From positions 434,001 through 498,000 of the forward strand of contig NZ_QWGA01000003.1 of NCBI RefSeq assembly GCF_003576245.1: 64,000 nt of DNA, in the 5' to 3' direction. How positions within the stretch are numbered: the first letter of the stretch is position 1; each line of letters opens with the position of its first letter. Positions 1-64,000 of this stretch are shown one piece after another. The notes under the pieces were generated by a model that did not search any database, was not told the origin of the DNA, and saw only the letters and a list, made by a program, of their open reading frames with translations. This DNA comes from Henriciella algicola. Its GTDB lineage: Bacteria > Pseudomonadota > Alphaproteobacteria > Caulobacterales > Hyphomonadaceae. Position numbers and translations under genes: made by a program.

Positions 1-197
1 GGCTTTGGACGCGCCAGGCGCGGCGGGCGTTTTACCGGGCGCGACGGCGTTGCGCGGCCGGACAGGCCGAGACGGTGCACCTTGCCGATCACGGCATTGC
101 GGGTCACACCCCCGAGTTGCTTTGCGATCTGGCTGGCTGAGTGACCTTCTGCCCACAGTTTCTTCAGAACATCGACGCGATCTTCGGTCCATGACAT
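1..197 (-). CDS. gcrA: Cell-cycle regulator GcrA, N-terminal part (runs off window)
   Basis: The reverse strand reads from an ATG at 197 into the typical GcrA N-terminus: MSWTEDRVDVLKKLWAEGHS, then SQIAKQLGGVTRNAVIGKVH and RLGLSGRA, followed by a basic Pro/Arg/Lys-rich linker that leaves the window at base 1. GcrA is a sigma70-associated transcription factor that acts at promoters methylated at GANTC by CcrM and drives S-phase genes. The N-terminal 45 residues form its DNA-binding helix-turn-helix and are all present. Only about 65 codons are visible, so nothing can be said about the C-terminal sigma-binding domain. Identity is near certain from the signature. Confidence 0.95.
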   Translation of the reverse strand, partial: MSWTEDRVDVLKKLWAEGHSASQIAKQLGGVTRNAVIGKVHRLGLSGRATPSRPVKRPPRLARPK

Positions 198-427
198 TTG
201 GATGGCCTCCTGGCGTTGTGCGACCCTAGATATAGTGACGGCCGATTTTTGCCGCCGTGCTTAACATCTATATATCGTATCTAAGGCGAAACGAAACACA
301 ACATGATGATCTGAGTTCTCCACAACCTTTCTATATGTAGTATGGCCTTGTGGATAGAATCGAAAAATCCTTGCGCCAGAAGTTTTTAGCTATCGTCATT
401 GGCCAGCCGAGACCCTAAATAGCGCGC
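198..427. promoter_or_regulatory. Divergent gcrA / ABC permease control region with DnaA-box-like sites and a GANTC site
   Basis: This 230-bp intergenic region is clearly more AT-rich than its flanks. TTCTCCACA (316-324) and TGTGGATAG (349-357) each match the DnaA box TTATCCACA, or its complement, at 8 of 9 positions and lie in opposite orientation. A CcrM-type GANTC site (GAATC) overlaps the second at 357-361. In Caulobacter, DnaA activates gcrA, so these sites fit known logic. The site calls are by eye, and I found no clear CtrA box (TTAA-N7-TTAA). Confidence 0.5.
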
Positions 428-1267
428 ATGAGCGATCAGATTTCTGCAGATGCCCGCCCGCTTCCCGCCCCGCCGCGCAACTATGGTGCGATCAACTGGA
501 TCGGGCTCTGGACGCTTTACCAGCGTGAGGTCGGCCGCTTCCTGAAGGTCTGGATGCAGACCCTGTTTGCCCCCGTCATCACGACGCTTCTGTTCATGAC
601 CGTGTTCAAACTGGCCTTCGGAAACCGCGGTGAGCTGACGGGTGACTTTACCGGTCTCGACTATAATGCCTTCCTCGCGCCCGGCCTCATCATCATGTCG
701 ATGCTGCAGAACGCTTTCCAGAACACATCCTCTTCGCTGACCATCGCCAAGGTACAGGGCAGCCAGGTCGACTTCCTGATGCCACCGCTATCCCCGCTGG
801 AGCTGACGCTGGGCTTTATCTTCGGCGCGGTCACGCGCGGCCTCATGGTCGGTGTGATCGGCGGCCTGGCCATTCACTTCTCCGGTCTTGCCGATCTCAA
901 CATCTCGATGATCTGGCCGATCATCTGGTTCAGCCTGATGGCGACGATCTTCCTTGCCGCCCTCGGCGCAATCGCCGGTATCTGGGCAGAGAAATTTGAT
1001 CACCTGGCCGCCATCACCAACTTCGTGATCGTGCCGCTGACCTTCCTGTCGGGCACCTTCTACGACATCAAGGTGCTGGTCGAGCCGTTTCAGACGGCGG
1101 CTCATTTCGACCCGATCTTCTACCTGATCGACGGTTTCCGCGCAGGCTTCATCGGGGTGTCCAACTCTTCGCTGATGACCGGCGTCATCGCCTCGGCAGC
1201 CTTCACCTTCCTCGCGTGCCTCTGGGTCTGGTGGCTGTTCCGGACAGGTTACAAGCTGAAGTCCTGA
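428..1267 (+). CDS. ABC-2 type transporter permease (YadH/NodJ-like)
   Basis: A 279-residue integral membrane protein. A cytoplasmic N-terminus contains the family's amphipathic entry segment (LWTLYQREVGRFLKVWMQTL) and is followed by about six hydrophobic segments. The conserved core FLAPGLIIMSMLQNAFQNTS and the late PLTFLSGTFY segment are typical of ABC2_membrane exporters. Such permeases work with a separate ATPase (YadG-like) that is normally encoded next to them. Here the neighbours are gcrA and a small lipoprotein, so the partner must be elsewhere. The substrate cannot be inferred. No strong Shine-Dalgarno sequence precedes the ATG. Confidence 0.9.
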   Translation: MSDQISADARPLPAPPRNYGAINWIGLWTLYQREVGRFLKVWMQTLFAPVITTLLFMTVFKLAFGNRGELTGDFTGLDYNAFLAPGLIIMSMLQNAFQNTSSSLTIAKVQGSQVDFLMPPLSPLELTLGFIFGAVTRGLMVGVIGGLAIHFSGLADLNISMIWPIIWFSLMATIFLAALGAIAGIWAEKFDHLAAITNFVIVPLTFLSGTFYDIKVLVEPFQTAAHFDPIFYLIDGFRAGFIGVSNSSLMTGVIASAAFTFLACLWVWWLFRTGYKLKS

Positions 1268-1471
1268 TTCAGCGTCGGTTCCGAACCTGGTGGCCATGTC
1301 CGTGGCAGTAAAAATGGATTTCCCGCGAACGTCGCTAGCGCCTATGCAAACAGTGTTACAGCTGACGTTCAGAGTATGGTAAATGACGCAGGAGTACCCC
1401 TGAAGTAAATGTGCACACCAATCAGCACTATGGCGGGACCGGTCAAGTCCAGCGATATGTAGTGACAGTCG

Positions 1472-1816
1472 ATGATTAGAGCTGCGTCCACCATTGTAGT
1501 TTTCTTTGCAGTGTCTGCCTGCACGAGCAGCAAAAGCAATTTTCAATTATGCGAAGATATTGCAGGCAACACCAACGCAGCCCCGACCGGAGTGTGCACG
1601 ACCAGCGGCGTCTACGAAACTAGAGAATGGGCGGACACACACTTCCTTCGGGTCGATGACGGGACGCTCATTGGGTTTGAGCCCACCGAGAGTATGAGAG
1701 TAGACCTCGAGGCCGGAGATTGGCTTACTATTGAGGGTAATTATATCAAGCCGCGGCTAGGTGAAGTTGATGTCTATGAGGTGTTCAACGAAGCTACGTC
1801 GGATCACAGCGATTGA
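1472..1816 (+). CDS. Small hypothetical lipoprotein
   Basis: A 114-residue protein with a short signal sequence and a lipobox (AVSAC, Cys about residue 17), so probably anchored in an envelope membrane. The mature part contains LRVDDGTLIGFEP and a later segment with beta-rich character, but I recognise no family. Its codon use and the roughly 200-bp flanks on either side are noticeably AT-richer than the surrounding genes, which suggests acquisition or weak selection. A longer antisense reading frame across it looks like a shadow. The start at 1472 is the only ATG that gives a complete signal peptide. Confidence 0.6.
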   Translation: MIRAASTIVVFFAVSACTSSKSNFQLCEDIAGNTNAAPTGVCTTSGVYETREWADTHFLRVDDGTLIGFEPTESMRVDLEAGDWLTIEGNYIKPRLGEVDVYEVFNEATSDHSD

Positions 1817-2020
1817 TGCTCTGGTAGCGCCTAGACTTCCGCCAGCTCCTTTGATAGCTGCAGAGGGCTTGTTGGAAGAACGTCGCTTGAGCGCGGTGAC
1901 CTAAGCTCCCTACGCTTTCTTGCATGGCCAAATCACCCGTCTGTTATTTTAAAACGTCAACCGAGATCATTTAGAAAGCTGGCTTGACGGGACCTGCCCG
2001 CAGGCCGCACCTCACATCCC

Positions 2021-3850
2021 ATGGCAGACCTTCCCATCCTCCGGCTCGCCGATGTCGAGCTGACCTTTGGTGGCACACCGATCTTTACCGGCGTGACCTT
2101 CACCCTTGCGCGCGGTGAACGCGCAGCGCTTGTCGGCCGTAACGGGGCGGGAAAATCCACGCTGATGAAGCTGGTCACGGGCACGCATGCGCCGGATGCG
2201 GGCGATCTCTGGCGCCAGCCCGGCGTTGAGGTCGCGACCGTCGAGCAGGAGCCGGACCTATCGGCTTTCGCCACCGTGCTCGATTACGCCGCCGAAAACC
2301 TTGAAGCAATCTGGATGGCTGAAGCCGAGCTTGGACTGTTCGGGATCGACCCTGAAGCCGACCCGAAGACGCTATCCGGCGGCCAGATCAGGCGCGCCGC
2401 CCTGGCCCGCGCCTTTGCGCGTGACCCGGATATCCTGCTCCTCGACGAGCCGACCAACCACCTCGACGTCCCGATGATCGAGACGCTGGAGACGCGCCTC
2501 AAATCCTTCTCCGGCGCCGTCCTCCTCGTCAGCCACGACCGCCGCTTTCTTGAGAATGTCACGACCACCACGCTCTGGCTTCGTCAGGGCAAGGTCTGGA
2601 AGTCGCCCAAGGGCTATGCCGAATTCGATGAATGGGCCGCCGGCATCGAAGCTGAAGAAGAAAAGCAGCTTCAGCGGATGAAGACCCATCTCAAGGAAGA
2701 GCAGCACTGGCTGGCACGCGGCGTCACGGCGCGCCGCAAGCGCAATATGGGCCGCCTGACACGCCTTCACGAACTGCGCGCCCAGCACGCCAAGCAGAAA
2801 TCCCTCGTCAATGACGCGAAGTCGACCGCAGGCCTCAGCGCCGAAAGCGGCGATAGTCAGAGCCGCAAGGTGCTCGAGGCGTTCGGTATCTCGAAGAGCT
2901 TCGACGACACGGTCATCGCAAAGGACCTGTCGCTTCGTATCCTGAAGGGTGACCGGATCGGCATCGTTGGCCCCAACGGCGTCGGCAAGACGACGCTTCT
3001 CAAGATCCTGCTGGGGGAGCTCGCACCAGACACGGGCTCGGTGAAGATCGGCCAAACGCTGAACGTCACCTATCTCGACCAGACGCGCGACACGCTGAAG
3101 CCCGACGAAACGCTGTGGGAAGCGCTAACGCCTGCAGGTGGCGACTCCATTATCGTTCAGGGCCAGCCCAAGCATATCGCCGGCTATGCCAAGGACTTCC
3201 TGTTCTCACCAGAACAGCTACGCCAGCCCGTTTCGGCTCTGTCAGGCGGTGAACGCAACCGGCTGACCATGGCGATCGCCCTCGCCCAGCCTGCCGACGT
3301 CCTCGTCCTCGATGAGCCAACCAACGATCTCGACATGCAGACGCTCGACCTGCTTGAGGAGATGCTGAGCGACTATGATGGCACGCTGATCCTCGTCAGC
3401 CACGACCGCGCCTTCCTTGATGCCATCGTGACGAGCTGCCTTGTGCCTCTGGGCGGTGGACGCTGGGTGGAAACTTCAGGCGGCTGGAGTGATGCGGCAC
3501 GCCAGGTGCCCTCACTCAGCACGCGGACGGCTGCGAAACCTGCAGACAAGGCGCAGAAGAAGCAGGCGAACGCCCAAGCTTCAGGCGGCTCGAAACGCGA
3601 AGCCAAGCTCTCGTTCAAGGACAAGCACCGCCTGAAGGAAGCCGAGGCCGCAATGCCGCGTCTCAGCGCCGAGATCGAGAAGCTGGAAAGCGAGCTTTCT
3701 GACCCTGAGCTGTTCAACAAGGATCCGGGCCGTTTCCAGAAAGTCAGTGATCGCCTCGCGGCCGCGCGTAGCGAACTGGAAGAAGCAGAAATGGTCTGGC
3801 TGGAAATCGAGGCCATGAAAGAAGAGCTTGAGAAGGCCTCTGGAGCCTAA
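2021..3850 (+). CDS. uup: ABC-F family ATPase Uup
   Basis: A 609-residue soluble protein with two ABC ATPase domains and no membrane segments. Domain 1 has Walker A GRNGAGKST (about 39-47), signature LSGGQ and Walker B ILLLDEPTNHLD. Domain 2 has GPNGVGKTT, LSGGE and VLVLDEPTNDLD. The charged linker between them includes the ARRKRNMGRL segment characteristic of Uup, and the C-terminus is a lysine/glutamate-rich coiled coil, the DNA-binding CTD type. ABC-F proteins act at ribosomes or on branched DNA; Uup is linked to precise excision of transposons and to replication or ribosome rescue. The start has the usual family N-terminus. Confidence 0.95.
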   Translation: MADLPILRLADVELTFGGTPIFTGVTFTLARGERAALVGRNGAGKSTLMKLVTGTHAPDAGDLWRQPGVEVATVEQEPDLSAFATVLDYAAENLEAIWMAEAELGLFGIDPEADPKTLSGGQIRRAALARAFARDPDILLLDEPTNHLDVPMIETLETRLKSFSGAVLLVSHDRRFLENVTTTTLWLRQGKVWKSPKGYAEFDEWAAGIEAEEEKQLQRMKTHLKEEQHWLARGVTARRKRNMGRLTRLHELRAQHAKQKSLVNDAKSTAGLSAESGDSQSRKVLEAFGISKSFDDTVIAKDLSLRILKGDRIGIVGPNGVGKTTLLKILLGELAPDTGSVKIGQTLNVTYLDQTRDTLKPDETLWEALTPAGGDSIIVQGQPKHIAGYAKDFLFSPEQLRQPVSALSGGERNRLTMAIALAQPADVLVLDEPTNDLDMQTLDLLEEMLSDYDGTLILVSHDRAFLDAIVTSCLVPLGGGRWVETSGGWSDAARQVPSLSTRTAAKPADKAQKKQANAQASGGSKREAKLSFKDKHRLKEAEAAMPRLSAEIEKLESELSDPELFNKDPGRFQKVSDRLAAARSELEEAEMVWLEIEAMKEELEKASGA

Positions 3851-3886
3851 CCACCTCTTAATCCATGCCCGTGTATTCTGCTGGGT

Positions 3887-5101
3887 ATGAAGATGTCATT
3901 TTCTGCCAAGCCCGCCCTTCTGGGCCGCCTTACAGCACTCGCCATCATGGCAACGGGCCTCACCGCCCCTGCCCTGGCCGACGACGCGGTTGAAACTGAC
4001 AGCTACCGTGTCGGGCAGACCTATTCATCAGAACGCGCGCGCGGTCTGCAGGCCTGCGCCCAGTCCTGCGCCGAAGACCAGCGCTGTGTCGCCTGGTCGC
4101 TGACGCCGCCGACTTTCCGCGTCGGTCCCCGCTGCGAACTGAAGAGCAGCGCCGGGCAAAGCCAGTCACGCCCCGGCTACACATCCGGACTTAGCGGCGT
4201 GAGCGCGGCCCCGCAGATCAGCCGGGCACCTGTCCAGTCTGCTGCCACCACGCAGACACGGCCTTCACGGTCGCAGACCTTGGCGGGCGGCTATGCCCAG
4301 ACCCGTCAGACCGCAGCAACGACAGCCTCCATGCCCCCATCACCCAACGGCGCCGCAACCAGCCATATGCTGCCAACGCCGGTTACGCCGTCTGTGCAAA
4401 GGGCGCCTGTTCGTCAGCAAGCCCAGCCGACAACGCGGACACAGCTCGCCAGCAATACCACGACGCGCGCTGCAACCACATCAGTCGCTTCTCAGGCCCG
4501 CACCCAGCAAGTGAGCCGTCAGCCAAGCGCATCAACGCCCACCATCACCAGCCGCGTGACGACCCGCCCGGTCCAGTCGCCTGCCGCCACGGCCGTGGCT
4601 GCACAGCGCCCCGCAGCGTCATCGGCGCCAACCCGCGCGGTCACCCGCCGCACTGTCTCCTCTTCGACGCCGGCACCGACCCAGGCGCAACGCCAAGCCG
4701 CTGCGGCGGCCGCCGCTACGTCCAATGTCTCGAGAGCCGCATCGACGAGCACGCAGCGCCCCACGGCGCCCCCAACGAGCGCAGCGGTCGATACGCGACC
4801 GCCCCTGCCGCGTCCGAGCCGGCTGCCATCCCTGCCAAGCCCGCTGCAGCGCAACGGCACGGCCTATTCCGTTCAGCGCATGGGCAACATGCCGGGCGAC
4901 GCCGAAGCTGCCGCAGGCTATGTCGACGGCCTGCCAGCCAATAGCCGCGTAGAGCCAATCGCCCGCAATAATCGCGAGCGTGAGCGTTCTTCAGATGATG
5001 AGAATGGCAGCGACGAGGAGGCCAGCTGGCCAGAAGGCTATCCTGAGTATCCAGACCCACTCGGCGGCCCGATCGGCAGCACTGTCATGGATGAGGACTA
5101 G
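3887..5101 (+). CDS. Exported PAN-domain protein with long low-complexity region
   Basis: 404 residues. A signal peptide (about 1-31, cleavage near APALADD) precedes a PAN/apple-like domain (about 38-90). That domain has the spaced cysteines of QACAQSCAEDQRCVAWSLTP and a later RCELK, which fits a PAN_4 fold that binds proteins or carbohydrates. Residues of about 100-310 are almost entirely Ala, Thr, Ser, Gln, Arg and Pro and are probably disordered. The acidic C-terminus ends in PEYPDPLGGPIGS. The coding stretch is 37 bp after uup and may be co-transcribed. Function unknown; an envelope or surface adaptor is plausible. Confidence 0.75.
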   Translation: MKMSFSAKPALLGRLTALAIMATGLTAPALADDAVETDSYRVGQTYSSERARGLQACAQSCAEDQRCVAWSLTPPTFRVGPRCELKSSAGQSQSRPGYTSGLSGVSAAPQISRAPVQSAATTQTRPSRSQTLAGGYAQTRQTAATTASMPPSPNGAATSHMLPTPVTPSVQRAPVRQQAQPTTRTQLASNTTTRAATTSVASQARTQQVSRQPSASTPTITSRVTTRPVQSPAATAVAAQRPAASSAPTRAVTRRTVSSSTPAPTQAQRQAAAAAAATSNVSRAASTSTQRPTAPPTSAAVDTRPPLPRPSRLPSLPSPLQRNGTAYSVQRMGNMPGDAEAAAGYVDGLPANSRVEPIARNNRERERSSDDENGSDEEASWPEGYPEYPDPLGGPIGSTVMDED

Positions 5102-5107
5102 GCGCGC

Positions 5108-5341
5108 CTAGTCCGGCGCCCGCGTCTTGAGCGCAAGCGCATGTAGCTCGCCGCCCATTTTCCCCTTGAGGGCCGCATAGACCATCTGGTGCTGGCGCAC
5201 GCGCGGAACGCCCTTGAATTGCGGTGAGACGATCTCGGCCTGCCAGTGGTCATTGTCACCGGCAAGATCCGTCAGCGTGATGTCCGCCTCCGGGAAGGCG
5301 TCCTTCAGATAGGTCTCGAGGGTCTCGCGGTCCATTGCCAT
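5108..5341 (-). CDS. BolA family protein
   Basis: 77 residues starting MAMDRETLETYLKDAF. This start has an AGGAG box seven bases upstream, whereas the frame upstream of it is not conserved in character. The family core is visible: the segment around DNDHWQAEIVS, then RVRQHQMVYAAL and GGELHALAL. The conserved His lies in this last segment. BolA proteins bind monothiol glutaredoxins and take part in [2Fe-2S] trafficking. In many alphaproteobacteria this gene sits between purL and grxD. Here purL lies about 3.3 kb upstream on the same strand with two peptidase genes in between, and no glutaredoxin gene follows. Confidence 0.9.
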   Translation of the reverse strand: MAMDRETLETYLKDAFPEADITLTDLAGDNDHWQAEIVSPQFKGVPRVRQHQMVYAALKGKMGGELHALALKTRAPD

Positions 5342-5420
5342 GACAGTCTCCTTTGCCGCTCGCACATGGCGGCCAATGGGCCTATGGTCAAGGCGACATA
5401 CCATGGAGTTCTCAGCCTAG

Positions 5421-6392
5421 ATGATCCGATCCGTCCTCGCCGCCGTCCTGCTGGTCGCCGCCTGCTCAAGCCCGCCTGCCTCCGATCCCGCTGCGGGAGA
5501 GACAGCAACCGCGACCGCCGCCTATACTGCGCAGTTCCATGACAGTGCGCGGGCGCGCTCCGCGCTCGAAACACTGTCCTCTGACGAATTCGAAGGCCGC
5601 AAGACCGGAGAGCCGGGCAATCTCAAGGCACGCGAATGGATCATCGATCAGCTCGAAGCGCGCGGCGTGGACCCGCTGCTGGTTGATGGCTTTGAAGCCC
5701 CGTTTTCGACCGCCAGCTTCTCCGAGGGCAAGGAAGGCGTCAGCGGCATCAACCTTCTCGCCGTCATCAATGACCAGCCGGGCGCGCCAGTCATCGTCAT
5801 TTCGGCCCATTATGACCATGTCGGCACCGGTGAGGATGGCATCTACAATGGCGCGGACGACAATGCTTCCGGCGTGGCTGCACTTCTGGAAGCGATCAGC
5901 TGGTTTCAGGAGAACGCGCCAGAGACCACGCTCGTCTTCGCTTTCTTCGATGCCGAGGAAATGGGAATTGCAGGCTCTGCCGCCTTTGTTCACGACCTGC
6001 CCGAGGAGATCGAAGACCGCCTCGCCTTTAATCTCAATCTCGACATGGTCTCACGCGCTGACAAGGGCGATATCTTTGCTGTCGGCACCTATCATTATCC
6101 TGAGCTGGTCCCGGTGATCGATGCGGTCGCGGCCGAAGCGCCGCTAACTCTCAGCAAGGGGCATGACAGCCCGGAATGGGGCAATCAGAACTGGTCGACC
6201 ATGTCAGACCACGCGCCTTTCCTGCGCGCCGGCGTGCCGATCATCTATCTCGGCGTCGAAGACCATGCCGACTATCACAAGGTCACAGACACGTTCGACA
6301 AGGTGGACCCGAACACCTTCGCAAGGGCGGTCGATACCGTACTGATGGTTGCCGAAGCCATTGATGAGCACGTCGCCAGCAACGGCGAATAG
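5421..6392 (+). CDS. M28 family zinc aminopeptidase, lipoprotein
   Basis: 323 residues with a lipobox (VAAC, Cys about residue 15). The M28 di-zinc site is intact: ISAHYDHVG (His130), NGADDNASG (Asp146), DAEEMG (Glu179/180), NLDMV and the late EDHADYH histidine. This predicts a secreted or envelope-anchored aminopeptidase that cuts N-terminal residues from peptides. It points away from bolA with about 80 bp between the starts, and converges on the M2 peptidase across a strong shared terminator. With the M2 enzyme it suggests a peptide-scavenging lifestyle. Confidence 0.92.
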   Translation: MIRSVLAAVLLVAACSSPPASDPAAGETATATAAYTAQFHDSARARSALETLSSDEFEGRKTGEPGNLKAREWIIDQLEARGVDPLLVDGFEAPFSTASFSEGKEGVSGINLLAVINDQPGAPVIVISAHYDHVGTGEDGIYNGADDNASGVAALLEAISWFQENAPETTLVFAFFDAEEMGIAGSAAFVHDLPEEIEDRLAFNLNLDMVSRADKGDIFAVGTYHYPELVPVIDAVAAEAPLTLSKGHDSPEWGNQNWSTMSDHAPFLRAGVPIIYLGVEDHADYHKVTDTFDKVDPNTFARAVDTVLMVAEAIDEHVASNGE

Positions 6393-6413
6393 GCAGGCCG
6401 CTCGCAGCCAATA

Positions 6414-6447
6414 AAAAGCCCCGGACGATCGTTCGCCCGGGGCTTTT
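6414..6447. terminator. Bidirectional rho-independent terminator
   Basis: AAAAGCCCCGG at 6414-6424 pairs with CCGGGGCTTTT at 6437-6447 around a short loop. There are A-runs on one side and T-runs on the other, so it can serve both the M28 gene (plus strand) and the M2 peptidase gene (minus strand), which converge here. Confidence 0.9.
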
Positions 6448-6469
6448 CAATTCCTAGAGGGCAACGCCC

Positions 6470-8344
6470 CTATTTCCAGCCGCAGCTGCGACCTTCATTC
6501 TGCTCTTCCAGATAGCCGATCAGCGGATCGAAATACTCGATGATCGCAGAGCCATCCATTTCACGCGTGCCGGTGAAAGTCTCCAGAACGTCTGGCCAAG
6601 GCTCTGATGCGCCCATTTCCATCATCGCATTGAAGCGTGCGCCGACTTCCTCGTTTCCATAGATCGAGCAGCGGTGCAGCGGGCCATCCCAGCCAGCCTG
6701 CTCACAGGCAGCCTTATGGAACTGGAACTGCATGATATAGGACAGGAAGTAACGCAGATACGGCGTGTTGCCCGGGATGTGGTACTTCGCACCCGGATCG
6801 AACGCGTCTGCCGGACGCGGGCCCGGCGGGACGATGCCCTGATACTGCGTGCGCTTTGCCCACCAGGCGTCATTATAGTCGGCAGGCTGCGTCGTGCCGT
6901 CGAGCACGTCCCAGCGCCAGCTATCAACCGTGATCGCGAATGGCAGGAAGGCAATCTTGTCAAGCGCGGTGTTCATCAGAAGCGAGATGTCGGCCTCTTC
7001 GCCCGGCACCTGATCCTCGGTGATCAGGCCAATGTCGACGAGATAGGACGGTGTGATCGACAACGCGATGAAGTCACCAATCGCCTCGTGGAAGCCGTCA
7101 TGGGCGCCGTCCTTGTAGAGGTAATCGACGTCCTTATAGGCGCGCTGGTAGTAGTTGTGCCCCAGCTCGTGGTGGACGGTGTAGAAGTCCTCGGCATTCA
7201 CCTCGGTACACATCTTGATGCGCACATCCTCCTCGTCATCGAGGTCCCAGGCGGATGCGTGGCACACGACTTCGCGGTCTTCCGGACGCACGATCATCGA
7301 CCGCTCCCAAAAGGTCTGCGGCAGCGGATCAAGACCGAGCGAGACGAAGAAGGCCTCAGCGGTCTCGACCATCTCGATGGCGTCATAGTCAGCCGCGACA
7401 AGCTCGTCCGTCAAATTATAGCCCTGCCCCGGCAGGCCCTCCGGCTCGACCAGCGGGTAGATGTTCGACCATTGCTGCGACCACATATTGCCAAGGAGGT
7501 CGGCACGGATCGGGCCCGTGGCAGGCTGGACATCGTCGCCATACTCTTCGTTCAGCTCTGCGCGCACATAGCAGTGCAGCTCCTCATAGAGCGGGGACAC
7601 CTGGCTCCAGAGGCGGTCGACCTCGGTCGCCATTTCTTCCGGCGGCATGTCGTATTTCGACAGCCACATCGTTTTCAGATTGTCATAGCCAAGCTCGGTC
7701 GCGCCTTCATTGGCGATCTCCACCATGCGGGCATAGTCATCCTTCATCGGCGGCGACACGGTGCGCCAGCCTTCCCAGACAGCCTGCAGCTCTTCCGGGT
7801 CGCGGCTCGTCTCGATGATGGTCGACAGCTGGTCGAGGTTCAGATCCTCGCCCTTATAATTGAACGTGCCAGTGCCATAGGTCGCTTCGAGGCCGGTGGT
7901 GATCTGCGACAGCTCTTCGGCTGCGCCTTCGGTCGACGGGGCCGGAATGGTGACGCCGGATTGCAGGCGCTGCATCTTACGCGCGAGGTCTGCTGGCAGG
8001 TCGACATCATTGAACTGCTTGGACTCATTGGCGAGCGAGACGGCCAGGGTCGTTGCGCGGGCACCCGCCTCGGCTGCGGCCGCATTCGTCTCATCGGTGA
8101 TATTGGTCGCCTGCTCCCAGAAGATCGGGCTGATCTCCTTGGACATCTGGCCAAGCTCAGCATCGGCGCGTTCCAGGAAGGCGCGGGCCTCTGCAACTTC
8201 AGTGCTCTCTGCCTCGACCGGGTCGCCCGCCATTGGCGGAACTGGCACTTCGGCAGGCGGCACGTCGCCGGAATTATTCGTACAGGACACAAGCAGCGCC
8301 GCGCTGAGCGCAAGCACGCTGGTAGAAATCAGACTGGTTTTCAT
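6470..8344 (-). CDS. M2 family peptidyl-dipeptidase (ACE-like), lipoprotein
   Basis: 624 residues from an ATG with a GGAGG box. The signal peptide ends in a lipobox (LLVSC). The metallopeptidase motif HHELGHNYYQ lies at about residue 390, with the downstream glutamate in GFHEAIGDF, as in angiotensin-converting-enzyme homologues. The family removes C-terminal dipeptides. Bacterial members occur in many proteobacteria and act in the periplasm or at the outer surface. It lies downstream of purL on the same strand, but a terminator-like hairpin (8450-8494) separates them, so it probably has its own promoter in the roughly 100-bp gap. Confidence 0.93.
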   Translation of the reverse strand: MKTSLISTSVLALSAALLVSCTNNSGDVPPAEVPVPPMAGDPVEAESTEVAEARAFLERADAELGQMSKEISPIFWEQATNITDETNAAAAEAGARATTLAVSLANESKQFNDVDLPADLARKMQRLQSGVTIPAPSTEGAAEELSQITTGLEATYGTGTFNYKGEDLNLDQLSTIIETSRDPEELQAVWEGWRTVSPPMKDDYARMVEIANEGATELGYDNLKTMWLSKYDMPPEEMATEVDRLWSQVSPLYEELHCYVRAELNEEYGDDVQPATGPIRADLLGNMWSQQWSNIYPLVEPEGLPGQGYNLTDELVAADYDAIEMVETAEAFFVSLGLDPLPQTFWERSMIVRPEDREVVCHASAWDLDDEEDVRIKMCTEVNAEDFYTVHHELGHNYYQRAYKDVDYLYKDGAHDGFHEAIGDFIALSITPSYLVDIGLITEDQVPGEEADISLLMNTALDKIAFLPFAITVDSWRWDVLDGTTQPADYNDAWWAKRTQYQGIVPPGPRPADAFDPGAKYHIPGNTPYLRYFLSYIMQFQFHKAACEQAGWDGPLHRCSIYGNEEVGARFNAMMEMGASEPWPDVLETFTGTREMDGSAIIEYFDPLIGYLEEQNEGRSCGWK

Positions 8345-8449
8345 TGGGGAACCTCCATGATGGCAGCACCGAAGCGCCAGCCGCATGAAAGGTCAATGCC
8401 AGAGCGGCGGGAAGTTGAGCCGCCCGCCGGGCATCAAAAAATTCAAAGG

Positions 8450-8494
8450 CCTGAAAAATTTGGCGCGCCAGCATCCGCAAGGACACTGGCGCGC
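8450..8494 (-). terminator. Probable terminator after purL
   Basis: On the minus strand, GCGCGCCAG (8494-8486) pairs with CTGGCGCGC (8471-8463) and is followed by CAAATTTTTC. It lies about 130 bp downstream of the purL stop and 106 bp before the M2 start. A second, smaller hairpin (CGGGAT/ATCCCG, about 8603-8620) sits directly at the purL stop. Confidence 0.7.
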
Positions 8495-8626
8495 GCGCGA
8501 GAAGAAGAGGCGCAAGGCCACCATCGACGGTTTTCCTCTCGCACACGCATACGTTGCATAAACTATAGCGGATCAGAAAACAGTGAAATTTTATACATCT
8601 ACACGGGATACGGGCATCCCGCGGGT

Positions 8627-10855
8627 TTAGTCATCGCCCTTCATATAGCGCGGCAGCCAGCCTTCGTGGGCGTCCCGGAGGGTGGACAGAGCTATCTTGG
8701 TTCTGGTGACGTCAGGCGAGACCCCAAGGTCGAAGGCGATTTCATCGCCGCCGAAGGTGCCAATCACCGAAGGCAACAAGCCCTTGGACTCCCACTTGGC
8801 CAGTTGGTCATCAGTGGCGGCGACCAGGAACGCGTCAGTGCGTTCACCAAAGATCTGCGTAAGTTCGCTTACCTCACCCGGCTCCGGCGCGCAAAGCGTG
8901 ACGCCGACCGCACCTGCAAGCGCCATCTCGCTTGCCGCACAACCAATGCCGCCTTCGGACACGTCATGAACGGCGTTCACCAGACCCTGCTCAACCAGCG
9001 ACCTCACAAAATCAGAGTGTTTCATCGAAACGCCCAGATCCATCGCGGGTGGCGGACCGAGGTCTTCGCCGCTCAGCCCAAGAAACGCGCGGCCATAGAG
9101 CGATGCGCCCAGGCTCGCGGCGCTTTCCCCGATCAGGACAAGCTTGTCACCCGGCTGCGCACCCTTCAGCGTCGCGATCTTGGAGACATCCTCGATCAAG
9201 CCAACGCCGCCGACCACTGGCGTCGGCGGGATCGCCTTGCCATCGGTCTCATTATAGAGGCTGACATTGCCGGACACGACGGGGAAGTCGAGGGTGCGGC
9301 AGGCTTCGGCCATGCCTTCGATGGCTTTCACGATATAGCCCATCGTTGCGGGCTTTTCCGGATTGCCGAAATTGAGATTGTCGGTGATGGCGATCGGCGT
9401 CGCGCCGACGCTGGACAGGTTCCGATATGCCTCTGCCACCACAGCCTTGCCGCCCTCGAACGGGTCAGCGGCGACATAGTGCGGGTTGCAATCGGAACAG
9501 ATCGCGAGCGCCTTGTTGGTGCCGTGGATGCGGACAATGGCGGCGTCGCCCATGCTCTGTGAGCTGTCGACGGTATCGCCCATCACATGGCGGTCATACT
9601 GCTCCCAGATCCAGCGCTTGGAGGCCATGTCCGGCGAGGACATGAGCTTCAGCAGCACGTCGCCGTAATCCTCAGGCTCTGGATACTTCGAGATGTCGAG
9701 CGGCGCGCGCGCCTTCGGCTCCACCCAAGGGCGGTCATAGTTCGGCGCATCTTCTGCCAGCGGCGCGACAGGGATATCGCAGACCACTTCGCCGAACTGC
9801 TTCAGCACCATGTGACCGGTATCGGTCGTCATGCCGATGACTTCAGCGTCGAGGTCGTATTTCTCGAAGATCGCCTTGGCGAGGTCTTCCTTACCCGGCT
9901 TCAGCACCATGAGCATCCGCTCCTGGCTTTCCGACAGCATGATCTCATAGGCGGTCATGCCGGTCTCGCGTTGAGGCACCTTGTCGAGGTCCATCTCGAT
10001 CCCGATGCCCCCCTTGTCGGCCATCTCGACCGACGAGGAGGTGAGACCCGCCGCGCCCATATCCTGAATGGCCTGAATGGCATCGGTTGCCATCAGCTCA
10101 AGGCAGGCCTCGATGAGCAGCTTCTCGGTAAAGGGGTCACCCACCTGAACCGTGGGGCGCTTCTCCTCATCGCCTTCGGAGAATTCGGCAGACGCCATGG
10201 TCGCGCCGTGAATGCCGTCGCGGCCCGTCTTGGAGCCGACATAGAAGATCTGGTTTCCGGGCGTTGCGCCGCGCGCATAGAAAATCTTGTCCTGATCCGC
10301 GAGGCCAACAGCCATCGCATTGACGAGGATGTTGCCATTATAGCCTTCGTCGAACTGGGTCTCGCCCGCCACGGTCGGCACGCCGACGCAATTGCCATAG
10401 CCACCGATGCCCGCGACCACGCCAGCCACGAGTGAGCGCGTCTTCGGATGATCGGGCGAGCCAAAGCGCAGCGCATTGACCAGCGCAATCGGGCGTGCGC
10501 CCATGGTGAACACGTCGCGCAGGATGCCGCCCACGCCTGTTGCCGCGCCCTGATAAGGCTCGATGTAGGACGGGTGGTTGTGCGACTCCATCTTGAAGAT
10601 CGCCGCCTGACCGTCGCCAATATCGATAACGCCCGCATTCTCGCCGGGGCCCTGAATGACGCGCTCATTCTTGGTCGGGAATTTCGACAGGTGGCGGCGC
10701 GAAGACTTGTAGGAGCAGTGCTCGGACCACATCACCGAATAGATGCCGAGCTCGACAAGGTTCGGACTGCGACCCAGCCTTGTGACCAGCCGGTCCCACT
10801 CCTCTGCATTAATGCCGTGGCCGGCAGCGTCGGTTTCGGACTGCACGGCCTGCAT
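8627..10855 (-). CDS. purL: Phosphoribosylformylglycinamidine synthase, synthetase subunit PurL
   Basis: 742 residues from the chosen ATG. This is the small PurL type that needs PurQ (glutaminase) and PurS. Recognisable segments are [12 protein letters not shown], the ATP-binding [20 protein letters not shown] and a second [11 protein letters not shown] half. It makes FGAM from FGAR in purine synthesis. The start is uncertain: an in-frame TTG at 10897 adds 14 residues, and neither start has a convincing Shine-Dalgarno sequence. purQ is about 6.5 kb away on the same strand instead of adjacent, and no purS is seen near either gene. Confidence 0.95.
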
Positions 10856-11125
10856 GGCAGAAACGATCCGGTTGGCGAGGTCAGAAGTGTCGGTCAATTG
10901 AGGTGCTCGATTCTGATTGGGTCTGCTGAGATGCTCGATACTTGCCGCGCGGGCCGGGGACAATGCTCCAATGCGGAATTTGCGCGCTTCTATCCAGTTG
11001 AGGCTACCGCAATGAGGCCGCCGGATGGCCGCCGCTACTTCAAATACGACCAATCTCGAAACCGGAGCGCATGTTTTTGCGTTGGTGCAGCGGTTCTTGG
11101 ATACGTGAAGGAAAGGATACCCTCC

Positions 11126-11740
11126 ATGAGACTGATCCTGTTAGCACTTCTGCCCGCCGCGCTCGCCGCATGTGGCAATGATGGCGGCTATAGCAGCGAA
11201 GATGGCACCATGCCGGCACCTGAGCCGACGATGGAAGAAGCCGCAGCCGAAGCGCAATCAAACGCAGGCGTTTCCAGCGACATGCCGACCCCAATGGAAG
11301 GCAGCTGGGCCACGTCTACTGATCGCGGCGACCCAGCCGCCAGCTTCTCATCAGACGGTGAAACCCTGCTGACGCTGATCTGCCGCGCAGAACAGGTCGA
11401 AGGCGAAGGCAAAACGCTCGTCGTGCAGCGCGCGACCAGCGAAGGCGGCGACACCATCGACTTCCTCACGTCTGCTGGCAATGTCAGCATCGACGCAGTA
11501 GCGCTGGAGATGGAAACGCCAATGATTGGCGGTTCGGTTGACCCGTCCACCAACGGGGTCGCGACACTGGTCAACGCGAACGACGCCATCCGCGTCCGTT
11601 CCGGTCAGGATGAGATCGTCGTTCCCGCTGGCGAAGAGATGAAGACCCTCGTCGACAATTGTCGTCCGGAGCCTGTGGCTGAAGAAGAAGAAGCTGAAGG
11701 CGAAATGGAAGAAGAAACGGAATCTGAAACCGAAGAATAA
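11126..11740 (+). CDS. Hypothetical lipoprotein with glutamate-rich tail
   Basis: 204 residues starting [17 protein letters not shown], which has a lipobox at Cys16. The frame stays open far upstream, but that part is antisense to purL. The ATG at 11126 lies just after an AGGATACCCTCC leader. A middle domain (about 60-175, containing [13 protein letters not shown]) is followed by about 25 residues that are nearly all Glu with a few Met, Thr and Ser. Family not recognised. It is probably attached to an envelope membrane, with the acidic tail free in the periplasm or outside. Confidence 0.75.
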
Positions 11741-11760
11741 GGTTCTAGGTCCGAACAATG

Positions 11761-11795
11761 AAAAGGCCGGTGCGAGGTTCGCACCGGCCTTTTTC
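11761..11795. terminator. Bidirectional rho-independent terminator
   Basis: AAAAGGCCGGTGCGA and TCGCACCGGCCTTTTT form a near-perfect 15-bp stem between the convergent lipoprotein gene (plus) and the two-gene cassette ending at 11818 (minus). Confidence 0.92.
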
Positions 11796-11817
11796 AATTC
11801 TGGTCGCTATTAACGTC

Positions 11818-12162
11818 TCAGGCGTCGGCTTTTTCCATTTGGGACTTCACGCGCTCGCACCAGTCCTTGCCGGAGTCGCCGCCCCATAGCAGCCACGCGA
11901 TATAACCGGCCGATGGGTCGTCATCATTTCCGAAATCATCAGCCTTCTTGTCGACCTCATGACGGGCAAAATAACTTACCATTCGCTCGATCGTGTCTGG
12001 CGACAGCGATTTGCGATTTTTGAGATCCCGGGCCCGCGCGACACCTACGTCCGTGCCGCCGCGATCAAACTCCTCACGAAGTTTCAGACCCTTTTCAGCT
12101 TCGTCAGCGACTTTCTGGGGCGGCTCGAAATCGATGTCCTCATACTTCTTGGGCGTGCTCAT
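11818..12162 (-). CDS. Conserved hypothetical protein with FARHEVDK...WLLWGGD motif
   Basis: 114 residues, soluble and highly charged. The C-terminal 70 residues carry LSPDTIERMVSYFARHEVDK and PSAGYIAWLLWGGDSG. I remember a similar block from alphaproteobacterial small proteins and from parts of some phage structural or maturation proteins, but I cannot name a Pfam family. The ATG overlaps the stop of the upstream DUF2945 gene (ATGA), so the two are translationally coupled. Role unknown; the phage-like block may be a domain co-opted as a stand-alone protein. Confidence 0.7.
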   Translation of the reverse strand: MSTPKKYEDIDFEPPQKVADEAEKGLKLREEFDRGGTDVGVARARDLKNRKSLSPDTIERMVSYFARHEVDKKADDFGNDDDPSAGYIAWLLWGGDSGKDWCERVKSQMEKADA

Positions 12163-12383
12163 GATGCCTTCCGAACCTCTGAATGGCTCTTGAGAACCTC
12201 TGAGTCGTCGCTCTCGATCAGATAGGCCGGTTCATCTTCGCTGGCGTCGCGGGTGATCTCTTCACCTTTTATCTTCACGGTGCGCTTCTGCGTGTAGACC
12301 GACTTGATCTTGCCAGACCCGGTGCCATTGCCCCAATCCCACTCGACCTTGTCGCCTTCATTATATCCTTTTCCCTTGGACAT
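12159..12383 (-). CDS. DUF2945 / HVA1-type Tudor-like domain protein
   Basis: 74 residues starting MSKGKGYNEGDKVEWDWGNG, preceded by GGAGC seven bases upstream. The DUF2945 (hypervirulence-associated TUDOR domain) features are all visible: GDKVEWDWGNGTGSGKI, a basic TVKIKGEEITRDASEDEPAY segment and the ending EVLKSHSEV. It is a single small beta-barrel with no signal peptide, so cytoplasmic. It is first in a two-gene unit with the overlapping 11818-12162 gene. Biochemical function is unknown for the family. Confidence 0.85.
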   Translation of the reverse strand: MSKGKGYNEGDKVEWDWGNGTGSGKIKSVYTQKRTVKIKGEEITRDASEDEPAYLIESDDSEVLKSHSEVRKAS

Positions 12384-12533
12384 TCTTTGCTCCATTCAAT
12401 TGCTTTGGTCATTGATGAACAGGGCACGGGCGGCGCGGTTCCGGCCCTGCGCGCGAATGCCTTGCTATGGAGACAAGCTGCGGGCAGTGTCCCGGACGAC
12501 GGGCGGGCGTCATGCGAAGACGAGGTGATTTGG

Positions 12534-13661
12534 ATGCGGCGACGCGATTTTGTCAGTGGGTTCGGACTTGCAACTCTGGGGGCATGTGCCACTGCACCGG
12601 CAGAGACACTCGCACCCCCACCGCCCACCAACCCCTACGCCAGCTACGTCCCGCTCCAGTCCAGCCTGTCGCGGGTCACCCGCACAGTTGTCGGCCATCG
12701 CCCTTACAGGCCGATGGGCTACCGGCTGGAGACTGAAAAGCTCGGCCAGAAGACGGTCATCCACAATTACGGTCATGGCGGGTGCGGCGTGACCATGTCA
12801 TGGGGCACCGCCTCCGTGGCTGCCGATGAAGCGACCGCCACCGGCGCGCGCGATATCGCCGTCCTTGGCTGCGGCGTTCAGGGCCTTACCTCCGCCCTCA
12901 TCCTTGCCCGGCGCGGTCACAACGTCACGATCTATGCAGAACAGCTACCGCCGCACACGACATCCAATGTCGCTGGCGTTCTCTGGATGCCGACAGGTTA
13001 TTTTGATCGCTCGGCTGTCAGCCAGGAATGGCTGGCGATGAACCGCAAGCTCATTCGCCTCGCCTATTACGGCTTCCTGCCTTACGTGAACCGGCCGGGA
13101 TATGGCGTCTACTGGGCCGACCATCACCAGCTCGGCCGACGCATCCCGTCACCGCGCTATGAGCTGCCCGGCGGCGACGATATCTATCCCGCCCTTCACA
13201 CGTCGACCGAGAACACGCTGTTCGGCTATGCCTATGAAGAACGCTTCAAGGCGATGATCATCGACCCGGACTATTATCTCGACGCCATCCTGCAGGACGC
13301 GCAGCTTGCCGGCGCGCGCACGGTGCGCATGCGCCTGGCCTCAATCGATGATGTGATGGCGCTGCCGGAACAGACCATAGTGAACTGTACCGGCCTTGGC
13401 GCGGCAGGCTTGTTCGGTGACGACACGCTAGTGCCTGTCAAAGGCCAGCTCAGCCACCTCCTGCCTCAGCCGAACGTGACCTATTCCTATGTCGCGCCCA
13501 CATCGAGCGGCGTCCTCTACATGTTCCCGCGCAAGACCGGCATCGTCCTTGGCGGCACGCATGATGAAGGCAATGACACGCTAGAGCCGGACCCGGCGCA
13601 GATCACACGCATGGTCGAAGGCCACGCAGAGCTGGCGGCCCGGCTCAGCGCAAATGCCTGA
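12534..13661 (+). CDS. Tat-exported FAD-dependent oxidoreductase (D-amino-acid oxidase type)
   Basis: 375 residues from an ATG with a GAGGTGA box. The N-terminus MRRRDFVSGFGLATLGACA combines a twin-arginine motif with a possible lipobox, so the enzyme is exported with cofactor bound. A Rossmann FAD site (IAVLGCGVQGLTSALILARR) lies at about 107-126. The C-terminal half has the DAAO-like pattern TIVNCTGLGA, KGQLSHLLPQ and GIVLGGTHDEGN. Substrate is uncertain: family members oxidise D-amino acids or related amines. The usual GGT-R-x segment has THD here, so D-amino acid specificity should not be assumed. Confidence 0.85.
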   Translation: MRRRDFVSGFGLATLGACATAPAETLAPPPPTNPYASYVPLQSSLSRVTRTVVGHRPYRPMGYRLETEKLGQKTVIHNYGHGGCGVTMSWGTASVAADEATATGARDIAVLGCGVQGLTSALILARRGHNVTIYAEQLPPHTTSNVAGVLWMPTGYFDRSAVSQEWLAMNRKLIRLAYYGFLPYVNRPGYGVYWADHHQLGRRIPSPRYELPGGDDIYPALHTSTENTLFGYAYEERFKAMIIDPDYYLDAILQDAQLAGARTVRMRLASIDDVMALPEQTIVNCTGLGAAGLFGDDTLVPVKGQLSHLLPQPNVTYSYVAPTSSGVLYMFPRKTGIVLGGTHDEGNDTLEPDPAQITRMVEGHAELAARLSANA

Positions 13662-13681
13662 ACCGGGCGGCGCACCCCTGA

Positions 13682-14908
13682 TTAGTCCTCGGCGTCAGCC
13701 GTGGCCCAGGCGGCAGCTTGCGCTTCCGCGATAGAGACCAGGTTGCCCATCGCCACATTGATATCGATCAGGTGCAGCCCCCAGTCGCGCAGGACGTCAT
13801 TCCCGACCACGACATCGCCGAGGATATCATCGGCCCGCGGATCGCTTGGGTCTCCGGTGACCTCGACGGCGAGATAGGTATGCCCGTCGGTCTCGACGCA
13901 TTCGGCCGACAGCATGCCGGGAAGCGCCGCGTAAGCCGTTGCCACACGCTCACCTTCCACAAAGCTCGCATTCTCGATCCCGAAGAAGCCGGTTCGCGAC
14001 AGCCGGGCATCAAGCCCGCCCTCGTCGCCTGACAGCTCGGCGGGGTTCACGCAAATCGCCCGCTGACCGTCCGCACTCGTATCCCCGAACCGGCTATCTG
14101 CTGGCGGAGGAGAGTCCGACCGGAAGCTCACATATCCAATTACGCAGCCCGTCTGACCGCTCGTCTCACAGACCGGGAAGGCGCCGACGTCGCCTGTGTC
14201 TGCATCGGCATACATCGTATAGCCGATCGGCATGGCCGAAACGATCAGGTCCTCACTGTCAGACCCAGTGATCGTCTCACGCATCAGCCGCTCGACCATG
14301 CGTGCGCCCTGCGAGTGTCCGACCAGGATCACGCCGCGCTCGTCATTCTCTGTCTCAAGATAGGTGTTCCACGCGTCCACGACGTCGTTAAAGCCCAGTT
14401 CAGGATCAGCCGAGAACTCTGCTCCGCCCATCAGGCTCTGCAGATGGGTCAGGGTCACCTGACGATAGACCGGGGCGAAAAGGCGGCAGGTTTCACCGAA
14501 CGCGCCAAGCTGCAAGGCCGCGACGCGTTCTTCCTCCGGCCCGGCCTTGAGGTCACTATTCGGCGTCGCGTCGAATGAGATTGTCGGGTAGACGTAGAAA
14601 CAGTCGATCGGCGGATTGTTCGCGCGTTCGAAATCCACCTGTTCAAGCGTGCCGTCCGCACTCACACGCGTATAATTGAGGTCACCAGAACAGGCATCGC
14701 CATCCTTGCCCGGGTGGCAGAGCCAGTTTGCCATGTCGCCATAGTCGGCATCCGCGGTCTGCGCCGCCTCGGCACCTGCGTCACCTTCGCTCTCGACTGG
14801 TTGCGCCTCTTCAGCCGCTGCTGCCCCTGGTGATGCACTTTCCTCTGCGCCGCCACAGGCGGCCAGCGCCAGCCCGAGTACCGCGAATACACTCGTCTGA
14901 ATTCTCAT
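13682..14908 (-). CDS. DUF3089 alpha/beta-hydrolase lipoprotein
   Basis: 408 residues. The signal peptide has a lipobox (ALAAC) and is followed by about 35 residues rich in Ala and Glu. The hydrolase domain begins near WLCHPGKDGDAC. It includes IDCFYVYPTISFD and the nucleophile elbow VGHSQGARM with Ser199. DUF3089 proteins are lipase-like serine hydrolases of unknown substrate. Several cysteine pairs fit a periplasmic location. It converges with the FAD oxidoreductase gene (20-bp gap). Confidence 0.85.
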   Translation of the reverse strand: MRIQTSVFAVLGLALAACGGAEESASPGAAAAEEAQPVESEGDAGAEAAQTADADYGDMANWLCHPGKDGDACSGDLNYTRVSADGTLEQVDFERANNPPIDCFYVYPTISFDATPNSDLKAGPEEERVAALQLGAFGETCRLFAPVYRQVTLTHLQSLMGGAEFSADPELGFNDVVDAWNTYLETENDERGVILVGHSQGARMVERLMRETITGSDSEDLIVSAMPIGYTMYADADTGDVGAFPVCETSGQTGCVIGYVSFRSDSPPPADSRFGDTSADGQRAICVNPAELSGDEGGLDARLSRTGFFGIENASFVEGERVATAYAALPGMLSAECVETDGHTYLAVEVTGDPSDPRADDILGDVVVGNDVLRDWGLHLIDINVAMGNLVSIAEAQAAAWATADAED

Positions 14909-15054
14909 CGATCAGCTCTCCCTCTTGCCTCGTTACCCCTGAGTAACCCTGCCCGCACATTTCGAACAGTTCAAATTCGGCAAATTCTTTTTCAACCTCT
15001 CTGCGATAGAGGTGTAGGCGCTGCGCTGACCGCACGCGAAAATCGAGGCCCTAT

Positions 15055-16173
15055 TTGATCAAGATCAGGACAATCACCCCAGACGACCTTCCACGCGTGA
15101 TGGACCTCGTCGCCAAGGTAGATTTTCCTTGGCGCAGTCATGCAGGCTGGCAATGGGCGCTGTTCGAAAACCCGCAGCAGGGGGAGATTCCGGCTGGCTT
15201 CGTGGCTGAGAAGGAAGGCCGTGTCGTCGCCATGGTGGGGCTTCAGGCACGGAACTTCACGTTGGAGGGAGAACCGGTAAAAGCCGCAACCGGTCATACA
15301 TTCATTGCTGGGCCAGAGGGACGCGGCAGCGGCGTACGGCTCGCCAAACGCGCGATCACCTATCCCGGCCTGGCATCCGTCTATTCCCTAAATAACAATG
15401 CGAGTTCAGCGGGCCTCTACAAGAAGCTGGGCATGAAGGCATGGCTGGGCGATGGCGCCCTGAACCGGATTGAATGGCCCATCAGGCCCGGCGCAATGGG
15501 CACCGGCCTTGCCTTCTCACGCCTCGCCCGGTCTGACCGGATGTATGACGCGCTATCGGCCCGTGAATGGTTCGCCGCAAAGCCGAAGCCGCTCGCAGAC
15601 TATGCGCAGCAGTCACTCGCAACCGGAGACTGGCTCGACCCCGCAAAACCGGATCACGCACGCCTCATCGAAAACTTCGATGCCGAATTGCGAAGCAGCC
15701 GCCGCGTCGTGCCAGTACGAAGCGCTGCATTCTATTCCTATCTGCTGACCGATCCTGACGCGCCCGGTCGCAGCGTCTTGCTCTCGGCCCGCGAGGGCGA
15801 CAGCATTTCAGGACTGATGCTGACAATCATGAGCAAACCGAATGCGTATGAGCCTGCTGGCCTCGACATTGTCGACCTCGAACTCGCTTCCGGTGCGCCG
15901 CGCGCGGCCACCATCGCGCACCTGATCGGGGCCGCGCGCAAGCTCGCGAAGGTGAGCGGCGCAGCCAGGCTTCGCCTGATCTTCTCAGACCGCTTTGCAG
16001 CGTCAGAAGTGAAAGGCACCGGCCTTCGCCTTCACCGCCGGTTCTCGTACGATCCGGCCCACGCCTCGTTCGCGGGCGATGATGGCAGATTTGCCGATGG
16101 CTGGTCACCCACGGGGATTGAAGGGGACTTCCACTTCGCTCTGCGTGTCGCGCCTCAACGCGCGCCGAGATAG
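15055..16173 (+). CDS. GNAT-family N-acetyltransferase-like protein
   Basis: 372 residues. The apparent start is TTG (15055), preceded by GAGG. No in-frame ATG gives the complete first beta strand IKIRTITPDDL. The N-terminal half is a GNAT domain (about 1-140), with the acetyl-CoA-binding region represented by GPEGRGSGVRLAKRAI and the typical NNASSAGLYKKLGM helix. The C-terminal half is probably a second, degenerate GNAT domain. Substrate unknown. Its 3' end overlaps the end of the opposite-strand DUF418 gene by 19 bp. Confidence 0.8.
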   Translation: MIKIRTITPDDLPRVMDLVAKVDFPWRSHAGWQWALFENPQQGEIPAGFVAEKEGRVVAMVGLQARNFTLEGEPVKAATGHTFIAGPEGRGSGVRLAKRAITYPGLASVYSLNNNASSAGLYKKLGMKAWLGDGALNRIEWPIRPGAMGTGLAFSRLARSDRMYDALSAREWFAAKPKPLADYAQQSLATGDWLDPAKPDHARLIENFDAELRSSRRVVPVRSAAFYSYLLTDPDAPGRSVLLSAREGDSISGLMLTIMSKPNAYEPAGLDIVDLELASGAPRAATIAHLIGAARKLAKVSGAARLRLIFSDRFAASEVKGTGLRLHRRFSYDPAHASFAGDDGRFADGWSPTGIEGDFHFALRVAPQRAPR

Positions 16174-17342
16174 GTCCAGCCGCGAAGCAGAACTTCCAGC
16201 GGTCCGCGTGAAAACGCTTTCCGCCAGACGCTCGCCGCCGCAACAGATCCAAACCCAACAACCAGTGCGATGGCGACGCAGCCCAATGCGCCAATCTCAC
16301 CATAGAGGCCGAGCCCGTAATTGTTGAAGATGAGCGAGAACAGCACGCTCTGCAGGATGTAAGCCGTCAGCGACGCGGTGCCGCCGCGCGCGAGGAATAT
16401 CTTGATCCGGCCTTCGGGCACTTCCGCCCACTTGGCGATCAGCCCCAGATAGCCCGCCGTTGAAAAGGGGCTGAACAGCGTGATGACCGTCATGCCCGCC
16501 AGCATGTCCACGCTCATCATTCCGTTGCCTGACGAGACCATGAGCCATCCGCCCCAGATGCTTCCGGCCACCCCGACAGGCAGGAAAAACCGCCTGAATG
16601 TTTTCCAGATCGGCTTGCGCGGGTCGGAGATCGCCTCATGGCGCACCGCCGCGAGGCCGAAGACAAAGAAGGACATCGCGCCAATGCCTTGCATGAACAG
16701 GCCGCCCACGAGCACCATCGACCAGTCTGCAAACCGCTGGACCATCGCGTCAGCAAAAGTGCCTTCGCCAAATGCCTGTCGCGCGACCTCCGCCGAGGCA
16801 GCGTTCACCTCAAGCTCTGCTGCCATCTGTTCTGGCGCAAAGGTCGCCCCAAGCCAGAACAGGCCGAACGCCGACAGGACGACGACGAACTGTAGCGCGT
16901 AAAGGCCGATCCCCCACCGCACCAACGTCTTCGCGCTTGCCTTCCGAAAGAGGAAAAGGAAGCAGCCGAGTATCGCATAGATGACAAGGATATCCCCCTG
17001 GAACGCCAGAGCCACATGAAGCAAGCCGAGGATCAAAAGACCAAAAATGCGGCGCCAGTACCGCCCGGCGAATCCGACACTTCGGCGCTCTGCCGCCATC
17101 ATCTGATAGGCAAAACCAACGCCGAACATGAATGAGAACAGCGTATAGGACTTCAGCATGAAGAAAGAGGTGACGCCGAGATACGCCCATTGGTCGGCGC
17201 CCTGCAGGTCTGTATAACCTGTCGTCATCGGATGGGCGAAGATCGCCACATTGACCAATGCAATACCGATCAGTGCGAACGCGCGCGCCAGATCTGGAAA
17301 GATTTCCCGACCTGCCGCTTTAGTTTCTTCAAGATAAGTCAT
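16155..17342 (-). CDS. DUF418 (YeiB-like) membrane protein
   Basis: 395 residues with about nine or ten hydrophobic segments. The N-terminus FPDLARAFALIGIALVNVAI is the family signature, and the C-terminal DUF418 domain ends with the RGPLEVLLRGWTYLG motif. The family resembles acyltransferase-3 membrane proteins, but its function is not established. It lies 57 bp downstream of purQ on the same strand and could be read through from it. Confidence 0.9.
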   Translation of the reverse strand: MTYLEETKAAGREIFPDLARAFALIGIALVNVAIFAHPMTTGYTDLQGADQWAYLGVTSFFMLKSYTLFSFMFGVGFAYQMMAAERRSVGFAGRYWRRIFGLLILGLLHVALAFQGDILVIYAILGCFLFLFRKASAKTLVRWGIGLYALQFVVVLSAFGLFWLGATFAPEQMAAELEVNAASAEVARQAFGEGTFADAMVQRFADWSMVLVGGLFMQGIGAMSFFVFGLAAVRHEAISDPRKPIWKTFRRFFLPVGVAGSIWGGWLMVSSGNGMMSVDMLAGMTVITLFSPFSTAGYLGLIAKWAEVPEGRIKIFLARGGTASLTAYILQSVLFSLIFNNYGLGLYGEIGALGCVAIALVVGFGSVAAASVWRKAFSRGPLEVLLRGWTYLGAR

Positions 17343-17398
17343 GCCTCGCCCTCCCCAGAGCGAAGCGAAGTATGCCCTAGCGCTGGAAAATTGCCAGA

Positions 17399-18061
17399 CT
17401 AGATCGCCGACAACAGGCTTTCGAACATGCCGCGGCCATCATCGCCGCCCTCATGCCCGCCAATGGCGCGCTCCGGGTGTGGCATCAGGCCAAGGACGCG
17501 GCCATTCTCCGACAGGACGCCGGCGATATCGCGCGCCGAGCCGTTCGGGTTGCCGCTGTAGCGGAAGGCAACGCGCCCCTCGCCTTCAATACGGTCCAGC
17601 GTCTCTTCGTCAGCGACGTAATTGCCGTCATGGTGCGCAATCGGGATCGTGATCTCGGCGCGGTCACCATAGGCGCTGGTGAAGGCTGAGTTGCTGGTCT
17701 CGATGCGAAGCGGCTGCGGGCGGCAGACAAAGTCGAGGCCCGCATTGCGCAGCAGCGCGCCAGGCAGAAGCTGCGTCTCCGTCAGCACCTGAAATCCATT
17801 GCAGACACCGAGGACATAGCCGCCCCGGTCTGCATGACGCCGCAGGCCTTCGATGACCGGAGAGTTCGCCGCCATCGCGCCGCAGCGCAGATAATCGCCA
17901 TAGGAAAACCCGCCCGGCACGACCACCAGGTCGAGGTCCTGAGGCAGCTCGCCATCCTTGTGCCACACCATCTCTGGCGGCGTCCCCATGACCTCTGTCA
18001 GGGCCGTCTGGGCGTCGCGGTCACAATTCGATCCGGGAAAGACAATCACAGCGCTTTTCAT
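17399..18061 (-). CDS. purQ: Phosphoribosylformylglycinamidine synthase, glutaminase subunit PurQ
   Basis: 220 residues, a class I glutamine amidotransferase. The oxyanion segment [13 protein letters not shown], the nucleophile elbow [10 protein letters not shown] (Cys87) and the PHPE His-Glu pair near the C-terminus are intact. It supplies ammonia to PurL. In most relatives purS precedes purQ; the 124 bp upstream here hold no such gene, and the next gene is on the other strand. Confidence 0.96.
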
Positions 18062-18185
18062 GGCGTCCCCTTTAGCAGGATTGCGATGTAATTGGGAACC
18101 AAAGATGTCGGTGGGATTTAATTAGCAGGTCTGGTCGGGAGGTCCGGCCCGGCTGTTACGGATTATCCGAAGAAGGAAATCGAAA

Positions 18186-18332
18186 ATGAAAAAGATCGCA
18201 CTTTCTCTCGCTGCCCTGATGACCCTCGGCACGCTCGCTGCCTGCAACACCGTTGAAGGCGTTGGCGAAGACGTTGAAGCAACCGGCGAAGCCGTCAGCG
18301 GCGCAGCTCAGGGCGCTGAAAGCGAAACCTGA
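18186..18332 (+). CDS. Entericidin-like small lipoprotein
   Basis: 48 residues: a signal peptide MKKIALSLAALMTLGTLAAC with a lipobox at Cys20, then a short mature part NTVEGVGEDVEATGEAVSGA. This is the classic entericidin A/B pattern (NT-x-x-G-x-G-x-D-x-x-x-x-G). Entericidins are tiny envelope lipoproteins; in enterobacteria they form an antidote/toxin pair linked to stationary-phase lysis, but most alphaproteobacteria carry single copies of unknown role. It lies between purQ (divergent) and trhO (same strand, 87-bp gap). Confidence 0.88.
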   Translation: MKKIALSLAALMTLGTLAACNTVEGVGEDVEATGEAVSGAAQGAESET

Positions 18333-18419
18333 TCCTTGAAGATCAGAGCGCGTCAGCAGCACGCCTGCTGACGCGCCTGTCTGGAAGCTCATGGCCGGCT
18401 CTGGCATAAGGGGCAGGTC

Positions 18420-19370
18420 ATGAGCTTTCGCGTATCTGCCTTCTATAAATTCGTCCCTTTCGCTGACCCCGAAGCGATTCGCGCCGATATCGCAGCGCGC
18501 TTCGAGACGCTTGGTATTCGCGGCACGGTCCTGGTCGCCGCCGAAGGCCTGAACGGAACGATCGCCGCCGAAGGCGGCGCGCTCGATGAGGCCATGTCAT
18601 TCCTGCGCGCGCTTCCCGGTTGCGACACCCTCGAACACAAGGAAAGCCACGCCGAGACGATGCCGTTCTGGCGCCTGAAAGTGCGCCTGAAGCAGGAAAT
18701 CGTCACCATGGGTGTGCCGGGCACGGACCCGAATGATCTCGTCGGCACCTATGTCGCCCCGGAAGACTGGAACGCGCTGATCACCGACCCTGACACGGTG
18801 CTGATCGATACGCGCAACGATTATGAGTACGGCATCGGCACTTTCGAAGGCGCGATAGACCCGAATACGGCGACATTCCGCGAATTCCCCGACTGGTTCC
18901 GCGATTTCCGCGCAAAGCTGGAGGCTGAAGGCCGCAAGCCGAAAGTCGCCATGTTCTGTACCGGCGGCATTCGCTGTGAAAAGGCGACCAGCTTCGTGAA
19001 GTCCGAAGGCCTTGATGAGGTATTCCACCTCAAGGGCGGTATCCTGAAATATCTCGAAACTGTCCCGCAGGCCGAAAGCAAGTGGCAGGGCGAGTGTTTC
19101 GTATTCGATCAGCGCGTCTCGGTCGGTCACGGTCTCGAAATCGGAGATTATGAGCTCTGCCATGGCTGCAAACGCCCCGTTAGCGAGGCTGAGCGCCGCG
19201 ATCCCCGCTATGAAGAAGGCATCTGCTGCCCCGCCTGCCACGACACAGTCACCGATGAGCAACGCGCCCGTTTCGCCGAACGCCAGAAGCAGGTCGAACT
19301 CGCCAAGAAGCGCGGCGAAGCGCATATCGGGCGCAAGAAAGCAAAGCCGGCCGATACCGAAGCGTCATGA
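18420..19370 (+). CDS. trhO: tRNA uridine-5-hydroxylase TrhO (YceA/rhodanese family)
   Basis: 316 residues in the usual three-part layout: an N-terminal ferredoxin-like UPF0176 domain (AAEGLNGTIA), a central rhodanese domain with the active cysteine in MFCTGGIRCEKA, and a C-terminal cysteine-rich part (CHGCKRPVS, later ICCPACHD) that probably binds a metal. TrhO makes the 5-hydroxyuridine at tRNA position 34 that is the precursor of mo5U/cmo5U, in an oxygen-dependent way. The stop overlaps the start of the next gene (ATGA), so the GST-like gene is coupled. Confidence 0.94.
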   Translation: MSFRVSAFYKFVPFADPEAIRADIAARFETLGIRGTVLVAAEGLNGTIAAEGGALDEAMSFLRALPGCDTLEHKESHAETMPFWRLKVRLKQEIVTMGVPGTDPNDLVGTYVAPEDWNALITDPDTVLIDTRNDYEYGIGTFEGAIDPNTATFREFPDWFRDFRAKLEAEGRKPKVAMFCTGGIRCEKATSFVKSEGLDEVFHLKGGILKYLETVPQAESKWQGECFVFDQRVSVGHGLEIGDYELCHGCKRPVSEAERRDPRYEEGICCPACHDTVTDEQRARFAERQKQVELAKKRGEAHIGRKKAKPADTEAS

Positions 19371-20026
19371 CGCTTCCAGTGCTCTATTCTTTCCGCCGCT
19401 GCCCCTATGCGATGCGCGCCCGGCTCGCCATTCAGTCCGCCGGGTTTGAATGCCGCCTGAGGGAAGTGGTCCTCCGCGACAAGCCGCAGGAGATGCTGGA
19501 CGCCTCGCCAAAGGGGACCGTGCCGGTGCTCGTTCTTCAGGACGGCGCCGTCATCGACGAAAGCTTGGACGTCATGCTGCATGCGCTTGGGCAGAACGAC
19601 CCCGAAGGCTGGCTGTCCCCTGATGAAGGTAGCCGGGCCGAGATGATGGACTTGATCGCCGCATGCGATGGGCCGTTCAAGCATCACCTTGATCGCTACA
19701 AATACGCCAATCGATACGAAGACGAGGGCGCCGTGTCGGAAGACCACCGCAAGGCAGGTTCAGCTTTTCTTGAGACGCTGGACTCTCGCCTCGCTTCGCG
19801 CCCCCAGCTTTTCGGTGAGCGCGTCTCGCTCGCCGACATGGCCGTGATGCCGTTCATCCGCCAGTTCGCAAATACGGACCGGGCCTGGTTCGACGCATCG
19901 CCCTACCCGGCCCTGAAAGCCTGGCTTGCCGCGCACCTTGCCAGTTCGCGGTTCAAGTCCATCATGCCGAAATTCGACCAGTGGAAGACCGGCGACAAAG
20001 AGCCCGTCTTTCCTTCAACGAAATAA
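19367..20026 (+). CDS. Glutathione S-transferase family protein
   Basis: 219 residues. The N-terminal thioredoxin-like domain has SFRRCPYAMRARLAIQSAG, a typical GST/glutaredoxin-like entry with CPYA, and the cis-proline segment GTVPVL. The C-terminal helical domain contains SLADMAVMPFIRQFA. Translationally coupled to trhO. Physiological substrate not inferable; detoxification or thiol transfer is usual for this type. Confidence 0.88.
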   Translation: MTLPVLYSFRRCPYAMRARLAIQSAGFECRLREVVLRDKPQEMLDASPKGTVPVLVLQDGAVIDESLDVMLHALGQNDPEGWLSPDEGSRAEMMDLIAACDGPFKHHLDRYKYANRYEDEGAVSEDHRKAGSAFLETLDSRLASRPQLFGERVSLADMAVMPFIRQFANTDRAWFDASPYPALKAWLAAHLASSRFKSIMPKFDQWKTGDKEPVFPSTK

Positions 20027-20050
20027 AGCGACGCCGCGAGTGCCCGCCTT

Positions 20051-20136
20051 CCCAGCGAAAGCTGGGACCCATGGCGGTCGAGAGCAGATCGTCCGGTCAG
20101 TCGCCCAGCCGCCATGGACCCCACCTTTCGATGGGG
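20051..20136. repeat. Intergenic palindromic element (paired arms, each with its own hairpin)
   Basis: Left arm 20051-20077 and right arm 20109-20136 are inverted copies (both contain CGAAAG and end in CCATGGCGG when read inward) around a spacer of about 30 bp. Each arm can also fold alone (CCCAGC/GCTGGG; CCCCA/TGGGG). It fills the gap between the convergent GST and alaS genes and may act as their terminator. It has the look of a dispersed alphaproteobacterial intergenic repeat, but only one copy is in this window. Confidence 0.7.
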
Positions 20137-20162
20137 ACACGGAAAATACTTCCAGATTTCTG

Positions 20163-22814
20163 TTAACCCGCCAGCGACTTGCGCACAGCGTCCAGAGCGG
20201 CTTCGGCCTTGTCGCCGTCCGGGCCACCAGCCTGCGCCATGTCTGCGCGACCGCCGCCGCCCTTGCCGCCAACTTCGGCTGCAGCAACGCGTACGAGGTC
20301 AACCGCAGAGACCTTGTCGGTCAGGTCATCTGTCACACCGACCGCGACCGCCGCCTTGCCTTCATTGACGCCAATAAAGACAGCAATGCCGGAACCGAGC
20401 TTACCCTTGGCTTCGTCGACAAGACCGCGAAGATCCTTGCCGCCAACACCGTCAGCGACACGTGCGATCAGCTTGAAGCCGCCAATCTCTTCCGGGCCAG
20501 ATGGCGCGGCGCCGCCGCCTCCACCCATGGCGAGCTTGCGCTTGGTTTCAGCCAGCTCTCGCTCCAGATTGCGGCGCTCTTCCATCAGGCTGCCAACCTT
20601 CCGGCTGACATCCTTCAGCGGCACTTTCAGCGTATCGGAAAGGTCGAGCGCGACCTGCGCGCGGCCTTTCAGGAAGGCGAGCGCTTCGGCGCCCGTTGCC
20701 GCTTCGATCCGGCGAACACCGGCAGAAACACCGCCCTCTGACGTGATGACGAAGGCAGCAATATCGCCCGTGCGCGCGACATGGGTGCCGCCGCAAAGTT
20801 CGACCGAATAGGGCCGCTTCTCATCGGTGAGCGGCTGGCCCATTGAAAGAACGCGGACTTCATCGCCATACTTCTCACCGAAAAGGGCGAGCGCCCCGGC
20901 CTCAATCGCCTTGTCTGGCGCCATGGTTTGAATGCGGGCCTCATCATTCTGGCGAATGACCGCGTTGACCTCATCCTCAATGGCTTCGATCTCGGCTGCG
21001 CTAAGCGCCCCGCCATGCGAGAAGTCAAAGCGCAGCCGGTCTTCCTCAACGAGGGAGCCTTTCTGCGTGACATGCGGCCCGAGCACATTGCGAAGCGCTG
21101 CATGGAGAAGGTGCGTGGCGGAGTGATTGGCGCGAATGCGCTGTCGGCGCGCCGCATTGGCAACGAGCTCAGCCTTGTCACCCAGCTTCACCGAACCGCC
21201 GGTCAGCTCACCGACATGAACGTGGAGGTCACCTGCGCGCTTCTGGACATCGCGCACGATGAACCGGGCGCCAGAGGCAAAGTGGATTTCACCATGATCG
21301 CCTGCCTGCCCGCCGCTTTCGGCGTAGAAAGGCGTGCGATCGAAGACGAGTTCACAGTCACCCGGGGCGACTTCATCGCGCATCTCGCCGTCCGACACGA
21401 TGGCTTTCAAGACGCCCTCATCGCTTGTGCCGGCATAGCCAAGGAAGCTGGTCGCGCCGATCTTGTCGCGAACCCGGAACCAGACCGCTTGAGACGCGGT
21501 GTCGCCAGACCCTGACCAGGCCTCACGAGCGGCCTTCTTCTGTTCGGCCATAGCCGTGTCAAAGCCTGCCTGGTCAACGCTCATGCCACGACCGCGAAGG
21601 ATGTCGGCGGTGAGGTCAATCGGGAAGCCATAAGTGTCATAGAGACGGAATGCGGTCTCGCCGGAAAGCTCTGCGCCTTCGCCAAGCCCGTCGGTGGCCT
21701 CATCCAGCAGGGCGAGACCGCGGCCCAGCGTGCGCTGGAAGCGGGCTTCCTCCTGCTCGAGAGCAGCTTCGATCGCAGGCTGCGCGCGGCCAAGTTCTGG
21801 ATATGCCTCGCCCATTTCAGAGGTCAGCGCGCCGACAAGCTTGTGCATCATCGGTTCGCGCGCGCCGAGGATATGGCCGTGGCGCATGGCGCGGCGCATG
21901 ATGCGGCGCAGGACATAGCCCCGGCCTTCATTCGACGGGGTCACGCCGTCGGCGATCAGGAAGGCGGAGGTGCGAAGGTGGTCGGCGATGACGCGGAAGG
22001 AGGCAAGCTGGTCGCCCGTCGCCTTTGCCCTGTAGACCTCTTCTTCGGCGTCAATCAGCGCCTGGAAGAGATCAATCTCATAATTGTTGTGGACGCCCTG
22101 CAGGACGGCGGCCATGCGCTCGAGGCCCATACCGGTATCAATGGAGGGCTTCGGCAGATCCTTGCGAGTGCCATTTGCCTCCTGCTCATACTGCATGAAG
22201 ACGAGATTCCATATCTCGATGAAGCGGTCGCCATCCTCATCCGGCGAACCGGGAGGCCCGCCCGGTATCTTGTCGCCATGATCGAAGAAGATTTCAGAGC
22301 ACGGCCCGCACGGGCCCGTATCGCCCATCGACCAGAAATTGTCCGAAGTCGAGATCGGGATGATCCGGTCGTCAGAAAGGCCTGCGACCTTCTTCCAGAT
22401 CTGCGCGGCTTCCTTGTCTTCTGAATACACCGTGACCAGCAGGCGGTCTTTCGAGAGGCCGAATTCCTTTGTCACCAGCTCCCAGGCGAAGGCGATCGCA
22501 TCATCCTTGAAATAATCGCCAAACGAGAAGTTGCCGAGCATTTCGAAGAAGGTGTGGTGGCGGGCCGTATAGCCGACATTGTCGAGGTCATTATGCTTGC
22601 CGCCAGCGCGCACGCACTTCTGCGAGGTTGCTGCGCGCGGTGCAAACGGGGTCTCTGCGCCGGTGAAGATGTTCTTGAACGGCACCATGCCGGCATTCAC
22701 GAACAGGAGGGTCGGATCATTGTCCGGCACCAGCGGCGCGGACGGCTTGCGGGTGTGCCCCTGCCGCTCGAAATAGGAGAGGAATGTTTCTCGAAGCTCG
22801 TTGACGCTCGTCAT
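20163..22814 (-). CDS. alaS: Alanyl-tRNA synthetase
   Basis: 883 residues, full length. The N-terminal class II catalytic domain has [22 protein letters not shown] and [16 protein letters not shown]. The editing domain has the zinc ligands in [15 protein letters not shown] and [12 protein letters not shown]. The C-terminal DHHA1 domain contains a glycine-rich [16 protein letters not shown]. It charges tRNA-Ala in the cytoplasm and clears Ser/Gly mischarging. It follows recA on the same strand, the common alphaproteobacterial order, with a terminator between them. Confidence 0.98.
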
Positions 22815-22852
22815 CTTCTCGTCTGGCCCGTCCTTGCAGCTTGCCCAAATTC

Positions 22853-22883
22853 AAGCGCCCGGCCGAATGTCAGCCGGGCGCTT
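22853..22883. terminator. Hairpin between recA and alaS
   Basis: AAGCGCCCGGC (22853-22863) pairs with GCCGGGCGCTT (22873-22883). It lies between the recA stop (22978) and the alaS start (22814) on the minus strand. The better T-run (TTTTTG) is on the plus side, and on the recA side TTGAATTT follows, so it is a probable recA terminator or attenuator. Confidence 0.75.
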
Positions 22884-22977
22884 CCTGTTTTTGATATAAA
22901 GGCTTGAGCGAGGCCCGCCAAGAAGCAGCCACGCCGCAGGCTCAGTTCACTGCAGCGCGCCGATCCGGGTAGCGGCC

Positions 22978-24084
22978 TCAGCCAGCCTTCGCCTCATCGT
23001 CATCATCCTTGCTCGCTTCGAGCTCTGCCTCTTCTTCGGCAGACAGCATCACATCAGAGAGAAGGCCCGACTGGCGGCGGATTTCATGCTCGATCTCATC
23101 AGCGATATCGGGATTATCCTTGAGGAACTGGCGGGTCTTTTCGCGGCCCTGACCGATGCGCTCTTCCTTGTAGGAATACCAGGACCCAGCCTTCTCGACG
23201 ACTTCGCATTTGACGCCAAGGTCAATGAGTTCGCCCGTCTTGGAGATGCCTTCGCCATAGAGAATGTCGAACTCGACCTGCCGGAAGGGCGGGGCCACCT
23301 TGTTCTTCACCACCTTGACGCGGGTCTGGTTGCCGATGGTTTCCTCACGGTCCTTGATTGCGCCGATGCGGCGGATGTCGAGGCGGACAGAGGCGTAGAA
23401 TTTCAGCGCATTACCGCCGCTGGTCGTTTCAGGGCTACCGAACATCACGCCGATCTTCATGCGGATCTGGTTGATGAAGATGACCATACATTTCGACTTG
23501 GAGATCGAGGCGGTCAGCTTGCGCAGCGCCTGGCTCATCAGGCGGGCCTGAAGACCTGGTAGCGAATCGCCCATCTCACCTTCGATTTCAGCGCGCGGGG
23601 TCAGCGCGGCCACAGAGTCGATGACCAGAAGGTCGACCGCACCAGAGCGCACCAGCGTATCGGCAATCTCGAGGGCCTGTTCACCAGTGTCCGGCTGGGA
23701 GACGAGCAGGTCATCGAGATCAACGCCGAGCTTGGCAGCATAGGTCGGGTCCAGCGCATGCTCTGCGTCCACGAAGGCGCAGACGCCACCATCTTTCTGG
23801 GCTTCCGCAATCGCATGCAGCGAGAGCGTCGTCTTACCAGAGCTTTCAGGGCCATAGATTTCAATGATGCGGCCCTTTGGCAGGCCGCCAATACCAAGAG
23901 CGATATCGAGGCCGAGCGAACCGGTCGACACCGCTTCGATGTCGAGCGACTTCTGATCGCCGAGCCGCATGACCGAGCCCTTGCCGAAAGAGCGCTCAAT
24001 ATTGGAGAGAGCTGTCTCGAGTGCCTTTTGCTTGTCCACGCCGGATTCCTTGTCCACGAGTTGCAGATTGCCGCGTTTGGCCAT
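22978..24084 (-). CDS. recA: Recombinase A
   Basis: 368 residues from the ATG at 24084 (GAGGAG box eight bases upstream); an upstream in-frame ATG adds five residues and has no ribosome-binding site. Walker [10 protein letters not shown] is at about 78-86, Walker [11 protein letters not shown], and DNA-binding loop L2 contains [20 protein letters not shown]. The acidic C-terminus (DDDDEAKAG) is typical. RecA forms filaments for recombination and stimulates LexA self-cleavage. A LexA-like operator lies about 80 bp upstream. Confidence 0.99.
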
Positions 24085-24165
24085 GTTCAGTCTCCTCATA
24101 TATGGCCCGGCTTTGCAAGGCCGGCGTTCTTGTCAGAGCGCAGTCTGTACCACACTTGTTCACGA

Positions 24166-24180
24166 GAACAAAACAAAAAC
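24166..24180. promoter_or_regulatory. Candidate LexA operator before recA
   Basis: GAAC-AAAACAA-AAAC matches the alphaproteobacterial LexA pattern GAAC-N7-GAAC (GTTC-N7-GTTC on the other strand) in 7 of 8 fixed bases. The first half-site also forms the palindrome GTTCACGAGAAC at 24158-24169. It is 82 bp upstream of the recA start. Confidence 0.6.
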
Positions 24181-24266
24181 TTCGGAGCTCATCCAGACGC
24201 TTGCCGAAGACGGGGCAACCCGCCTAGTGTCTGGACCTGATCAAGCAGAGCGGCATTGCCACCCAT

Positions 24267-25079
24267 ATGATATCGATTCGACATCCTCGTCGCGGGCTTC
24301 TCCTCAGCCTCGCAGCGCTCACCGCGCTTGGCTTGCCCATCGCAGCGAAAGCGCAACAGGATGAGGGCACACCGCCGACAACGCTGCCCTTTGAACCAAC
24401 CGTGCCATCTGCCCCGCCGGGATATGAACCGCCCGCGCAGCCGGGGAACCTGCCCACCCGGTCGCCGCAGCCCTCATCTCAGACATCGCAGCCCCAGACG
24501 CAGGCCGCGCCGCCTCCGCCGCCCGGCGATCCGCTCTGCTATGAGATCGGGCCCTATATCCGCGAAGGCGCGAGCGCCTCTCGCTTTGCCGCGCTTAGCC
24601 AGTCGACGGCCGCAGGCTCTGCCATTGGCAGCTTTCCTGCGGGCGACGCCCTCAGTGAGCTCGGCGCAGGCGATTGCGCTGTCGCGATACCGGGCGCAGC
24701 GCCTTTCAGCGCCGCCTCACCCTATAATCAGGTGACCTGCACGCTTCAGATCGACCAATCGGATGAGGCGAGCCTCGAATCGATGCGCCAGCGCCGCGAC
24801 GAGCTGAAGGACCGGATCGCCGCCTGCCCCGCTGTCGCAGAATGGCAGGCAGAGCTGGTCGACACACCGGGAGAGCGCAATGGCGCGCTTATCTCTGACC
24901 AGGTCTTCAGCCACCCGAATGTAAATGTCGAAATGGTCGTGCGCGCACAGCAGCGAAACAAGCTCGGCCAGTGGCCTGATGATTATATCCGGACGCTGTC
25001 GCTCATCCTGCGCACCCCCAATCCGGATGCACCGCCGCCGCCAGAAGAGCCGACACCGGACCTTGCCGAAATCGAATAG
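24267..25079 (+). CDS. Exported proline-rich hypothetical protein
   Basis: 270 residues. A signal peptide (about 1-29, cleavage after AKAQ) precedes a Pro/Gln/Ser-rich linker (about 30-90) and a domain of about 160 residues starting LCYEIGPYIREG. That domain has cysteines at both ends of the CTLQIDQSDEA region and in DRIAACPAVAEW. A proline-rich acidic C-terminus follows. No family recognised; probably periplasmic. No good Shine-Dalgarno sequence precedes the ATG. It diverges from recA. Confidence 0.7.
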   Translation: MISIRHPRRGLLLSLAALTALGLPIAAKAQQDEGTPPTTLPFEPTVPSAPPGYEPPAQPGNLPTRSPQPSSQTSQPQTQAAPPPPPGDPLCYEIGPYIREGASASRFAALSQSTAAGSAIGSFPAGDALSELGAGDCAVAIPGAAPFSAASPYNQVTCTLQIDQSDEASLESMRQRRDELKDRIAACPAVAEWQAELVDTPGERNGALISDQVFSHPNVNVEMVVRAQQRNKLGQWPDDYIRTLSLILRTPNPDAPPPPEEPTPDLAEIE

Positions 25080-25148
25080 GCGGGGCGCGCGCCAAAAGCT
25101 GACAAGGTGCCCTTTCCAAGCCCCCGCCTTCGCCCCATTATATCGGCC

Positions 25149-25367
25149 ATGCTGACACGAAACGGACAATCAGGCGGCGAAGCGAAGCTTCACTATCTCG
25201 ACGGCGATATCGACATTATCGAGCCTGGCGACTACGTGACCTGCGCGGTAACCGGCCGGAAGATCCCGATCATGGCGCTGCGCTACTGGAGCGTCGATCA
25301 CCAGGAAGCCTATATCGATGCCGCGGCAGCTGCCTCGCGCATGGTTGAAGGCAAAGGCGCTGCATGA
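25149..25367 (+). CDS. DUF2093 family protein
   Basis: 72 residues. The DUF2093 core is clear: EAKLHYLDGDIDIIEPGDYV, then CAVTGRKIPIMALRYWSV and QEAYIDAAAA. This is a small alphaproteobacterial family of unknown role, with a conserved Cys that may be part of a zinc-like site together with nearby residues. Its stop overlaps the start of the M23 peptidase gene (ATGA), so the two are coupled. An upstream in-frame ATG exists but lacks conserved sequence. Confidence 0.85.
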   Translation: MLTRNGQSGGEAKLHYLDGDIDIIEPGDYVTCAVTGRKIPIMALRYWSVDHQEAYIDAAAAASRMVEGKGAA

Positions 25368-26251
25368 AGTGGGCGGCCTGTCTCGGACTGATCGCCTCGG
25401 CCGGGCTTTTCGCCCTTCCGGCGATCGCTGACGCCACCTCCCTTTCCTGCTCCGGCGCTGCCAAGCAGGGCGGCCTTCTTATCTGCACCGGCCCAGCCGA
25501 TACGTCTGTGCGTGTTGCTGGAGAGGATGGCAGCGGTGCCCGCGAGGTTCGCACCAATGCGGACGGCGTCGTGACGGTGGGCCTCACCCGCACTGAAGCG
25601 AGCCCGCTGATCCTGACGCCAGCAGGCGGCGCGCCCATCTCCGTCGATATCGCGCCGCGCAGCGATGACTTCAGGCTTCTTCGCGGGTTGGATTGCGACA
25701 AGGTCGATGCCCGCACGCCGGAGCAGCTCGCCGAAGTCGAGGAAAGCTGGCTGAAGAAGAAAGACGCCTTCGAGACGTTCAATGATGGTCCTGGCGCCAG
25801 TCTCGGTTTCAAGCGTCCTGCAGAAGGGCGCGCCTCTTCGCCATTCGGGCCGGAACGCAAATATACCGGTACCGGCGCGGACGGTGAGACCTGCGAGAAA
25901 GTGTCCGTCCACCAAGGCTATGACATTGCGACGCCGATCGGCACGCCCATCATCGCGCCTGCACCGGGCACAGTGATCCTTGGCGACCCGGACCTTTATT
26001 ACGAAGGCGGCGCAGTCTTCCTCGATCATGGGCAGGGCCTTGTCTCTGTCTTCATGCACATGTCGAAAGTCGACGTGAGCGCTGGCGACGAAGTCGAAGC
26101 TGGCGAGCAGATCGGGCTTTCCGGCAATACCGGCCGCACCACCGGCCCCCATCTCCACTGGGCAGTAAAATGGAGAAATGAGGCAACCCAGAACCGGGAT
26201 GCGGATTTCTACATTGACCCGGCGCTTCTTCTGGCGCTGGAGCCTCAGTAG
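25364..26251 (+). CDS. M23 (LytM) family metallopeptidase
   Basis: 295 residues: a signal peptide (about 1-23), a beta-rich N-terminal domain and the C-terminal lysostaphin-like domain. All zinc and catalytic residues are present: HQGYD (His183, Asp187) and GPHLHW (His263, His265). This predicts an active periplasmic peptidoglycan endopeptidase, rather than the degenerate EnvC/NlpD activator type. It is coupled to the DUF2093 gene and 10 bp before an SDR gene. Confidence 0.92.
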   Translation: MKWAACLGLIASAGLFALPAIADATSLSCSGAAKQGGLLICTGPADTSVRVAGEDGSGAREVRTNADGVVTVGLTRTEASPLILTPAGGAPISVDIAPRSDDFRLLRGLDCDKVDARTPEQLAEVEESWLKKKDAFETFNDGPGASLGFKRPAEGRASSPFGPERKYTGTGADGETCEKVSVHQGYDIATPIGTPIIAPAPGTVILGDPDLYYEGGAVFLDHGQGLVSVFMHMSKVDVSAGDEVEAGEQIGLSGNTGRTTGPHLHWAVKWRNEATQNRDADFYIDPALLLALEPQ

Positions 26252-26261
26252 GAGAATCCAA

Positions 26262-27122
26262 ATGGCACAGTCGAAGAATGCCGTCGTGACAGGCGGTGCC
26301 TCCGGTATGGGACTGGAGATGGCGCGGCACATTGTTGAGCGCGGCGGCAAGGTCCTCATCGCGGACATGGACAGCGATGCCCTTAAACTCGCCGCCAGCG
26401 AACTTGGTGAGGCGGCGTTCACGTTCGAAGCCGACGTCTCCCGCGAGTCGGACATTGAGGCGATGGCCGACGAAGCGTTCGACAAGCTGGGTCAGGTCGA
26501 TCTCGTGTTCGCCAATGCAGGTCTGCAGTTTGATGCGCCGCTATTGGAAGCCACGCCGCATGAGTTTGATCTGCAGTACGGCGCCAATGTCAAAGGTAGC
26601 TGGATGACCGCAAAAGCCTTTGCCAATCGCTGGATTGAGCGCGGCGAACAGGGCCGTATCTGCTTCACCGGCTCCGAGCATAGCCTGGGTTTTCAGCATG
26701 ACGGCGCGGGGCTCTATACCGGCACCAAACACGCCATTCTGGGCCTCGCCGAGGTCATGCGCCGGGAGATGCCAGAAGCGGTCGGCATCAGCGTCTTCTG
26801 CCCGGGCCTCGTGAATACAGGCTTCTATGCCAGCCGCGAAAAGGCCGGTCTGGAAGAGGATGCCGAAGCGCTCCGGACAGGCGAAAAGCTGATGGCCAGA
26901 GGAATGCCCGCTTCGAAGGCGGCCGGCGCCGCTGTCGAGGGGGCTATGATGGGCGAATGGCTAATCATGACCCACGCGGTCGCCCGCGAAGGGGCGAAAG
27001 AACGCTGGGACGAGATTGATGATGCCTTCCAGCGCCAGGCCCCGCCCGGCTCAGATGATGCAAACTACAAGGTTACCGAGCTGAAGGAACAGATCGAGTC
27101 AGAGGAGCCGCCGCCGCGCTGA
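26262..27122 (+). CDS. Short-chain dehydrogenase/reductase
   Basis: 286 residues from an ATG with a GGAGAA box 10 bp after the M23 gene; the longer frame upstream overlaps that gene and is not used. NAD(P) site TGGASGMGLEMA (about 10-21), FANAG, and catalytic Ser with YTGTKHAILG (Tyr-x-x-x-Lys). The acidic residue after beta-2 (IADMD) suggests NAD(H) preference. Substrate unknown. The C-terminal 45 residues are an extra charged extension ending EEPPPR. Confidence 0.9.
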   Translation: MAQSKNAVVTGGASGMGLEMARHIVERGGKVLIADMDSDALKLAASELGEAAFTFEADVSRESDIEAMADEAFDKLGQVDLVFANAGLQFDAPLLEATPHEFDLQYGANVKGSWMTAKAFANRWIERGEQGRICFTGSEHSLGFQHDGAGLYTGTKHAILGLAEVMRREMPEAVGISVFCPGLVNTGFYASREKAGLEEDAEALRTGEKLMARGMPASKAAGAAVEGAMMGEWLIMTHAVAREGAKERWDEIDDAFQRQAPPGSDDANYKVTELKEQIESEEPPPR

Positions 27123-27203
27123 CCGGAAGTTTTTTTGCGCGTCACTCGGAACACGGCGCGCACGGGCTAGTTGCTTGGGTCATAGATCTAGAAAGGAATA
27201 CCC

Positions 27204-27413
27204 ATGTCTACTGACACGTATGCAATGACCAAAGTTGTCGGCACGTCGAAAACCAGCATTGAAGAAGCGATCAATGGCGCGCTGAAGAGCGCGAGCAAGA
27301 CGATCCGTAATATGGACTGGTTTCATGTGACCGAAACGCGCGGCTATATCGAGAACGGCCAGGTCGCATACTATCAGGTCTGTATTGAGATCGGCTTCAA
27401 ATACGAAGACTAG
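27204..27413 (+). CDS. Dodecin family flavin-binding protein
   Basis: 69 residues. The beta-alpha-beta-beta dodecin pattern is complete: MTKVVGTSKTSIEEAINGAL, the flavin-stacking tryptophan in RNMDWFHVTETRG (Trp39) and a final strand AYYQVCIEIGFKYED. Dodecins assemble as hollow dodecamers that store and shield riboflavin or FMN. It has its own AAAGGAA ribosome-binding site and ends 22 bp before a strong hairpin. Confidence 0.94.
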   Translation: MSTDTYAMTKVVGTSKTSIEEAINGALKSASKTIRNMDWFHVTETRGYIENGQVAYYQVCIEIGFKYED

Positions 27414-27435
27414 GGCTCCGGACCGAATTTGATTG

Positions 27436-27486
27436 CCTCCCTCAGGGCGCAGGTTCATCCTGCGAGCAACCTTGAGGGAGGTTTTT
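27436..27486 (+). promoter_or_regulatory. Terminator-like hairpin whose 3' arm is the next gene's Shine-Dalgarno sequence
   Basis: The outer stem pairs CCTCCCTCAGG (27436-27446) with CCTTGAGGGAGG (27470-27481, one bulged T). The inner stem pairs CGCAGG (27448-27453) with CCTGCG (27459-27464), loop TTCAT, and TTTTT follows at 27482-27486. The cupin ATG is at 27488, so GAGGGAGG, its only ribosome-binding site, is paired in the hairpin. It may end dodecin transcripts and limit or gate cupin translation. Confidence 0.75.
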
Positions 27487-27487
27487 C

Positions 27488-27934
27488 ATGAAAAGAATAC
27501 TGGCGACAGCCATCCTGCTTGCGCTTTCCGGCCATGCACAGGCCCATGACGGGCCGCAACATTCCGAACATCACGCGGCCACCCCGCCGCCCGGCTCCAA
27601 CGAAAAGCTGCGCTCACCGATCGCGTCTGCTGACGGGCTGGAAGTGCTGATTTCCGATGTCGTGATCCCGCCCAACGCGACCGTTCCGCGCCATTATCAT
27701 CCCGGCGAGGAGTTCCTGTACGTGATCTCCGGCTCAGCCGTGCATGTTCAGGACGGTCAGGAAGATATCGAGCTGGTGGCTGGCGATTCCTATGTGATCC
27801 CGCCGCGTGCCGCCCATTCGCCGCGAGGCGGCCCGGACGGCGCACGCGCCATTGTCTTCCGCGTCCACCGCGACGGGATGCCAGAGCGTATCCTTCTGGA
27901 AGACGGCGAGACGCCGCCCCCTGAAGAAGATTAA
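27488..27934 (+). CDS. Exported cupin-domain protein
   Basis: 148 residues: a signal peptide (1-20, cleavage after AQA), a His-rich mature start (HDGPQHSEHHAA) that may bind metal, and a single cupin barrel with motif 1 RHYHPGEEFLYVISG and motif 2 GDSYVIPPRAAHSPRG. The two motifs supply the usual His/Glu metal ligands. Periplasmic location and enzymatic versus sensory role are open. Its ribosome-binding site is part of the hairpin at 27436-27486. Confidence 0.85.
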   Translation: MKRILATAILLALSGHAQAHDGPQHSEHHAATPPPGSNEKLRSPIASADGLEVLISDVVIPPNATVPRHYHPGEEFLYVISGSAVHVQDGQEDIELVAGDSYVIPPRAAHSPRGGPDGARAIVFRVHRDGMPERILLEDGETPPPEED

Positions 27935-27948
27935 GGCCTGTCAGGGCT

Positions 27949-28920
27949 TCAGGGCTTCAGGAGCGTCGAGCCAATCGTCTTGCCGCTCTCGATGGCGCGG
28001 TGTGCCTCGGCAGCATCTTCGAGCGCGAAGGTCTGGCCGATCTGCGCCTTAAGCGTGCCAGCGCGCATGGCACCGAACAGGGCGGCTGCACCGCGCTTGA
28101 GGCCCGCTTCGTCGGCAACGAAGTGGAATAGGCCCGGCCGGGTCATCACCAGCGACCCGCGTCGGTTCAGCTCGCCCGGGGCAAGCGGCTCGACCGCGCC
28201 TGAGGCGTTGCCATAAGTGACGAACCAGCCCCGGCTTTTCAGGCTGTCCAGCGATGCCTTGGCAGAGTCCTTGCCGACGCTGTCATAGGCAACATCGACG
28301 CCCTTGCCGTCGGTGAGCGCGCGCACGCGGCTCGCCACATCATCGCTCGACATGATGACCTCTGCAGCGCCTGACTTCTTGGCAAGCTCAGCCTTCTCGT
28401 CGCTCGACGTCACCGCGATCACGCGCACGCCCATCGAGGTCGCCCAAGGCACCAGCAGCGACCCCACCCCGCCGACAGGGGCCCAGACGAGCGCGGTCTC
28501 ACCAGGCTGCGCGCGGTAAACTTCAAACAGCAGCATCCACGCGGTCAGGCCCTTAAGCACGGTCGCCGCGCCCTCATCCTCGCTAATGCCGTCCGGCAGT
28601 TTCAGCATGCGCGAAGCCGGGCCGGTAAAATGCGTCGCATAGGTGCCCTGACCGAGATAGGTGACGCGGTCACCGACCTTCAGCGTCTCCACGCCCTCGC
28701 CGACAGTCTCCACTACACCAGCACCTTCCTGGCCCGGCGTGAAAGGCAGTTTGGCCGGGTAGAGGCCGGTGCGGAAATAAGTGTCGATGAAGTTGAGACC
28801 CGCCGCCGACTGGCGCACCAGAACCTCGCCGGGGCCTGGCTCTCGCGGCTCCATTTGTGTCTTTTTCAACACGTCCGGACCGCCAAGTTCGCTCATCTGA
28901 ATGCAATATGCGCCGCTCAT
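27949..28920 (-). CDS. Zinc-independent quinone oxidoreductase (Qor-like, MDR superfamily)
   Basis: 323 residues from the ATG at 28920 (AAGGA box); the frame extends further upstream, but that part is antisense to rnhB. Features are FIDTYFRTGLYP, GQEGAGVVETVGEGV, the nucleotide-binding VGGVGSLLVPWA and the QTFALEDAAEAHRAIESG tail. These match the NADPH:quinone oxidoreductase branch, without catalytic zinc ligands. It diverges from rnhB with 52 bp between the starts. Confidence 0.92.
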   Translation of the reverse strand: MSGAYCIQMSELGGPDVLKKTQMEPREPGPGEVLVRQSAAGLNFIDTYFRTGLYPAKLPFTPGQEGAGVVETVGEGVETLKVGDRVTYLGQGTYATHFTGPASRMLKLPDGISEDEGAATVLKGLTAWMLLFEVYRAQPGETALVWAPVGGVGSLLVPWATSMGVRVIAVTSSDEKAELAKKSGAAEVIMSSDDVASRVRALTDGKGVDVAYDSVGKDSAKASLDSLKSRGWFVTYGNASGAVEPLAPGELNRRGSLVMTRPGLFHFVADEAGLKRGAAALFGAMRAGTLKAQIGQTFALEDAAEAHRAIESGKTIGSTLLKP

Positions 28921-28972
28921 AAGGAAATCCTTCAGGAATCGTGGTTCTGTTTTCGTGATGAGGGACATAGCG

Positions 28973-29539
28973 ATGATCTGCGGCGTTGACGAGGCCGGAC
29001 GCGGACCATGGGCCGGCCCGGTGACGGCTGGCGCGGTTATTCTTGACCCGAGAAAGCCCATTGAGGGGCTGACAGATTCCAAGAAGATGACAGAGGCTGC
29101 GCGCGAAGCGCTGTATCCCGAGATCAAGGCAAAGGCCGTCGCGTTTGGTATTGGCTGGGCCAGCCCTCTCGAGGTCGACCAGCTCAATATCCGGGAAGCG
29201 ACCTTCGTCGCCATGACCAGAGCGATCGCGATCATGGGGCTTGTCCCCGGCGAGCTCATCATTGATGGCAATTGCACTCCAAAAGAACTGCCCTGCCCGG
29301 CCCGCGCCATCGTGAAGGGCGACCTGACAGAGCCTTCGATCTCTGCCGCCTCAATCCTTGCCAAGGTTGCCCGCGACAGGGCGATGGCAGAGCTTTGCCA
29401 CCGCTACCCCGGCTATGGCTTCAGTCAGCACAAGGGTTATGGCACGGCAGCCCATGCCGAGGCGCTCGAAACGCTTGGCCCCTGCGGCTGTCACCGCAAG
29501 AGCTTCGCGCCCGTCGCCCGCGCGCTGAAAGCCGCCTGA
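28973..29539 (+). CDS. rnhB: Ribonuclease HII
   Basis: 188 residues from the ATG at 28973, which has AGGGA upstream; an ATG at 28958 is an alternative that adds five residues. The catalytic DEDD set is visible: VDEAGRGPWAGPV (Asp6, Glu7), LIIDGN and KVARDRAM. The conserved GSQHKGYGT-type segment appears as FSQHKGYGTAAH. It cuts RNA of RNA-DNA hybrids and single ribonucleotides in DNA. Confidence 0.96.
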   Translation: MICGVDEAGRGPWAGPVTAGAVILDPRKPIEGLTDSKKMTEAAREALYPEIKAKAVAFGIGWASPLEVDQLNIREATFVAMTRAIAIMGLVPGELIIDGNCTPKELPCPARAIVKGDLTEPSISAASILAKVARDRAMAELCHRYPGYGFSQHKGYGTAAHAEALETLGPCGCHRKSFAPVARALKAA

Positions 29540-29636
29540 ACACCCCTCCCCCGACGCCACGTAACCCCTCGTGAACTGCCTGATTTGCGCCTAGTATGAG
29601 CGCAAACAGAAAAGTTCATCGGAGGAACGTCACACT

Positions 29637-31268
29637 ATGGGCGATAGCATCTATAATCTCGGCGATATGCTCGACGCCGTTGGCGCAGAACTAGGTGAGG
29701 AACACCCTGCCCTCATTCACGGCGACCGGGTCATAAGCTGGCCTGAAATGACAAAGCGCTCGAACAATCTTGCGCGGGAGCTGCGCGCGATGGGCGTTGA
29801 AACAGGCGACAAGGCCGGCTTCTATCTCCGCAATCAGCCAGAATATATGGAAGCGCTGGTTGCCTGCTTCAAAGCGCGCTTCACCCATGTGAACGTCAAT
29901 TATCGCTATCTTGACGATGAGCTGACCTATATTTTCGACAATTCGGACTCCGCCGTTGTCTTTTTCGACCGCGAGTTCCGCGAGCATGTCGAGCGCGTGC
30001 GTGACCGCCTGCCCAAGGTGAAAGTCTGGGTCGAGATTGGCGGCGATGGCTCGGATACGCCGGACTTCGCGGTCGATTATGAAACGCTGGCGGCCAAGGG
30101 CGATGGCAAGCCGCTCGGTATCGAGCGCTCCGACGATGATCTCATCTTCCTCTACACCGGCGGCACGACCGGCATGCCGAAAGGCGTGATGTGGAGCCAC
30201 AAGATCTGGCGCGAGAGCTCTCGCGAGTCGATGATCAAGATCTATGGCTCGGCGCCCGAGACGATGGCCGAGCATATTGCCTGGACGCATGAGGCCGGCA
30301 AGCATTCGCGCCAGCTACCTGCCTGCCCTCTGATGCACGGCACCGGCCTGTTCACCGCGATGGGCTCCATCATCGCTGGCGGCTGTATCGTGACGCTTCA
30401 GAACACCAAGACGTTCGACCCCGAAGAGCTCTGGTCCACGGTCGACCGGCGCGGCGTGACGGCAATGGCAATTGTGGGCGATGCGTTTGCGAAGCCCATG
30501 CTCCGCGTCCTCAACGAGAACCCTGGAAAATATGATCTTTCATCGGTCGCGACCATCACAAGCTCTGGCGTGATGTGGTCGATGGAGGTCAAGCGCGGCC
30601 TGATCGAGCACATGCCGCAGGTTGCCCTGATGGATAGCTTCGGGGCCTCTGAGGCGGTCGGTTTCGGCATGTCTGTGACCACGGCAGAAGGCACGCAGAA
30701 GACGGCCCGCTTCGAGATCGGCGACAATTGCAAGGTCTTCACCGAAGACCGAAAGGAAGTGAAAGCCGGCTCTGGCGAACCGGGTTTCATCGCACGCGGC
30801 GGGGCCGTTCCGCTCGGCTATTACAAGGATGCCGAGAAGACCAAGAAGACATTCTGGGAGGTCGATGGCGTTCGCTATGCCGTGCCGGGTGACTGGTGCA
30901 CGGTCGAGGAGGACGGCACGATCACGCTTCTTGGACGCGGCTCGAACTGTATCAACTCGGCGGGCGAGAAGATCTACCCCGAAGAAGTCGAAGAAGCCCT
31001 TAAGAATCATGACGCTGTGCGAGATGCGCTGGTCGTGGGCCTCGCCGATGAGAAATGGGGCCAGGCGGTGACAGCGGTTGTCGAGCTCAATGACGGTGCC
31101 TCTGTCGACGAAGACACGCTGCGCGCCTTCGTCCAGACACAGCTCGCCCGCTACAAGGCGCCAAAGCGTATCCTGTTCAAGGACAGCCTTGGCCGCGCGC
31201 CAAATGGCAAGGCAGACTACAAGTCGATCAAGTCGTTCGCGATGGACAGCCTCGGCGTGTCTGCCTGA
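29637..31268 (+). CDS. AMP-dependent acyl-CoA synthetase
   Basis: 543 residues with a strong GGAGG box. The P-loop-like A3 motif LYTGGTTGMPKGVMW is at about 172-186. The A5 region is MDSFGASEAVGFGMSV, the A8 hinge LLGRGSNCINSAGEKIYPEE, and the catalytic Lys is in the GRAPNGKADYK segment. This is the ANL superfamily that adenylates a carboxylate and transfers it to CoA. The sequence resembles medium/long-chain fatty acid or sterol side-chain ligases (FadD-type), but chain preference cannot be read from sequence alone. Confidence 0.92.
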   Translation: MGDSIYNLGDMLDAVGAELGEEHPALIHGDRVISWPEMTKRSNNLARELRAMGVETGDKAGFYLRNQPEYMEALVACFKARFTHVNVNYRYLDDELTYIFDNSDSAVVFFDREFREHVERVRDRLPKVKVWVEIGGDGSDTPDFAVDYETLAAKGDGKPLGIERSDDDLIFLYTGGTTGMPKGVMWSHKIWRESSRESMIKIYGSAPETMAEHIAWTHEAGKHSRQLPACPLMHGTGLFTAMGSIIAGGCIVTLQNTKTFDPEELWSTVDRRGVTAMAIVGDAFAKPMLRVLNENPGKYDLSSVATITSSGVMWSMEVKRGLIEHMPQVALMDSFGASEAVGFGMSVTTAEGTQKTARFEIGDNCKVFTEDRKEVKAGSGEPGFIARGGAVPLGYYKDAEKTKKTFWEVDGVRYAVPGDWCTVEEDGTITLLGRGSNCINSAGEKIYPEEVEEALKNHDAVRDALVVGLADEKWGQAVTAVVELNDGASVDEDTLRAFVQTQLARYKAPKRILFKDSLGRAPNGKADYKSIKSFAMDSLGVSA

Positions 31269-31592
31269 GGTTTCGCACGGGTAGATTTTCCGACCGGGTG
31301 AGCAGTTTTCATCCGGTCGGATAGTCGGCTGTTTTCATGGTGCACTGACGGTGTACTGGCGGTGTTTCTGCCAGTGTAGCGATCCACCCATTCGAGCCGC
31401 GCGATGAGCCTGCTCGCGGACGATTTGCCCGCTTTCCCGAGCTTCGGCCCGGCCCTGCCTGCAAACCTTGCGGAATTATCAGACAGCGCGCTCGCTTGTG
31501 GCAGATTTGGCCCTGTTCGATGTTCCCAATGACGCGAATCCGTTGACGGTGTCGCGTGCAACCAACCATCCGGCAAGAAAGAGAGCCAGGGA
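31269..31592. other. Intergenic region with a 12-bp stem-loop
   Basis: CCGACCGGGTGA (31291-31302) pairs with TCATCCGGTCGG (31310-31321) with one G-T wobble, 23 bp after the acyl-CoA synthetase stop, probably its terminator although no T-run follows. The remaining 270 bp hold no reading frame I trust. Short frames on both strands have no family resemblance. Confidence 0.6.
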
Positions 31593-31919
31593 ATGCAGAT
31601 CAGGCAAAAGGGCGGGCAGCTCAGCTATGGCAGCGCTTACAAACTCTTCTTCGTCGGCTGGGTCTGCGGCTGGGCCCTACTGATCATCCCGCTTTCTCTT
31701 GTCATGGTGATCATGACAGCAGGCGGAGGTACGACGATTGTAAATGGGGAGGCTTATTCCGGTCCGGGAGCCACATTGGCAATGCTGCCCATGATTATCT
31801 TTTTTCCCGTTTTCCTCGCCATTCATGGCCTTATCGCCGCTGCCGCGATGACGGCAGGCATCTGGCTCTACCGACGGGTGCGGCCGATCACGGTCAGCGG
31901 CAGCGAGGACGTTTTCTAG
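31593..31919 (+). CDS. Small two-TM membrane protein, hypothetical
   Basis: 108 residues with two long hydrophobic segments (about 18-42 and 62-92), separated by a Gly/Thr-rich loop (TAGGGTTIVNGEAYSGPG). Basic residues (LYRRVRP) follow the second segment. An in-to-in topology with the loop outside fits the charge distribution. No family recognised. It is followed after 83 bp by the alpha/beta hydrolase gene on the same strand. Confidence 0.7.
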   Translation: MQIRQKGGQLSYGSAYKLFFVGWVCGWALLIIPLSLVMVIMTAGGGTTIVNGEAYSGPGATLAMLPMIIFFPVFLAIHGLIAAAAMTAGIWLYRRVRPITVSGSEDVF

Positions 31920-32002
31920 GACTCGCTTGCCACCGGCCCTCGCCTTGATATCGCCGTGCCACTGTGGTGATAGCTACACAAGGTGGAGTTTGGGGGACGA
32001 TC

Positions 32003-33739
32003 ATGAAGCGTGTTCTGATCTGGGGCTTCTTTTTCATTTTGGCAGGTCTGGCGGGCGCCATTGGCTGGTTCGTTATCCAGCCAAAGACCACCATGCATCA
32101 CCCCGATTTCGGCAATGATTGCACCGAGCTCGTCGACGAGGCGACCGAGAACGCCGTCGACTGCGTTCGCGTCTTCTTCGGCACCAATCGCAAAGTCGTG
32201 ACCGATGGCACGGCCCCGGGCGAGGATGACGAAGTTGATACGAAGGATGTCGTCGCAGAGGACAGCGAAACCCTGGCGCTAGGCCGGGCTGATATCTGGC
32301 TTCCGAAGCTGATCGAGGAAGGTGGCTCACGTGAGCGCGGCGAGACGCCTTTCCTGAAAGGCGAGCCCCCTGAAGAGCCGAGCGAACTGGCGAAATACGC
32401 CCTCATCACCCGCATCACGGCGGCCGGTCAGGAACGCTTTCTGAGCCAGCTCGATGACGCGCTGATCGATCGCGATTCCTACTCGCTTCTCCTCTTCGTG
32501 CATGGCTTCAACACACCGTTTGAGGATGCATTGATCCGGTCTGCCCAGCTCTCGACCGACTTGTCACGCCGCGATGTCTTCGATGTCGGTGTGCCGGTGC
32601 TGTTCAGCTGGCCATCTGCGGGCAATGTCTCGCTTGACGATTATCAGGGCGACCGCGACCGGTCTCTCGCCTCAGCGGCCTATCTTGAGCAATTTCTCGA
32701 GCTGCTGACCGCCAATGCCGATGTCGACCGGATCAACATCGTCGCCCATTCCATGGGCAACCGGGTGCTGACGCAGGCACTTGAAGATTTCGCGGCCGAT
32801 TATCTCGAAACCCATGGCGAGAGCGGCATCGAATTCCGGATCATCCTGGTTGCCGCCGATGTGGACCGCGAGATCTTCGACGCAACGGCTGGCATCATCG
32901 ACAATATGCGCGCCAACATCACGATCTATACATCTGACGCGGACAAGGCGCTGCAGGTCTCAAACATCGTGAACCAGAAGATGCGCCTCGGCGATACAGA
33001 CACCAACCGGCCCTATATTCGCGAAAACGAGTCGTATCAGACAGTGGATGCGACGGGCGTCGCGACCGAGCTGTTCGGCCTTGGCCACAACTATTATTCC
33101 GACAATCCCTTCATCCTTGGCGACATGCTGTGCGCCATGGCGCAAGCCAACCCCGAAGCGCGCGCGCTGGAGCGGCTTCGCTATGCAGGCACGCCTGATG
33201 GCCTCGAATATTTCCGGGTGCGCCCGGATATCGAGCCCGGCTATGAAGAATGCTCGCTGTACCGCGATGCTTTCCCGCTAACGGATATATCACAAGCGCC
33301 TGAAGCCGACGTTCCGCAGCCAATGGCGCCGCCGCCGCCTCCACCTGCTTCGACCGATACCGATAGTATGCCAGAGCCAGGCGCGCGCAGCGTTGAACCC
33401 GGCGCGCCAGAGGACGAGACCATCACCTATCTGGTCGAGGATCGCGCAAGCTTCCGTCCCGTCGACTTTTCTGGTGAGCTGATGCTGGCGCTGGCCCGCG
33501 GTGAACCGATCGAAGTCCGCGTTGACACTTACACCGATACACTTCTCGCAGAGGATGACAGCCGTGCGATGACAGCACTCTGGGCCGCAGAGGTGGTTGA
33601 GTTGCTGGTTCTGCTCGATGTCGACCCGTCCATCATCACCGTGACAGCACATGGCGAGGATGACCTTGCCGTTGTGACTGAAGACGGCGTTGACGAGGTT
33701 CAGAACCGGCGTGTCGTGGTGACCGTGGTGTATGAATAG
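32003..33739 (+). CDS. DUF900-type alpha/beta hydrolase with OmpA-like C-terminal domain
   Basis: 578 residues from an ATG after GGGGGACG. One N-terminal membrane anchor (about 5-25) is followed by VRVFFGTNRKV, the DUF900 entry motif. The hydrolase core (about 150-350) has LLFVHGFNTPFEDAL and the nucleophile elbow IVAHSMGNRVL. A Pro-rich linker (about 440-470) leads to a C-terminal domain that looks OmpA-like: VDTYTD near its start and a late TEDGVDEVQNRRVVVTV. The arginine normally used to hold diaminopimelate seems replaced by Trp in MTALWAAEVV. This predicts an inner-membrane-anchored periplasmic hydrolase that may contact peptidoglycan. Confidence 0.85.
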   Translation: MKRVLIWGFFFILAGLAGAIGWFVIQPKTTMHHPDFGNDCTELVDEATENAVDCVRVFFGTNRKVVTDGTAPGEDDEVDTKDVVAEDSETLALGRADIWLPKLIEEGGSRERGETPFLKGEPPEEPSELAKYALITRITAAGQERFLSQLDDALIDRDSYSLLLFVHGFNTPFEDALIRSAQLSTDLSRRDVFDVGVPVLFSWPSAGNVSLDDYQGDRDRSLASAAYLEQFLELLTANADVDRINIVAHSMGNRVLTQALEDFAADYLETHGESGIEFRIILVAADVDREIFDATAGIIDNMRANITIYTSDADKALQVSNIVNQKMRLGDTDTNRPYIRENESYQTVDATGVATELFGLGHNYYSDNPFILGDMLCAMAQANPEARALERLRYAGTPDGLEYFRVRPDIEPGYEECSLYRDAFPLTDISQAPEADVPQPMAPPPPPPASTDTDSMPEPGARSVEPGAPEDETITYLVEDRASFRPVDFSGELMLALARGEPIEVRVDTYTDTLLAEDDSRAMTALWAAEVVELLVLLDVDPSIITVTAHGEDDLAVVTEDGVDEVQNRRVVVTVVYE

Positions 33740-33757
33740 GGGCGGGCCTGTTCAAAA

Positions 33758-33880
33758 GAGCCCCCTTCGACCCGCATTCGCGGGCCACTTCCCCCGCAAG
33801 CGGGGGAAGAAGGACCACCATCGGCGTGATGCCTTCCTCCCCCGTTTACGGGGGAGGTGCCCGGCAGGGCGGAGGGGGCC
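33758..33880 (+). repeat. 123-bp structured intergenic repeat, copy A
   Basis: It begins GAGCCCCCTTCGACCCGCAT and ends GGGCGGAGGGGGCC. Short terminal inverted ends (GCCCCC/GGGGGC) enclose hairpins CCCGC/GCGGG, CTTCCCCCGC/GCGGGGGAAG and CCTCCCCCGT/ACGGGGGAGG, then GCCC/GGGC. The 25-30 bp between the second and third hairpins differ between copies. Copies B (41177-41298) and C (47876-47998) have the same orientation. It lies between the hydrolase and ttcA genes. Confidence 0.9.
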
Positions 33881-33943
33881 TTTCGCCCACAACATGAAAG
33901 CTTTCCTTCCCCATCACACCTTCGCCATGGCATAGACGCCCTC

Positions 33944-34822
33944 ATGGCTGACGATGTGATGACGGGGATGGTCCCGCCGCTTTTTGCCGATGTGCCGAAA
34001 AGCGTGTCCTTCAAGAAATTGCGCAAGCGGATCGTGCGCAGCGCGCTGCAGGCGGTGGACCAGTATGGCATGGTTGACCGGGCCCGCACGGGCGAGCCGC
34101 CGAAATGGCTGATCTGCCTGTCAGGCGGCAAGGACTCCTATGGCCTGCTGGCCGCGCTGATCGACCTGAAATGGCAGGGCGCGCTTCCGGTGGAGCTGAT
34201 TGCCTGCAACCTCGATCAGGGACAGCCCGGTTTCCCAAAACATGTCCTGCCGGAATGGCTGGACAGGGTGGGCGTCAAATACAGGATCGAGACCGAAGAC
34301 ACCTATTCGATCGTGACCGAAAAAGTGCCGGAGAACCGGACTTTCTGTTCGATGTGTTCGCGCCTTCGCCGGGGCATTCTCTACCGCATTGCGCGCGAGG
34401 AAGGCTGTGAGGCCATCGTGCTCGGCCATCACCGCGACGATGCGCTCGAGACCTTCATGATGAACCTCATCCATGGGGGCCGGATGGCAGCGATGCCGCC
34501 AAAGCTGCTCAATGATGCGGGCGATCTTTTCGTGCTGCGCCCGCTGATCACCTGCGCCGAAGACGACCTTGCCAAGTTTGCCGAGGCGATGGAATTTCCG
34601 ATCATCCCTTGCAACCTCTGTGGGTCGCAGGACGGGCTGCAGCGTCAGGCCATGAAGGCCATGCTGGATGAGTGGGAGCGCAAGAAGCCTGGCGTGCGGC
34701 AAGTGATGGCGCACGCGCTGGCGACCGTGCGGCCAAGCCATCTGCACGATCCGCGCGTCTTCGACTTTGCGGGCCTGGCGCTGGGCGGCACCGGTGAGGA
34801 CGATCCGAACGTGCCGTTCTAA
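33944..34822 (+). CDS. ttcA: tRNA 2-thiocytidine biosynthesis protein TtcA
   Basis: 292 residues from the ATG at 33944; the frame is open back into repeat copy A, but the ATG there would add a non-conserved leader. PP-loop [13 protein letters not shown] (about 58-69), then the Fe-S cysteines [13 protein letters not shown] and [14 protein letters not shown] with [10 protein letters not shown] between them. TtcA thiolates C32 in tRNA using a [4Fe-4S] cluster; the CxxC pair and third cysteine are present. No obvious operon partner. Confidence 0.95.
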
Positions 34823-34836
34823 ACGGCCCTCTCCCG

Positions 34837-35055
34837 CTAGTCGCCGGCCCAGCCGAACACATCCTCCAGCCCGACGCCAAAGACGCGAGAGATGCGGAAG
34901 GCGCTTTCCAGCGAGGGGGAGTAGCGCCCCTGCTCTATCGCAATAATGGTCTGGCGGGTGACGCCGATCGCTTCACCGAGAGCGGCCTGTGACATCGCCC
35001 CGTGGGCTTCGCGTAGCTCCTTGACCCGGTTTGTGATGGGGGGACGCTTGGCCAT
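34837..35055 (-). CDS. Small XRE/Cro-type transcriptional regulator
   Basis: 72 residues, little more than a helix-turn-helix: MSQAALGEAIGVTRQTIIAI (about 21-40) and EQGRYSPSLESAFRIS, ending FGVGLEDVFGW. This matches the compact regulators (YozG-like) that are often paired with small membrane proteins. Last of three genes on the minus strand, 4 bp after the DERD-motif membrane protein gene, so it is probably co-transcribed and may autoregulate the unit through the inverted repeat at 35949-36010. Confidence 0.9.
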   Translation of the reverse strand: MAKRPPITNRVKELREAHGAMSQAALGEAIGVTRQTIIAIEQGRYSPSLESAFRISRVFGVGLEDVFGWAGD

Positions 35056-35059
35056 CGGC

Positions 35060-35482
35060 TCAGACCTCGGCGCGGTAATAGACGATGCGGGCGGCGTATT
35101 CTGCGATCTGCGAAACCATCAGGACGCCGAAGGCCGCGTGGAAAAGCTGGTTGCCATCATAATTGATGAGGTAGCCGCCAAGCGCACTGATGAGGCCAAT
35201 GCCGAGCACGAGACCGGCAATGTTGCCGGCGCGGGCGGCCACGAGCTTGTCGCGTTCATCCATCATGTCATCGGCTTCTGAAGGTCTGCTGACAGCAATT
35301 ACGATGTGGCCGATGATCGACAGCACCACGATTACCACGATGTAGACGACAACGAGTGGCAGGACGGGCGGTGCGAGCTGCTCCAGCCCTTCCGACATGG
35401 CGGCGACCGTCCTGAAGTAGAAAGCCATCCCAGCGATCATGATGAGCCCCATGACCCAGGCGGATTTTTCGTGAAAAGACAT
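35060..35482 (-). CDS. Four-TM membrane protein with DERD motif (DUF2178-like)
   Basis: 140 residues with four hydrophobic segments (about 9-27, 40-64, 88-108, 113-132). A cytoplasmic loop carries MMDERDKLVAARAGNIAG. The same loop, DERDRIINMKAA, occurs in the next gene upstream, so the two are paralogues in tandem. I associate this architecture with DUF2178-like membrane proteins next to small XRE regulators, but that assignment is from memory. Function unknown. Confidence 0.75.
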   Translation of the reverse strand: MSFHEKSAWVMGLIMIAGMAFYFRTVAAMSEGLEQLAPPVLPLVVVYIVVIVVLSIIGHIVIAVSRPSEADDMMDERDKLVAARAGNIAGLVLGIGLISALGGYLINYDGNQLFHAAFGVLMVSQIAEYAARIVYYRAEV

Positions 35483-35512
35483 GTTTGAAGTCCTTGAGTT
35501 GGCTGGGGTGGC

Positions 35513-35932
35513 TCAGACGGCCATCTGGTAGAAGCGGATCTTGGCGCCCGCCTCGAGCAGGGTCGCAGCAAGCTGGATGGCGACAATCGCATAGAGCGCG
35601 TCCCATTTGCTCAGGTCGAAGACGAAGATGAGCAGGATGAGGCCGGTCAGCGCGAACCCGTAGAGATGCATGGTCGGCAGGGCCGCCTTCATGTTGATAA
35701 TGCGGTCACGCTCATCGCTTGGCGCTTCGGCGTCTTTCGGGTCGCGCGCCGCGATGACGATGGCGCCGATGGTCATGAGAATGAACCAGGCAATGTAGGC
35801 GATGATGACCGGCCCGGCGGACTCTGCCGGTGAGCCTTCCCCTATCTGGCCGACATACCAGTAACCGAGCGCGGCAAGCGTCAGCGCCGTGGCGACAACG
35901 ATGATCCAGTTGAACTTTTCCCTGAAAGACAT
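35513..35932 (-). CDS. Four-TM membrane protein, tandem paralogue of the next gene
   Basis: 139 residues from the ATG at 35932; the frame upstream runs into the operator-like repeat and is not used. Starts MSFREKFNWIIVV, close to MSFHEKSAWVMGL of its neighbour. It has four membrane segments and the loop PSDERDRIINMKAA. First gene of the three-gene unit, directly behind the AT-rich inverted repeat. Confidence 0.78.
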   Translation of the reverse strand: MSFREKFNWIIVVATALTLAALGYWYVGQIGEGSPAESAGPVIIAYIAWFILMTIGAIVIAARDPKDAEAPSDERDRIINMKAALPTMHLYGFALTGLILLIFVFDLSKWDALYAIVAIQLAATLLEAGAKIRFYQMAV

Positions 35933-35948
35933 GGGAGCCTTCCTTTCG

Positions 35949-36010
35949 TGTAAAAAATATCTGACACGACAGGTAGTCAAAGATTTTTGACCTGTCAATT
36001 ATTTTTTACA
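35949..36010. promoter_or_regulatory. AT-rich inverted repeat, probable operator/promoter of the XRE cassette
   Basis: Arms TGTAAAAAATATCTGACA (35949-35966) and the complement of TGTCAATTATTTTTTACA (35993-36010) agree at 16 of 18 positions around a 26-bp spacer. Inside, GACAGGT...TCAAA is repeated inverted (TTTGACCTGTC). On the minus strand TTGACA and TTGACT can serve as -35 boxes. It ends 17 bp before the first cassette start and contrasts sharply with the GC-rich surroundings. Confidence 0.65.
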
Positions 36011-36029
36011 AGCATGGGAAATGTCCGCT

Positions 36030-36054
36030 TCATCCTTCGGCAGGCTCAGGATGA
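36030..36054. repeat. Short dispersed palindrome (TCCTTCG...GCTCAGGATGA type), copy 1
   Basis: TCATCCT and AGGATGA form a hairpin around TCGGCAGGCTC. The core is shared with 41138-41163 in this window and resembles a very common short intergenic repeat of alphaproteobacteria. Confidence 0.65.
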
Positions 36055-36095
36055 GGTGGCGATTGGCTTGGAGGTCAGTTCGGTGAGGCGTTCGC

Positions 36096-37394
36096 CTAGT
36101 TGGCGGCCACGCGCCAGACGACGTTGCCGACATCGTCGGTGACGAGGAGTGCGCCGTCATCGGCGAGGGCGACGTCTACCGGGCGACCGCGAGCCTTGCC
36201 CTCTTCGAGAAAGCCGGTGAGCACGTCGACGGGCATGCCAGATGGCTCTGCGCCATCGAAGGGAACAAAGACGACCTTGTAGCCGACGGCAGGCTTGCGG
36301 TTCCAGGAGCCGTGCTGGCCAACGAAGAGGCCTTCGGAGAAGGTTTCACCGAGGTCGGCACCGGCTGCGAACTCAATACCGAGCGAGGCGGTGTGGCTGC
36401 CTAGGGCATAGTCTGGCGGGATGGCGGCGGCGACCATGTCAGGGTTGGCGGGGTTTACGCGGGTGTCGACCGTCTGGCCGTAATAGCTCCATGGCCAGCC
36501 ATAGAAGGCGCCGTCCTGAACCGAGGTCACATAGTCAGGCACGAGATTATTGCCGAGCTCATCGCGTTCATTGACGGCGGTCCAGAGGCTGCCATCGCTG
36601 GCCCAGGCAAGGCCGTTTGGGTTACGCAGACCCGTGGCGAAGAGGCGCTTCTCGCCGGTCGCAATATCGACTTCCCAGATGGCTGCGCGGCCTTCTTCAG
36701 CCTCCATGCCATTTTCGGCGATGTTCGAGTTTGAACCGACCGTGGCGTAGAGTTTCGTGCCATCTTCGGAGGCGAGGATGTTCTTGGTCCAGTGATAGTT
36801 GATTGGCCCGGCGGGCAGGCTGGTCAGTTTTTCACCCGGGGCGGTGATCTCCGTCGCGCCCGCCTCATAGGGGAAAGCGACGATGGCATCGGTATTGGCG
36901 ACGTAGAGCGTGTCGCCGACGAGCTGCATACCGAAAGGTGAGTTGAGGCCGGTCAGGAAAGCGTGCTTTTCGTCCGCGACGCCGTCACCATCACGATCGC
37001 GCAGGAGCGAGATACGGTTGGCGCTTGGCACGGCAGCGCCCGCCTTTTCCATCGCCTGTTTCATGAAGAAGCCGCGAATGCCGTCAGGCCCCGTCTTTGG
37101 CGGTGCATTGGTTTCGGCGACCAGCACGTCGCCATTTGGAAGGACGTGCAGCCAGCGCGGGTGATCGAGACCGGTGGCAAAGGCCTGCACGCTCAGCCCG
37201 TCGGCGGCAACGGGCATGTCGCCGTCTGGCCAGCCCGTCGCTTCCTGAACATTCACGACCGGCAGGAGACTGTTGGACGGCGCAGGTAGCTCTGGCGACG
37301 GGCCGTAGCCAATGGAGACGGGGGCATCAGCGGTGGTGCCGCACGCAGAGAGGGTACCAGCCAGCAGGGCAGAAATGGAAATAGAACGCATCAT
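36096..37394 (-). CDS. Sorbosone-dehydrogenase-like (PQQ-type beta-propeller) lipoprotein
   Basis: 432 residues from the first of two adjacent ATGs (AAGGAGA box). A signal peptide with lipobox (LSACG) precedes a six-bladed propeller. Typical segments are [60 protein letters not shown] and the final [20 protein letters not shown]. Members are PQQ-dependent aldose or sorbosone dehydrogenases or related propeller proteins. PQQ synthesis genes are not in this window, so cofactor use is inferred only. Confidence 0.87.
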
Positions 37395-37458
37395 CAGGGG
37401 TCTCCTTCGAGAGGAGAAGATGGCGCGATTACCCTGTGAGGCGAACCGGCGCCGCCGA

Positions 37459-38376
37459 TCAGCTGGCCACGCCTGACGCCCCGATCGTTTCGGCAATCCA
37501 TTCGCGGTAGGGAGCAAGGGCGGTGTAGACGCCGGGCAGGTTTTCCTCTGCGCACCCTACGCCCCAGCTGACGAGGCCAACCTGGACCGGCCAACCATCG
37601 TAGGAGGTGAGCGTGATCGGTCCGCCGCTATCGCCTGAACAGGCGTCCCGGCCGGGCGCGCGAGCGCAGAGAACGGCGTCCTCTGGCCAGTCGGGAAGCG
37701 ATGCCTCGTCTGTGATATTGCCGCCAAGCTCTGCCCGGCAGGTTTCATTGTCGATGACTTCAAGCTCTGCCTGCATCAGAGCGAGGCTGGGGGCGAAGAC
37801 GCCGCGCCCGCGCGCATTGAGCGCGCCGGAATAATCGTCATCGGCTGACGTGTTGCCATAGCCCGCCACCATGACCCAGTCGCCGGGAACAGGCTCTACC
37901 ACCGTCTCCTCAAATACGTTGAGCGGCATGACGGGGCCGGTATAGCCCGCCTCAATCTCAAGCAGGGCAATGTCGGCGCCTTCGATGAAGCGTCCGGCCG
38001 TGTAGGCGGGATGGATGTGGATGTCTGTCACGGCGTAGGTGGCCGTATCCTCGCCCTCACCAAGATGTTCGCGGCCGATAGCGACGCGAAGGGGCCCGCG
38101 CTCGTCCATCGTGCCGTCATCAGCCGGGGCGTATTGCGTCATGCGGCCGTTAGGGCCTGAGCCGGCGTATTCGACGCAATGGGCGGCGGTCAGCACCCAG
38201 CGTTCGGCGATCAGCGTGCCGCCGCACTGATGCATGGCGCTGCGCCGTTCCATGTACTGGACCGAGACCATGCCGGACCAATCCATGATGCTGGCTTCCT
38301 CACCGCCTGCGACACAGCTAGCCGCGCCCAGAAGCATGGAGAGCCCTGCCAGTTTCAGGACGTGTTTAAGGCGCAT
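37459..38376 (-). CDS. Trypsin-like serine protease (S1 family), lipoprotein
   Basis: 305 residues with a probable lipobox (GAASC, Cys21). The chymotrypsin triad is complete: VLTAAHC (His66), GADIALLE (Asp135) and GDSGGP (Ser250). Asp244 lies six residues before the serine, the position that gives trypsin its Lys/Arg preference. Paired cysteines (CGGTL/AAHC and [12 protein letters not shown]) fit disulfides in the envelope. Eukaryote-like S1 proteases of this kind are uncommon in bacteria but occur in marine predators and degraders. Confidence 0.92.
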
Positions 38377-38519
38377 GGTAGTCCCCTTCCCCGCAGGCCC
38401 ATTTCAGGTGTCAACAAAGCAGCTTGCCCGGGCGGAGGGAAGCCCTGCCCCTCGCTTTCATCGCGCGGGTCTGCTTTGATGGGGAAAATCCGAAATTCGG
38501 GCTGAGGGAGTATCCGACG

Positions 38520-40613
38520 ATGACTTATAGATGGCTGGCCGCAATGGGCCTTCTGGCGCTGGGCGCCTGTTCGAATCCGTCAGGCGACGAGGCAGCAACC
38601 GCTCCCGAAGAGACTGCCGGTGAAGCGGCAGAAGCGAGCCAGAGCGTCTATACAATCATGGTGAGCGGCACGAAGATTGGCGACATGGTCGTCGACCGGG
38701 CGGGCAACGACATCACCGTCGATTACGAGTATCGCAACAATGGCCGCGGGCCGACCATGGCCGAAGAGATCACGCTGGACGAGGATGGTGTTCCTGTCTC
38801 CTGGACGGTTACGGGCAATACGACCTTCGGCAATGCAGTCGAGGAGAGCTTCAGCCTGGAAGATGGCGCAGCGAGCTGGACTGACTCAACGGGGAGCGGC
38901 GAAGCAGATGTCAGCGAGCCATCTATGTATATCGCCCAGTCGGGCACGCCCTATGCGCTGGCCGTCTATGCCGGCGCGCTGCTGGCCGAAGATGACCGCT
39001 CCATGCCGGCGCTGCCTGCGGGCTCACTCAGCCTTGAGGAGCTGGACCGGGTGCAGCTGTCGGCGGGTGAGGAAACGGTCGATGCCATGGTCTATGGCCT
39101 GATCGGGCCAGAGCTCGACCCGACGTACTTTCTGATGGACGCAGAGGGCGAGGAATATCTTGGTCTCATCACGCCGGAATTCCTGATTATCAAGGAAGGC
39201 TTTGAAGGCGACGATGTGATGCTGCGCGAGCGCGCGGTGCAATACTCAACCGAGCGTTTTGAAGAGTTGCAGGCCGAGTATGCGAAGAACTTTGATGCGC
39301 CTGTCCGCATCACCAATGTGCGCATCTATGACCCGGCCAGCATGGCGCTGAGCGAGCCGTCCTCTATCGTTGTCGAAGGCGACCGTATCACCGCCATCGA
39401 GGCAGCCGATGCGAGCGGCGAAGGTGAGTATGTCATTGACGGCAATGGCGGCACACTGATCGCGGGCCTTTCCGACATGCACGGCCATATGGGCCAGAAC
39501 TCAGCCCTTCTGAACGTGCTGGCTGGCGTCACCTTTGTGCGCGACATGGGCAATGACAATGAGGTGCTGGGGGAGCTGATCGACAAGATCGAGAATGGCA
39601 CGCTGGCGGGCCCGCGCATCGTCCGCTCCAGCTTCATCGAGGGCAAGAGCCCCTATAATTCCAATAACGGCATCATCGTCACCAATCAGGAAGAAGCCAA
39701 TGAGGCGGTCCGCACATCGTGTGAGGCGGGCCACTTCTTCATGATCAAGATCTACAATTCCATGAAGGGCGAATGGGTGCCTGAAATGGTCGATATCGCG
39801 CATGAGTGCGGGCTGAAGGTGGCGGGCCATGTTCCGGCTTTCTCGCGCGCCAATGCGATGATCGAGGCAGGCTATGATGAGCTGACCCATATCAATCAGG
39901 TGATGCTCGGCTGGGTGCTCGAGCCTAAAGAAGATACGCGCACGCTGCTGCGCCTGACGGCACTCTCGCGCCTGCCGGATGTCGATCTTGATAGCCCGCA
40001 GGTTCAGGAAACGATCGACCTGATGGTCGAGAATGATGTCTCCATCGACCCGACGCTGGCCATCCATGAGGCGCTTCTGCTCTCACGCAATGGCGAGACA
40101 CGTGCCGGCGTGGCCGACTATATCGACCATATGCCGGTCGGTGTGCAGCGCGGCGCAAAGCAGGCCTGGTCTAACATCGAGACGCCGGAAGATGACGCCG
40201 CCTATGCAGGCGCGTTCGACCAGATCGTCGAAACGCTTTCCATGATGCGCGAGGCCGGCATCACGATCTGGTTCGGCACCGATATGGGCGGCGCGTTCAA
40301 CCAGCACCGCGAAATGGAGCTTTATCAGGATGTCGGCTTCACCCCCGGCGAGATCCTGACCCGCTCCACGCAGGAAGCGGCCGACTATCTCGGCATGGGC
40401 GACGAGATCGGCTCCATCGAACCAAGCAAGAAGGCTGACTTCTTCCTCGTGCCGGGCGACCCGCTTGAAGACCTCGCAGCGATCAAGACCGTGCAGCTCG
40501 TCATGAAGGATGGCACCGCCTACTTCCCGAGCGAGATCTACCCGGCCTTCGGCATCGAGCCGTTTGTAGACGCGCCTGAAGTGGTGGCACCGGCAGGCGC
40601 TGAGGCCGAGTGA
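38520..40613 (+). CDS. Amidohydrolase-family lipoprotein with extra N-terminal domain
   Basis: 697 residues from an ATG after GAGGGAG. Lipobox ALGAC (Cys16). About 250 residues (45-290) form a beta-rich domain not seen in simple amidohydrolases. The amidohydrolase domain follows: SDMHGHMG (metal His pair), the Lys in FFMIKIYNSM, AGHVPAF, ELTHINQ and WFGTDMGG (metal Asp). This arrangement suits imidazolonepropionase/prolidase-like enzymes acting on peptides or lactams outside the cytoplasm. Coupled to the next gene by an overlapping GTGA. Confidence 0.85.
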   Translation: MTYRWLAAMGLLALGACSNPSGDEAATAPEETAGEAAEASQSVYTIMVSGTKIGDMVVDRAGNDITVDYEYRNNGRGPTMAEEITLDEDGVPVSWTVTGNTTFGNAVEESFSLEDGAASWTDSTGSGEADVSEPSMYIAQSGTPYALAVYAGALLAEDDRSMPALPAGSLSLEELDRVQLSAGEETVDAMVYGLIGPELDPTYFLMDAEGEEYLGLITPEFLIIKEGFEGDDVMLRERAVQYSTERFEELQAEYAKNFDAPVRITNVRIYDPASMALSEPSSIVVEGDRITAIEAADASGEGEYVIDGNGGTLIAGLSDMHGHMGQNSALLNVLAGVTFVRDMGNDNEVLGELIDKIENGTLAGPRIVRSSFIEGKSPYNSNNGIIVTNQEEANEAVRTSCEAGHFFMIKIYNSMKGEWVPEMVDIAHECGLKVAGHVPAFSRANAMIEAGYDELTHINQVMLGWVLEPKEDTRTLLRLTALSRLPDVDLDSPQVQETIDLMVENDVSIDPTLAIHEALLLSRNGETRAGVADYIDHMPVGVQRGAKQAWSNIETPEDDAAYAGAFDQIVETLSMMREAGITIWFGTDMGGAFNQHREMELYQDVGFTPGEILTRSTQEAADYLGMGDEIGSIEPSKKADFFLVPGDPLEDLAAIKTVQLVMKDGTAYFPSEIYPAFGIEPFVDAPEVVAPAGAEAE

Positions 40614-41068
40614 CGGACATTGTCATCCATGTCGACGCGGATGCCTGCCCGGTAAAGGACGAGGTGTACAAGGTCGCGCTGCGCCATGAGCTGGCGGTGA
40701 ACGTGGTCGCCAACAGCTTCATGCGCGTGCCACAGCACAGGCTGTTCACGCGGGTGACGGTGGCTGAAGGCCCCGACATCGCCGATGACTGGATCGCCGA
40801 GCGGTCCGGGCCGCATACGATCGTGATCACGTCCGACATCCTCTTGGCAGAGCGCTGCATCAAGGTTGGCGCGCGCGTCCTCTCGCCGAAAGGCAAGCCG
40901 TTCACAGCAAACTCCATCGGTCAGGCGGTCGCCACGCGGGCTATCATGGAAGACCTGCGCGGCATGGGCGAGCAGACAAGCGGGCCAGCGGCTTTCAAGC
41001 CCGCTGACCGGTCCAACTTCCTGTCGGCACTGGAAGTGGAAATCCAGAAGCTGAAGCGGGGACGCTGA
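40610..41068 (+). CDS. YaiI/YqxD family protein (UPF0178)
   Basis: 152 residues starting at a GTG that overlaps the amidohydrolase stop. The family signature IHVDADACPVKDEVYKVA and the later ITSDILLAERCIKVGARVLS, KGKPFTANSIG are intact. These are PIN-like proteins with conserved acidic residues, suggestive of a nuclease, but no activity is established. No functional link to the amidohydrolase is apparent beyond co-transcription. Confidence 0.92.
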   Translation: MTDIVIHVDADACPVKDEVYKVALRHELAVNVVANSFMRVPQHRLFTRVTVAEGPDIADDWIAERSGPHTIVITSDILLAERCIKVGARVLSPKGKPFTANSIGQAVATRAIMEDLRGMGEQTSGPAAFKPADRSNFLSALEVEIQKLKRGR

Positions 41069-41137
41069 GGCGGCTGCTGACGCGGTCGGGCGTGACGCAG
41101 ATCTTTGAGACGATTCCGGAATATCCGGCGCGCCCAC

Positions 41138-41163
41138 GTCCTTCGACTTCGCTCAGGATGAGG
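41138..41163. repeat. Short dispersed palindrome, copy 2
   Basis: GTCCTTCGACTTCGCTCAGG followed by ATGAGG. It shares TCCTTCG and GCTCAGGATGAGG with 36030-36057 and lies 14 bp before repeat copy B. Confidence 0.65.
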
Positions 41164-41176
41164 GCGGAGGCGAGAA

Positions 41177-41298
41177 GAGCCCCCATCGACCCGCATTCGC
41201 GGGCCACTTCCCCCGCGGGCGGGGGAATAAGAAACCAACTTTGCGTACCGCCATCCTCCCCCGTTCACGGGGGAGGTGCCCGGCAGGGCGGAGGGGGC
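41177..41298 (+). repeat. Structured intergenic repeat, copy B
   Basis: It begins GAGCCCCCATCGACCCGCAT. It matches copy A except for the centre (AATAAGAAACCAACTTTGCG in place of copy A's sequence) and a few loop bases. Hairpin 2 reads CCCCCGCGGGCGGGGG. Its end directly abuts the stop codon of the methyltransferase on the opposite strand. Confidence 0.9.
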
Positions 41299-41940
41299 TT
41301 ACGCTTGTCGCTTCTGGGCGACGTAGAAGTTTGCGGACATGCTGCTGTCGGTGCGCAGGCTTTCGGTGAGGTCGAAGCCGTTGCGGTCCAGCATGGAAAG
41401 GATGTCGTCTTCTGAAAGGAAGCTGACAGTGGGTGCCTTGCCGACCGCCTGCATGACAGGAATGGCGAGCCGCAGGATGAAGGACGCGTCTTTCAGACAG
41501 GCGGTGCTCTGGATGAAATGGCCGCCCGGTTTCAGGAGGGCGCGGACTTTTCTCGTGACGGCGTCCGGGTCGCGGCAGAGGTGAAGAATATTGAGGCCGA
41601 GAACGACGTCGAAGCTGTGGCCAGCCGGGTCAAACTCCTCAATGCCGATACGCTGGAAATCGACATTCTGGATGTCGGCTTCCGCTGCCCTGACCCGCCC
41701 GACATCGAGCATATTCTCTGCCAGGTCGGTGGCGAGAATATAGTCGACATGCGGGGCATGCAGGAGCGCCGTTGAACCTGTCCCGCAACCGAACTCAAAG
41801 ATACTGCTCTGCGGCGTCAGATATTTGCGGGTAATGGCGAGCTTCTTTTCATAGGTCTCCTGATCGGAGATGGGCTGGCGCGCATATTTTGACGCAAGCC
41901 TGTCCCAGAAGCGCTGATCGCTCTTCGATGCTGTTCTCAT
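41299..41940 (-). CDS. Class I SAM-dependent methyltransferase
   Basis: 213 residues from the ATG at 41940; an upstream start at 41973 overlaps the dehydrogenase gene and lacks a better ribosome-binding site. Motif I FEFGCGTGSTALLHA, then ILATDLAENML (ribose-binding acidic residue), FDVVLGLNILHL and LLKPGGHFIQST. The N-terminal WDRLASKYARQPISD suggests the UbiE/COQ5-like or lipid-modifying branch. Substrate unknown. It follows the FMN dehydrogenase gene on the same strand (29-bp gap). Confidence 0.88.
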   Translation of the reverse strand: MRTASKSDQRFWDRLASKYARQPISDQETYEKKLAITRKYLTPQSSIFEFGCGTGSTALLHAPHVDYILATDLAENMLDVGRVRAAEADIQNVDFQRIGIEEFDPAGHSFDVVLGLNILHLCRDPDAVTRKVRALLKPGGHFIQSTACLKDASFILRLAIPVMQAVGKAPTVSFLSEDDILSMLDRNGFDLTESLRTDSSMSANFYVAQKRQA

Positions 41941-41969
41941 TTTCCGCTGTCCCCCCACGAAGCGTAATC

Positions 41970-43127
41970 TCAAGCCTTTGGCGCTCGTAAAAGGTCCGGG
42001 TCAAGTTCTTCCAGACGGGTTGCGCCAAGAAGGGCCATGGTGCGCCGGAACTCATCTTCCAGAATGGAGAGCGCCTTCTCTACGCCGCGTTGCCCACCTG
42101 CGCCGAGGCCATAGAGCGAGGCGCGACCAAGCGCGACGCCGGTGGCCCCGCGCATCAGGAGCTTCGCGACATGCGCGCCGCGGCGAACGCCGCCATCCGC
42201 GATGATGTCCGCGCGTCCCGCCACCGCTTCTGCGATCTCTGGCAACAGGTCGATCACCGGCACGGCCGTATCCAGCTGGCGCCCGCCATGGTTCGAGACC
42301 CAGACAGCGTTCGCACCGATCTCGATGGCGCGCTCTGCATCCTCACCGCGCGAAATGCCCTTGATCGCAAAGCCGCCATCCCAGGCATCGCGCATCCAGC
42401 TGACATCATCCCAGGTGATCGAGCGTGAGAACTGCTCATTCACGAAGCCGATGACACCGCCTGTCTGACCTGCATTGCCGCCGCGAAGATGGGTGAAGTT
42501 GGCTGGCGTGATCTTCGGGCTCCGCATCAGGTCCCAGAGCCAGCGCGGGCGGGCGAGCACCTGGCTGGCGACCTTCAGGTTCGGGGTTGGCGGGATAGAG
42601 AAATGATTGCGCGGATCGCGTTCCCGGTTGCCAGCGACCGGCATGTCGACGGTCAGGACACAGCCAGTAAAGCCAGCCGCCTTTGCCCGCTTCAGGAAGG
42701 TCTTCACGATTTGCTTGTCGCGCCAGACATAAAGCTGGACCCATTTAGGGCCGGGATTGGCCTCGGCGATCGCTTCCAGCGGCTGCGAGGCGAGCGTGGA
42801 GCAGGCGTAGATCACCTTCTTCGTATCGGCGGCCCCTGCCATGGCCAGTTCACCTTTCGCCGGATGGAAGAGCCGCGTCGATGCTGTGGGCGATATGAAG
42901 AAGGGAAGGCGCGTTTTCTGCCCCATGATCGTCGTCGAACAATCGATCTTGGAGACGTCGCGGAGGGTGCGCCAGGTCAGCTGGTAGTCGTCAAACCGGG
43001 TAACCGAATGCTTCAGCGTCACCTCATCCTCAGCGCCGCCATCGATATAGTCGAATACCATGCGCGGCAGGCGCGCCTTTGCCATGCTGCGCAGGTCATG
43101 GATATTGGTGGCGCGGTTGAGCTTCAT
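41970..43127 (-). CDS. FMN-dependent alpha-hydroxy-acid dehydrogenase (LldD-like)
   Basis: 385 residues. FMN barrel features are FDYIDGGAEDEVTL, ISPTASTRLFHPAKGE, LYVWRDKQ, the catalytic VWVSNHGGRQLD (His and Arg) and IIADGGVRRGAHV with GATGVALGR. This matches L-lactate dehydrogenase (quinone) and close relatives. The active-site His and Arg are both present, but substrate (lactate, mandelate, glycolate) is not decided by these motifs. Its gene neighbours give no lactate permease. Confidence 0.9.
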   Translation of the reverse strand: MKLNRATNIHDLRSMAKARLPRMVFDYIDGGAEDEVTLKHSVTRFDDYQLTWRTLRDVSKIDCSTTIMGQKTRLPFFISPTASTRLFHPAKGELAMAGAADTKKVIYACSTLASQPLEAIAEANPGPKWVQLYVWRDKQIVKTFLKRAKAAGFTGCVLTVDMPVAGNRERDPRNHFSIPPTPNLKVASQVLARPRWLWDLMRSPKITPANFTHLRGGNAGQTGGVIGFVNEQFSRSITWDDVSWMRDAWDGGFAIKGISRGEDAERAIEIGANAVWVSNHGGRQLDTAVPVIDLLPEIAEAVAGRADIIADGGVRRGAHVAKLLMRGATGVALGRASLYGLGAGGQRGVEKALSILEDEFRRTMALLGATRLEELDPDLLRAPKA

Positions 43128-43275
43128 TTCAGGACTGCTCTTCTCGTCTCAGGCGGGCCAGCGATCCTGATCGATAACGCTCGCGCACAGACTGCGTCAA
43201 TCTTGATCGGGGCGGGAACGCCTGACCAAAGGGCGGCGTTTTTGCGATCATCACCCGTCTGTTTTGGAGACCGCC

Positions 43276-43440
43276 ATGAAAGACAAGGAAATCGAGAAGG
43301 AAGCCTCTGAGGGCCTCAAGGACCAGAATATCCGGCCTGCTGGCAAGGAGTCGCAGAAGAACCCGCCGAAGGACTGGGATGAGGTCGATGAAGAGCTTGA
43401 TGAGACCTTCCCGGCAAGTGATCCACCCGCGAACTATTAG
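43276..43440 (+). CDS. Small conserved protein with DETFPASDPPA C-terminus
   Basis: 54 residues, highly charged N-terminal half (MKDKEIEKEA...), then WDEVDEELDETFPASDPPAN as the end. This C-terminal motif recurs in many short proteobacterial proteins that I know only as hypothetical. No signal peptide or membrane segment. It reads opposite to both neighbours, with 148 bp to the dehydrogenase start. Confidence 0.8.
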   Translation: MKDKEIEKEASEGLKDQNIRPAGKESQKNPPKDWDEVDEELDETFPASDPPANY

Positions 43441-43466
43441 AGGCCGGTGGACCTTAAAACGAATGC

Positions 43467-43493
43467 GCCCGCATGCCGATACGGCATGCGGGC
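43467..43493. terminator. Hairpin between convergent small gene and porin
   Basis: GCCCGCATGCC (43467-43477) pairs perfectly with GGCATGCGGGC (43483-43493), loop GATAC. No long T-run on either side (CGTTTTAAGG on the minus strand is the best), so it may be a weak bidirectional terminator. Confidence 0.65.
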
Positions 43494-43518
43494 ACAACTG
43501 TTCTGGGAGGGGCAATGC

Positions 43519-45006
43519 CTAGAAGGCGGTGTGCGCGCCGATCAGGATGACTTCAGTCTTGGCGTCATTGTCAGACCAGGTGCTGCCATCCGGGAAGTTG
43601 CCGCCGGTCAGGAAGTTGAGCGGCGCAAAGCCATCGACATGGATCGCCTCGGCGAAGAGGTTCACATTGTCGATCAGGTAGCGTGAATAGCCGAGCACGA
43701 ACTGGTTCTGGCGCTCCCATGGGGCACCTTCTTCGCCAGCGCGGAACTTGCTGAATTCAAGTGAGATGTAGTGGTCACGCTTGCCCGAGAGCAGCGTGTC
43801 GCCAAAGCCGTAGCGGCCGCCGACAGTCCAGGACCGCGTCTTCTGGGCGTCAAAGACGCTGAGCGGGTTGGTCGGGATCGGAACGGCAGAGCCCGGCCAC
43901 ACGTCGGTTGTTTCGGCAAACTCACCGAGGAGCTCAAGATTGCCGATCGAGCCTTGCGCATAGGCAGCCCAGGCCGGGTTGTTGTCGTCACACGGGTTGA
44001 AGTGGAAGATCGGATAGTTCTGGCAGTAGGCAGACCCGTGCTGGTAGCTGGCGCCCAACATCATCCAGTCGGCTTCGTTGAAGTTGAACGTGTAGTTCGC
44101 ATCGACGGCGAAATTGTTGATGCGCGATGGCACCACAGTTCCTTCGACCGGCGCGTTGGCCGCACGGAACTGGGCGCCGCCCTGGATCGCCATGGCGCGG
44201 ATCATCAGATTCTCGTCGACATAGCCAAGCTGCGCGCCATAGGCGAGACCAGCGAAGGAGTGCCAGCTGGTCGAGTTGGTGAATGGGCTGACCGTATCGT
44301 TGAGGCCGAACGGGATATCGACCTTACCGACGACACCGAAGACAGGCGAACGGTCAAGATCGCCGATCATGAGATAGGCGCGCTGCATGAGAAGCTGGTT
44401 GCGGTCGCGGCCAGTGATCGTACCCGGGCCAAAGTTCTGCTGCGGGTTGTAGAGGATCTCTGCATAGCCGGTGAGCCAGTCGGAGAAGTTCGCTGTGAAG
44501 CCGAGCTGGGCGGAGTGGATCAGCGCTTCGGAGACGTGATCGCCGATCTGGTTCGCAGAGGTCGGGTTGCGCATCAGGTAGCCGAACTTTGAGTCGCGGT
44601 TGCTGTCCTGATAGTTTGCGATGCCGATGATCGAGCCGCTGATGGTGAGCGGCGTGGCGAGGCGGTCTTCGGCACGCGCCTTGAGCTGGATGATCGGCTT
44701 CTTGTTGACGTGTTCTGCGGCATCGAGCACGTCGAAGCCATAGGCGGCGTCCGCGCTGACAAAGCCAGTGCGGTTTGCGAGCGTGTCGGTTGCGACCTCT
44801 GGGCCGTCGCTTGCAGGAACGCGCTCGATCTGGCTGTCCTCGATCATGCCGTCGAGACGCGCCATCAGGGCAGCGTTCTGCGCTTCGAGGTTTTCGATAC
44901 GCGCAAGCAGTTCTACATTGCTTGGCGATTGGGCGCTCGCAAAAGGCGCGAGTGAGACGATGGCAGCGATGGCGACGCCGCTGCAAAGCGAGGTGGCGAG
45001 TTTCAT
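43519..45006 (-). CDS. Outer-membrane porin-like protein with N-terminal coiled coil
   Basis: 495 residues from the ATG at 45006. A signal peptide (about 1-25, cleavage after FASAQ) precedes a short coiled coil (NVELLARIENLEAQNAALMA), as in trimeric porins anchored to peptidoglycan. A beta-barrel of about 400 residues follows, with alternating aromatic strands (DWLTGYAEILYNPQQN, DHYISLEFSKF, NQFVLGYSRYL). The final residue is Phe (AHTAF), the BAM recognition signal. Substrate unknown. A palindromic site lies about 135 bp upstream. Confidence 0.82.
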   Translation of the reverse strand: MKLATSLCSGVAIAAIVSLAPFASAQSPSNVELLARIENLEAQNAALMARLDGMIEDSQIERVPASDGPEVATDTLANRTGFVSADAAYGFDVLDAAEHVNKKPIIQLKARAEDRLATPLTISGSIIGIANYQDSNRDSKFGYLMRNPTSANQIGDHVSEALIHSAQLGFTANFSDWLTGYAEILYNPQQNFGPGTITGRDRNQLLMQRAYLMIGDLDRSPVFGVVGKVDIPFGLNDTVSPFTNSTSWHSFAGLAYGAQLGYVDENLMIRAMAIQGGAQFRAANAPVEGTVVPSRINNFAVDANYTFNFNEADWMMLGASYQHGSAYCQNYPIFHFNPCDDNNPAWAAYAQGSIGNLELLGEFAETTDVWPGSAVPIPTNPLSVFDAQKTRSWTVGGRYGFGDTLLSGKRDHYISLEFSKFRAGEEGAPWERQNQFVLGYSRYLIDNVNLFAEAIHVDGFAPLNFLTGGNFPDGSTWSDNDAKTEVILIGAHTAF

Positions 45007-45140
45007 CAGATTTCCCTTCAATTCGCGCACTGCCCTCACAGTCCGCGACCCCTGAACGCTGGATACGAATCACAGCGCTATGCTTGGTCCGGCGCTATTG
45101 GCACGAAAGAGGAAATCTGAGAACCAGAATCGCCTTAAGT

Positions 45141-45159
45141 ATATGAAAATACGTCATAT
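45141..45159. promoter_or_regulatory. Palindrome in the AT-rich porin upstream region
   Basis: ATATGA-AAATACG-TCATAT, perfect 6-bp arms, in an AT-rich island between the HAD gene and the porin start. A GANTC site (GAATC) lies at 45127-45131. A regulator-binding site is possible but unproven. Confidence 0.35.
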
Positions 45160-45192
45160 TTTGATTGTGAATAATGGGGCGAGCCGTTCTGG

Positions 45193-45864
45193 CTACGGAG
45201 CCTTATCAATCTGAATAATTTCAGAAAATGAGGCGGCAATCATGTGTGCCCCTGCCGCTTCGAGACGTGCGGCGAGACCTCTATCGGCATGCGCGCCGCC
45301 AGTAAAGCCGGCGACCGTCATCCCCGCCGCGCGCCCCGCCCTCACACCGTTTTCGCTGTCTTCTATGACGAGGCACCGTGCGGGAGGCGTGCGCAACTTG
45401 TCTGCTGCGTAGAGAAAGAGATCGGGCGCAGGCTTTCCATTCGCGACGAGGTCTGCGGAATAGACGTGGGCCCCGAAGGCGGGCGCGAGGCCTGTCAGTT
45501 CAAGCTTGCGGTGGAGTTTGTCCCGCTCTGAGGAAGAGGCAACCGCCACGGGTCCATCGAAACCCGTCGCGAGGTCGAGCGCGCCGTCTATTGCCGAAAG
45601 TTCCGCCTCAAAGCGCGTCCAGATCGCAGCCTGAATGATCGCCGGGAAATTTTCAGGCAGGTCCATGCGCCGGTCGTGCGCGTCCTGGCGGAGGGCGGCG
45701 TGATAGTCGCGATTATGGAGGCCGACAAAGCGGGAGAGGTACTCTTCATCGTCATAGACAAGGCCCCAGGTGGACAGGTGCTCACGCTCTACCGCTATGG
45801 CGATGACCTCGGAATCGACAAGAACGCCGTCGCAATCGAAGATGATAGCTTCTGGTTTTTCCAC
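45193..45864 (-). CDS. HAD-superfamily hydrolase (beta-phosphoglucomutase/phosphatase type)
   Basis: 223 residues starting at a GTG that directly follows the mutL stop. HAD motif I IIFDCDGVLVDSEVIAI, motif II VAVASSSERDKL, motif III Lys in ANGKPAPDLFL and motif IV CLVIEDSENGVRAGRAAG. The inserted helical cap belongs to subclass IA. It probably removes phosphate from a small sugar phosphate; no specific substrate is evident. Likely co-transcribed with mutL. Confidence 0.9.
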   Translation of the reverse strand: MEKPEAIIFDCDGVLVDSEVIAIAVEREHLSTWGLVYDDEEYLSRFVGLHNRDYHAALRQDAHDRRMDLPENFPAIIQAAIWTRFEAELSAIDGALDLATGFDGPVAVASSSERDKLHRKLELTGLAPAFGAHVYSADLVANGKPAPDLFLYAADKLRTPPARCLVIEDSENGVRAGRAAGMTVAGFTGGAHADRGLAARLEAAGAHMIAASFSEIIQIDKAP

Positions 45865-47775
45865 TTAGCGGCGTCCGAATAGCTTTTCGATGTCGGCGAG
45901 TTTCAGCTCGACATAGGTCGGGCGGCCATGGTTGCACTGGCCTGAATAGGGCGTGGCTTCCATCTGGCGGAGAAGCGCATTCATCTCGTCGGCATTGAGA
46001 CGGCGGCCTGCGCGGACCGCCCCGCCCTTGCAGGCCATATTGCCCATGATGTCCTCGAACCGCTCTTTCAGGGCGAGGCCTTCCTCATACTCGGCAAAGT
46101 CATCGGCAAGGTCCTTGATGAGGCCTGCGGCGTCCATATTGCCGAAGAGGGCGGGCGTTGCGCGGACGCAGACGGCCCCTGCCCCGAAGGCTTCGATCTC
46201 TAGCCCCATCTCTGCGAGCTCATCAGCGCGGTCGATGACGCGGGCGGCTTCGTCTTCGGTGAGTTCGACCACTTCGGGGATGAGGAGCGCCTGGCGTTTG
46301 ACGCCGTCGGCAGCCATCTGCGCTTTCATCTGCTCATAGACGAGGCGTTCGTGGGCGGCATGCTGGTCAACGATGACGATGCCGTCGCGCGTCTGTGCGA
46401 CGACATAGGTTTCGTGCAGCTGGGCGCGGGCGACGCCGAGCGGGAAGTCGTGCTGTGTTGGTTCTGGCTGAGGCTCAAACCGGGCGGACGGGGCATCGTA
46501 GCGGCCGCCATCCTCAGCAAAGCCAGAGGCAGACGCCTGCGGCGCGGCCCAATCCGGCATTGGCTGGGACGGTGCCTGCGGACGTGGCGGCGTGCTGCCA
46601 TAGCTGTCGCGGAACAGGCTGGAGCGGTCCCAAACCGATGGCTGCGGCAGGGGCTGGTCCTTGGGGCGTTCCTCGCCCTGCATCTTGCCGAGGGCGTAGC
46701 CTGCCACTGTCGTGCTGGCGCGGTGGCCGGCAGCTGCCAGCGTATGGCGCAGCGTGCCAATGATGAGGCCGCGCACATTACCGGCATCGCGGAAGCGGAC
46801 TTCGGTCTTGGCCGGGTGCACGTTCACGTCGACAAGTTCCGGATCGCAATCGACGAAGAGCGCGGCCATGGGGTGGCGATCGCGGGCGAGGAAATCCTGA
46901 TAGGCCGCGCGGATCACGCCGGTCAGCATGCGGTCTTTTACCGGGCGGCCGTTCACGAAGAGGAACTGGTACTGGGCGTTGCCGCGATTGAGCGTCGGCA
47001 GGCCTGCGAAGCCAGAGAGCGTAACGCCGTCGCGCTCTGCCTCAATGGCGAGGGCGTTCTCACGAAACTCGCGCCCCATGATGGAGCCGAGACGTTCCAG
47101 ATCGCCCTCAGGAGTTGCCTGATGGGCGGCATAGCGGAAGACGTTGCGGGCATTGCTTTCGAGCGAGATGGAGACGTCCGCATTGGCCATGGCCAAGCGT
47201 TTGACCGCGTCGGTAACGGCCATTGTCTCGGCGCGTTCCGACTTCATGAATTTCAGGCGGGCCGGCGTCGCATGGAAGAGGTCACGCACTTCGATGCGCG
47301 TGCCGGTCTCTCCCCTGCCCGTCCAGGCGGCGGGCTTTGGCCCTTCAACGCGGCCTGCTTCAACGAAGACTTCAGACGCATCTTCGCCTTCGGCCTTGGA
47401 GGTCAACGTCATGCGCGAGACGCTGGCGATGGACGGCAGCGCCTCACCGCGAAAGCCCATCGTATGAATGTTGAGGAGATCGATCCGGCCATCTTCGCCG
47501 GGCGCAAGCTTTGAGGTCGCGTGACGCTCCAGCGCCATCAGGATCTCAGGCCCGCTCATCCCGCAGCCATCATCCTCGATGATGATGCGCTTGAGACCGC
47601 CGCCTTCGATGGTGACAGAAATGGCGCGCGCGCCTGCGTCCAGTGCGTTCTCGACCAGCTCCTTGACGGCCGCCGCCGGGCGTTCGACGACTTCACCTGC
47701 CGCGATACGGTTCACCGCATCAGGAGGCAGCTGGCGGATCGTTGGCCGGGCGGAGAGGCGTGCAGAATCAGGCAT
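45865..47775 (-). CDS. mutL: DNA mismatch repair protein MutL
   Basis: 636 residues. The N-terminal GHKL ATPase has [37 protein letters not shown] and [13 protein letters not shown] Pro/Gln-rich linker (about 350-440) leads to the C-terminal dimerisation domain. That domain carries [15 protein letters not shown], the DQHA-x2-E-x4-E metal site of nicking MutL proteins, together with [10 protein letters not shown] and [11 protein letters not shown]. It should therefore nick DNA itself, as expected for bacteria that lack MutH. Confidence 0.97.
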
Positions 47776-47875
47776 GAGCCGGTCAGTGTATCAGGCTTTG
47801 AGGGCGGGCTGCAGGGGGCGATGGCGGTGTGGTGGCAGGCATTTTCGGGACGGTGGCCGACGGATCTTAGCGAGA

Positions 47876-47998
47876 GAGCCCCCTTCGACCCGCATTCGCT
47901 GGCCACTTCCCCTGCGTGCGGGGGAAGAAGGACTTACTCTGATGGTGTGCCATCCTCCCCCGTTTACGGGGGAGGTGCCCGGCAGGGCGGAGGGGGCG
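47876..47998 (+). repeat. Structured intergenic repeat, copy C
   Basis: It begins GAGCCCCCTTCGACCCGCAT and ends GGGCGGAGGGGGCG. Compared with A and B, the first hairpin has CGCTGG for CGCGGG, and the second has CCCCTGC, where the changed base still pairs as G-T. It lies upstream of mutL and just downstream of the M16 operon terminator. Confidence 0.9.
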
Positions 47999-48009
47999 CG
48001 TGGATACAA

Positions 48010-48039
48010 AAAAGGGCGGCCCGTTGGGGCCGCCCTTTT
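48010..48039 (-). terminator. Terminator of the M16 operon
   Basis: AAAAGGGCGGCC (48010-48021) pairs with GGCCGCCCTTTT (48028-48039). On the minus strand the hairpin is followed by TTTTTTG. It sits 24 bp after the second M16 gene. Confidence 0.92.
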
Positions 48040-48062
48040 CGATTTCTGCGACGAGGTGAACC

Positions 48063-49556
48063 CTAGCGGTTCGGGTCGCGGACGGCGTCCGGGGCCTCGT
48101 CGATATTGCTCTCTTCCATGTCGCCAGCTTCGTCGACATCGATCTGGCCGAGCACAGGCATTGGCAGGTCGGCGGTCACTTCGATGCCTTCTGGCTCACC
48201 AACGACGATGAAGGTGAAGTTCGATGGCTGAAGGTATTCAGCTGCGATGCGGTTCACATCTTCGAGCGTCACCGCTTCGACCATTGCGTTGCGGCGGTCG
48301 AAATAATCGACGCCGAGGTCTTCGAGACGCGCGCTCATCAGGCCGGACGCGATCTTCGCATTGCTGTCGAAGGAAAGCGGGTAAGAGCCAGTGAGATAGG
48401 CTTTTGCGTCAGACAGTTCCTGTTCGGTGATGCCCTCGGCAACGATCGTTTCCATCTGGGCGGTGATGCCCGCGATGAAGTCGGCCGCGCTTTCGTTCTT
48501 GGTCTGGCCGCCGCCCGTCCAGAGGTTGAGATGATCGCTGGTCGAAATGCCGGTATAGATACCGTAGGTGAGGCCCTTCTCGACGCGCAGATCCTTCATC
48601 AGGCGGCTTTCAAAGCCGCCGCCGCCGAAGGTGTAGTTCAGCACATAGGCGGGGAAGAAGTCGTCATCGTCACGCGCCATGGTTGGCGCGGTGAAGGTCA
48701 CGAGGCTTTGCGGCTGTGGCAGGTCCACGACGACGGGGGCCGTCAGCGGATCATTGAGCGCCACGTCTTCGATACCTTCGACATTCGATGTTGCCGGAAG
48801 GCCTGCCAGCGCTTCATCGAGAAGCGGGGCCAGCTCTTCAGGTGTCATCGCGCCGACAGCGGTCACATAGAGGCGGTCACCTGCCATGATCGCGTCCTTG
48901 CGCTGTGCCACCATTTCAGTGGTGAGCGCATTGATGCTGTCAGCGGTCTTGATGCGCGAGAAAGGATGGTCCGGCATGAGAGCCTGCGCGCGCGCCTGAC
49001 CGGCAAGGAAGCCGGCATTGGTTTCGCGCGTGCGGATGCCGATCAGCTCTTCACGCTGGAAACGGGCGAACGGCTCCTGGTCGAAGCGCGGCTCGTTGAG
49101 TGCGAGGGCGATCATTTCCATCGCTTCGTTCGCATTGTCGGTCAGCATGTTGGCTGAGCAATAAGTCGTCTCGCTATCGGCGCCGCAGCTAAAGCCCATA
49201 TTGAGCTCTTCCATGCGGGTCGCGAAGGCGAGCGAGTCCATGTCACCGGCGCCCTCATTCATGAGGTAGGTGACCGCGTCGGTGAGGCCTTCCATGCCTT
49301 CCGGGTCTGTCGCAGAGCCGGTTTCCCACGCCATGCGAAGCGCCATGATCGGAATGGACTGCTCCTCGACCAGCCAGACGGAAATGCCGCCGGGCGTGGT
49401 GAATTGCTGGATCGTCGCGAAGTCGCCTTCGTGCACGGTCACGTCGATACCGGTCGAGCCCTCGGTGGTTGCCTGTTCCTGCGCAAGCGCAAGTGGCGCG
49501 GCAGCGAAAAGGGCGGCAGCCATTGCGCTGCCCGCAGCTAGTTTGAGCTTATTCAT
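48063..49556 (-). CDS. M16 family peptidase-like subunit, non-catalytic
   Basis: 497 residues from the ATG at 49556, overlapping the upstream M16 gene by 8 bp. Signal peptide cleaved after ALALAQ. Where active members have HxxEH, this one reads GLTDAVTYLMNEG, so zinc ligands are missing. The R/Y-type feature is present (FESRLMKDLRVEKGLTYGIY), as in partner subunits of M16B heterodimers. It should pair with the product of 49549-50940. Acidic C-terminal tail. Confidence 0.9.
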   Translation of the reverse strand: MNKLKLAAGSAMAAALFAAAPLALAQEQATTEGSTGIDVTVHEGDFATIQQFTTPGGISVWLVEEQSIPIMALRMAWETGSATDPEGMEGLTDAVTYLMNEGAGDMDSLAFATRMEELNMGFSCGADSETTYCSANMLTDNANEAMEMIALALNEPRFDQEPFARFQREELIGIRTRETNAGFLAGQARAQALMPDHPFSRIKTADSINALTTEMVAQRKDAIMAGDRLYVTAVGAMTPEELAPLLDEALAGLPATSNVEGIEDVALNDPLTAPVVVDLPQPQSLVTFTAPTMARDDDDFFPAYVLNYTFGGGGFESRLMKDLRVEKGLTYGIYTGISTSDHLNLWTGGGQTKNESAADFIAGITAQMETIVAEGITEQELSDAKAYLTGSYPLSFDSNAKIASGLMSARLEDLGVDYFDRRNAMVEAVTLEDVNRIAAEYLQPSNFTFIVVGEPEGIEVTADLPMPVLGQIDVDEAGDMEESNIDEAPDAVRDPNR

Positions 49557-50940
49557 CGGTCTGGCTCTCCTCAGCGGTCTGCTCTTCTTCTTCAGGAAGC
49601 AGGTGGGCCTCGATATAGTTCTTGTCTTCGCCGAGTACGCGGCGGAGCGCGGCAATGGCGTCGTCAGCGGTGACGCGGCGGATGTCGTCTGGATAGTTCA
49701 TGACATCCTCAACCGTGCCGCCAACAGCAAGCGTGCGACCGTAGAGGTTCGCCATGCCAGCCTGGCTGTCACGCTGATAGATGGCCGACGCGGCGAGTGA
49801 ATTGCGCGAGCGCTCAACCTCTTCATCGGTGAAGCCATTGGCCAGAACGTCGTTCACGACAGCCATATAGGCCTCTTCGAGTGCGTCCAGAGATACGCCA
49901 TCGCTTGGGGAGGCCGACAGGACTGCCGGGGCCGTGTCGTGCAGCGACAGCCATGCACCTGCGGAGGCATTGTTGGCGATCTTCTGGTCTTCGACGAGCG
50001 CCTGATAGAGGCGGCTGGTGCGGCCACCGCCCAGCACGTCGAGTGCCACGTTCAATGCGTAGGCAAAGTCGCGGTCCTGCGTGAAGGAGGTGGAGAGATA
50101 CCAGCGTTCCCATTCTGGCTGGCGGACTTTCGGATCGCTGTGAGTGATAAGCTGGGTCTCAGCCAGAGGCTGGACGTCCTGCCAGCCACGCTGCGGGATC
50201 TCATCGCTGGTCGACTCGATCTGACCATAGGTGCGCTCAGCTAGGGTGCGGACCTCTTCAGGGGTGACATCGCCCGCGACGATAAGGATCGCCTCTGATG
50301 GTGTGTACCACTTGTTGTAGAAGTCGAGACCGTCCTGCGGGGTCAGCGCGCCGACCTCTTCCATCTTGCCGATAACGGTGATGTTGTAAGGGTGGTCCTG
50401 ATAGAGCGCGGTCATCACCTGCTCCTGCAGTATGACGCCCGGATTGTTGTCGATGCGCTGGCGGCGCTCTTCCTTGACGACGTCGCGCTCAGAGATGAAC
50501 GGGCCTTCCGGATCATCATTGATGATGAGGTCGGTCATCCGCTCAGCCTCGAGCTCCATCATGCGCTCAAGCTGGCCTTTTGCCACGCGCTCATAATAGG
50601 CGGTGTAGTCCCAGGATGTGAAAGCGTTGAGCTGACCGCCATTGCGCTGGACGATGGTGGTGAACTCGTCAGGGCCGATATCGTCGGTTTCCTTGAACAT
50701 GACGTGTTCAAAGAGGTGCGCGATGCCGGACTTGCCCTCGTCTTCATCGACCGCGCCAACCTTGTACCACACCATATGTGTGACCACAGGTGCGCGGTTG
50801 TCGGGAAGGACGACGACGTCCATTCCATTTTCGAGTTCAAAAGTCGTTGGCGTCCATTCCGCCTCCGACGTGTCAGCAAAGGCGAGGCCGGCGCCAAGAC
50901 TTGCTGCTGCCAGACCCCCCGCAAGAAAAGCTTTCATCAT
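49549..50940 (-). CDS. M16 family zinc peptidase, catalytic subunit
   Basis: 463 residues with a signal peptide (cleavage after GLAFA). The inverted zinc motif is intact: GIAHLFEHVMFKET (HxxEH) and the downstream Glu in the MELEAERMTDL helix. It forms a pair with the following non-catalytic subunit, like the bacterial PqqL/mitochondrial processing peptidase type. Probably a periplasmic clamshell protease degrading peptides. The unit continues a block starting at ribF/ileS, but the 47-bp gap before it allows a separate promoter. Confidence 0.93.
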   Translation of the reverse strand: MMKAFLAGGLAAASLGAGLAFADTSEAEWTPTTFELENGMDVVVLPDNRAPVVTHMVWYKVGAVDEDEGKSGIAHLFEHVMFKETDDIGPDEFTTIVQRNGGQLNAFTSWDYTAYYERVAKGQLERMMELEAERMTDLIINDDPEGPFISERDVVKEERRQRIDNNPGVILQEQVMTALYQDHPYNITVIGKMEEVGALTPQDGLDFYNKWYTPSEAILIVAGDVTPEEVRTLAERTYGQIESTSDEIPQRGWQDVQPLAETQLITHSDPKVRQPEWERWYLSTSFTQDRDFAYALNVALDVLGGGRTSRLYQALVEDQKIANNASAGAWLSLHDTAPAVLSASPSDGVSLDALEEAYMAVVNDVLANGFTDEEVERSRNSLAASAIYQRDSQAGMANLYGRTLAVGGTVEDVMNYPDDIRRVTADDAIAALRRVLGEDKNYIEAHLLPEEEEQTAEESQTDE

Positions 50941-50987
50941 ATTCCTCCGTAAAGCTGTCTGGTTTTTTTGGCATGTAGGATTTTGGC

Positions 50988-51485
50988 TTACGTGCCTGGA
51001 AGTTTGATCCGCTCCCCGCTGCCGCGCTGGATGGAAACAGGCTGGTCGCCCGTGGCGCTGTCAGAAACCGTGCCGTCGCCGGTGTAAGAGATGATCTGGT
51101 CGGAATCCTCTGGCGTCTTGCGCACGAGGCCGCCTTCTTCATAGTCGACGATGGAGCGGATGCGTGGATTAACGGCGTTCGCACCTGCTGCGGTGACGAG
51201 CGCGCGCTCTGCTGCGCTGGCATCGGCGCCGAGCTGGGTACCGAAAGCGGCAACCGTCGTGTCGCGCGAAGCGTCTGCTTCAACCGGAACAGATGTACCA
51301 GCGCGCGGCGGACGAAGATTGTATTCCGGCGGGACCGAAAGCGGCGCTTTCGTCACAACACGGAACTCATCAGGGCCGGCGTTGCTGGAGCCGCCACCAC
51401 CTGGAAGGATGGAACAGCCACCGGCGGCGAGCAGCATGCTCATTGCGGCCGCGGTCAGGATCGATTGTTTAGGCGCCATCTTCAT
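50988..51485 (-). CDS. DUF3035 lipoprotein
   Basis: 165 residues from the ATG with GGAGAG upstream (51485); alternatives lie at 51500 and 51479. Lipobox AAGGC. The DUF3035 signature PDEFRVVTKAPLSVPPEYNL with RPP follows. This alphaproteobacterial family is almost always found after lspA, as here (15-bp gap), and its role is unknown. Close coupling to the lipoprotein signal peptidase may simply reflect operon structure. Confidence 0.9.
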   Translation of the reverse strand: MKMAPKQSILTAAAMSMLLAAGGCSILPGGGGSSNAGPDEFRVVTKAPLSVPPEYNLRPPRAGTSVPVEADASRDTTVAAFGTQLGADASAAERALVTAAGANAVNPRIRSIVDYEEGGLVRKTPEDSDQIISYTGDGTVSDSATGDQPVSIQRGSGERIKLPGT

Positions 51486-51500
51486 GTCTCTCCACTCCAT

Positions 51501-52058
51501 TCAAGCGGGATTGCGTTCATCCGGTTTAGAGCGCGACATTAAAAACTGATCGAGAAACAGCAAGAGCGCGCCGACAGTAATTGCCGCGTCAGCAATATTG
51601 AAAACCCACGGAAAGCCAACAGCGACGCCGCCGATATAGGTGCCGAACCATGGCCCCGAAAAATCGAGGAAGTCGACGACAGCGCCAAAGCGGACGCGGT
51701 CAATGAGATTCCCGACCGCCCCGCCGATGACGAGGGACAGCGAGAGCGCCGTGAACCAGCGTTCTGCCCGTGTGAGCCAGTAGGCAAAACCAACCGCGAT
51801 GCCAGTCGTCACCAGCACCAGGATCCAGCGCATGATGCCGGAAGACTGAAAGGTGCCGAAGCTGATGCCGCGGTTCCACAACATGGTGAGGTCAAAGACG
51901 GATGAGAGCTCGATCCGGCCACAGCGAATGGTCGGATCGAGACAGCCGAGCGCGTTGAAGGCCGGGGTTTCCAGAACCACCCATTTGGTGAGCTGGTCGG
52001 CAATGATCACCAGAGCGATCAGCGCCGCCCATCTCCAGACATGCCCGGCAGCGTTCAT
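51501..52058 (-). CDS. lspA: Lipoprotein signal peptidase (signal peptidase II)
   Basis: 185 residues with four membrane segments. The two catalytic aspartates are in GGAVGNLIDRVRFGAVVDF and FNIADAAITVG. It cuts prolipoproteins after lipid attachment at the inner membrane. This window alone encodes many lipobox proteins as potential clients. Its ATG overlaps the ileS stop by one base. Confidence 0.96.
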   Translation of the reverse strand: MNAAGHVWRWAALIALVIIADQLTKWVVLETPAFNALGCLDPTIRCGRIELSSVFDLTMLWNRGISFGTFQSSGIMRWILVLVTTGIAVGFAYWLTRAERWFTALSLSLVIGGAVGNLIDRVRFGAVVDFLDFSGPWFGTYIGGVAVGFPWVFNIADAAITVGALLLFLDQFLMSRSKPDERNPA

Positions 52059-54997
52059 CAGTTAGCTTCCCTGATTTCGCGGACAGCTTCTGCGTCGCGC
52101 GGTGTGATGTCCGGATAGGCCGGATCAGCGGTTTTCGGATCGAAATACTTCCAGCTGCGGGCGCATTTGACGCCGTCAGCCTTCTTCGGAAGCACAGCAA
52201 CGCCCGGCGTATCATCGAGGTGATAGGCAGCCAGTGTGCCCGCGCCCTCGATCAGCTTTGCGCCGGAGGTGATGAAGATGTCGGCCGGGCTTTCGCCATC
52301 AAAGGCTTCGATCAGCGAGGTATCCTGGATGTAGACTTCGGGGGCCGCTTCCAGTGAGGCGCCGATGCGCTTTTCGCGGCGCTCGACTTCCAGCGCGCCA
52401 GTGACGACGCGGCGGACCTTGAAGATCTGCTCCCAGCGCGCGGCATGGGCAGCGTCGAGCCAGCTGTCGGGGGTCTGCGGGAAGGTCAGAAGGTGCACGC
52501 TGTCAGCCTTGCCTGCGATATGGCTCATCAGGAAGGCTTCTTCGGTCGTGAACGGCATGATCGGGGCAAGCCACGCCAGAAGACGTTCCAGCACCAGCGC
52601 CATGACCGTGCGGGTCGAGCGGCGGCGGATATCGGACGGCGCATCGCAGTAGAGGCTGTCCTTGCGGATATCGAAATAGATCGCCGACAGGTCCACGCCG
52701 CAGAAGTTCAGCATGGCCGACATGACGCGCTTGAAGTCGAAGGCCGCATAGGACTTGCGAACCAGTGCGTCGCTTTCAGCAAGGCGGTGCAGCACCCACC
52801 GCTCAAGGCCGGGCATGTCCCTGGCGTCGACTGCTTCGGCCTCGTCATAGCCGTCGAGCGCACCGAGAAGGTAGCGCAGCGTATTGCGCAGTCGGCGATA
52901 GGATTCGGCGTTCGTCTTCAGGATATCGTCAGAGATACGCAGGTCTTCGGTGAAGTCCGAAGACGCAGTCCAGAGGCGTAGGATTTCGATGCCGAACTGG
53001 TCAGCGACCTGTTGCGGCTCAACCGTGTTGCCGAGGGATTTCGACATCTTCTTGCCCTCGGAATCGACGATGAAACCGTGGGTGACGACCTGTTTGTAGG
53101 GTGCCATACCGCGCGTTGCACAGTTCTCGAGAAGCGAGGACTGGAACCAGCCGCGGTGCTGGTCAGAGCCTTCGAGATAGACGTCGGCCTGGCCGGTCTT
53201 CTCATCGATGATGCCGCGATCGCGCAGGGTGAAGGCGTGGGTGGTGCCAGAGTCGAACCAGACGTCGAGCACGTCGGTGACTTTTTCCCAGCCTGCCGGA
53301 TCAGCAATGCCGTCGAGGAATTTGGCAGGCTCAGCCGAAAACCATGCCTCAACGCCTTCAGCCGCGATGGCATCGAGGATGCGCTTGTTGACCTCTAGCG
53401 CCTTGTCTTCTGGCAGTGCGTAGGTGTGCGGCTCACCGTCAGGGCTGACCAGAAGCGTGATCGGCACGCCCCAGTTACGCTGGCGCGAGATGAGCCAGTC
53501 AGGACGGTCGGCGACCATCGAGGTGATACGGTTGCGCAGCTGCGGCGGCACAAAGCCGGTGTCTTCCAGCGCCTTCAGCGCCAGATCGCGCAGCGGCGCG
53601 GTGCCATTCGCACCCGGCTTGTCCATGGCGATGAACCATTGCGGGGTTGCCCGGCGGATGACCGGTGCCTTGGAGCGCCAGGAGTGCGCATCGCGGATCA
53701 CGGTCACACCGCGCGAGAGGAGGTTACCCGCCTCAGTCAGCAGGCGCATGACTTCCTGATTGGCCTTGCCCTGCTCACCGCGCTTCTTGCCGGAAGTGCG
53801 GATGATATCGAGCCCCTGCAGCGCCTCTGGCAGCTCGGGATGCTCATAGACGCCGTCCTCATTGACGATGTCGCGGATATCGCTGGCTGTGTGGCCATTC
53901 GCGATCCAGACGAGGAAGTCGTCCTCACCATGGGCAGGCGCGGTGTGCACGAAGCCCGTACCGGCATCGTCAGTGACGTGGTCGCCGGCAAGCATCGGCA
54001 CGTCATGCTTGTAGAAGTCAGACAGCTCGTTCAGCGGGTGCGAGAGCGTCCAGCCCTTTGGGTCGATATCGCTGACGCGCTTGAAGCCGGAGACCTTCGC
54101 GCTGTCCATCACGGCTTCAGCGAGGGCGTCGGCCAGCACATACTTGTCGCCGGGCGCTGCGAATGGCGCAAAGCCGAGCTCTTCCTCGCTCATCACGGTT
54201 TCGACCTCATAGAGGCCGTAGGAGATGTTCGGATTGAAGCTGACCGCCTGGTTTGCAGGGATCGTCCACGGTGTTGTCGTCCAGATGACAACAGAGAAGT
54301 CTTCGCCCTGAACGGGGAACTTCACCCAGATCACCGGGACCTTGCGGTCGTGGTATTCGACTTCGGCTTCGGCGAGGGCCGTGCGCTCTACCGGAGACCA
54401 CATGATCGGCTTGGAGCCGCGCACGAGGCGGCCGGACATGGCGACCGAGAGGAACTCGCGAACCGTGGCGGCTTCGGACTCAAAGTTCATGGTGAGGTAT
54501 GGGTTGTCCCAGTCACCCTCTACCCCGCAGCGGCGGAAGCCCTGCTTCTGGACCTCGATCCATTTGGCCGCATAGGCGCGGCAGGCGGCGCGGAACTCGT
54601 CACCCGGCACGTCATCCTTGCCGCGTCCCTTGGAGCGGAACTCTTCTTCCACTTTCCACTCGATCGGCAGGCCGTGACAGTCCCAGCCCGGGATGTAGGA
54701 GGCGTCATAGCCCAGCATCTGGTGGCCGCGTACAACAAGGTCCTTGAGGATCTTGTTCATGGCGGTGCCGAGGTGGATCGGGCCGTTCGCATAGGGTGGG
54801 CCGTCATGCAGGATGAAGGGCTTTGCGCCGCGCGCCTTTGCCTCTTCGCGCATGCGATCATAGAGGCGCATCTCGTCCCAGCGCTCGATCCATTTCGGCT
54901 CTGCCTTGGGCAGGCCGCCGCGCATCGGGAATTCGGTTTTCGGCAGGAATAGCGTGTCGCGATAGTCGTTCGCGGCTGTCTTGGTGTCGTCGGTCAT
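52058..54997 (-). CDS. ileS: Isoleucyl-tRNA synthetase
   Basis: 979 residues. The class I signature is HLGT in NGPIHLGTAMNKI (about 68-80), and KMSKS is in GKKMSKSLGN. The CP1 editing domain lies between them (WTTTPWTIPANQA). The C-terminal zinc finger found in E. coli IleS appears degenerate: KCARSWKYFDP and a tail with no second Cys pair. ileS sits between ribF and lspA, the widespread bacterial order, with YbjN inserted. Confidence 0.98.
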   Translation of the reverse strand: MTDDTKTAANDYRDTLFLPKTEFPMRGGLPKAEPKWIERWDEMRLYDRMREEAKARGAKPFILHDGPPYANGPIHLGTAMNKILKDLVVRGHQMLGYDASYIPGWDCHGLPIEWKVEEEFRSKGRGKDDVPGDEFRAACRAYAAKWIEVQKQGFRRCGVEGDWDNPYLTMNFESEAATVREFLSVAMSGRLVRGSKPIMWSPVERTALAEAEVEYHDRKVPVIWVKFPVQGEDFSVVIWTTTPWTIPANQAVSFNPNISYGLYEVETVMSEEELGFAPFAAPGDKYVLADALAEAVMDSAKVSGFKRVSDIDPKGWTLSHPLNELSDFYKHDVPMLAGDHVTDDAGTGFVHTAPAHGEDDFLVWIANGHTASDIRDIVNEDGVYEHPELPEALQGLDIIRTSGKKRGEQGKANQEVMRLLTEAGNLLSRGVTVIRDAHSWRSKAPVIRRATPQWFIAMDKPGANGTAPLRDLALKALEDTGFVPPQLRNRITSMVADRPDWLISRQRNWGVPITLLVSPDGEPHTYALPEDKALEVNKRILDAIAAEGVEAWFSAEPAKFLDGIADPAGWEKVTDVLDVWFDSGTTHAFTLRDRGIIDEKTGQADVYLEGSDQHRGWFQSSLLENCATRGMAPYKQVVTHGFIVDSEGKKMSKSLGNTVEPQQVADQFGIEILRLWTASSDFTEDLRISDDILKTNAESYRRLRNTLRYLLGALDGYDEAEAVDARDMPGLERWVLHRLAESDALVRKSYAAFDFKRVMSAMLNFCGVDLSAIYFDIRKDSLYCDAPSDIRRRSTRTVMALVLERLLAWLAPIMPFTTEEAFLMSHIAGKADSVHLLTFPQTPDSWLDAAHAARWEQIFKVRRVVTGALEVERREKRIGASLEAAPEVYIQDTSLIEAFDGESPADIFITSGAKLIEGAGTLAAYHLDDTPGVAVLPKKADGVKCARSWKYFDPKTADPAYPDITPRDAEAVREIREAN

Positions 54998-55200
54998 AGC
55001 AGGTAAGTCAGTCTCGAATTAGCAGGTCGGTTGCAAGCGGAAATAGCAAGGCCCCGGCACCGCGCTTCACCTGCCCAAGGGCAGATCAGCACGCCGCCGG
55101 GCGGCTAATTCGAATTATGAAAGCGGGAACGCCATACATCATGGGCGAAGCCTCTAGCAGGCAGCCTGCAATGTGTCACCCGCCAAAGGCGGGCACAGCC

Positions 55201-55659
55201 CTACTGCTCGAAGAAGTACTCGACGACGCCGGGAACGATGGCGAGGAAATTGTCGAGATTGATCTTGATGTTCGCTTCACTCATCCCGCCATCGAGGATC
55301 ACATAGCGCGAGACACCGACCGACTCTTCCAGACGCCAGACGCTGACCGCTGCGCGCTCCAGATTTGCCCGGTTCACCTTGTCCAGCGTGACCGCATCGG
55401 TCGCCTGAAAGCGTGAACTCATGATGATGCCGCGGCAGGCACCATCGTCGCAGGCGGTCCCTTCCATGTAATAGGTGACACCGTTTGGCGTCTCGGCGCG
55501 AAGGGAGTTCTCCGTCGTCTCTCCAAAGGCGACGACTTCGTGGCCCGCATCGGTCGCAAAGCGCTCAAGGTCCTGCAGGGTGACGGACTGGACCGTCGCC
55601 TGCGCACTGGCCGCTCCGGCGAGCGTGAGCATTGCGGCAACCGCATAGACTGGTTTCAT
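55201..55659 (-). CDS. YbjN-domain exported protein
   Basis: 152 residues. Signal peptide cleaved after GAASAQ, then a YbjN-like fold: LQDLERFATDAGHEV, VTYYMEGTACDDGACRGI (disulfide-like Cys pair), LDKVNRANLERAAVSVWRLE and the DGGMSEANIKINLDNFLAIV helix. YbjN domains resemble chaperones for type III secretion, but exported members have no known role. It separates ribF from ileS. A CCCGCC/GGCGGG hairpin lies just downstream (about 55180-55195). Confidence 0.88.
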   Translation of the reverse strand: MKPVYAVAAMLTLAGAASAQATVQSVTLQDLERFATDAGHEVVAFGETTENSLRAETPNGVTYYMEGTACDDGACRGIIMSSRFQATDAVTLDKVNRANLERAAVSVWRLEESVGVSRYVILDGGMSEANIKINLDNFLAIVPGVVEYFFEQ

Positions 55660-55725
55660 TCTGGGTGTCCCTTCGACTGTGCGTCCTGACTTAATTATAC
55701 GAACGGGACAGAAAGTCAGGAGTTG

Positions 55726-56652
55726 CTAGCGACCTGCGGACAGGTGGCGGCGCGCCTCTTCCTTGTCGCGGTGCATTTGCTCGACCATGTCGTCCAGCGA
55801 CGGGAAATGCGCTTCGGGCCGCTGGAAGCGGACAAGCGCGACCTCGAGATACTGGCCGTAAATGTCCCGGTCGAAATCGAAGATGTAGGTTTCGAGCAGC
55901 GGATCACGCAGGCCCGTCGTTGGCGTGCGACCGAAATTGGCGACGCCATCCAGCCAGTCCCCCGTGCCCGCAATACGCGCACGCACGGCATAGACACCGT
56001 GGCGCGGATGGATCAGCGAGCCGAGGCGGATGTTCGCTGTCGGAAAGCCGATGGTGCGCCCGCGCTGCTCGCCCTTTTCCACATGGCCATCCGCGATCCA
56101 GTCATGGCCGAGCATCTCTGCAGCGCGCTGCGGCTCACCGGCGATGAGGGCTTCGCGGATGGCTGTGGAGGAAGCCTTGATGGCTTCGGGGCCTTCGACT
56201 TTCTCGACCACGGTTACATCGAAACCGAAGGAGCGGCCAAGCGATGACAGCCTGTCAGCATCCCCCATGCGCCCACGGCCGAAGCGGAAGTCGAAGCCGA
56301 CCGCGACATGGCTGACGCCCAGACCTTCATGCAATACGTGGCGGCAGAACTCCTCATCGGTCATCGACGCCATCTGGCCGTTAAACGGAAGCTCGAACAC
56401 AGCCTTCGCGCCAAGCCCGATCAGGCGGGCATTGCGCCGGGCCGGCCGGTAGAGGCGGAATGGCGGATCGTTCGGCCGGAAGAAGGCGCGCGGCGGCGGC
56501 TCGAACGTCGCAACACCAAGCGGGTGCGCCTCAACGCGAGCGGCATCGATTACAGCACGGTGGCCGGGATGCACGCCGTCGAAATTACCAAGCGCCACGG
56601 AATAACCGCGCGCCGAGGCAGGCAGATTGCGATAGTCGGCATGAACCGCCAT
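55726..56652 (-). CDS. ribF: Bifunctional riboflavin kinase / FAD synthetase
   Basis: 308 residues. The N-terminal adenylyltransferase domain has VALGNFDGVHPGHRAVI and, later, SSTAIREALIAGEP. The C-terminal flavokinase domain has GRTIGFPTANIRLG, RHGVYAVRARI and LLETYIFDFDRDIYGQ. It converts riboflavin to FMN and FAD. The stop-to-start gap to the upstream MaoC gene is 9 bp, so they are co-transcribed. Confidence 0.96.
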   Translation of the reverse strand: MAVHADYRNLPASARGYSVALGNFDGVHPGHRAVIDAARVEAHPLGVATFEPPPRAFFRPNDPPFRLYRPARRNARLIGLGAKAVFELPFNGQMASMTDEEFCRHVLHEGLGVSHVAVGFDFRFGRGRMGDADRLSSLGRSFGFDVTVVEKVEGPEAIKASSTAIREALIAGEPQRAAEMLGHDWIADGHVEKGEQRGRTIGFPTANIRLGSLIHPRHGVYAVRARIAGTGDWLDGVANFGRTPTTGLRDPLLETYIFDFDRDIYGQYLEVALVRFQRPEAHFPSLDDMVEQMHRDKEEARRHLSAGR

Positions 56653-56661
56653 CAGCGCGCC

Positions 56662-57093
56662 TTACGCCTCCTTGCTCGGAACCATGACCTTGGCCTCACC
56701 AGCCACGACGGGCTTGTCTTTGACGAGGCAGGTAATCTTGAGCGTCACGCGATTACCGCGCTCGAACATCTCAGTGATCTCAGCGCGGGCCGTGACCGTG
56801 TCGCCAATGAAGACCGGGCGGCGGAAGCGCATTTCGAGATGGGTGAAGATTGCACCCGGGCCTGGCAGATCATTGCCAAGGATGCCGGAGATATAGGACG
56901 CGGTCAGGGCACCATGCGCGATGCGCTGACCGAAAGGGGTCTTCTTGGCATACTCCTCATCCATGTGGATGGGGTTGTAGTCACCCGACACCTTGGCGAA
57001 GAGGTCGATGTCTTCAGCCGTAATCGTATGGACGGTCTCATGCGCCATGCCGACGCTGAGTTCCTCAAACTTGTATCCATCCTTCGCATTCAT
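56662..57093 (-). CDS. MaoC-family (R)-specific enoyl-CoA hydratase-like protein
   Basis: 143 residues, single hot-dog domain. The hydratase motif is visible as SGDYNPIHMDEEYAKKTPFG with QRIAHGALTASYISGILG, giving the catalytic Asp and His. Members hydrate short (R)-enoyl-CoA or act on related thioesters. It is upstream of ribF with no obvious metabolic link. Confidence 0.9.
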   Translation of the reverse strand: MNAKDGYKFEELSVGMAHETVHTITAEDIDLFAKVSGDYNPIHMDEEYAKKTPFGQRIAHGALTASYISGILGNDLPGPGAIFTHLEMRFRRPVFIGDTVTARAEITEMFERGNRVTLKITCLVKDKPVVAGEAKVMVPSKEA

Positions 57094-57147
57094 GCGGGTA
57101 TCTCCGAAGCTATTTTTCCGGTCTGTTACAATGGGCGGGACGTTTCG

Positions 57148-58002
57148 TCACCACCTTAGGGCTGGCATGGCCCAGCGGGCCTCAGCGTCATACTCCGACA
57201 GAAGGACTTCGAGTTCGCTTTCGAAGTCATTGCCATGCTCTGCGAGGCCCGTGCCAACATAGAGGCCATCAAAGCCCTGATCTGCGGCACCGCGCATGTC
57301 AGTTGCCGGACTATCGCCGATACAAAGGACGCTTTCAGGCGCCTTGCCGCCAATCTCTGCGGCGCGCGCAAGAGAGAGGCGGTAGATCGGCTCATGCGGC
57401 TTGCCAGGATAGATGACCTTGCCGCCCTCTTCCTCATAGATCGCGGCGAGTGCGCCCGCGCACCAGATAAGCTGGTCGCCCACACGCACCTTGATGTCCG
57501 GATTGGCGCAGATCATCGGCAGGCCGCGCTTTGCGCCGAGTTTCAGCTCTTCGCGGTAGGCTTCAGGATCGTCTTTCTTTTCATCCTCGAGGCCAACGCA
57601 GAGAACTGTTTCGGCATCTTCCGGGGAGGCGAAATTAAGGTCGAGCCCTTCGTAGAGGAATTTGTCCCGCTCCCAGCCGCTATCGACGCCGAGGCGCCAG
57701 ATCTTCTCATCGCGGCGGCGCGAAAGCTCATCGCGCGTCGCATCGCCGGAAGATACGCAATCATCAAAGACCGCATCCGGCACGCCCATCGGACGGAAGT
57801 AGGAGATGACCTGCTGCTTCGGCACGGGCGCATTGGTGATGAGAACGACTGTCCCGCCGGCTTCGCGGAACTTCACCAGTGCCTCGCAGGCCGGCTCGAA
57901 TGCCTTGCGGCCATTATGGATCACGCCCCAGACATCGCAGAGGATCGTGTCGTATTTTTCGGCGATCTCACCGAGACCGGAAATATGCTGAGGTTTCGTC
58001 AT
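57148..58002 (-). CDS. HAD hydrolase, subclass IIA (TIGR01459-like)
   Basis: 284 residues. Motif I TILCDVWGVIHNGRKAFEPA, motif II VLITNAPVP, motif III Lys in YPGKPHEPIYRLSL and motif IV LCIGDSPATDMRGAADQGF. The long cap insert is of the NagD/p-nitrophenyl phosphatase type. The DVWGV entry and overall length match the TIGR01459 family of alphaproteobacteria. Substrate unknown. Confidence 0.9.
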   Translation of the reverse strand: MTKPQHISGLGEIAEKYDTILCDVWGVIHNGRKAFEPACEALVKFREAGGTVVLITNAPVPKQQVISYFRPMGVPDAVFDDCVSSGDATRDELSRRRDEKIWRLGVDSGWERDKFLYEGLDLNFASPEDAETVLCVGLEDEKKDDPEAYREELKLGAKRGLPMICANPDIKVRVGDQLIWCAGALAAIYEEEGGKVIYPGKPHEPIYRLSLARAAEIGGKAPESVLCIGDSPATDMRGAADQGFDGLYVGTGLAEHGNDFESELEVLLSEYDAEARWAMPALRW

Positions 58003-58055
58003 GGCCGGTCAGTTAGATGGCAGGGCATGTCCGGTCAAACCGGATGTGCGCGCGC

Positions 58056-59282
58056 TCAGCCAAAGGCAGACAGGCGGTCGATGAAATCCTGCGGCGGGGC
58101 CGTTTCCTGCATCAGGGACGACTTGATCGGCTTTGGCGCGCCAAAGACATGCCCCTGGCCGAACGGAATGTCGTATTCGAGGATTTCGACGACGCTGACT
58201 TCTTCTTCCATCTTCTCTGCGATGAGGGTCACGCCGAAGCGAGAGCAGACGGCGGCGACTTCCTCTCCAGACAGACGACGATTGATATTGGACACAGGAC
58301 GCGGTCCGGACGGGTCCCGCAGCTGTTCGATCAGCGTGTCACCGTTCACCTTCACAAAGCGCACGCCCGATTCCTGAAGGCGCGGCAGGTCGAGGGCAAG
58401 GTCGCTCGCATGGTCGATGGAGAAACGGAAGCCAAGCTGGATCAGCTTTTCCATTCCCTCACGCATCTGGCGCGAGCGGTTCTCGAAGCGATCCGCCGGA
58501 ATCTCAAAGATCAGCGCACCTGCAAGGTCCCGGTTCTCTTTCATGAACTCCAGAAAGTGCGGGAAGAATTGCGGGTCGGTGAGCGAGTTCGGCGAGATGT
58601 TGCAGAAGACACCGACGCGGCGGTCGCGCTCTGCGAGACGGCGAACGATCTGCACGCAGCGGAACAGGAGCATATTGTCGAGCACACCCAGCAGGCGGGC
58701 ACGGCGGGCGGCATCGAGGAAGTCGGCAGGCAGCAGGATAGAGCCATCCGCCTCACGAAGGCGGGTGAAGCCTTCATAGAAGGCGACGCGGCGCTGGGGC
58801 AGCGACACGATCGGCTGAAGGTGAAGGTCAACGCGGCCATCCTGAAGCGCGGCCTTTACGGTGCGCAGCAGGGCATCATCCTGCGGCGCGATGGGCTCAC
58901 TCGTTTCACGCGACAGCTTGGTCTCGAAGCTCTTGGCGAGGCGGTCGATGAGGCCCTCAAGCTGGCGCATCTCTGTGACGAGGGCGTCGCGGCGCTCAGA
59001 TAGCTCACTCTTGAGGGAGGCTTCGACTTCTTCGCTGCGCGTTTCAATCCGCGTCATGCGCTTGTCGTTTTCCTCGTAGGACAGCTCCAGCGCGTCCATC
59101 CGGTCTGAGCTGTCAGCCGCCGTGATGACGTGGGAGAAGAGGAGGTGGAACTGGCCAAGCAGCGCGGTCGTCACAGCGCCAAGCGCAATGGCGACAGGAA
59201 TGCTCAACCCTGCATAGGAAACGAGCCCGAAACCGAGCGCGCTACCGAGAGCGATGTACAGGATGAAGAGAATTCCGGTCAT
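58056..59282 (-). CDS. tipF: TipF-like polar EAL-domain protein
   Basis: 408 residues: two N-terminal membrane segments (about 3-24 and 28-50), a coiled coil (about 55-125) and an EAL-like domain (about 135-395). The catalytic EAL is EGF (FYEGFTRLR), and the DDFG segment is DHAS, so it should bind rather than cleave cyclic-di-GMP. This is the plan of Caulobacter TipF, which positions and builds the polar flagellum. No flagellar genes are adjacent. The assignment rests on architecture. Confidence 0.82.
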   Translation of the reverse strand: MTGILFILYIALGSALGFGLVSYAGLSIPVAIALGAVTTALLGQFHLLFSHVITAADSSDRMDALELSYEENDKRMTRIETRSEEVEASLKSELSERRDALVTEMRQLEGLIDRLAKSFETKLSRETSEPIAPQDDALLRTVKAALQDGRVDLHLQPIVSLPQRRVAFYEGFTRLREADGSILLPADFLDAARRARLLGVLDNMLLFRCVQIVRRLAERDRRVGVFCNISPNSLTDPQFFPHFLEFMKENRDLAGALIFEIPADRFENRSRQMREGMEKLIQLGFRFSIDHASDLALDLPRLQESGVRFVKVNGDTLIEQLRDPSGPRPVSNINRRLSGEEVAAVCSRFGVTLIAEKMEEEVSVVEILEYDIPFGQGHVFGAPKPIKSSLMQETAPPQDFIDRLSAFG

Positions 59283-59506
59283 GCTGGTGATGTGCCCCGT
59301 CGTCGCTGAAGCTTAACAATAAGCCCCAAAATGTTAACGAATTGGTAGTATAGGAACTGATTTGCGCTCGTTGCCAATGCGCGAGATGGCGAGAAGCTCC
59401 GTGGCAAACATGACACAGGTTTCATAATTGACAGCCAGCGCCCCAGTTTTCCCTTTCGGGCCGGACCTTTCCGCTTTAGTTAAGATGTGTGAACCGAAGC
59501 CTGAAT

Positions 59507-59583
59507 GTCCGCGGCCAATTTGGCCGGACGGGGGCGTCTCGGGGGAGACCGGGGTCCTGCACCAGCAGGACCCCGATGCTTTT
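59507..59583 (+). ncRNA. Candidate structured small RNA / three-hairpin element
   Basis: In the roughly 300-bp gap between tipF and the next gene, three consecutive hairpins occur on the plus strand. The first is GTCC-GGCCA/TGGCC-GGAC (59507-59529, two-base bulge), the second GTCTC/GAGAC (59536-59549) and the third CGGGGTCCTGC/GCAGGACCCCG (59550-59575). ATGCTTTT follows. The T-run serves a plus-strand transcript, but no plus-strand gene precedes it. TTGACA at 59428 could be a -35, without a clear -10. The rest of the gap (59283-59506) holds no convincing gene. Confidence 0.45.
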
Positions 59584-60357
59584 CTAGCCACCATCCATGT
59601 GCAGGAACTGCGTGCCCTTGAAGGGCCAGCTTCCACCAAATTCCCCATCAATGCAGGCGATATCGACACGTGAGACGTCCACCGCGATGTCGTTTCGGGC
59701 GATATCAGGGGCACCGCAGGGCTGGATGACCAGCGTGTGCCAGTTCTCATCCACATCGCGGTAATCGACGCGGTAGCTGAGGCGGTCATTCATGCCCACG
59801 CTCGCCTTGACCTTGAGGTCGCCTGTATAGAAGACGACGGCGTCCTCCACCACCTCATGCCCCGTCTCCAGCAAGGCAGCATCAAAGCCTCCCGCGGGGG
59901 CGCCGTCCTCAACGAAGATGAGCGCGTCAGAGACTTCATAGGCGCGGTTCAGCCCGTCGATTACTGTACTGGTGCCCGAAGGCCCGCTAACCGAAAGCGG
60001 GCCCGGCCGCCCTGCCTGCCAGCTGAGATTGCGTACCTCATCCAGCCCTTCGATATCTTCAGGGCGGAGCGAATAGAGGAAGAGCCCGTCGAGGCGGGCA
60101 AGTTCAGCGCTCGATAACTCGTTTCCAACACCTGCGGGTGCGCCGAAGAGGAGGCGTTTGCCCCCTGCCCGCGCGAACAGGCAGATGGAGGTCGCAGACC
60201 GGCTGCAGGGCTGTATCGCAAAATCTGCAGGGCGCACCTCGCGCTGAGGCGGGGCGACCTCTTCGGTCGCATTGATACGGCCTGGCAGTTCAGGCCCGCG
60301 CATATCGCAGCCCGCCAGAAGAAGAACGAGAACCGAAAGGATAAGGGGAGCGCGCAT
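59584..60357 (-). CDS. RNase Z-like metallo-beta-lactamase-fold lipoprotein lacking metal ligands
   Basis: 257 residues with a lipobox (LLAGC, Cys17). KRLLFGAPAGVGNEL, LARLDGLFLYSLRPEDIEGL, WQAGRPGPLSVSGPSGTSTV and GLNRAYEVSDAL follow the RNase Z/arylsulfatase MBL pattern closely. The HxHxDH metal motif is replaced by S-L-R-P-E-D at about 96-101. It should therefore not hydrolyse by the usual mechanism, and a binding role in the envelope is more likely. Upstream of it, 6 bp away, is the FAH gene, so the two form an operon. Confidence 0.75.
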   Translation of the reverse strand: MRAPLILSVLVLLLAGCDMRGPELPGRINATEEVAPPQREVRPADFAIQPCSRSATSICLFARAGGKRLLFGAPAGVGNELSSAELARLDGLFLYSLRPEDIEGLDEVRNLSWQAGRPGPLSVSGPSGTSTVIDGLNRAYEVSDALIFVEDGAPAGGFDAALLETGHEVVEDAVVFYTGDLKVKASVGMNDRLSYRVDYRDVDENWHTLVIQPCGAPDIARNDIAVDVSRVDIACIDGEFGGSWPFKGTQFLHMDGG

Positions 60358-60363
60358 GGGCGG

Positions 60364-61218
60364 TCAGCCGATCCTCATCGTATCAGGTTCGGCGATCACC
60401 GGGTTCTCCAGCGTTCCGACATTCTCGATCTCGACGCGGACCCTGTCGCCCGGTCTCAGCCATTTCGGCGGCGTGTGGCCTGCGCCAACACCGGCAGGCG
60501 TGCCGGTGAAGATCACATCGCCCGGCTCCAGCGTGAAGGCGGCAGTGAGGTGGGCAATCTGCTCCTCAATCGTGTGGACCATGTCCGAGAGCTTGGCTTC
60601 CTGACGCAGTTCATCATTGACGTAGCCGCGAATGGCAAGCGGGCCGAGATCGCCCAGCTCGTCCAGCGTGACGAGGTGCGGGCCGAATGGCGCGTGGGTG
60701 TCGAAACCCTTGCCCATGATCATGGTCGGGCTCGCCTTCTGCCAATCACGCACCGAGCAGTCACAGCCGCAGCTGACCCCTGCAATGATATCGAACGCCC
60801 TCTCCTTCGGGACGTGGCGGCCATACTTGCCAATGACGAGGACGAGTTCTGCCTCATAGTCGAGCTGCTCGGAGACTTTCGGCACGTGGATCGGCGCGTC
60901 CGGGCCATTTGCGGCGGTCGACTGCTTGTTGAACCACTTCTGCACTTCCGGCTTGTCGTTCGAGATGAAGCTGACGCTTTCGGCGACATGAGCGGCGTAA
61001 TTGAGACCGATGGCGAGGATCTTGCCCGGTCTGATAATGGGCTGGCGCAGCTTCACATCGGACAGCGCAAGCTTCGTCCCGTTGCGGGCGGCCGTCTCGA
61101 GCGTTGGCAGGTCGCCGAGGTGCTGGCTTAGACAGCCGCGCGCCGCTACGAGGACAGCCTCACCCTCGACAAGACCGCACCAGACGTCGCCTTCGTGATC
61201 AAAATTTGCCCATCTCAT
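60364..61218 (-). CDS. Fumarylacetoacetate hydrolase family protein
   Basis: 284 residues. ILAIGLNYAAHVAES, the metal ligands in YEAELVLVIGK (two Glu) and the Asp in VSCGCDCSVRDWQ, GKGFDTHAPFGPHLV and GDVIFTGTPAGVG are all present. The family includes hydrolases, decarboxylases and isomerases of keto acids, e.g. 2-hydroxyhepta-2,4-diene-1,7-dioate isomerase and ureidoglycolate lyase types. Reaction cannot be fixed from sequence. Confidence 0.92.
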   Translation of the reverse strand: MRWANFDHEGDVWCGLVEGEAVLVAARGCLSQHLGDLPTLETAARNGTKLALSDVKLRQPIIRPGKILAIGLNYAAHVAESVSFISNDKPEVQKWFNKQSTAANGPDAPIHVPKVSEQLDYEAELVLVIGKYGRHVPKERAFDIIAGVSCGCDCSVRDWQKASPTMIMGKGFDTHAPFGPHLVTLDELGDLGPLAIRGYVNDELRQEAKLSDMVHTIEEQIAHLTAAFTLEPGDVIFTGTPAGVGAGHTPPKWLRPGDRVRVEIENVGTLENPVIAEPDTMRIG

Positions 61219-61337
61219 GTGGCTTATCTGCCTCCCTTCAATGGAAATCGGATGAGTTGCGCCAGTAGCAGGTTTCTACCCGGCCAATACACCTCTAACG
61301 ATGGCGTTCAGGTCTAGTATGAATTTCCGGGAGTGCA

Positions 61338-62999
61338 ATGGAATCCGGGATCAGGGCACGCGAATGCAGCCTGTCGGCTATTCTCGCTCCGGGTATTCTT
61401 CTCCGGATGCCGCCCTATCAGCGTAGCTATGCCTGGCAGGGCGATGAAGTTGGCGAATTGCTGAGCGACCTCTGGCGCGCAGCGAGCCGAGGCAAGCACC
61501 ATTTCATCGGCGCTATCGTTCTGGTGGAGATGGATGATCGCAATTTCCTCGTCGTCGATGGTCAGCAGCGCCTGACCACGCTCTCGATGATCCTTGCCGT
61601 GCTGCGCGATCTGGAAACCGATCCGCACTACAAAGCGCTGGCGCACACGATGATTGGTGACCCCGACCGGGCCAATCACGGTGATGACAATGCCTGGCGC
61701 CTGACGCTGAACCACATCGACACCCCCTATTTCCGTGAGGCCGTGCAGACCGAAGGCGCGACCCGGCAACGAGATGCCGAAGCGGGCCAAGCCACCAATC
61801 ACGGTCGTATGTCGACCAATCTCGACCTCATCGAGAGCCACCTCTCACGCCTAAGCGCTAGCCAACGCAGGCAGCTCTTCGAGACGATCCGTGACAGGAT
61901 CATGCTGGTGCGTGTCGTCGTGCCCGACTGGGATGGCGGCTATGACGTGTTCCGCGTTCTGAACACGCGCGGCAAGGCGCCGAATACGCACGACATCATC
62001 AAGACAGAAATCCTGCAGCGCGGCGACTTCACCGAAGATGAGGCCAGCGCCCATGCGCGCCGATGGCTGGACCATGAGTCAAAGCTGGGCGCGAACGGGC
62101 TGGACGATCTACTCAACTATATCCGCCAACTCTATTCGCGAAGCTCCAAGGGCAAGGTCACGGCGGAGTTCTCGAAAGCCGTGCTTTCCAAGGTCGATGC
62201 GCGCACATTCCTGGACGAACACCTGCCGGACTATGTGAGCACCTACAACGCTATCCTGCGCGGTGAGCCGGACTATGGCGCCTTTAGTGAAGCCGTGCGC
62301 AGCCCCATCAACCATCTGCGGCTGCTGGACCACCATCTCTGGCGCGTACCCGCGCTGGCCTATCTCTACCGCCAGCGCGAGAATGGCGCAGAAGCGGCAG
62401 AGTTCTTCAGCCTGCTGGAGCGGTTCGGCTTTGTCATGATGCTGTACGTCACGAACAGTGACGCCCGCCGCAAGCAGTATGCGCGCCTGACCAAGGCCAT
62501 CCTGGACGGGAAACCGCTTTTCCATCGCAACGGACCGCTCAATTTCTCGCGGGAGGACAAACGCCGGATCCGCGAGCGGCTAACGGGCCGGTTCGTCAAT
62601 TTCATGCAGCGAAGAGCTGTCGCACTTCGCCTGAATGCCGCGCTTGAAAACGGCCAGCAGATTTCTTCGGATGAGGATGCAAGCGTCGAACACGTCTTGC
62701 CGCGCATCGTACCAGAAGAGAGCCACTGGAACCGCATCTGGCCGAGCGCAGCCGTGCAGCGGGAATTGGCAGAGACGGCCGGCAATTTCGTCATCGTGCC
62801 GCGCCATGTGAACAGGATCGCGGACAGGCTCGAGTTTCGCGAGAAGAAGAAGCTCTATTTCGCTGACGGCGTCAGGGTGTTCGCGCTGACAGAGGACTTG
62901 CGCGGGCGAGAAACCTGGACGCCGGATGATGTGCGCGAGCGCACAGAGCAGCTTGTCGATATTCTGATGGGAGTCTGGTTTCCTGAGCCGCTCGGCTGA
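61338..62999 (+). CDS. DUF262/DUF1524 (GmrSD-type) protein, possible restriction defence
   Basis: 553 residues, no signal peptide. The N-terminal DUF262 domain has LRMPPYQRSYAWQGDEVGEL and the ParB-like motif VVDGQQRLTTL (about 72-82). The C-terminal DUF1524 HNH-like domain has SVEHVLPRIV (about 450) with a later NFVIVPRHVNR and KKLYFADG. GmrS and GmrD carry these two halves in type IV restriction of modified phage DNA, and SspE of phosphorothioate defence has the same plan. It stands alone among housekeeping genes, so a role in defence is inference. Confidence 0.88.
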   Translation: MESGIRARECSLSAILAPGILLRMPPYQRSYAWQGDEVGELLSDLWRAASRGKHHFIGAIVLVEMDDRNFLVVDGQQRLTTLSMILAVLRDLETDPHYKALAHTMIGDPDRANHGDDNAWRLTLNHIDTPYFREAVQTEGATRQRDAEAGQATNHGRMSTNLDLIESHLSRLSASQRRQLFETIRDRIMLVRVVVPDWDGGYDVFRVLNTRGKAPNTHDIIKTEILQRGDFTEDEASAHARRWLDHESKLGANGLDDLLNYIRQLYSRSSKGKVTAEFSKAVLSKVDARTFLDEHLPDYVSTYNAILRGEPDYGAFSEAVRSPINHLRLLDHHLWRVPALAYLYRQRENGAEAAEFFSLLERFGFVMMLYVTNSDARRKQYARLTKAILDGKPLFHRNGPLNFSREDKRRIRERLTGRFVNFMQRRAVALRLNAALENGQQISSDEDASVEHVLPRIVPEESHWNRIWPSAAVQRELAETAGNFVIVPRHVNRIADRLEFREKKKLYFADGVRVFALTEDLRGRETWTPDDVRERTEQLVDILMGVWFPEPLG

Positions 63000-63014
63000 T
63001 CAGGTAAAGCGGAA

Positions 63015-63632
63015 CTAGCTCAGCGTCTCGCCAGTCGTGTCGTTCGCTGCATAGGCCGCAGCCATCTGGTCAGCAGAAATTCGCGCGCCATCGATGACAT
63101 TTGCCAGCACGCGTAGAGCCGCCTCGGTTTCGCGACGCTCCCGGCTTGCTTCGCCTTCAACCACGCCCGTCGCTTCAGCGAAGCTACGATAGCATTTCTG
63201 AGCAGTCACAAGGGCGCTTTCAAAGCTAATCAGATCTGCGCGCTGCACCTCGCCTGACTCCAGCAGGGCCGTCGCGATGAGATCAAGTTCCTGAAGGCTG
63301 CGGGCAGCTGTGGCCGCATCGGCCTCTACAGTCGCGAAAATAGCTGCAGGTTCCTCGGCCGAGGCCGCGATGGTCTGCGCATAGCTTTGCGACGTCACGT
63401 CCGCGGCAGACTGATCGGCCCCGAAGAGCATGTCAGCGAGGCCCGACAGGCCGCCTGACTGCATGACCCAACCTTCATCTGCCGCCATAGCTTCGAAGGC
63501 TTCTGCACGTTCGCGGACTTCAGATTGTTGCTCAGTCAGTTCTGTCTCGACGATTGCCTGTTTGGAGACCATCGAAACTGTGGTGCAGCCAGTCAGCGCC
63601 AGAGTTGCAAGACAGAAAAGAAGAGGTTTCAT
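63015..63632 (-). CDS. Hypothetical helical lipoprotein
   Basis: 205 residues. Lipobox LALTGC (Cys16), then a largely helical, Ala/Glu-rich mature protein with heptad-like stretches (EQQSEVRERAEAFEAMAADE, AAIFATVEADAATAARSLQE). One central Cys (TAQKCYRSFA). No family recognised. Its start faces the prolyl aminopeptidase gene across a 129-bp divergent promoter region. Confidence 0.72.
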   Translation of the reverse strand: MKPLLFCLATLALTGCTTVSMVSKQAIVETELTEQQSEVRERAEAFEAMAADEGWVMQSGGLSGLADMLFGADQSAADVTSQSYAQTIAASAEEPAAIFATVEADAATAARSLQELDLIATALLESGEVQRADLISFESALVTAQKCYRSFAEATGVVEGEASRERRETEAALRVLANVIDGARISADQMAAAYAANDTTGETLS

Positions 63633-63761
63633 ATACTGGTACGACCCGTGCGGTCTTAATACTTTTACTGCGTTTACACATACAGGTTGGAGTTTTGACG
63701 TCCAGACCCTTATGCCAATCTAGTTCACATACAGCGGTAAGCGTTCAGACAAGGTTTATAG

Positions 63762-64000
<239 letters not shown>

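Follow-up and report, generated by a model that had tools for sequence, protein, structure and literature searches.

What is the GC-rich, hairpin-forming sequence that recurs in this stretch of the Henriciella algicola genome, and by what route could it have spread? The window, that is, the whole 64,000-nucleotide stretch analysed (G000:C5:434001-498000, G000 being the 3.20 Mb genome that contains it), had been predicted from its letters to hold three near-identical repeats with conserved hairpins around a variable centre, all on one strand within 14 kb and each next to a gene end.

Architecture of the 120-bp element

The three copies exist (Table 1), each exactly 120 bp long (GCCCCC...GGGGGC) and 1-2 bp off the coordinates first proposed, and a 30-nt end motif has three matches in the window compared to none in 100 shuffles. 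Their hairpins are real as well: on both strands, the copies fold far better than shuffled sequences (z -3.8 to -7.7; no shuffle equal). Strong difference between the window copies is confined, as had been noted, to the ~27-bp centre. Strand-specific G-U pairing was considered and dropped, as neither strand folds consistently better.

Table 1. Repeat copies, their parts and neighbouring palindromes, in window positions.
Feature	Position	Strand	Remarks
Copy 1, full element	33760..33879	+	left unit, inverted-orientation spacer, right unit
Copy 1, left unit	33760..33809	+	tip hairpin CCCGC-ATTC-GCGGG; stem CTTCCCCCGC-AA-GCGGGGGAAG
Copy 1, spacer (27 bp)	33810..33836	.	inverted type relative to copy 3
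Copy 1, right unit	33837..33879	+	stem CTCCCCCGT-TT-ACGGGGGAG; tip GCCC-GGCA-GGGC
Copy 2, full element	41179..41298	+	missing at the orthologous site of G016
Copy 2, spacer	41229..41255	.	nearest to inverted-type spacers of other copies
Copy 3, full element	47878..47997	+	same place occupied in G016
Copy 3, spacer	47928..47954	.	forward (consensus) type
Different palindromic repeat, CGTCCTTCGACTTCGCTCAGGATGAGGGCGG / GTCCTTCGACAGGCTCAGGATGAG type	41137..41167	+	adjoins copy 2; G016 has this repeat but not copy 2
Terminator-like hairpin of the peptidase gene	48008..48039	-	GGGCGGCCC-CAAC-GGGCCGCCC-TTTTTT; read by eye, unflagged in the terminator scan

The left arm of the element consists, in order, of GCCCCCTTCG, a tip hairpin and ACTTCCCCCG-loop-CGGGGGAAG; the right arm, read as its reverse complement, consists of GCCCCCTCCG, a tip hairpin and CACCTCCCCCG-loop-CGGGGGAG. 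In copy 1, the reverse complement of the right unit is homologous to the left unit. Both arms are variants of a single unit, which makes the element an inverted dimer: a pair of ~45-nt GC-rich two-hairpin units around a ~27-bp spacer. Asymmetric differences between left and right are kept across genera, including Marinicaulis and Aquisalinus.

Covariation among 36 aligned elements, a check that the original prediction had called for, identifies which structure is conserved. Both stem hairpins are paired in more than 98% of cells, the loop-closing pair toggles between C-G and T-A (p=0.007 and 0.0007), and tip stems have been wholly re-paired (CCCGC/GCGGG, CCTGC/GCAGG, CTCGC/GCGAG, TCAGC/GCTGA, CCCTC/GAGGG). 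Overall, the local structure shows 14 both-side changes compared to 2.5 in shuffles, a value reached by 0 of 500, although these shuffle counts serve as a guide rather than as probabilities because the aligned elements are related. Minimum-energy folding favours a long arm-to-arm hairpin; compensatory support for it is lacking (4 both-side cells versus 5.4 in shuffles), and both-side variation is found at its outermost end pair only. Since the local hairpins covary and the long stem does not, the conserved object is each local hairpin.

The centre is less free than its variability had suggested. Where the spacer is clear, it mostly agrees with a consensus, GGACTAACGCTGATGGTGTGCC, read forwards; the spacers of copy 1, of the copy at C1:559538 and of two copies in relatives fit this consensus solely as the reverse complement (0 of 300 shuffles each way, p below 0.005). 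The copy 2 spacer aligns with the inverted type, and the remaining spacers are too diverged for their orientation to be called. The variable centre is thus not arbitrary but one diverged spacer occurring in two orientations, which recombination between inverted arms or template switching would explain. At C5:277380, where the spacer is forward in G000 and G002 but inverted in G016, the case for an inversion in place was too weak to be retained (p 0.017).

Next to copy 2 lies a palindrome of a different type (Table 1). Elsewhere (L025, L036, L059), palindromes of the GTCCTTCGACAGGCTCAGGATGAG type interrupt the 120-bp element itself, sitting in the loop of a tip or stem hairpin, which gives the impression that other palindromes insert into hairpin loops.

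Distribution and polymorphism of the family

BLAST and covariance-model searches identified at least 14 full 120-bp copies in G000, on both strands, as well as solo arms, related tail-to-tail pairs and one 70-bp copy that lacks the spacer. The shared strand of the three copies therefore holds inside the window but is a local chance. Their proximity likewise amounts to a mild cluster (3 of 14 copies within 14 kb, p ~0.02) in a window picked post hoc. Within the genus, the BLAST query matches 14 of 29 genomes, the other 15 having no match at the threshold used. Across the order, the covariance model places the element in at least 77 of 249 genomes and at least 29 of the 48 genera sampled, both counts being lower bounds because 14 candidates were scored per genome. 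The same architecture is found in Henriciella pelagia, H. marina, H. aquimarina, Marinicaulis and Aquisalinus. No Rfam family was matched at its gathering score (the region's best hit reached 26.8 bits, against a cut-off of 90), and the 120-bp family is undescribed in Rfam and in the open-access literature searched, where absence is no proof of novelty.

Comparison of orthologous sites revealed the sites without element that the original prediction had proposed to look for. G016 has copy 3, but at the copy 2 site it shows 20 bp where G000 has 141. Elements or pairs at C5:277380, C2:351047, C2:79267, C8:90150, C5:800465, C5:853530 and C5:786738 are missing in G016 and/or G005; the vacant sites comprise single elements and three related pairs. 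Because the relatives examined are only ~90-95% identical, none of them offers a base-exact empty site, and insertion can thus not be told from loss everywhere. At C2:351047, G016 has ~1.6 kb of other sequence instead of the element (L135, G016 C1:1916700-1919400).

Resident copies also differ in their internal arrangement. In G005, one pair has collapsed by an internal deletion that joined the two arms at a common GCAGGCGG. The arms at the copy 1 site are combined differently in each of G000, G005 and G016 (left-right, right-left and right-right). This site (window 33740-33900) is also a rearrangement point: between the upstream gene and ttcA, G016 carries ~1.5 kb with two extra genes that is missing from G000, and G005 has the same gene beside ttcA. 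A simple flip of the whole element was rejected here, as a single flip is not enough to yield three arm combinations and a G000 without the two upstream genes. With respect to replication, for which a look at orientation had also been suggested, a bias hinted at by contig strands was dropped: once dnaA was placed (785 kb, G016), orientations were mixed, with no strand bias, in a test that also drew on noisy GC skew.

Copies beside and within genes

By heuristic gene calls, the predicted adjacency to gene ends holds for all three window copies. Copy 1 starts 20 bp past a stop codon, in the interval that separates ttcA from a gene whose end is at 33739. Copy 2 directly adjoins the stop codon (41299-41301) of a methyltransferase gene, and copy 3 has mutL on one side and an M16-like peptidase gene on the other, the end of the latter being 65 bp away. 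By gene calls of the same kind, a stop codon lies no more than 65 bp from 10 of the 17 intergenic sites, and no site separates two divergent genes.

Other copies lie within coding sequence. The gene glyS, whose product is an enzyme of protein synthesis and which is expected to be essential, holds, in G000, one 120-bp copy in frame, which adds 49 residues relative to G005 and G016. In a solved structure of the GlyRS beta chain (7yse), the blocks on either side of this insert are contiguous, meeting at residues 423/424. A related tail-to-tail dimer is in frame in the ligase-associated DEXH helicase gene of G000 and G016 and absent from that of G005, and another is in frame in dnaE2 of G000, where G005 has a different repeat insert and G016 none. 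Because Di Nocera et al. 2013 (PMC3733652) describe other bacteria with REP insertions in dnaE2 and in genes for tRNA synthetases, as well as RPEs inserted in frame in Rickettsia, this is a known behaviour that recurs here. An enrichment of open frames, considered as a sign of coding selection, was unconvincing (3.7 open frames versus 3.4 in shuffles).

Tail-to-tail dimers of the ~45-nt unit form a second family with a centre of its own, about GATACTCCAGACGCAGCGTATGCTGCC (L033, L034, L036). Two of its copies sit inside repair or replication genes.

Could the element act as RNA, as the original prediction had also entertained, its hairpins in 3' UTRs terminating transcription or protecting mRNA 3' ends? 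The preference for sites just past stop codons, the lack of sites between divergent genes and the covariation of the local hairpins all fit such a role. However, plain terminators were rejected when none of the three window copies scored in the terminator scan; none has a U-tract, and copy 3 is not the terminator of the peptidase gene because another, terminator-like hairpin of that gene lies next to this copy (Table 1). Copies point either way relative to the neighbouring gene, in-frame copies occur in glyS, the helicase gene and dnaE2, and element sites differ among species, all of which makes an RNA function unlikely as the main one.

The suggestion of a mobile, MITE-like unit fares better in part: the elements are dispersed and numerous, some orthologous sites are without them, and their hairpins covary. 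Neither of the outcomes that the original prediction had named as refuting it occurred, since further copies exist in the genome and both covariation and vacant sites were found. A classical MITE, moved by a DDE transposase through GCCCCC terminal inverted repeats, would also suit the inverted ends, the ~120-bp length and the polymorphism, yet it is highly improbable. Target-site duplications are no commoner in the flanks than in permuted flanks (1 observed versus 1.07 expected), solo arms and reversed pairings occur, and no copy with separated arms was seen among the element matches in G000 and 28 genus genomes. Selection might instead have kept the element as a DNA-binding scaffold, with gyrase or IHF sites for example. 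This would rest on analogy with the BIMEs of E. coli, which bind proteins (PMC2817692) and which the inverted pairs with conserved hairpins resemble. We consider it quite improbable given that sites vary between close species and that just over half of the genus genomes gave no match at the threshold used.

Relationship to known palindrome families and possible movers

We assign a probability of roughly three in four to the reading that these elements are a non-autonomous, interspersed family of REP/BIME/REPIN/RPE-class palindromes within the order containing Henriciella. REP-like repeats are common, and the assignment to the REP class is well supported; the mover we infer. The 14 full copies are few for a REP family, which counts against this reading, as does the failure to find a mobilising enzyme or a target-site duplication.

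Like REPINs and BIMEs (Bertels and Rainey 2011, PMC3116915), the element joins two inverted palindromic units by a variable spacer, is mostly extragenic and polymorphic, and has hairpins predicted in single-stranded DNA or RNA. Unlike REPINs, it has no RAYT beside it or in G000, each of its units has two hairpins, and covariation backs separate hairpins rather than an arm-to-arm one. With the CGTC-tagged REPs (Di Nocera et al. 2013, PMC3733652), it shares an alphaproteobacterial host, mostly paired units and positions downstream of genes; those REPs, too, are without a dedicated transposase (PMC3733652). The element here differs in its longer, asymmetric unit, its 120-bp dimer and the want of a tag, with an unpaired GTAG or CGTC end tag found in 0 of 40 elements. 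The RPEs of Rickettsia are, by description, comparable palindromes of about 100-150 bp, some of them in frame within genes for functional proteins, whereas the present element is GC-rich, mainly intergenic and in a free-living host. Caulobacter intergenic repeats (CIRs; Chen and Shapiro 2003, in PMC2229807) are similar (about 110 bp, two inverted-repeat arms and a linker, intergenic, Alphaproteobacteria), but they have a GANTC methylation site, which 39 of 40 elements here do not have; CIR membership was rejected on this site. The family works like REPIN/BIME and RPE, yet, of the tagged or RAYT-linked families tested, each has a defining feature that it lacks.

A search for a mobilising enzyme found no PF01797 (Y1/RAYT) gene in G000, and only three of 29 genus members have one. 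Y1 genes are present in nine of 24 element-rich genomes, and in 12 genomes other than G000 the element is absent from the surroundings of all 16 Y1 loci. With no RAYT in G000 and no element beside Y1 loci, a RAYT-flanked REPIN system is unsupported.

For a REP-class family of this kind, new copies may arise from single-stranded hairpin intermediates at replication forks or during repair, copied by an activity acting in trans that would be other than an element-flanked RAYT and has possibly since been lost. We know of no mover for alphaproteobacterial REP-like repeats. Template switching or recombination of inverted arms would then alter resident copies through spacer inversion, arm exchange and slippage deletion. 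Copies would persist mainly as nearly neutral DNA, tolerated best just past stop codons, with an occasional copy read through as a protein insert.

A more far-reaching view is tentative: an order-wide palindrome might have spread with neither a RAYT nor a duplication-making transposase while possessing an invertible spacer and supplying repeated peptide inserts to core proteins. Its hairpins might, for example, be copied by the replication or repair machinery itself or by a novel single-strand transposase. The family offers a compact, polymorphic test case, with close culturable relatives, occupied and vacant sites and an in-frame insertion in glyS, which is expected to be essential, and it could reveal how transposase-less palindromes spread and add protein segments.

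Three elements of the 120-bp family directly follow another dispersed, non-coding repeat of ~445 bp (L023:1014-1460; G000 C5, about 827.7-828.1 kb), which is also found at L026, L029, L145, L161, L163, L106 and L053. No tRNA and no credible Rfam match were detected in it, and part of it reads N in two copies. Its ~90-nt core (TGACAGGGCCGGGCGCGTCCAGGG...GCGCCATGGACGCGCCC) is nearly invariant, and its central module comes in two alternative forms; it may be either a structured RNA or a mobile repeat of composite make-up.
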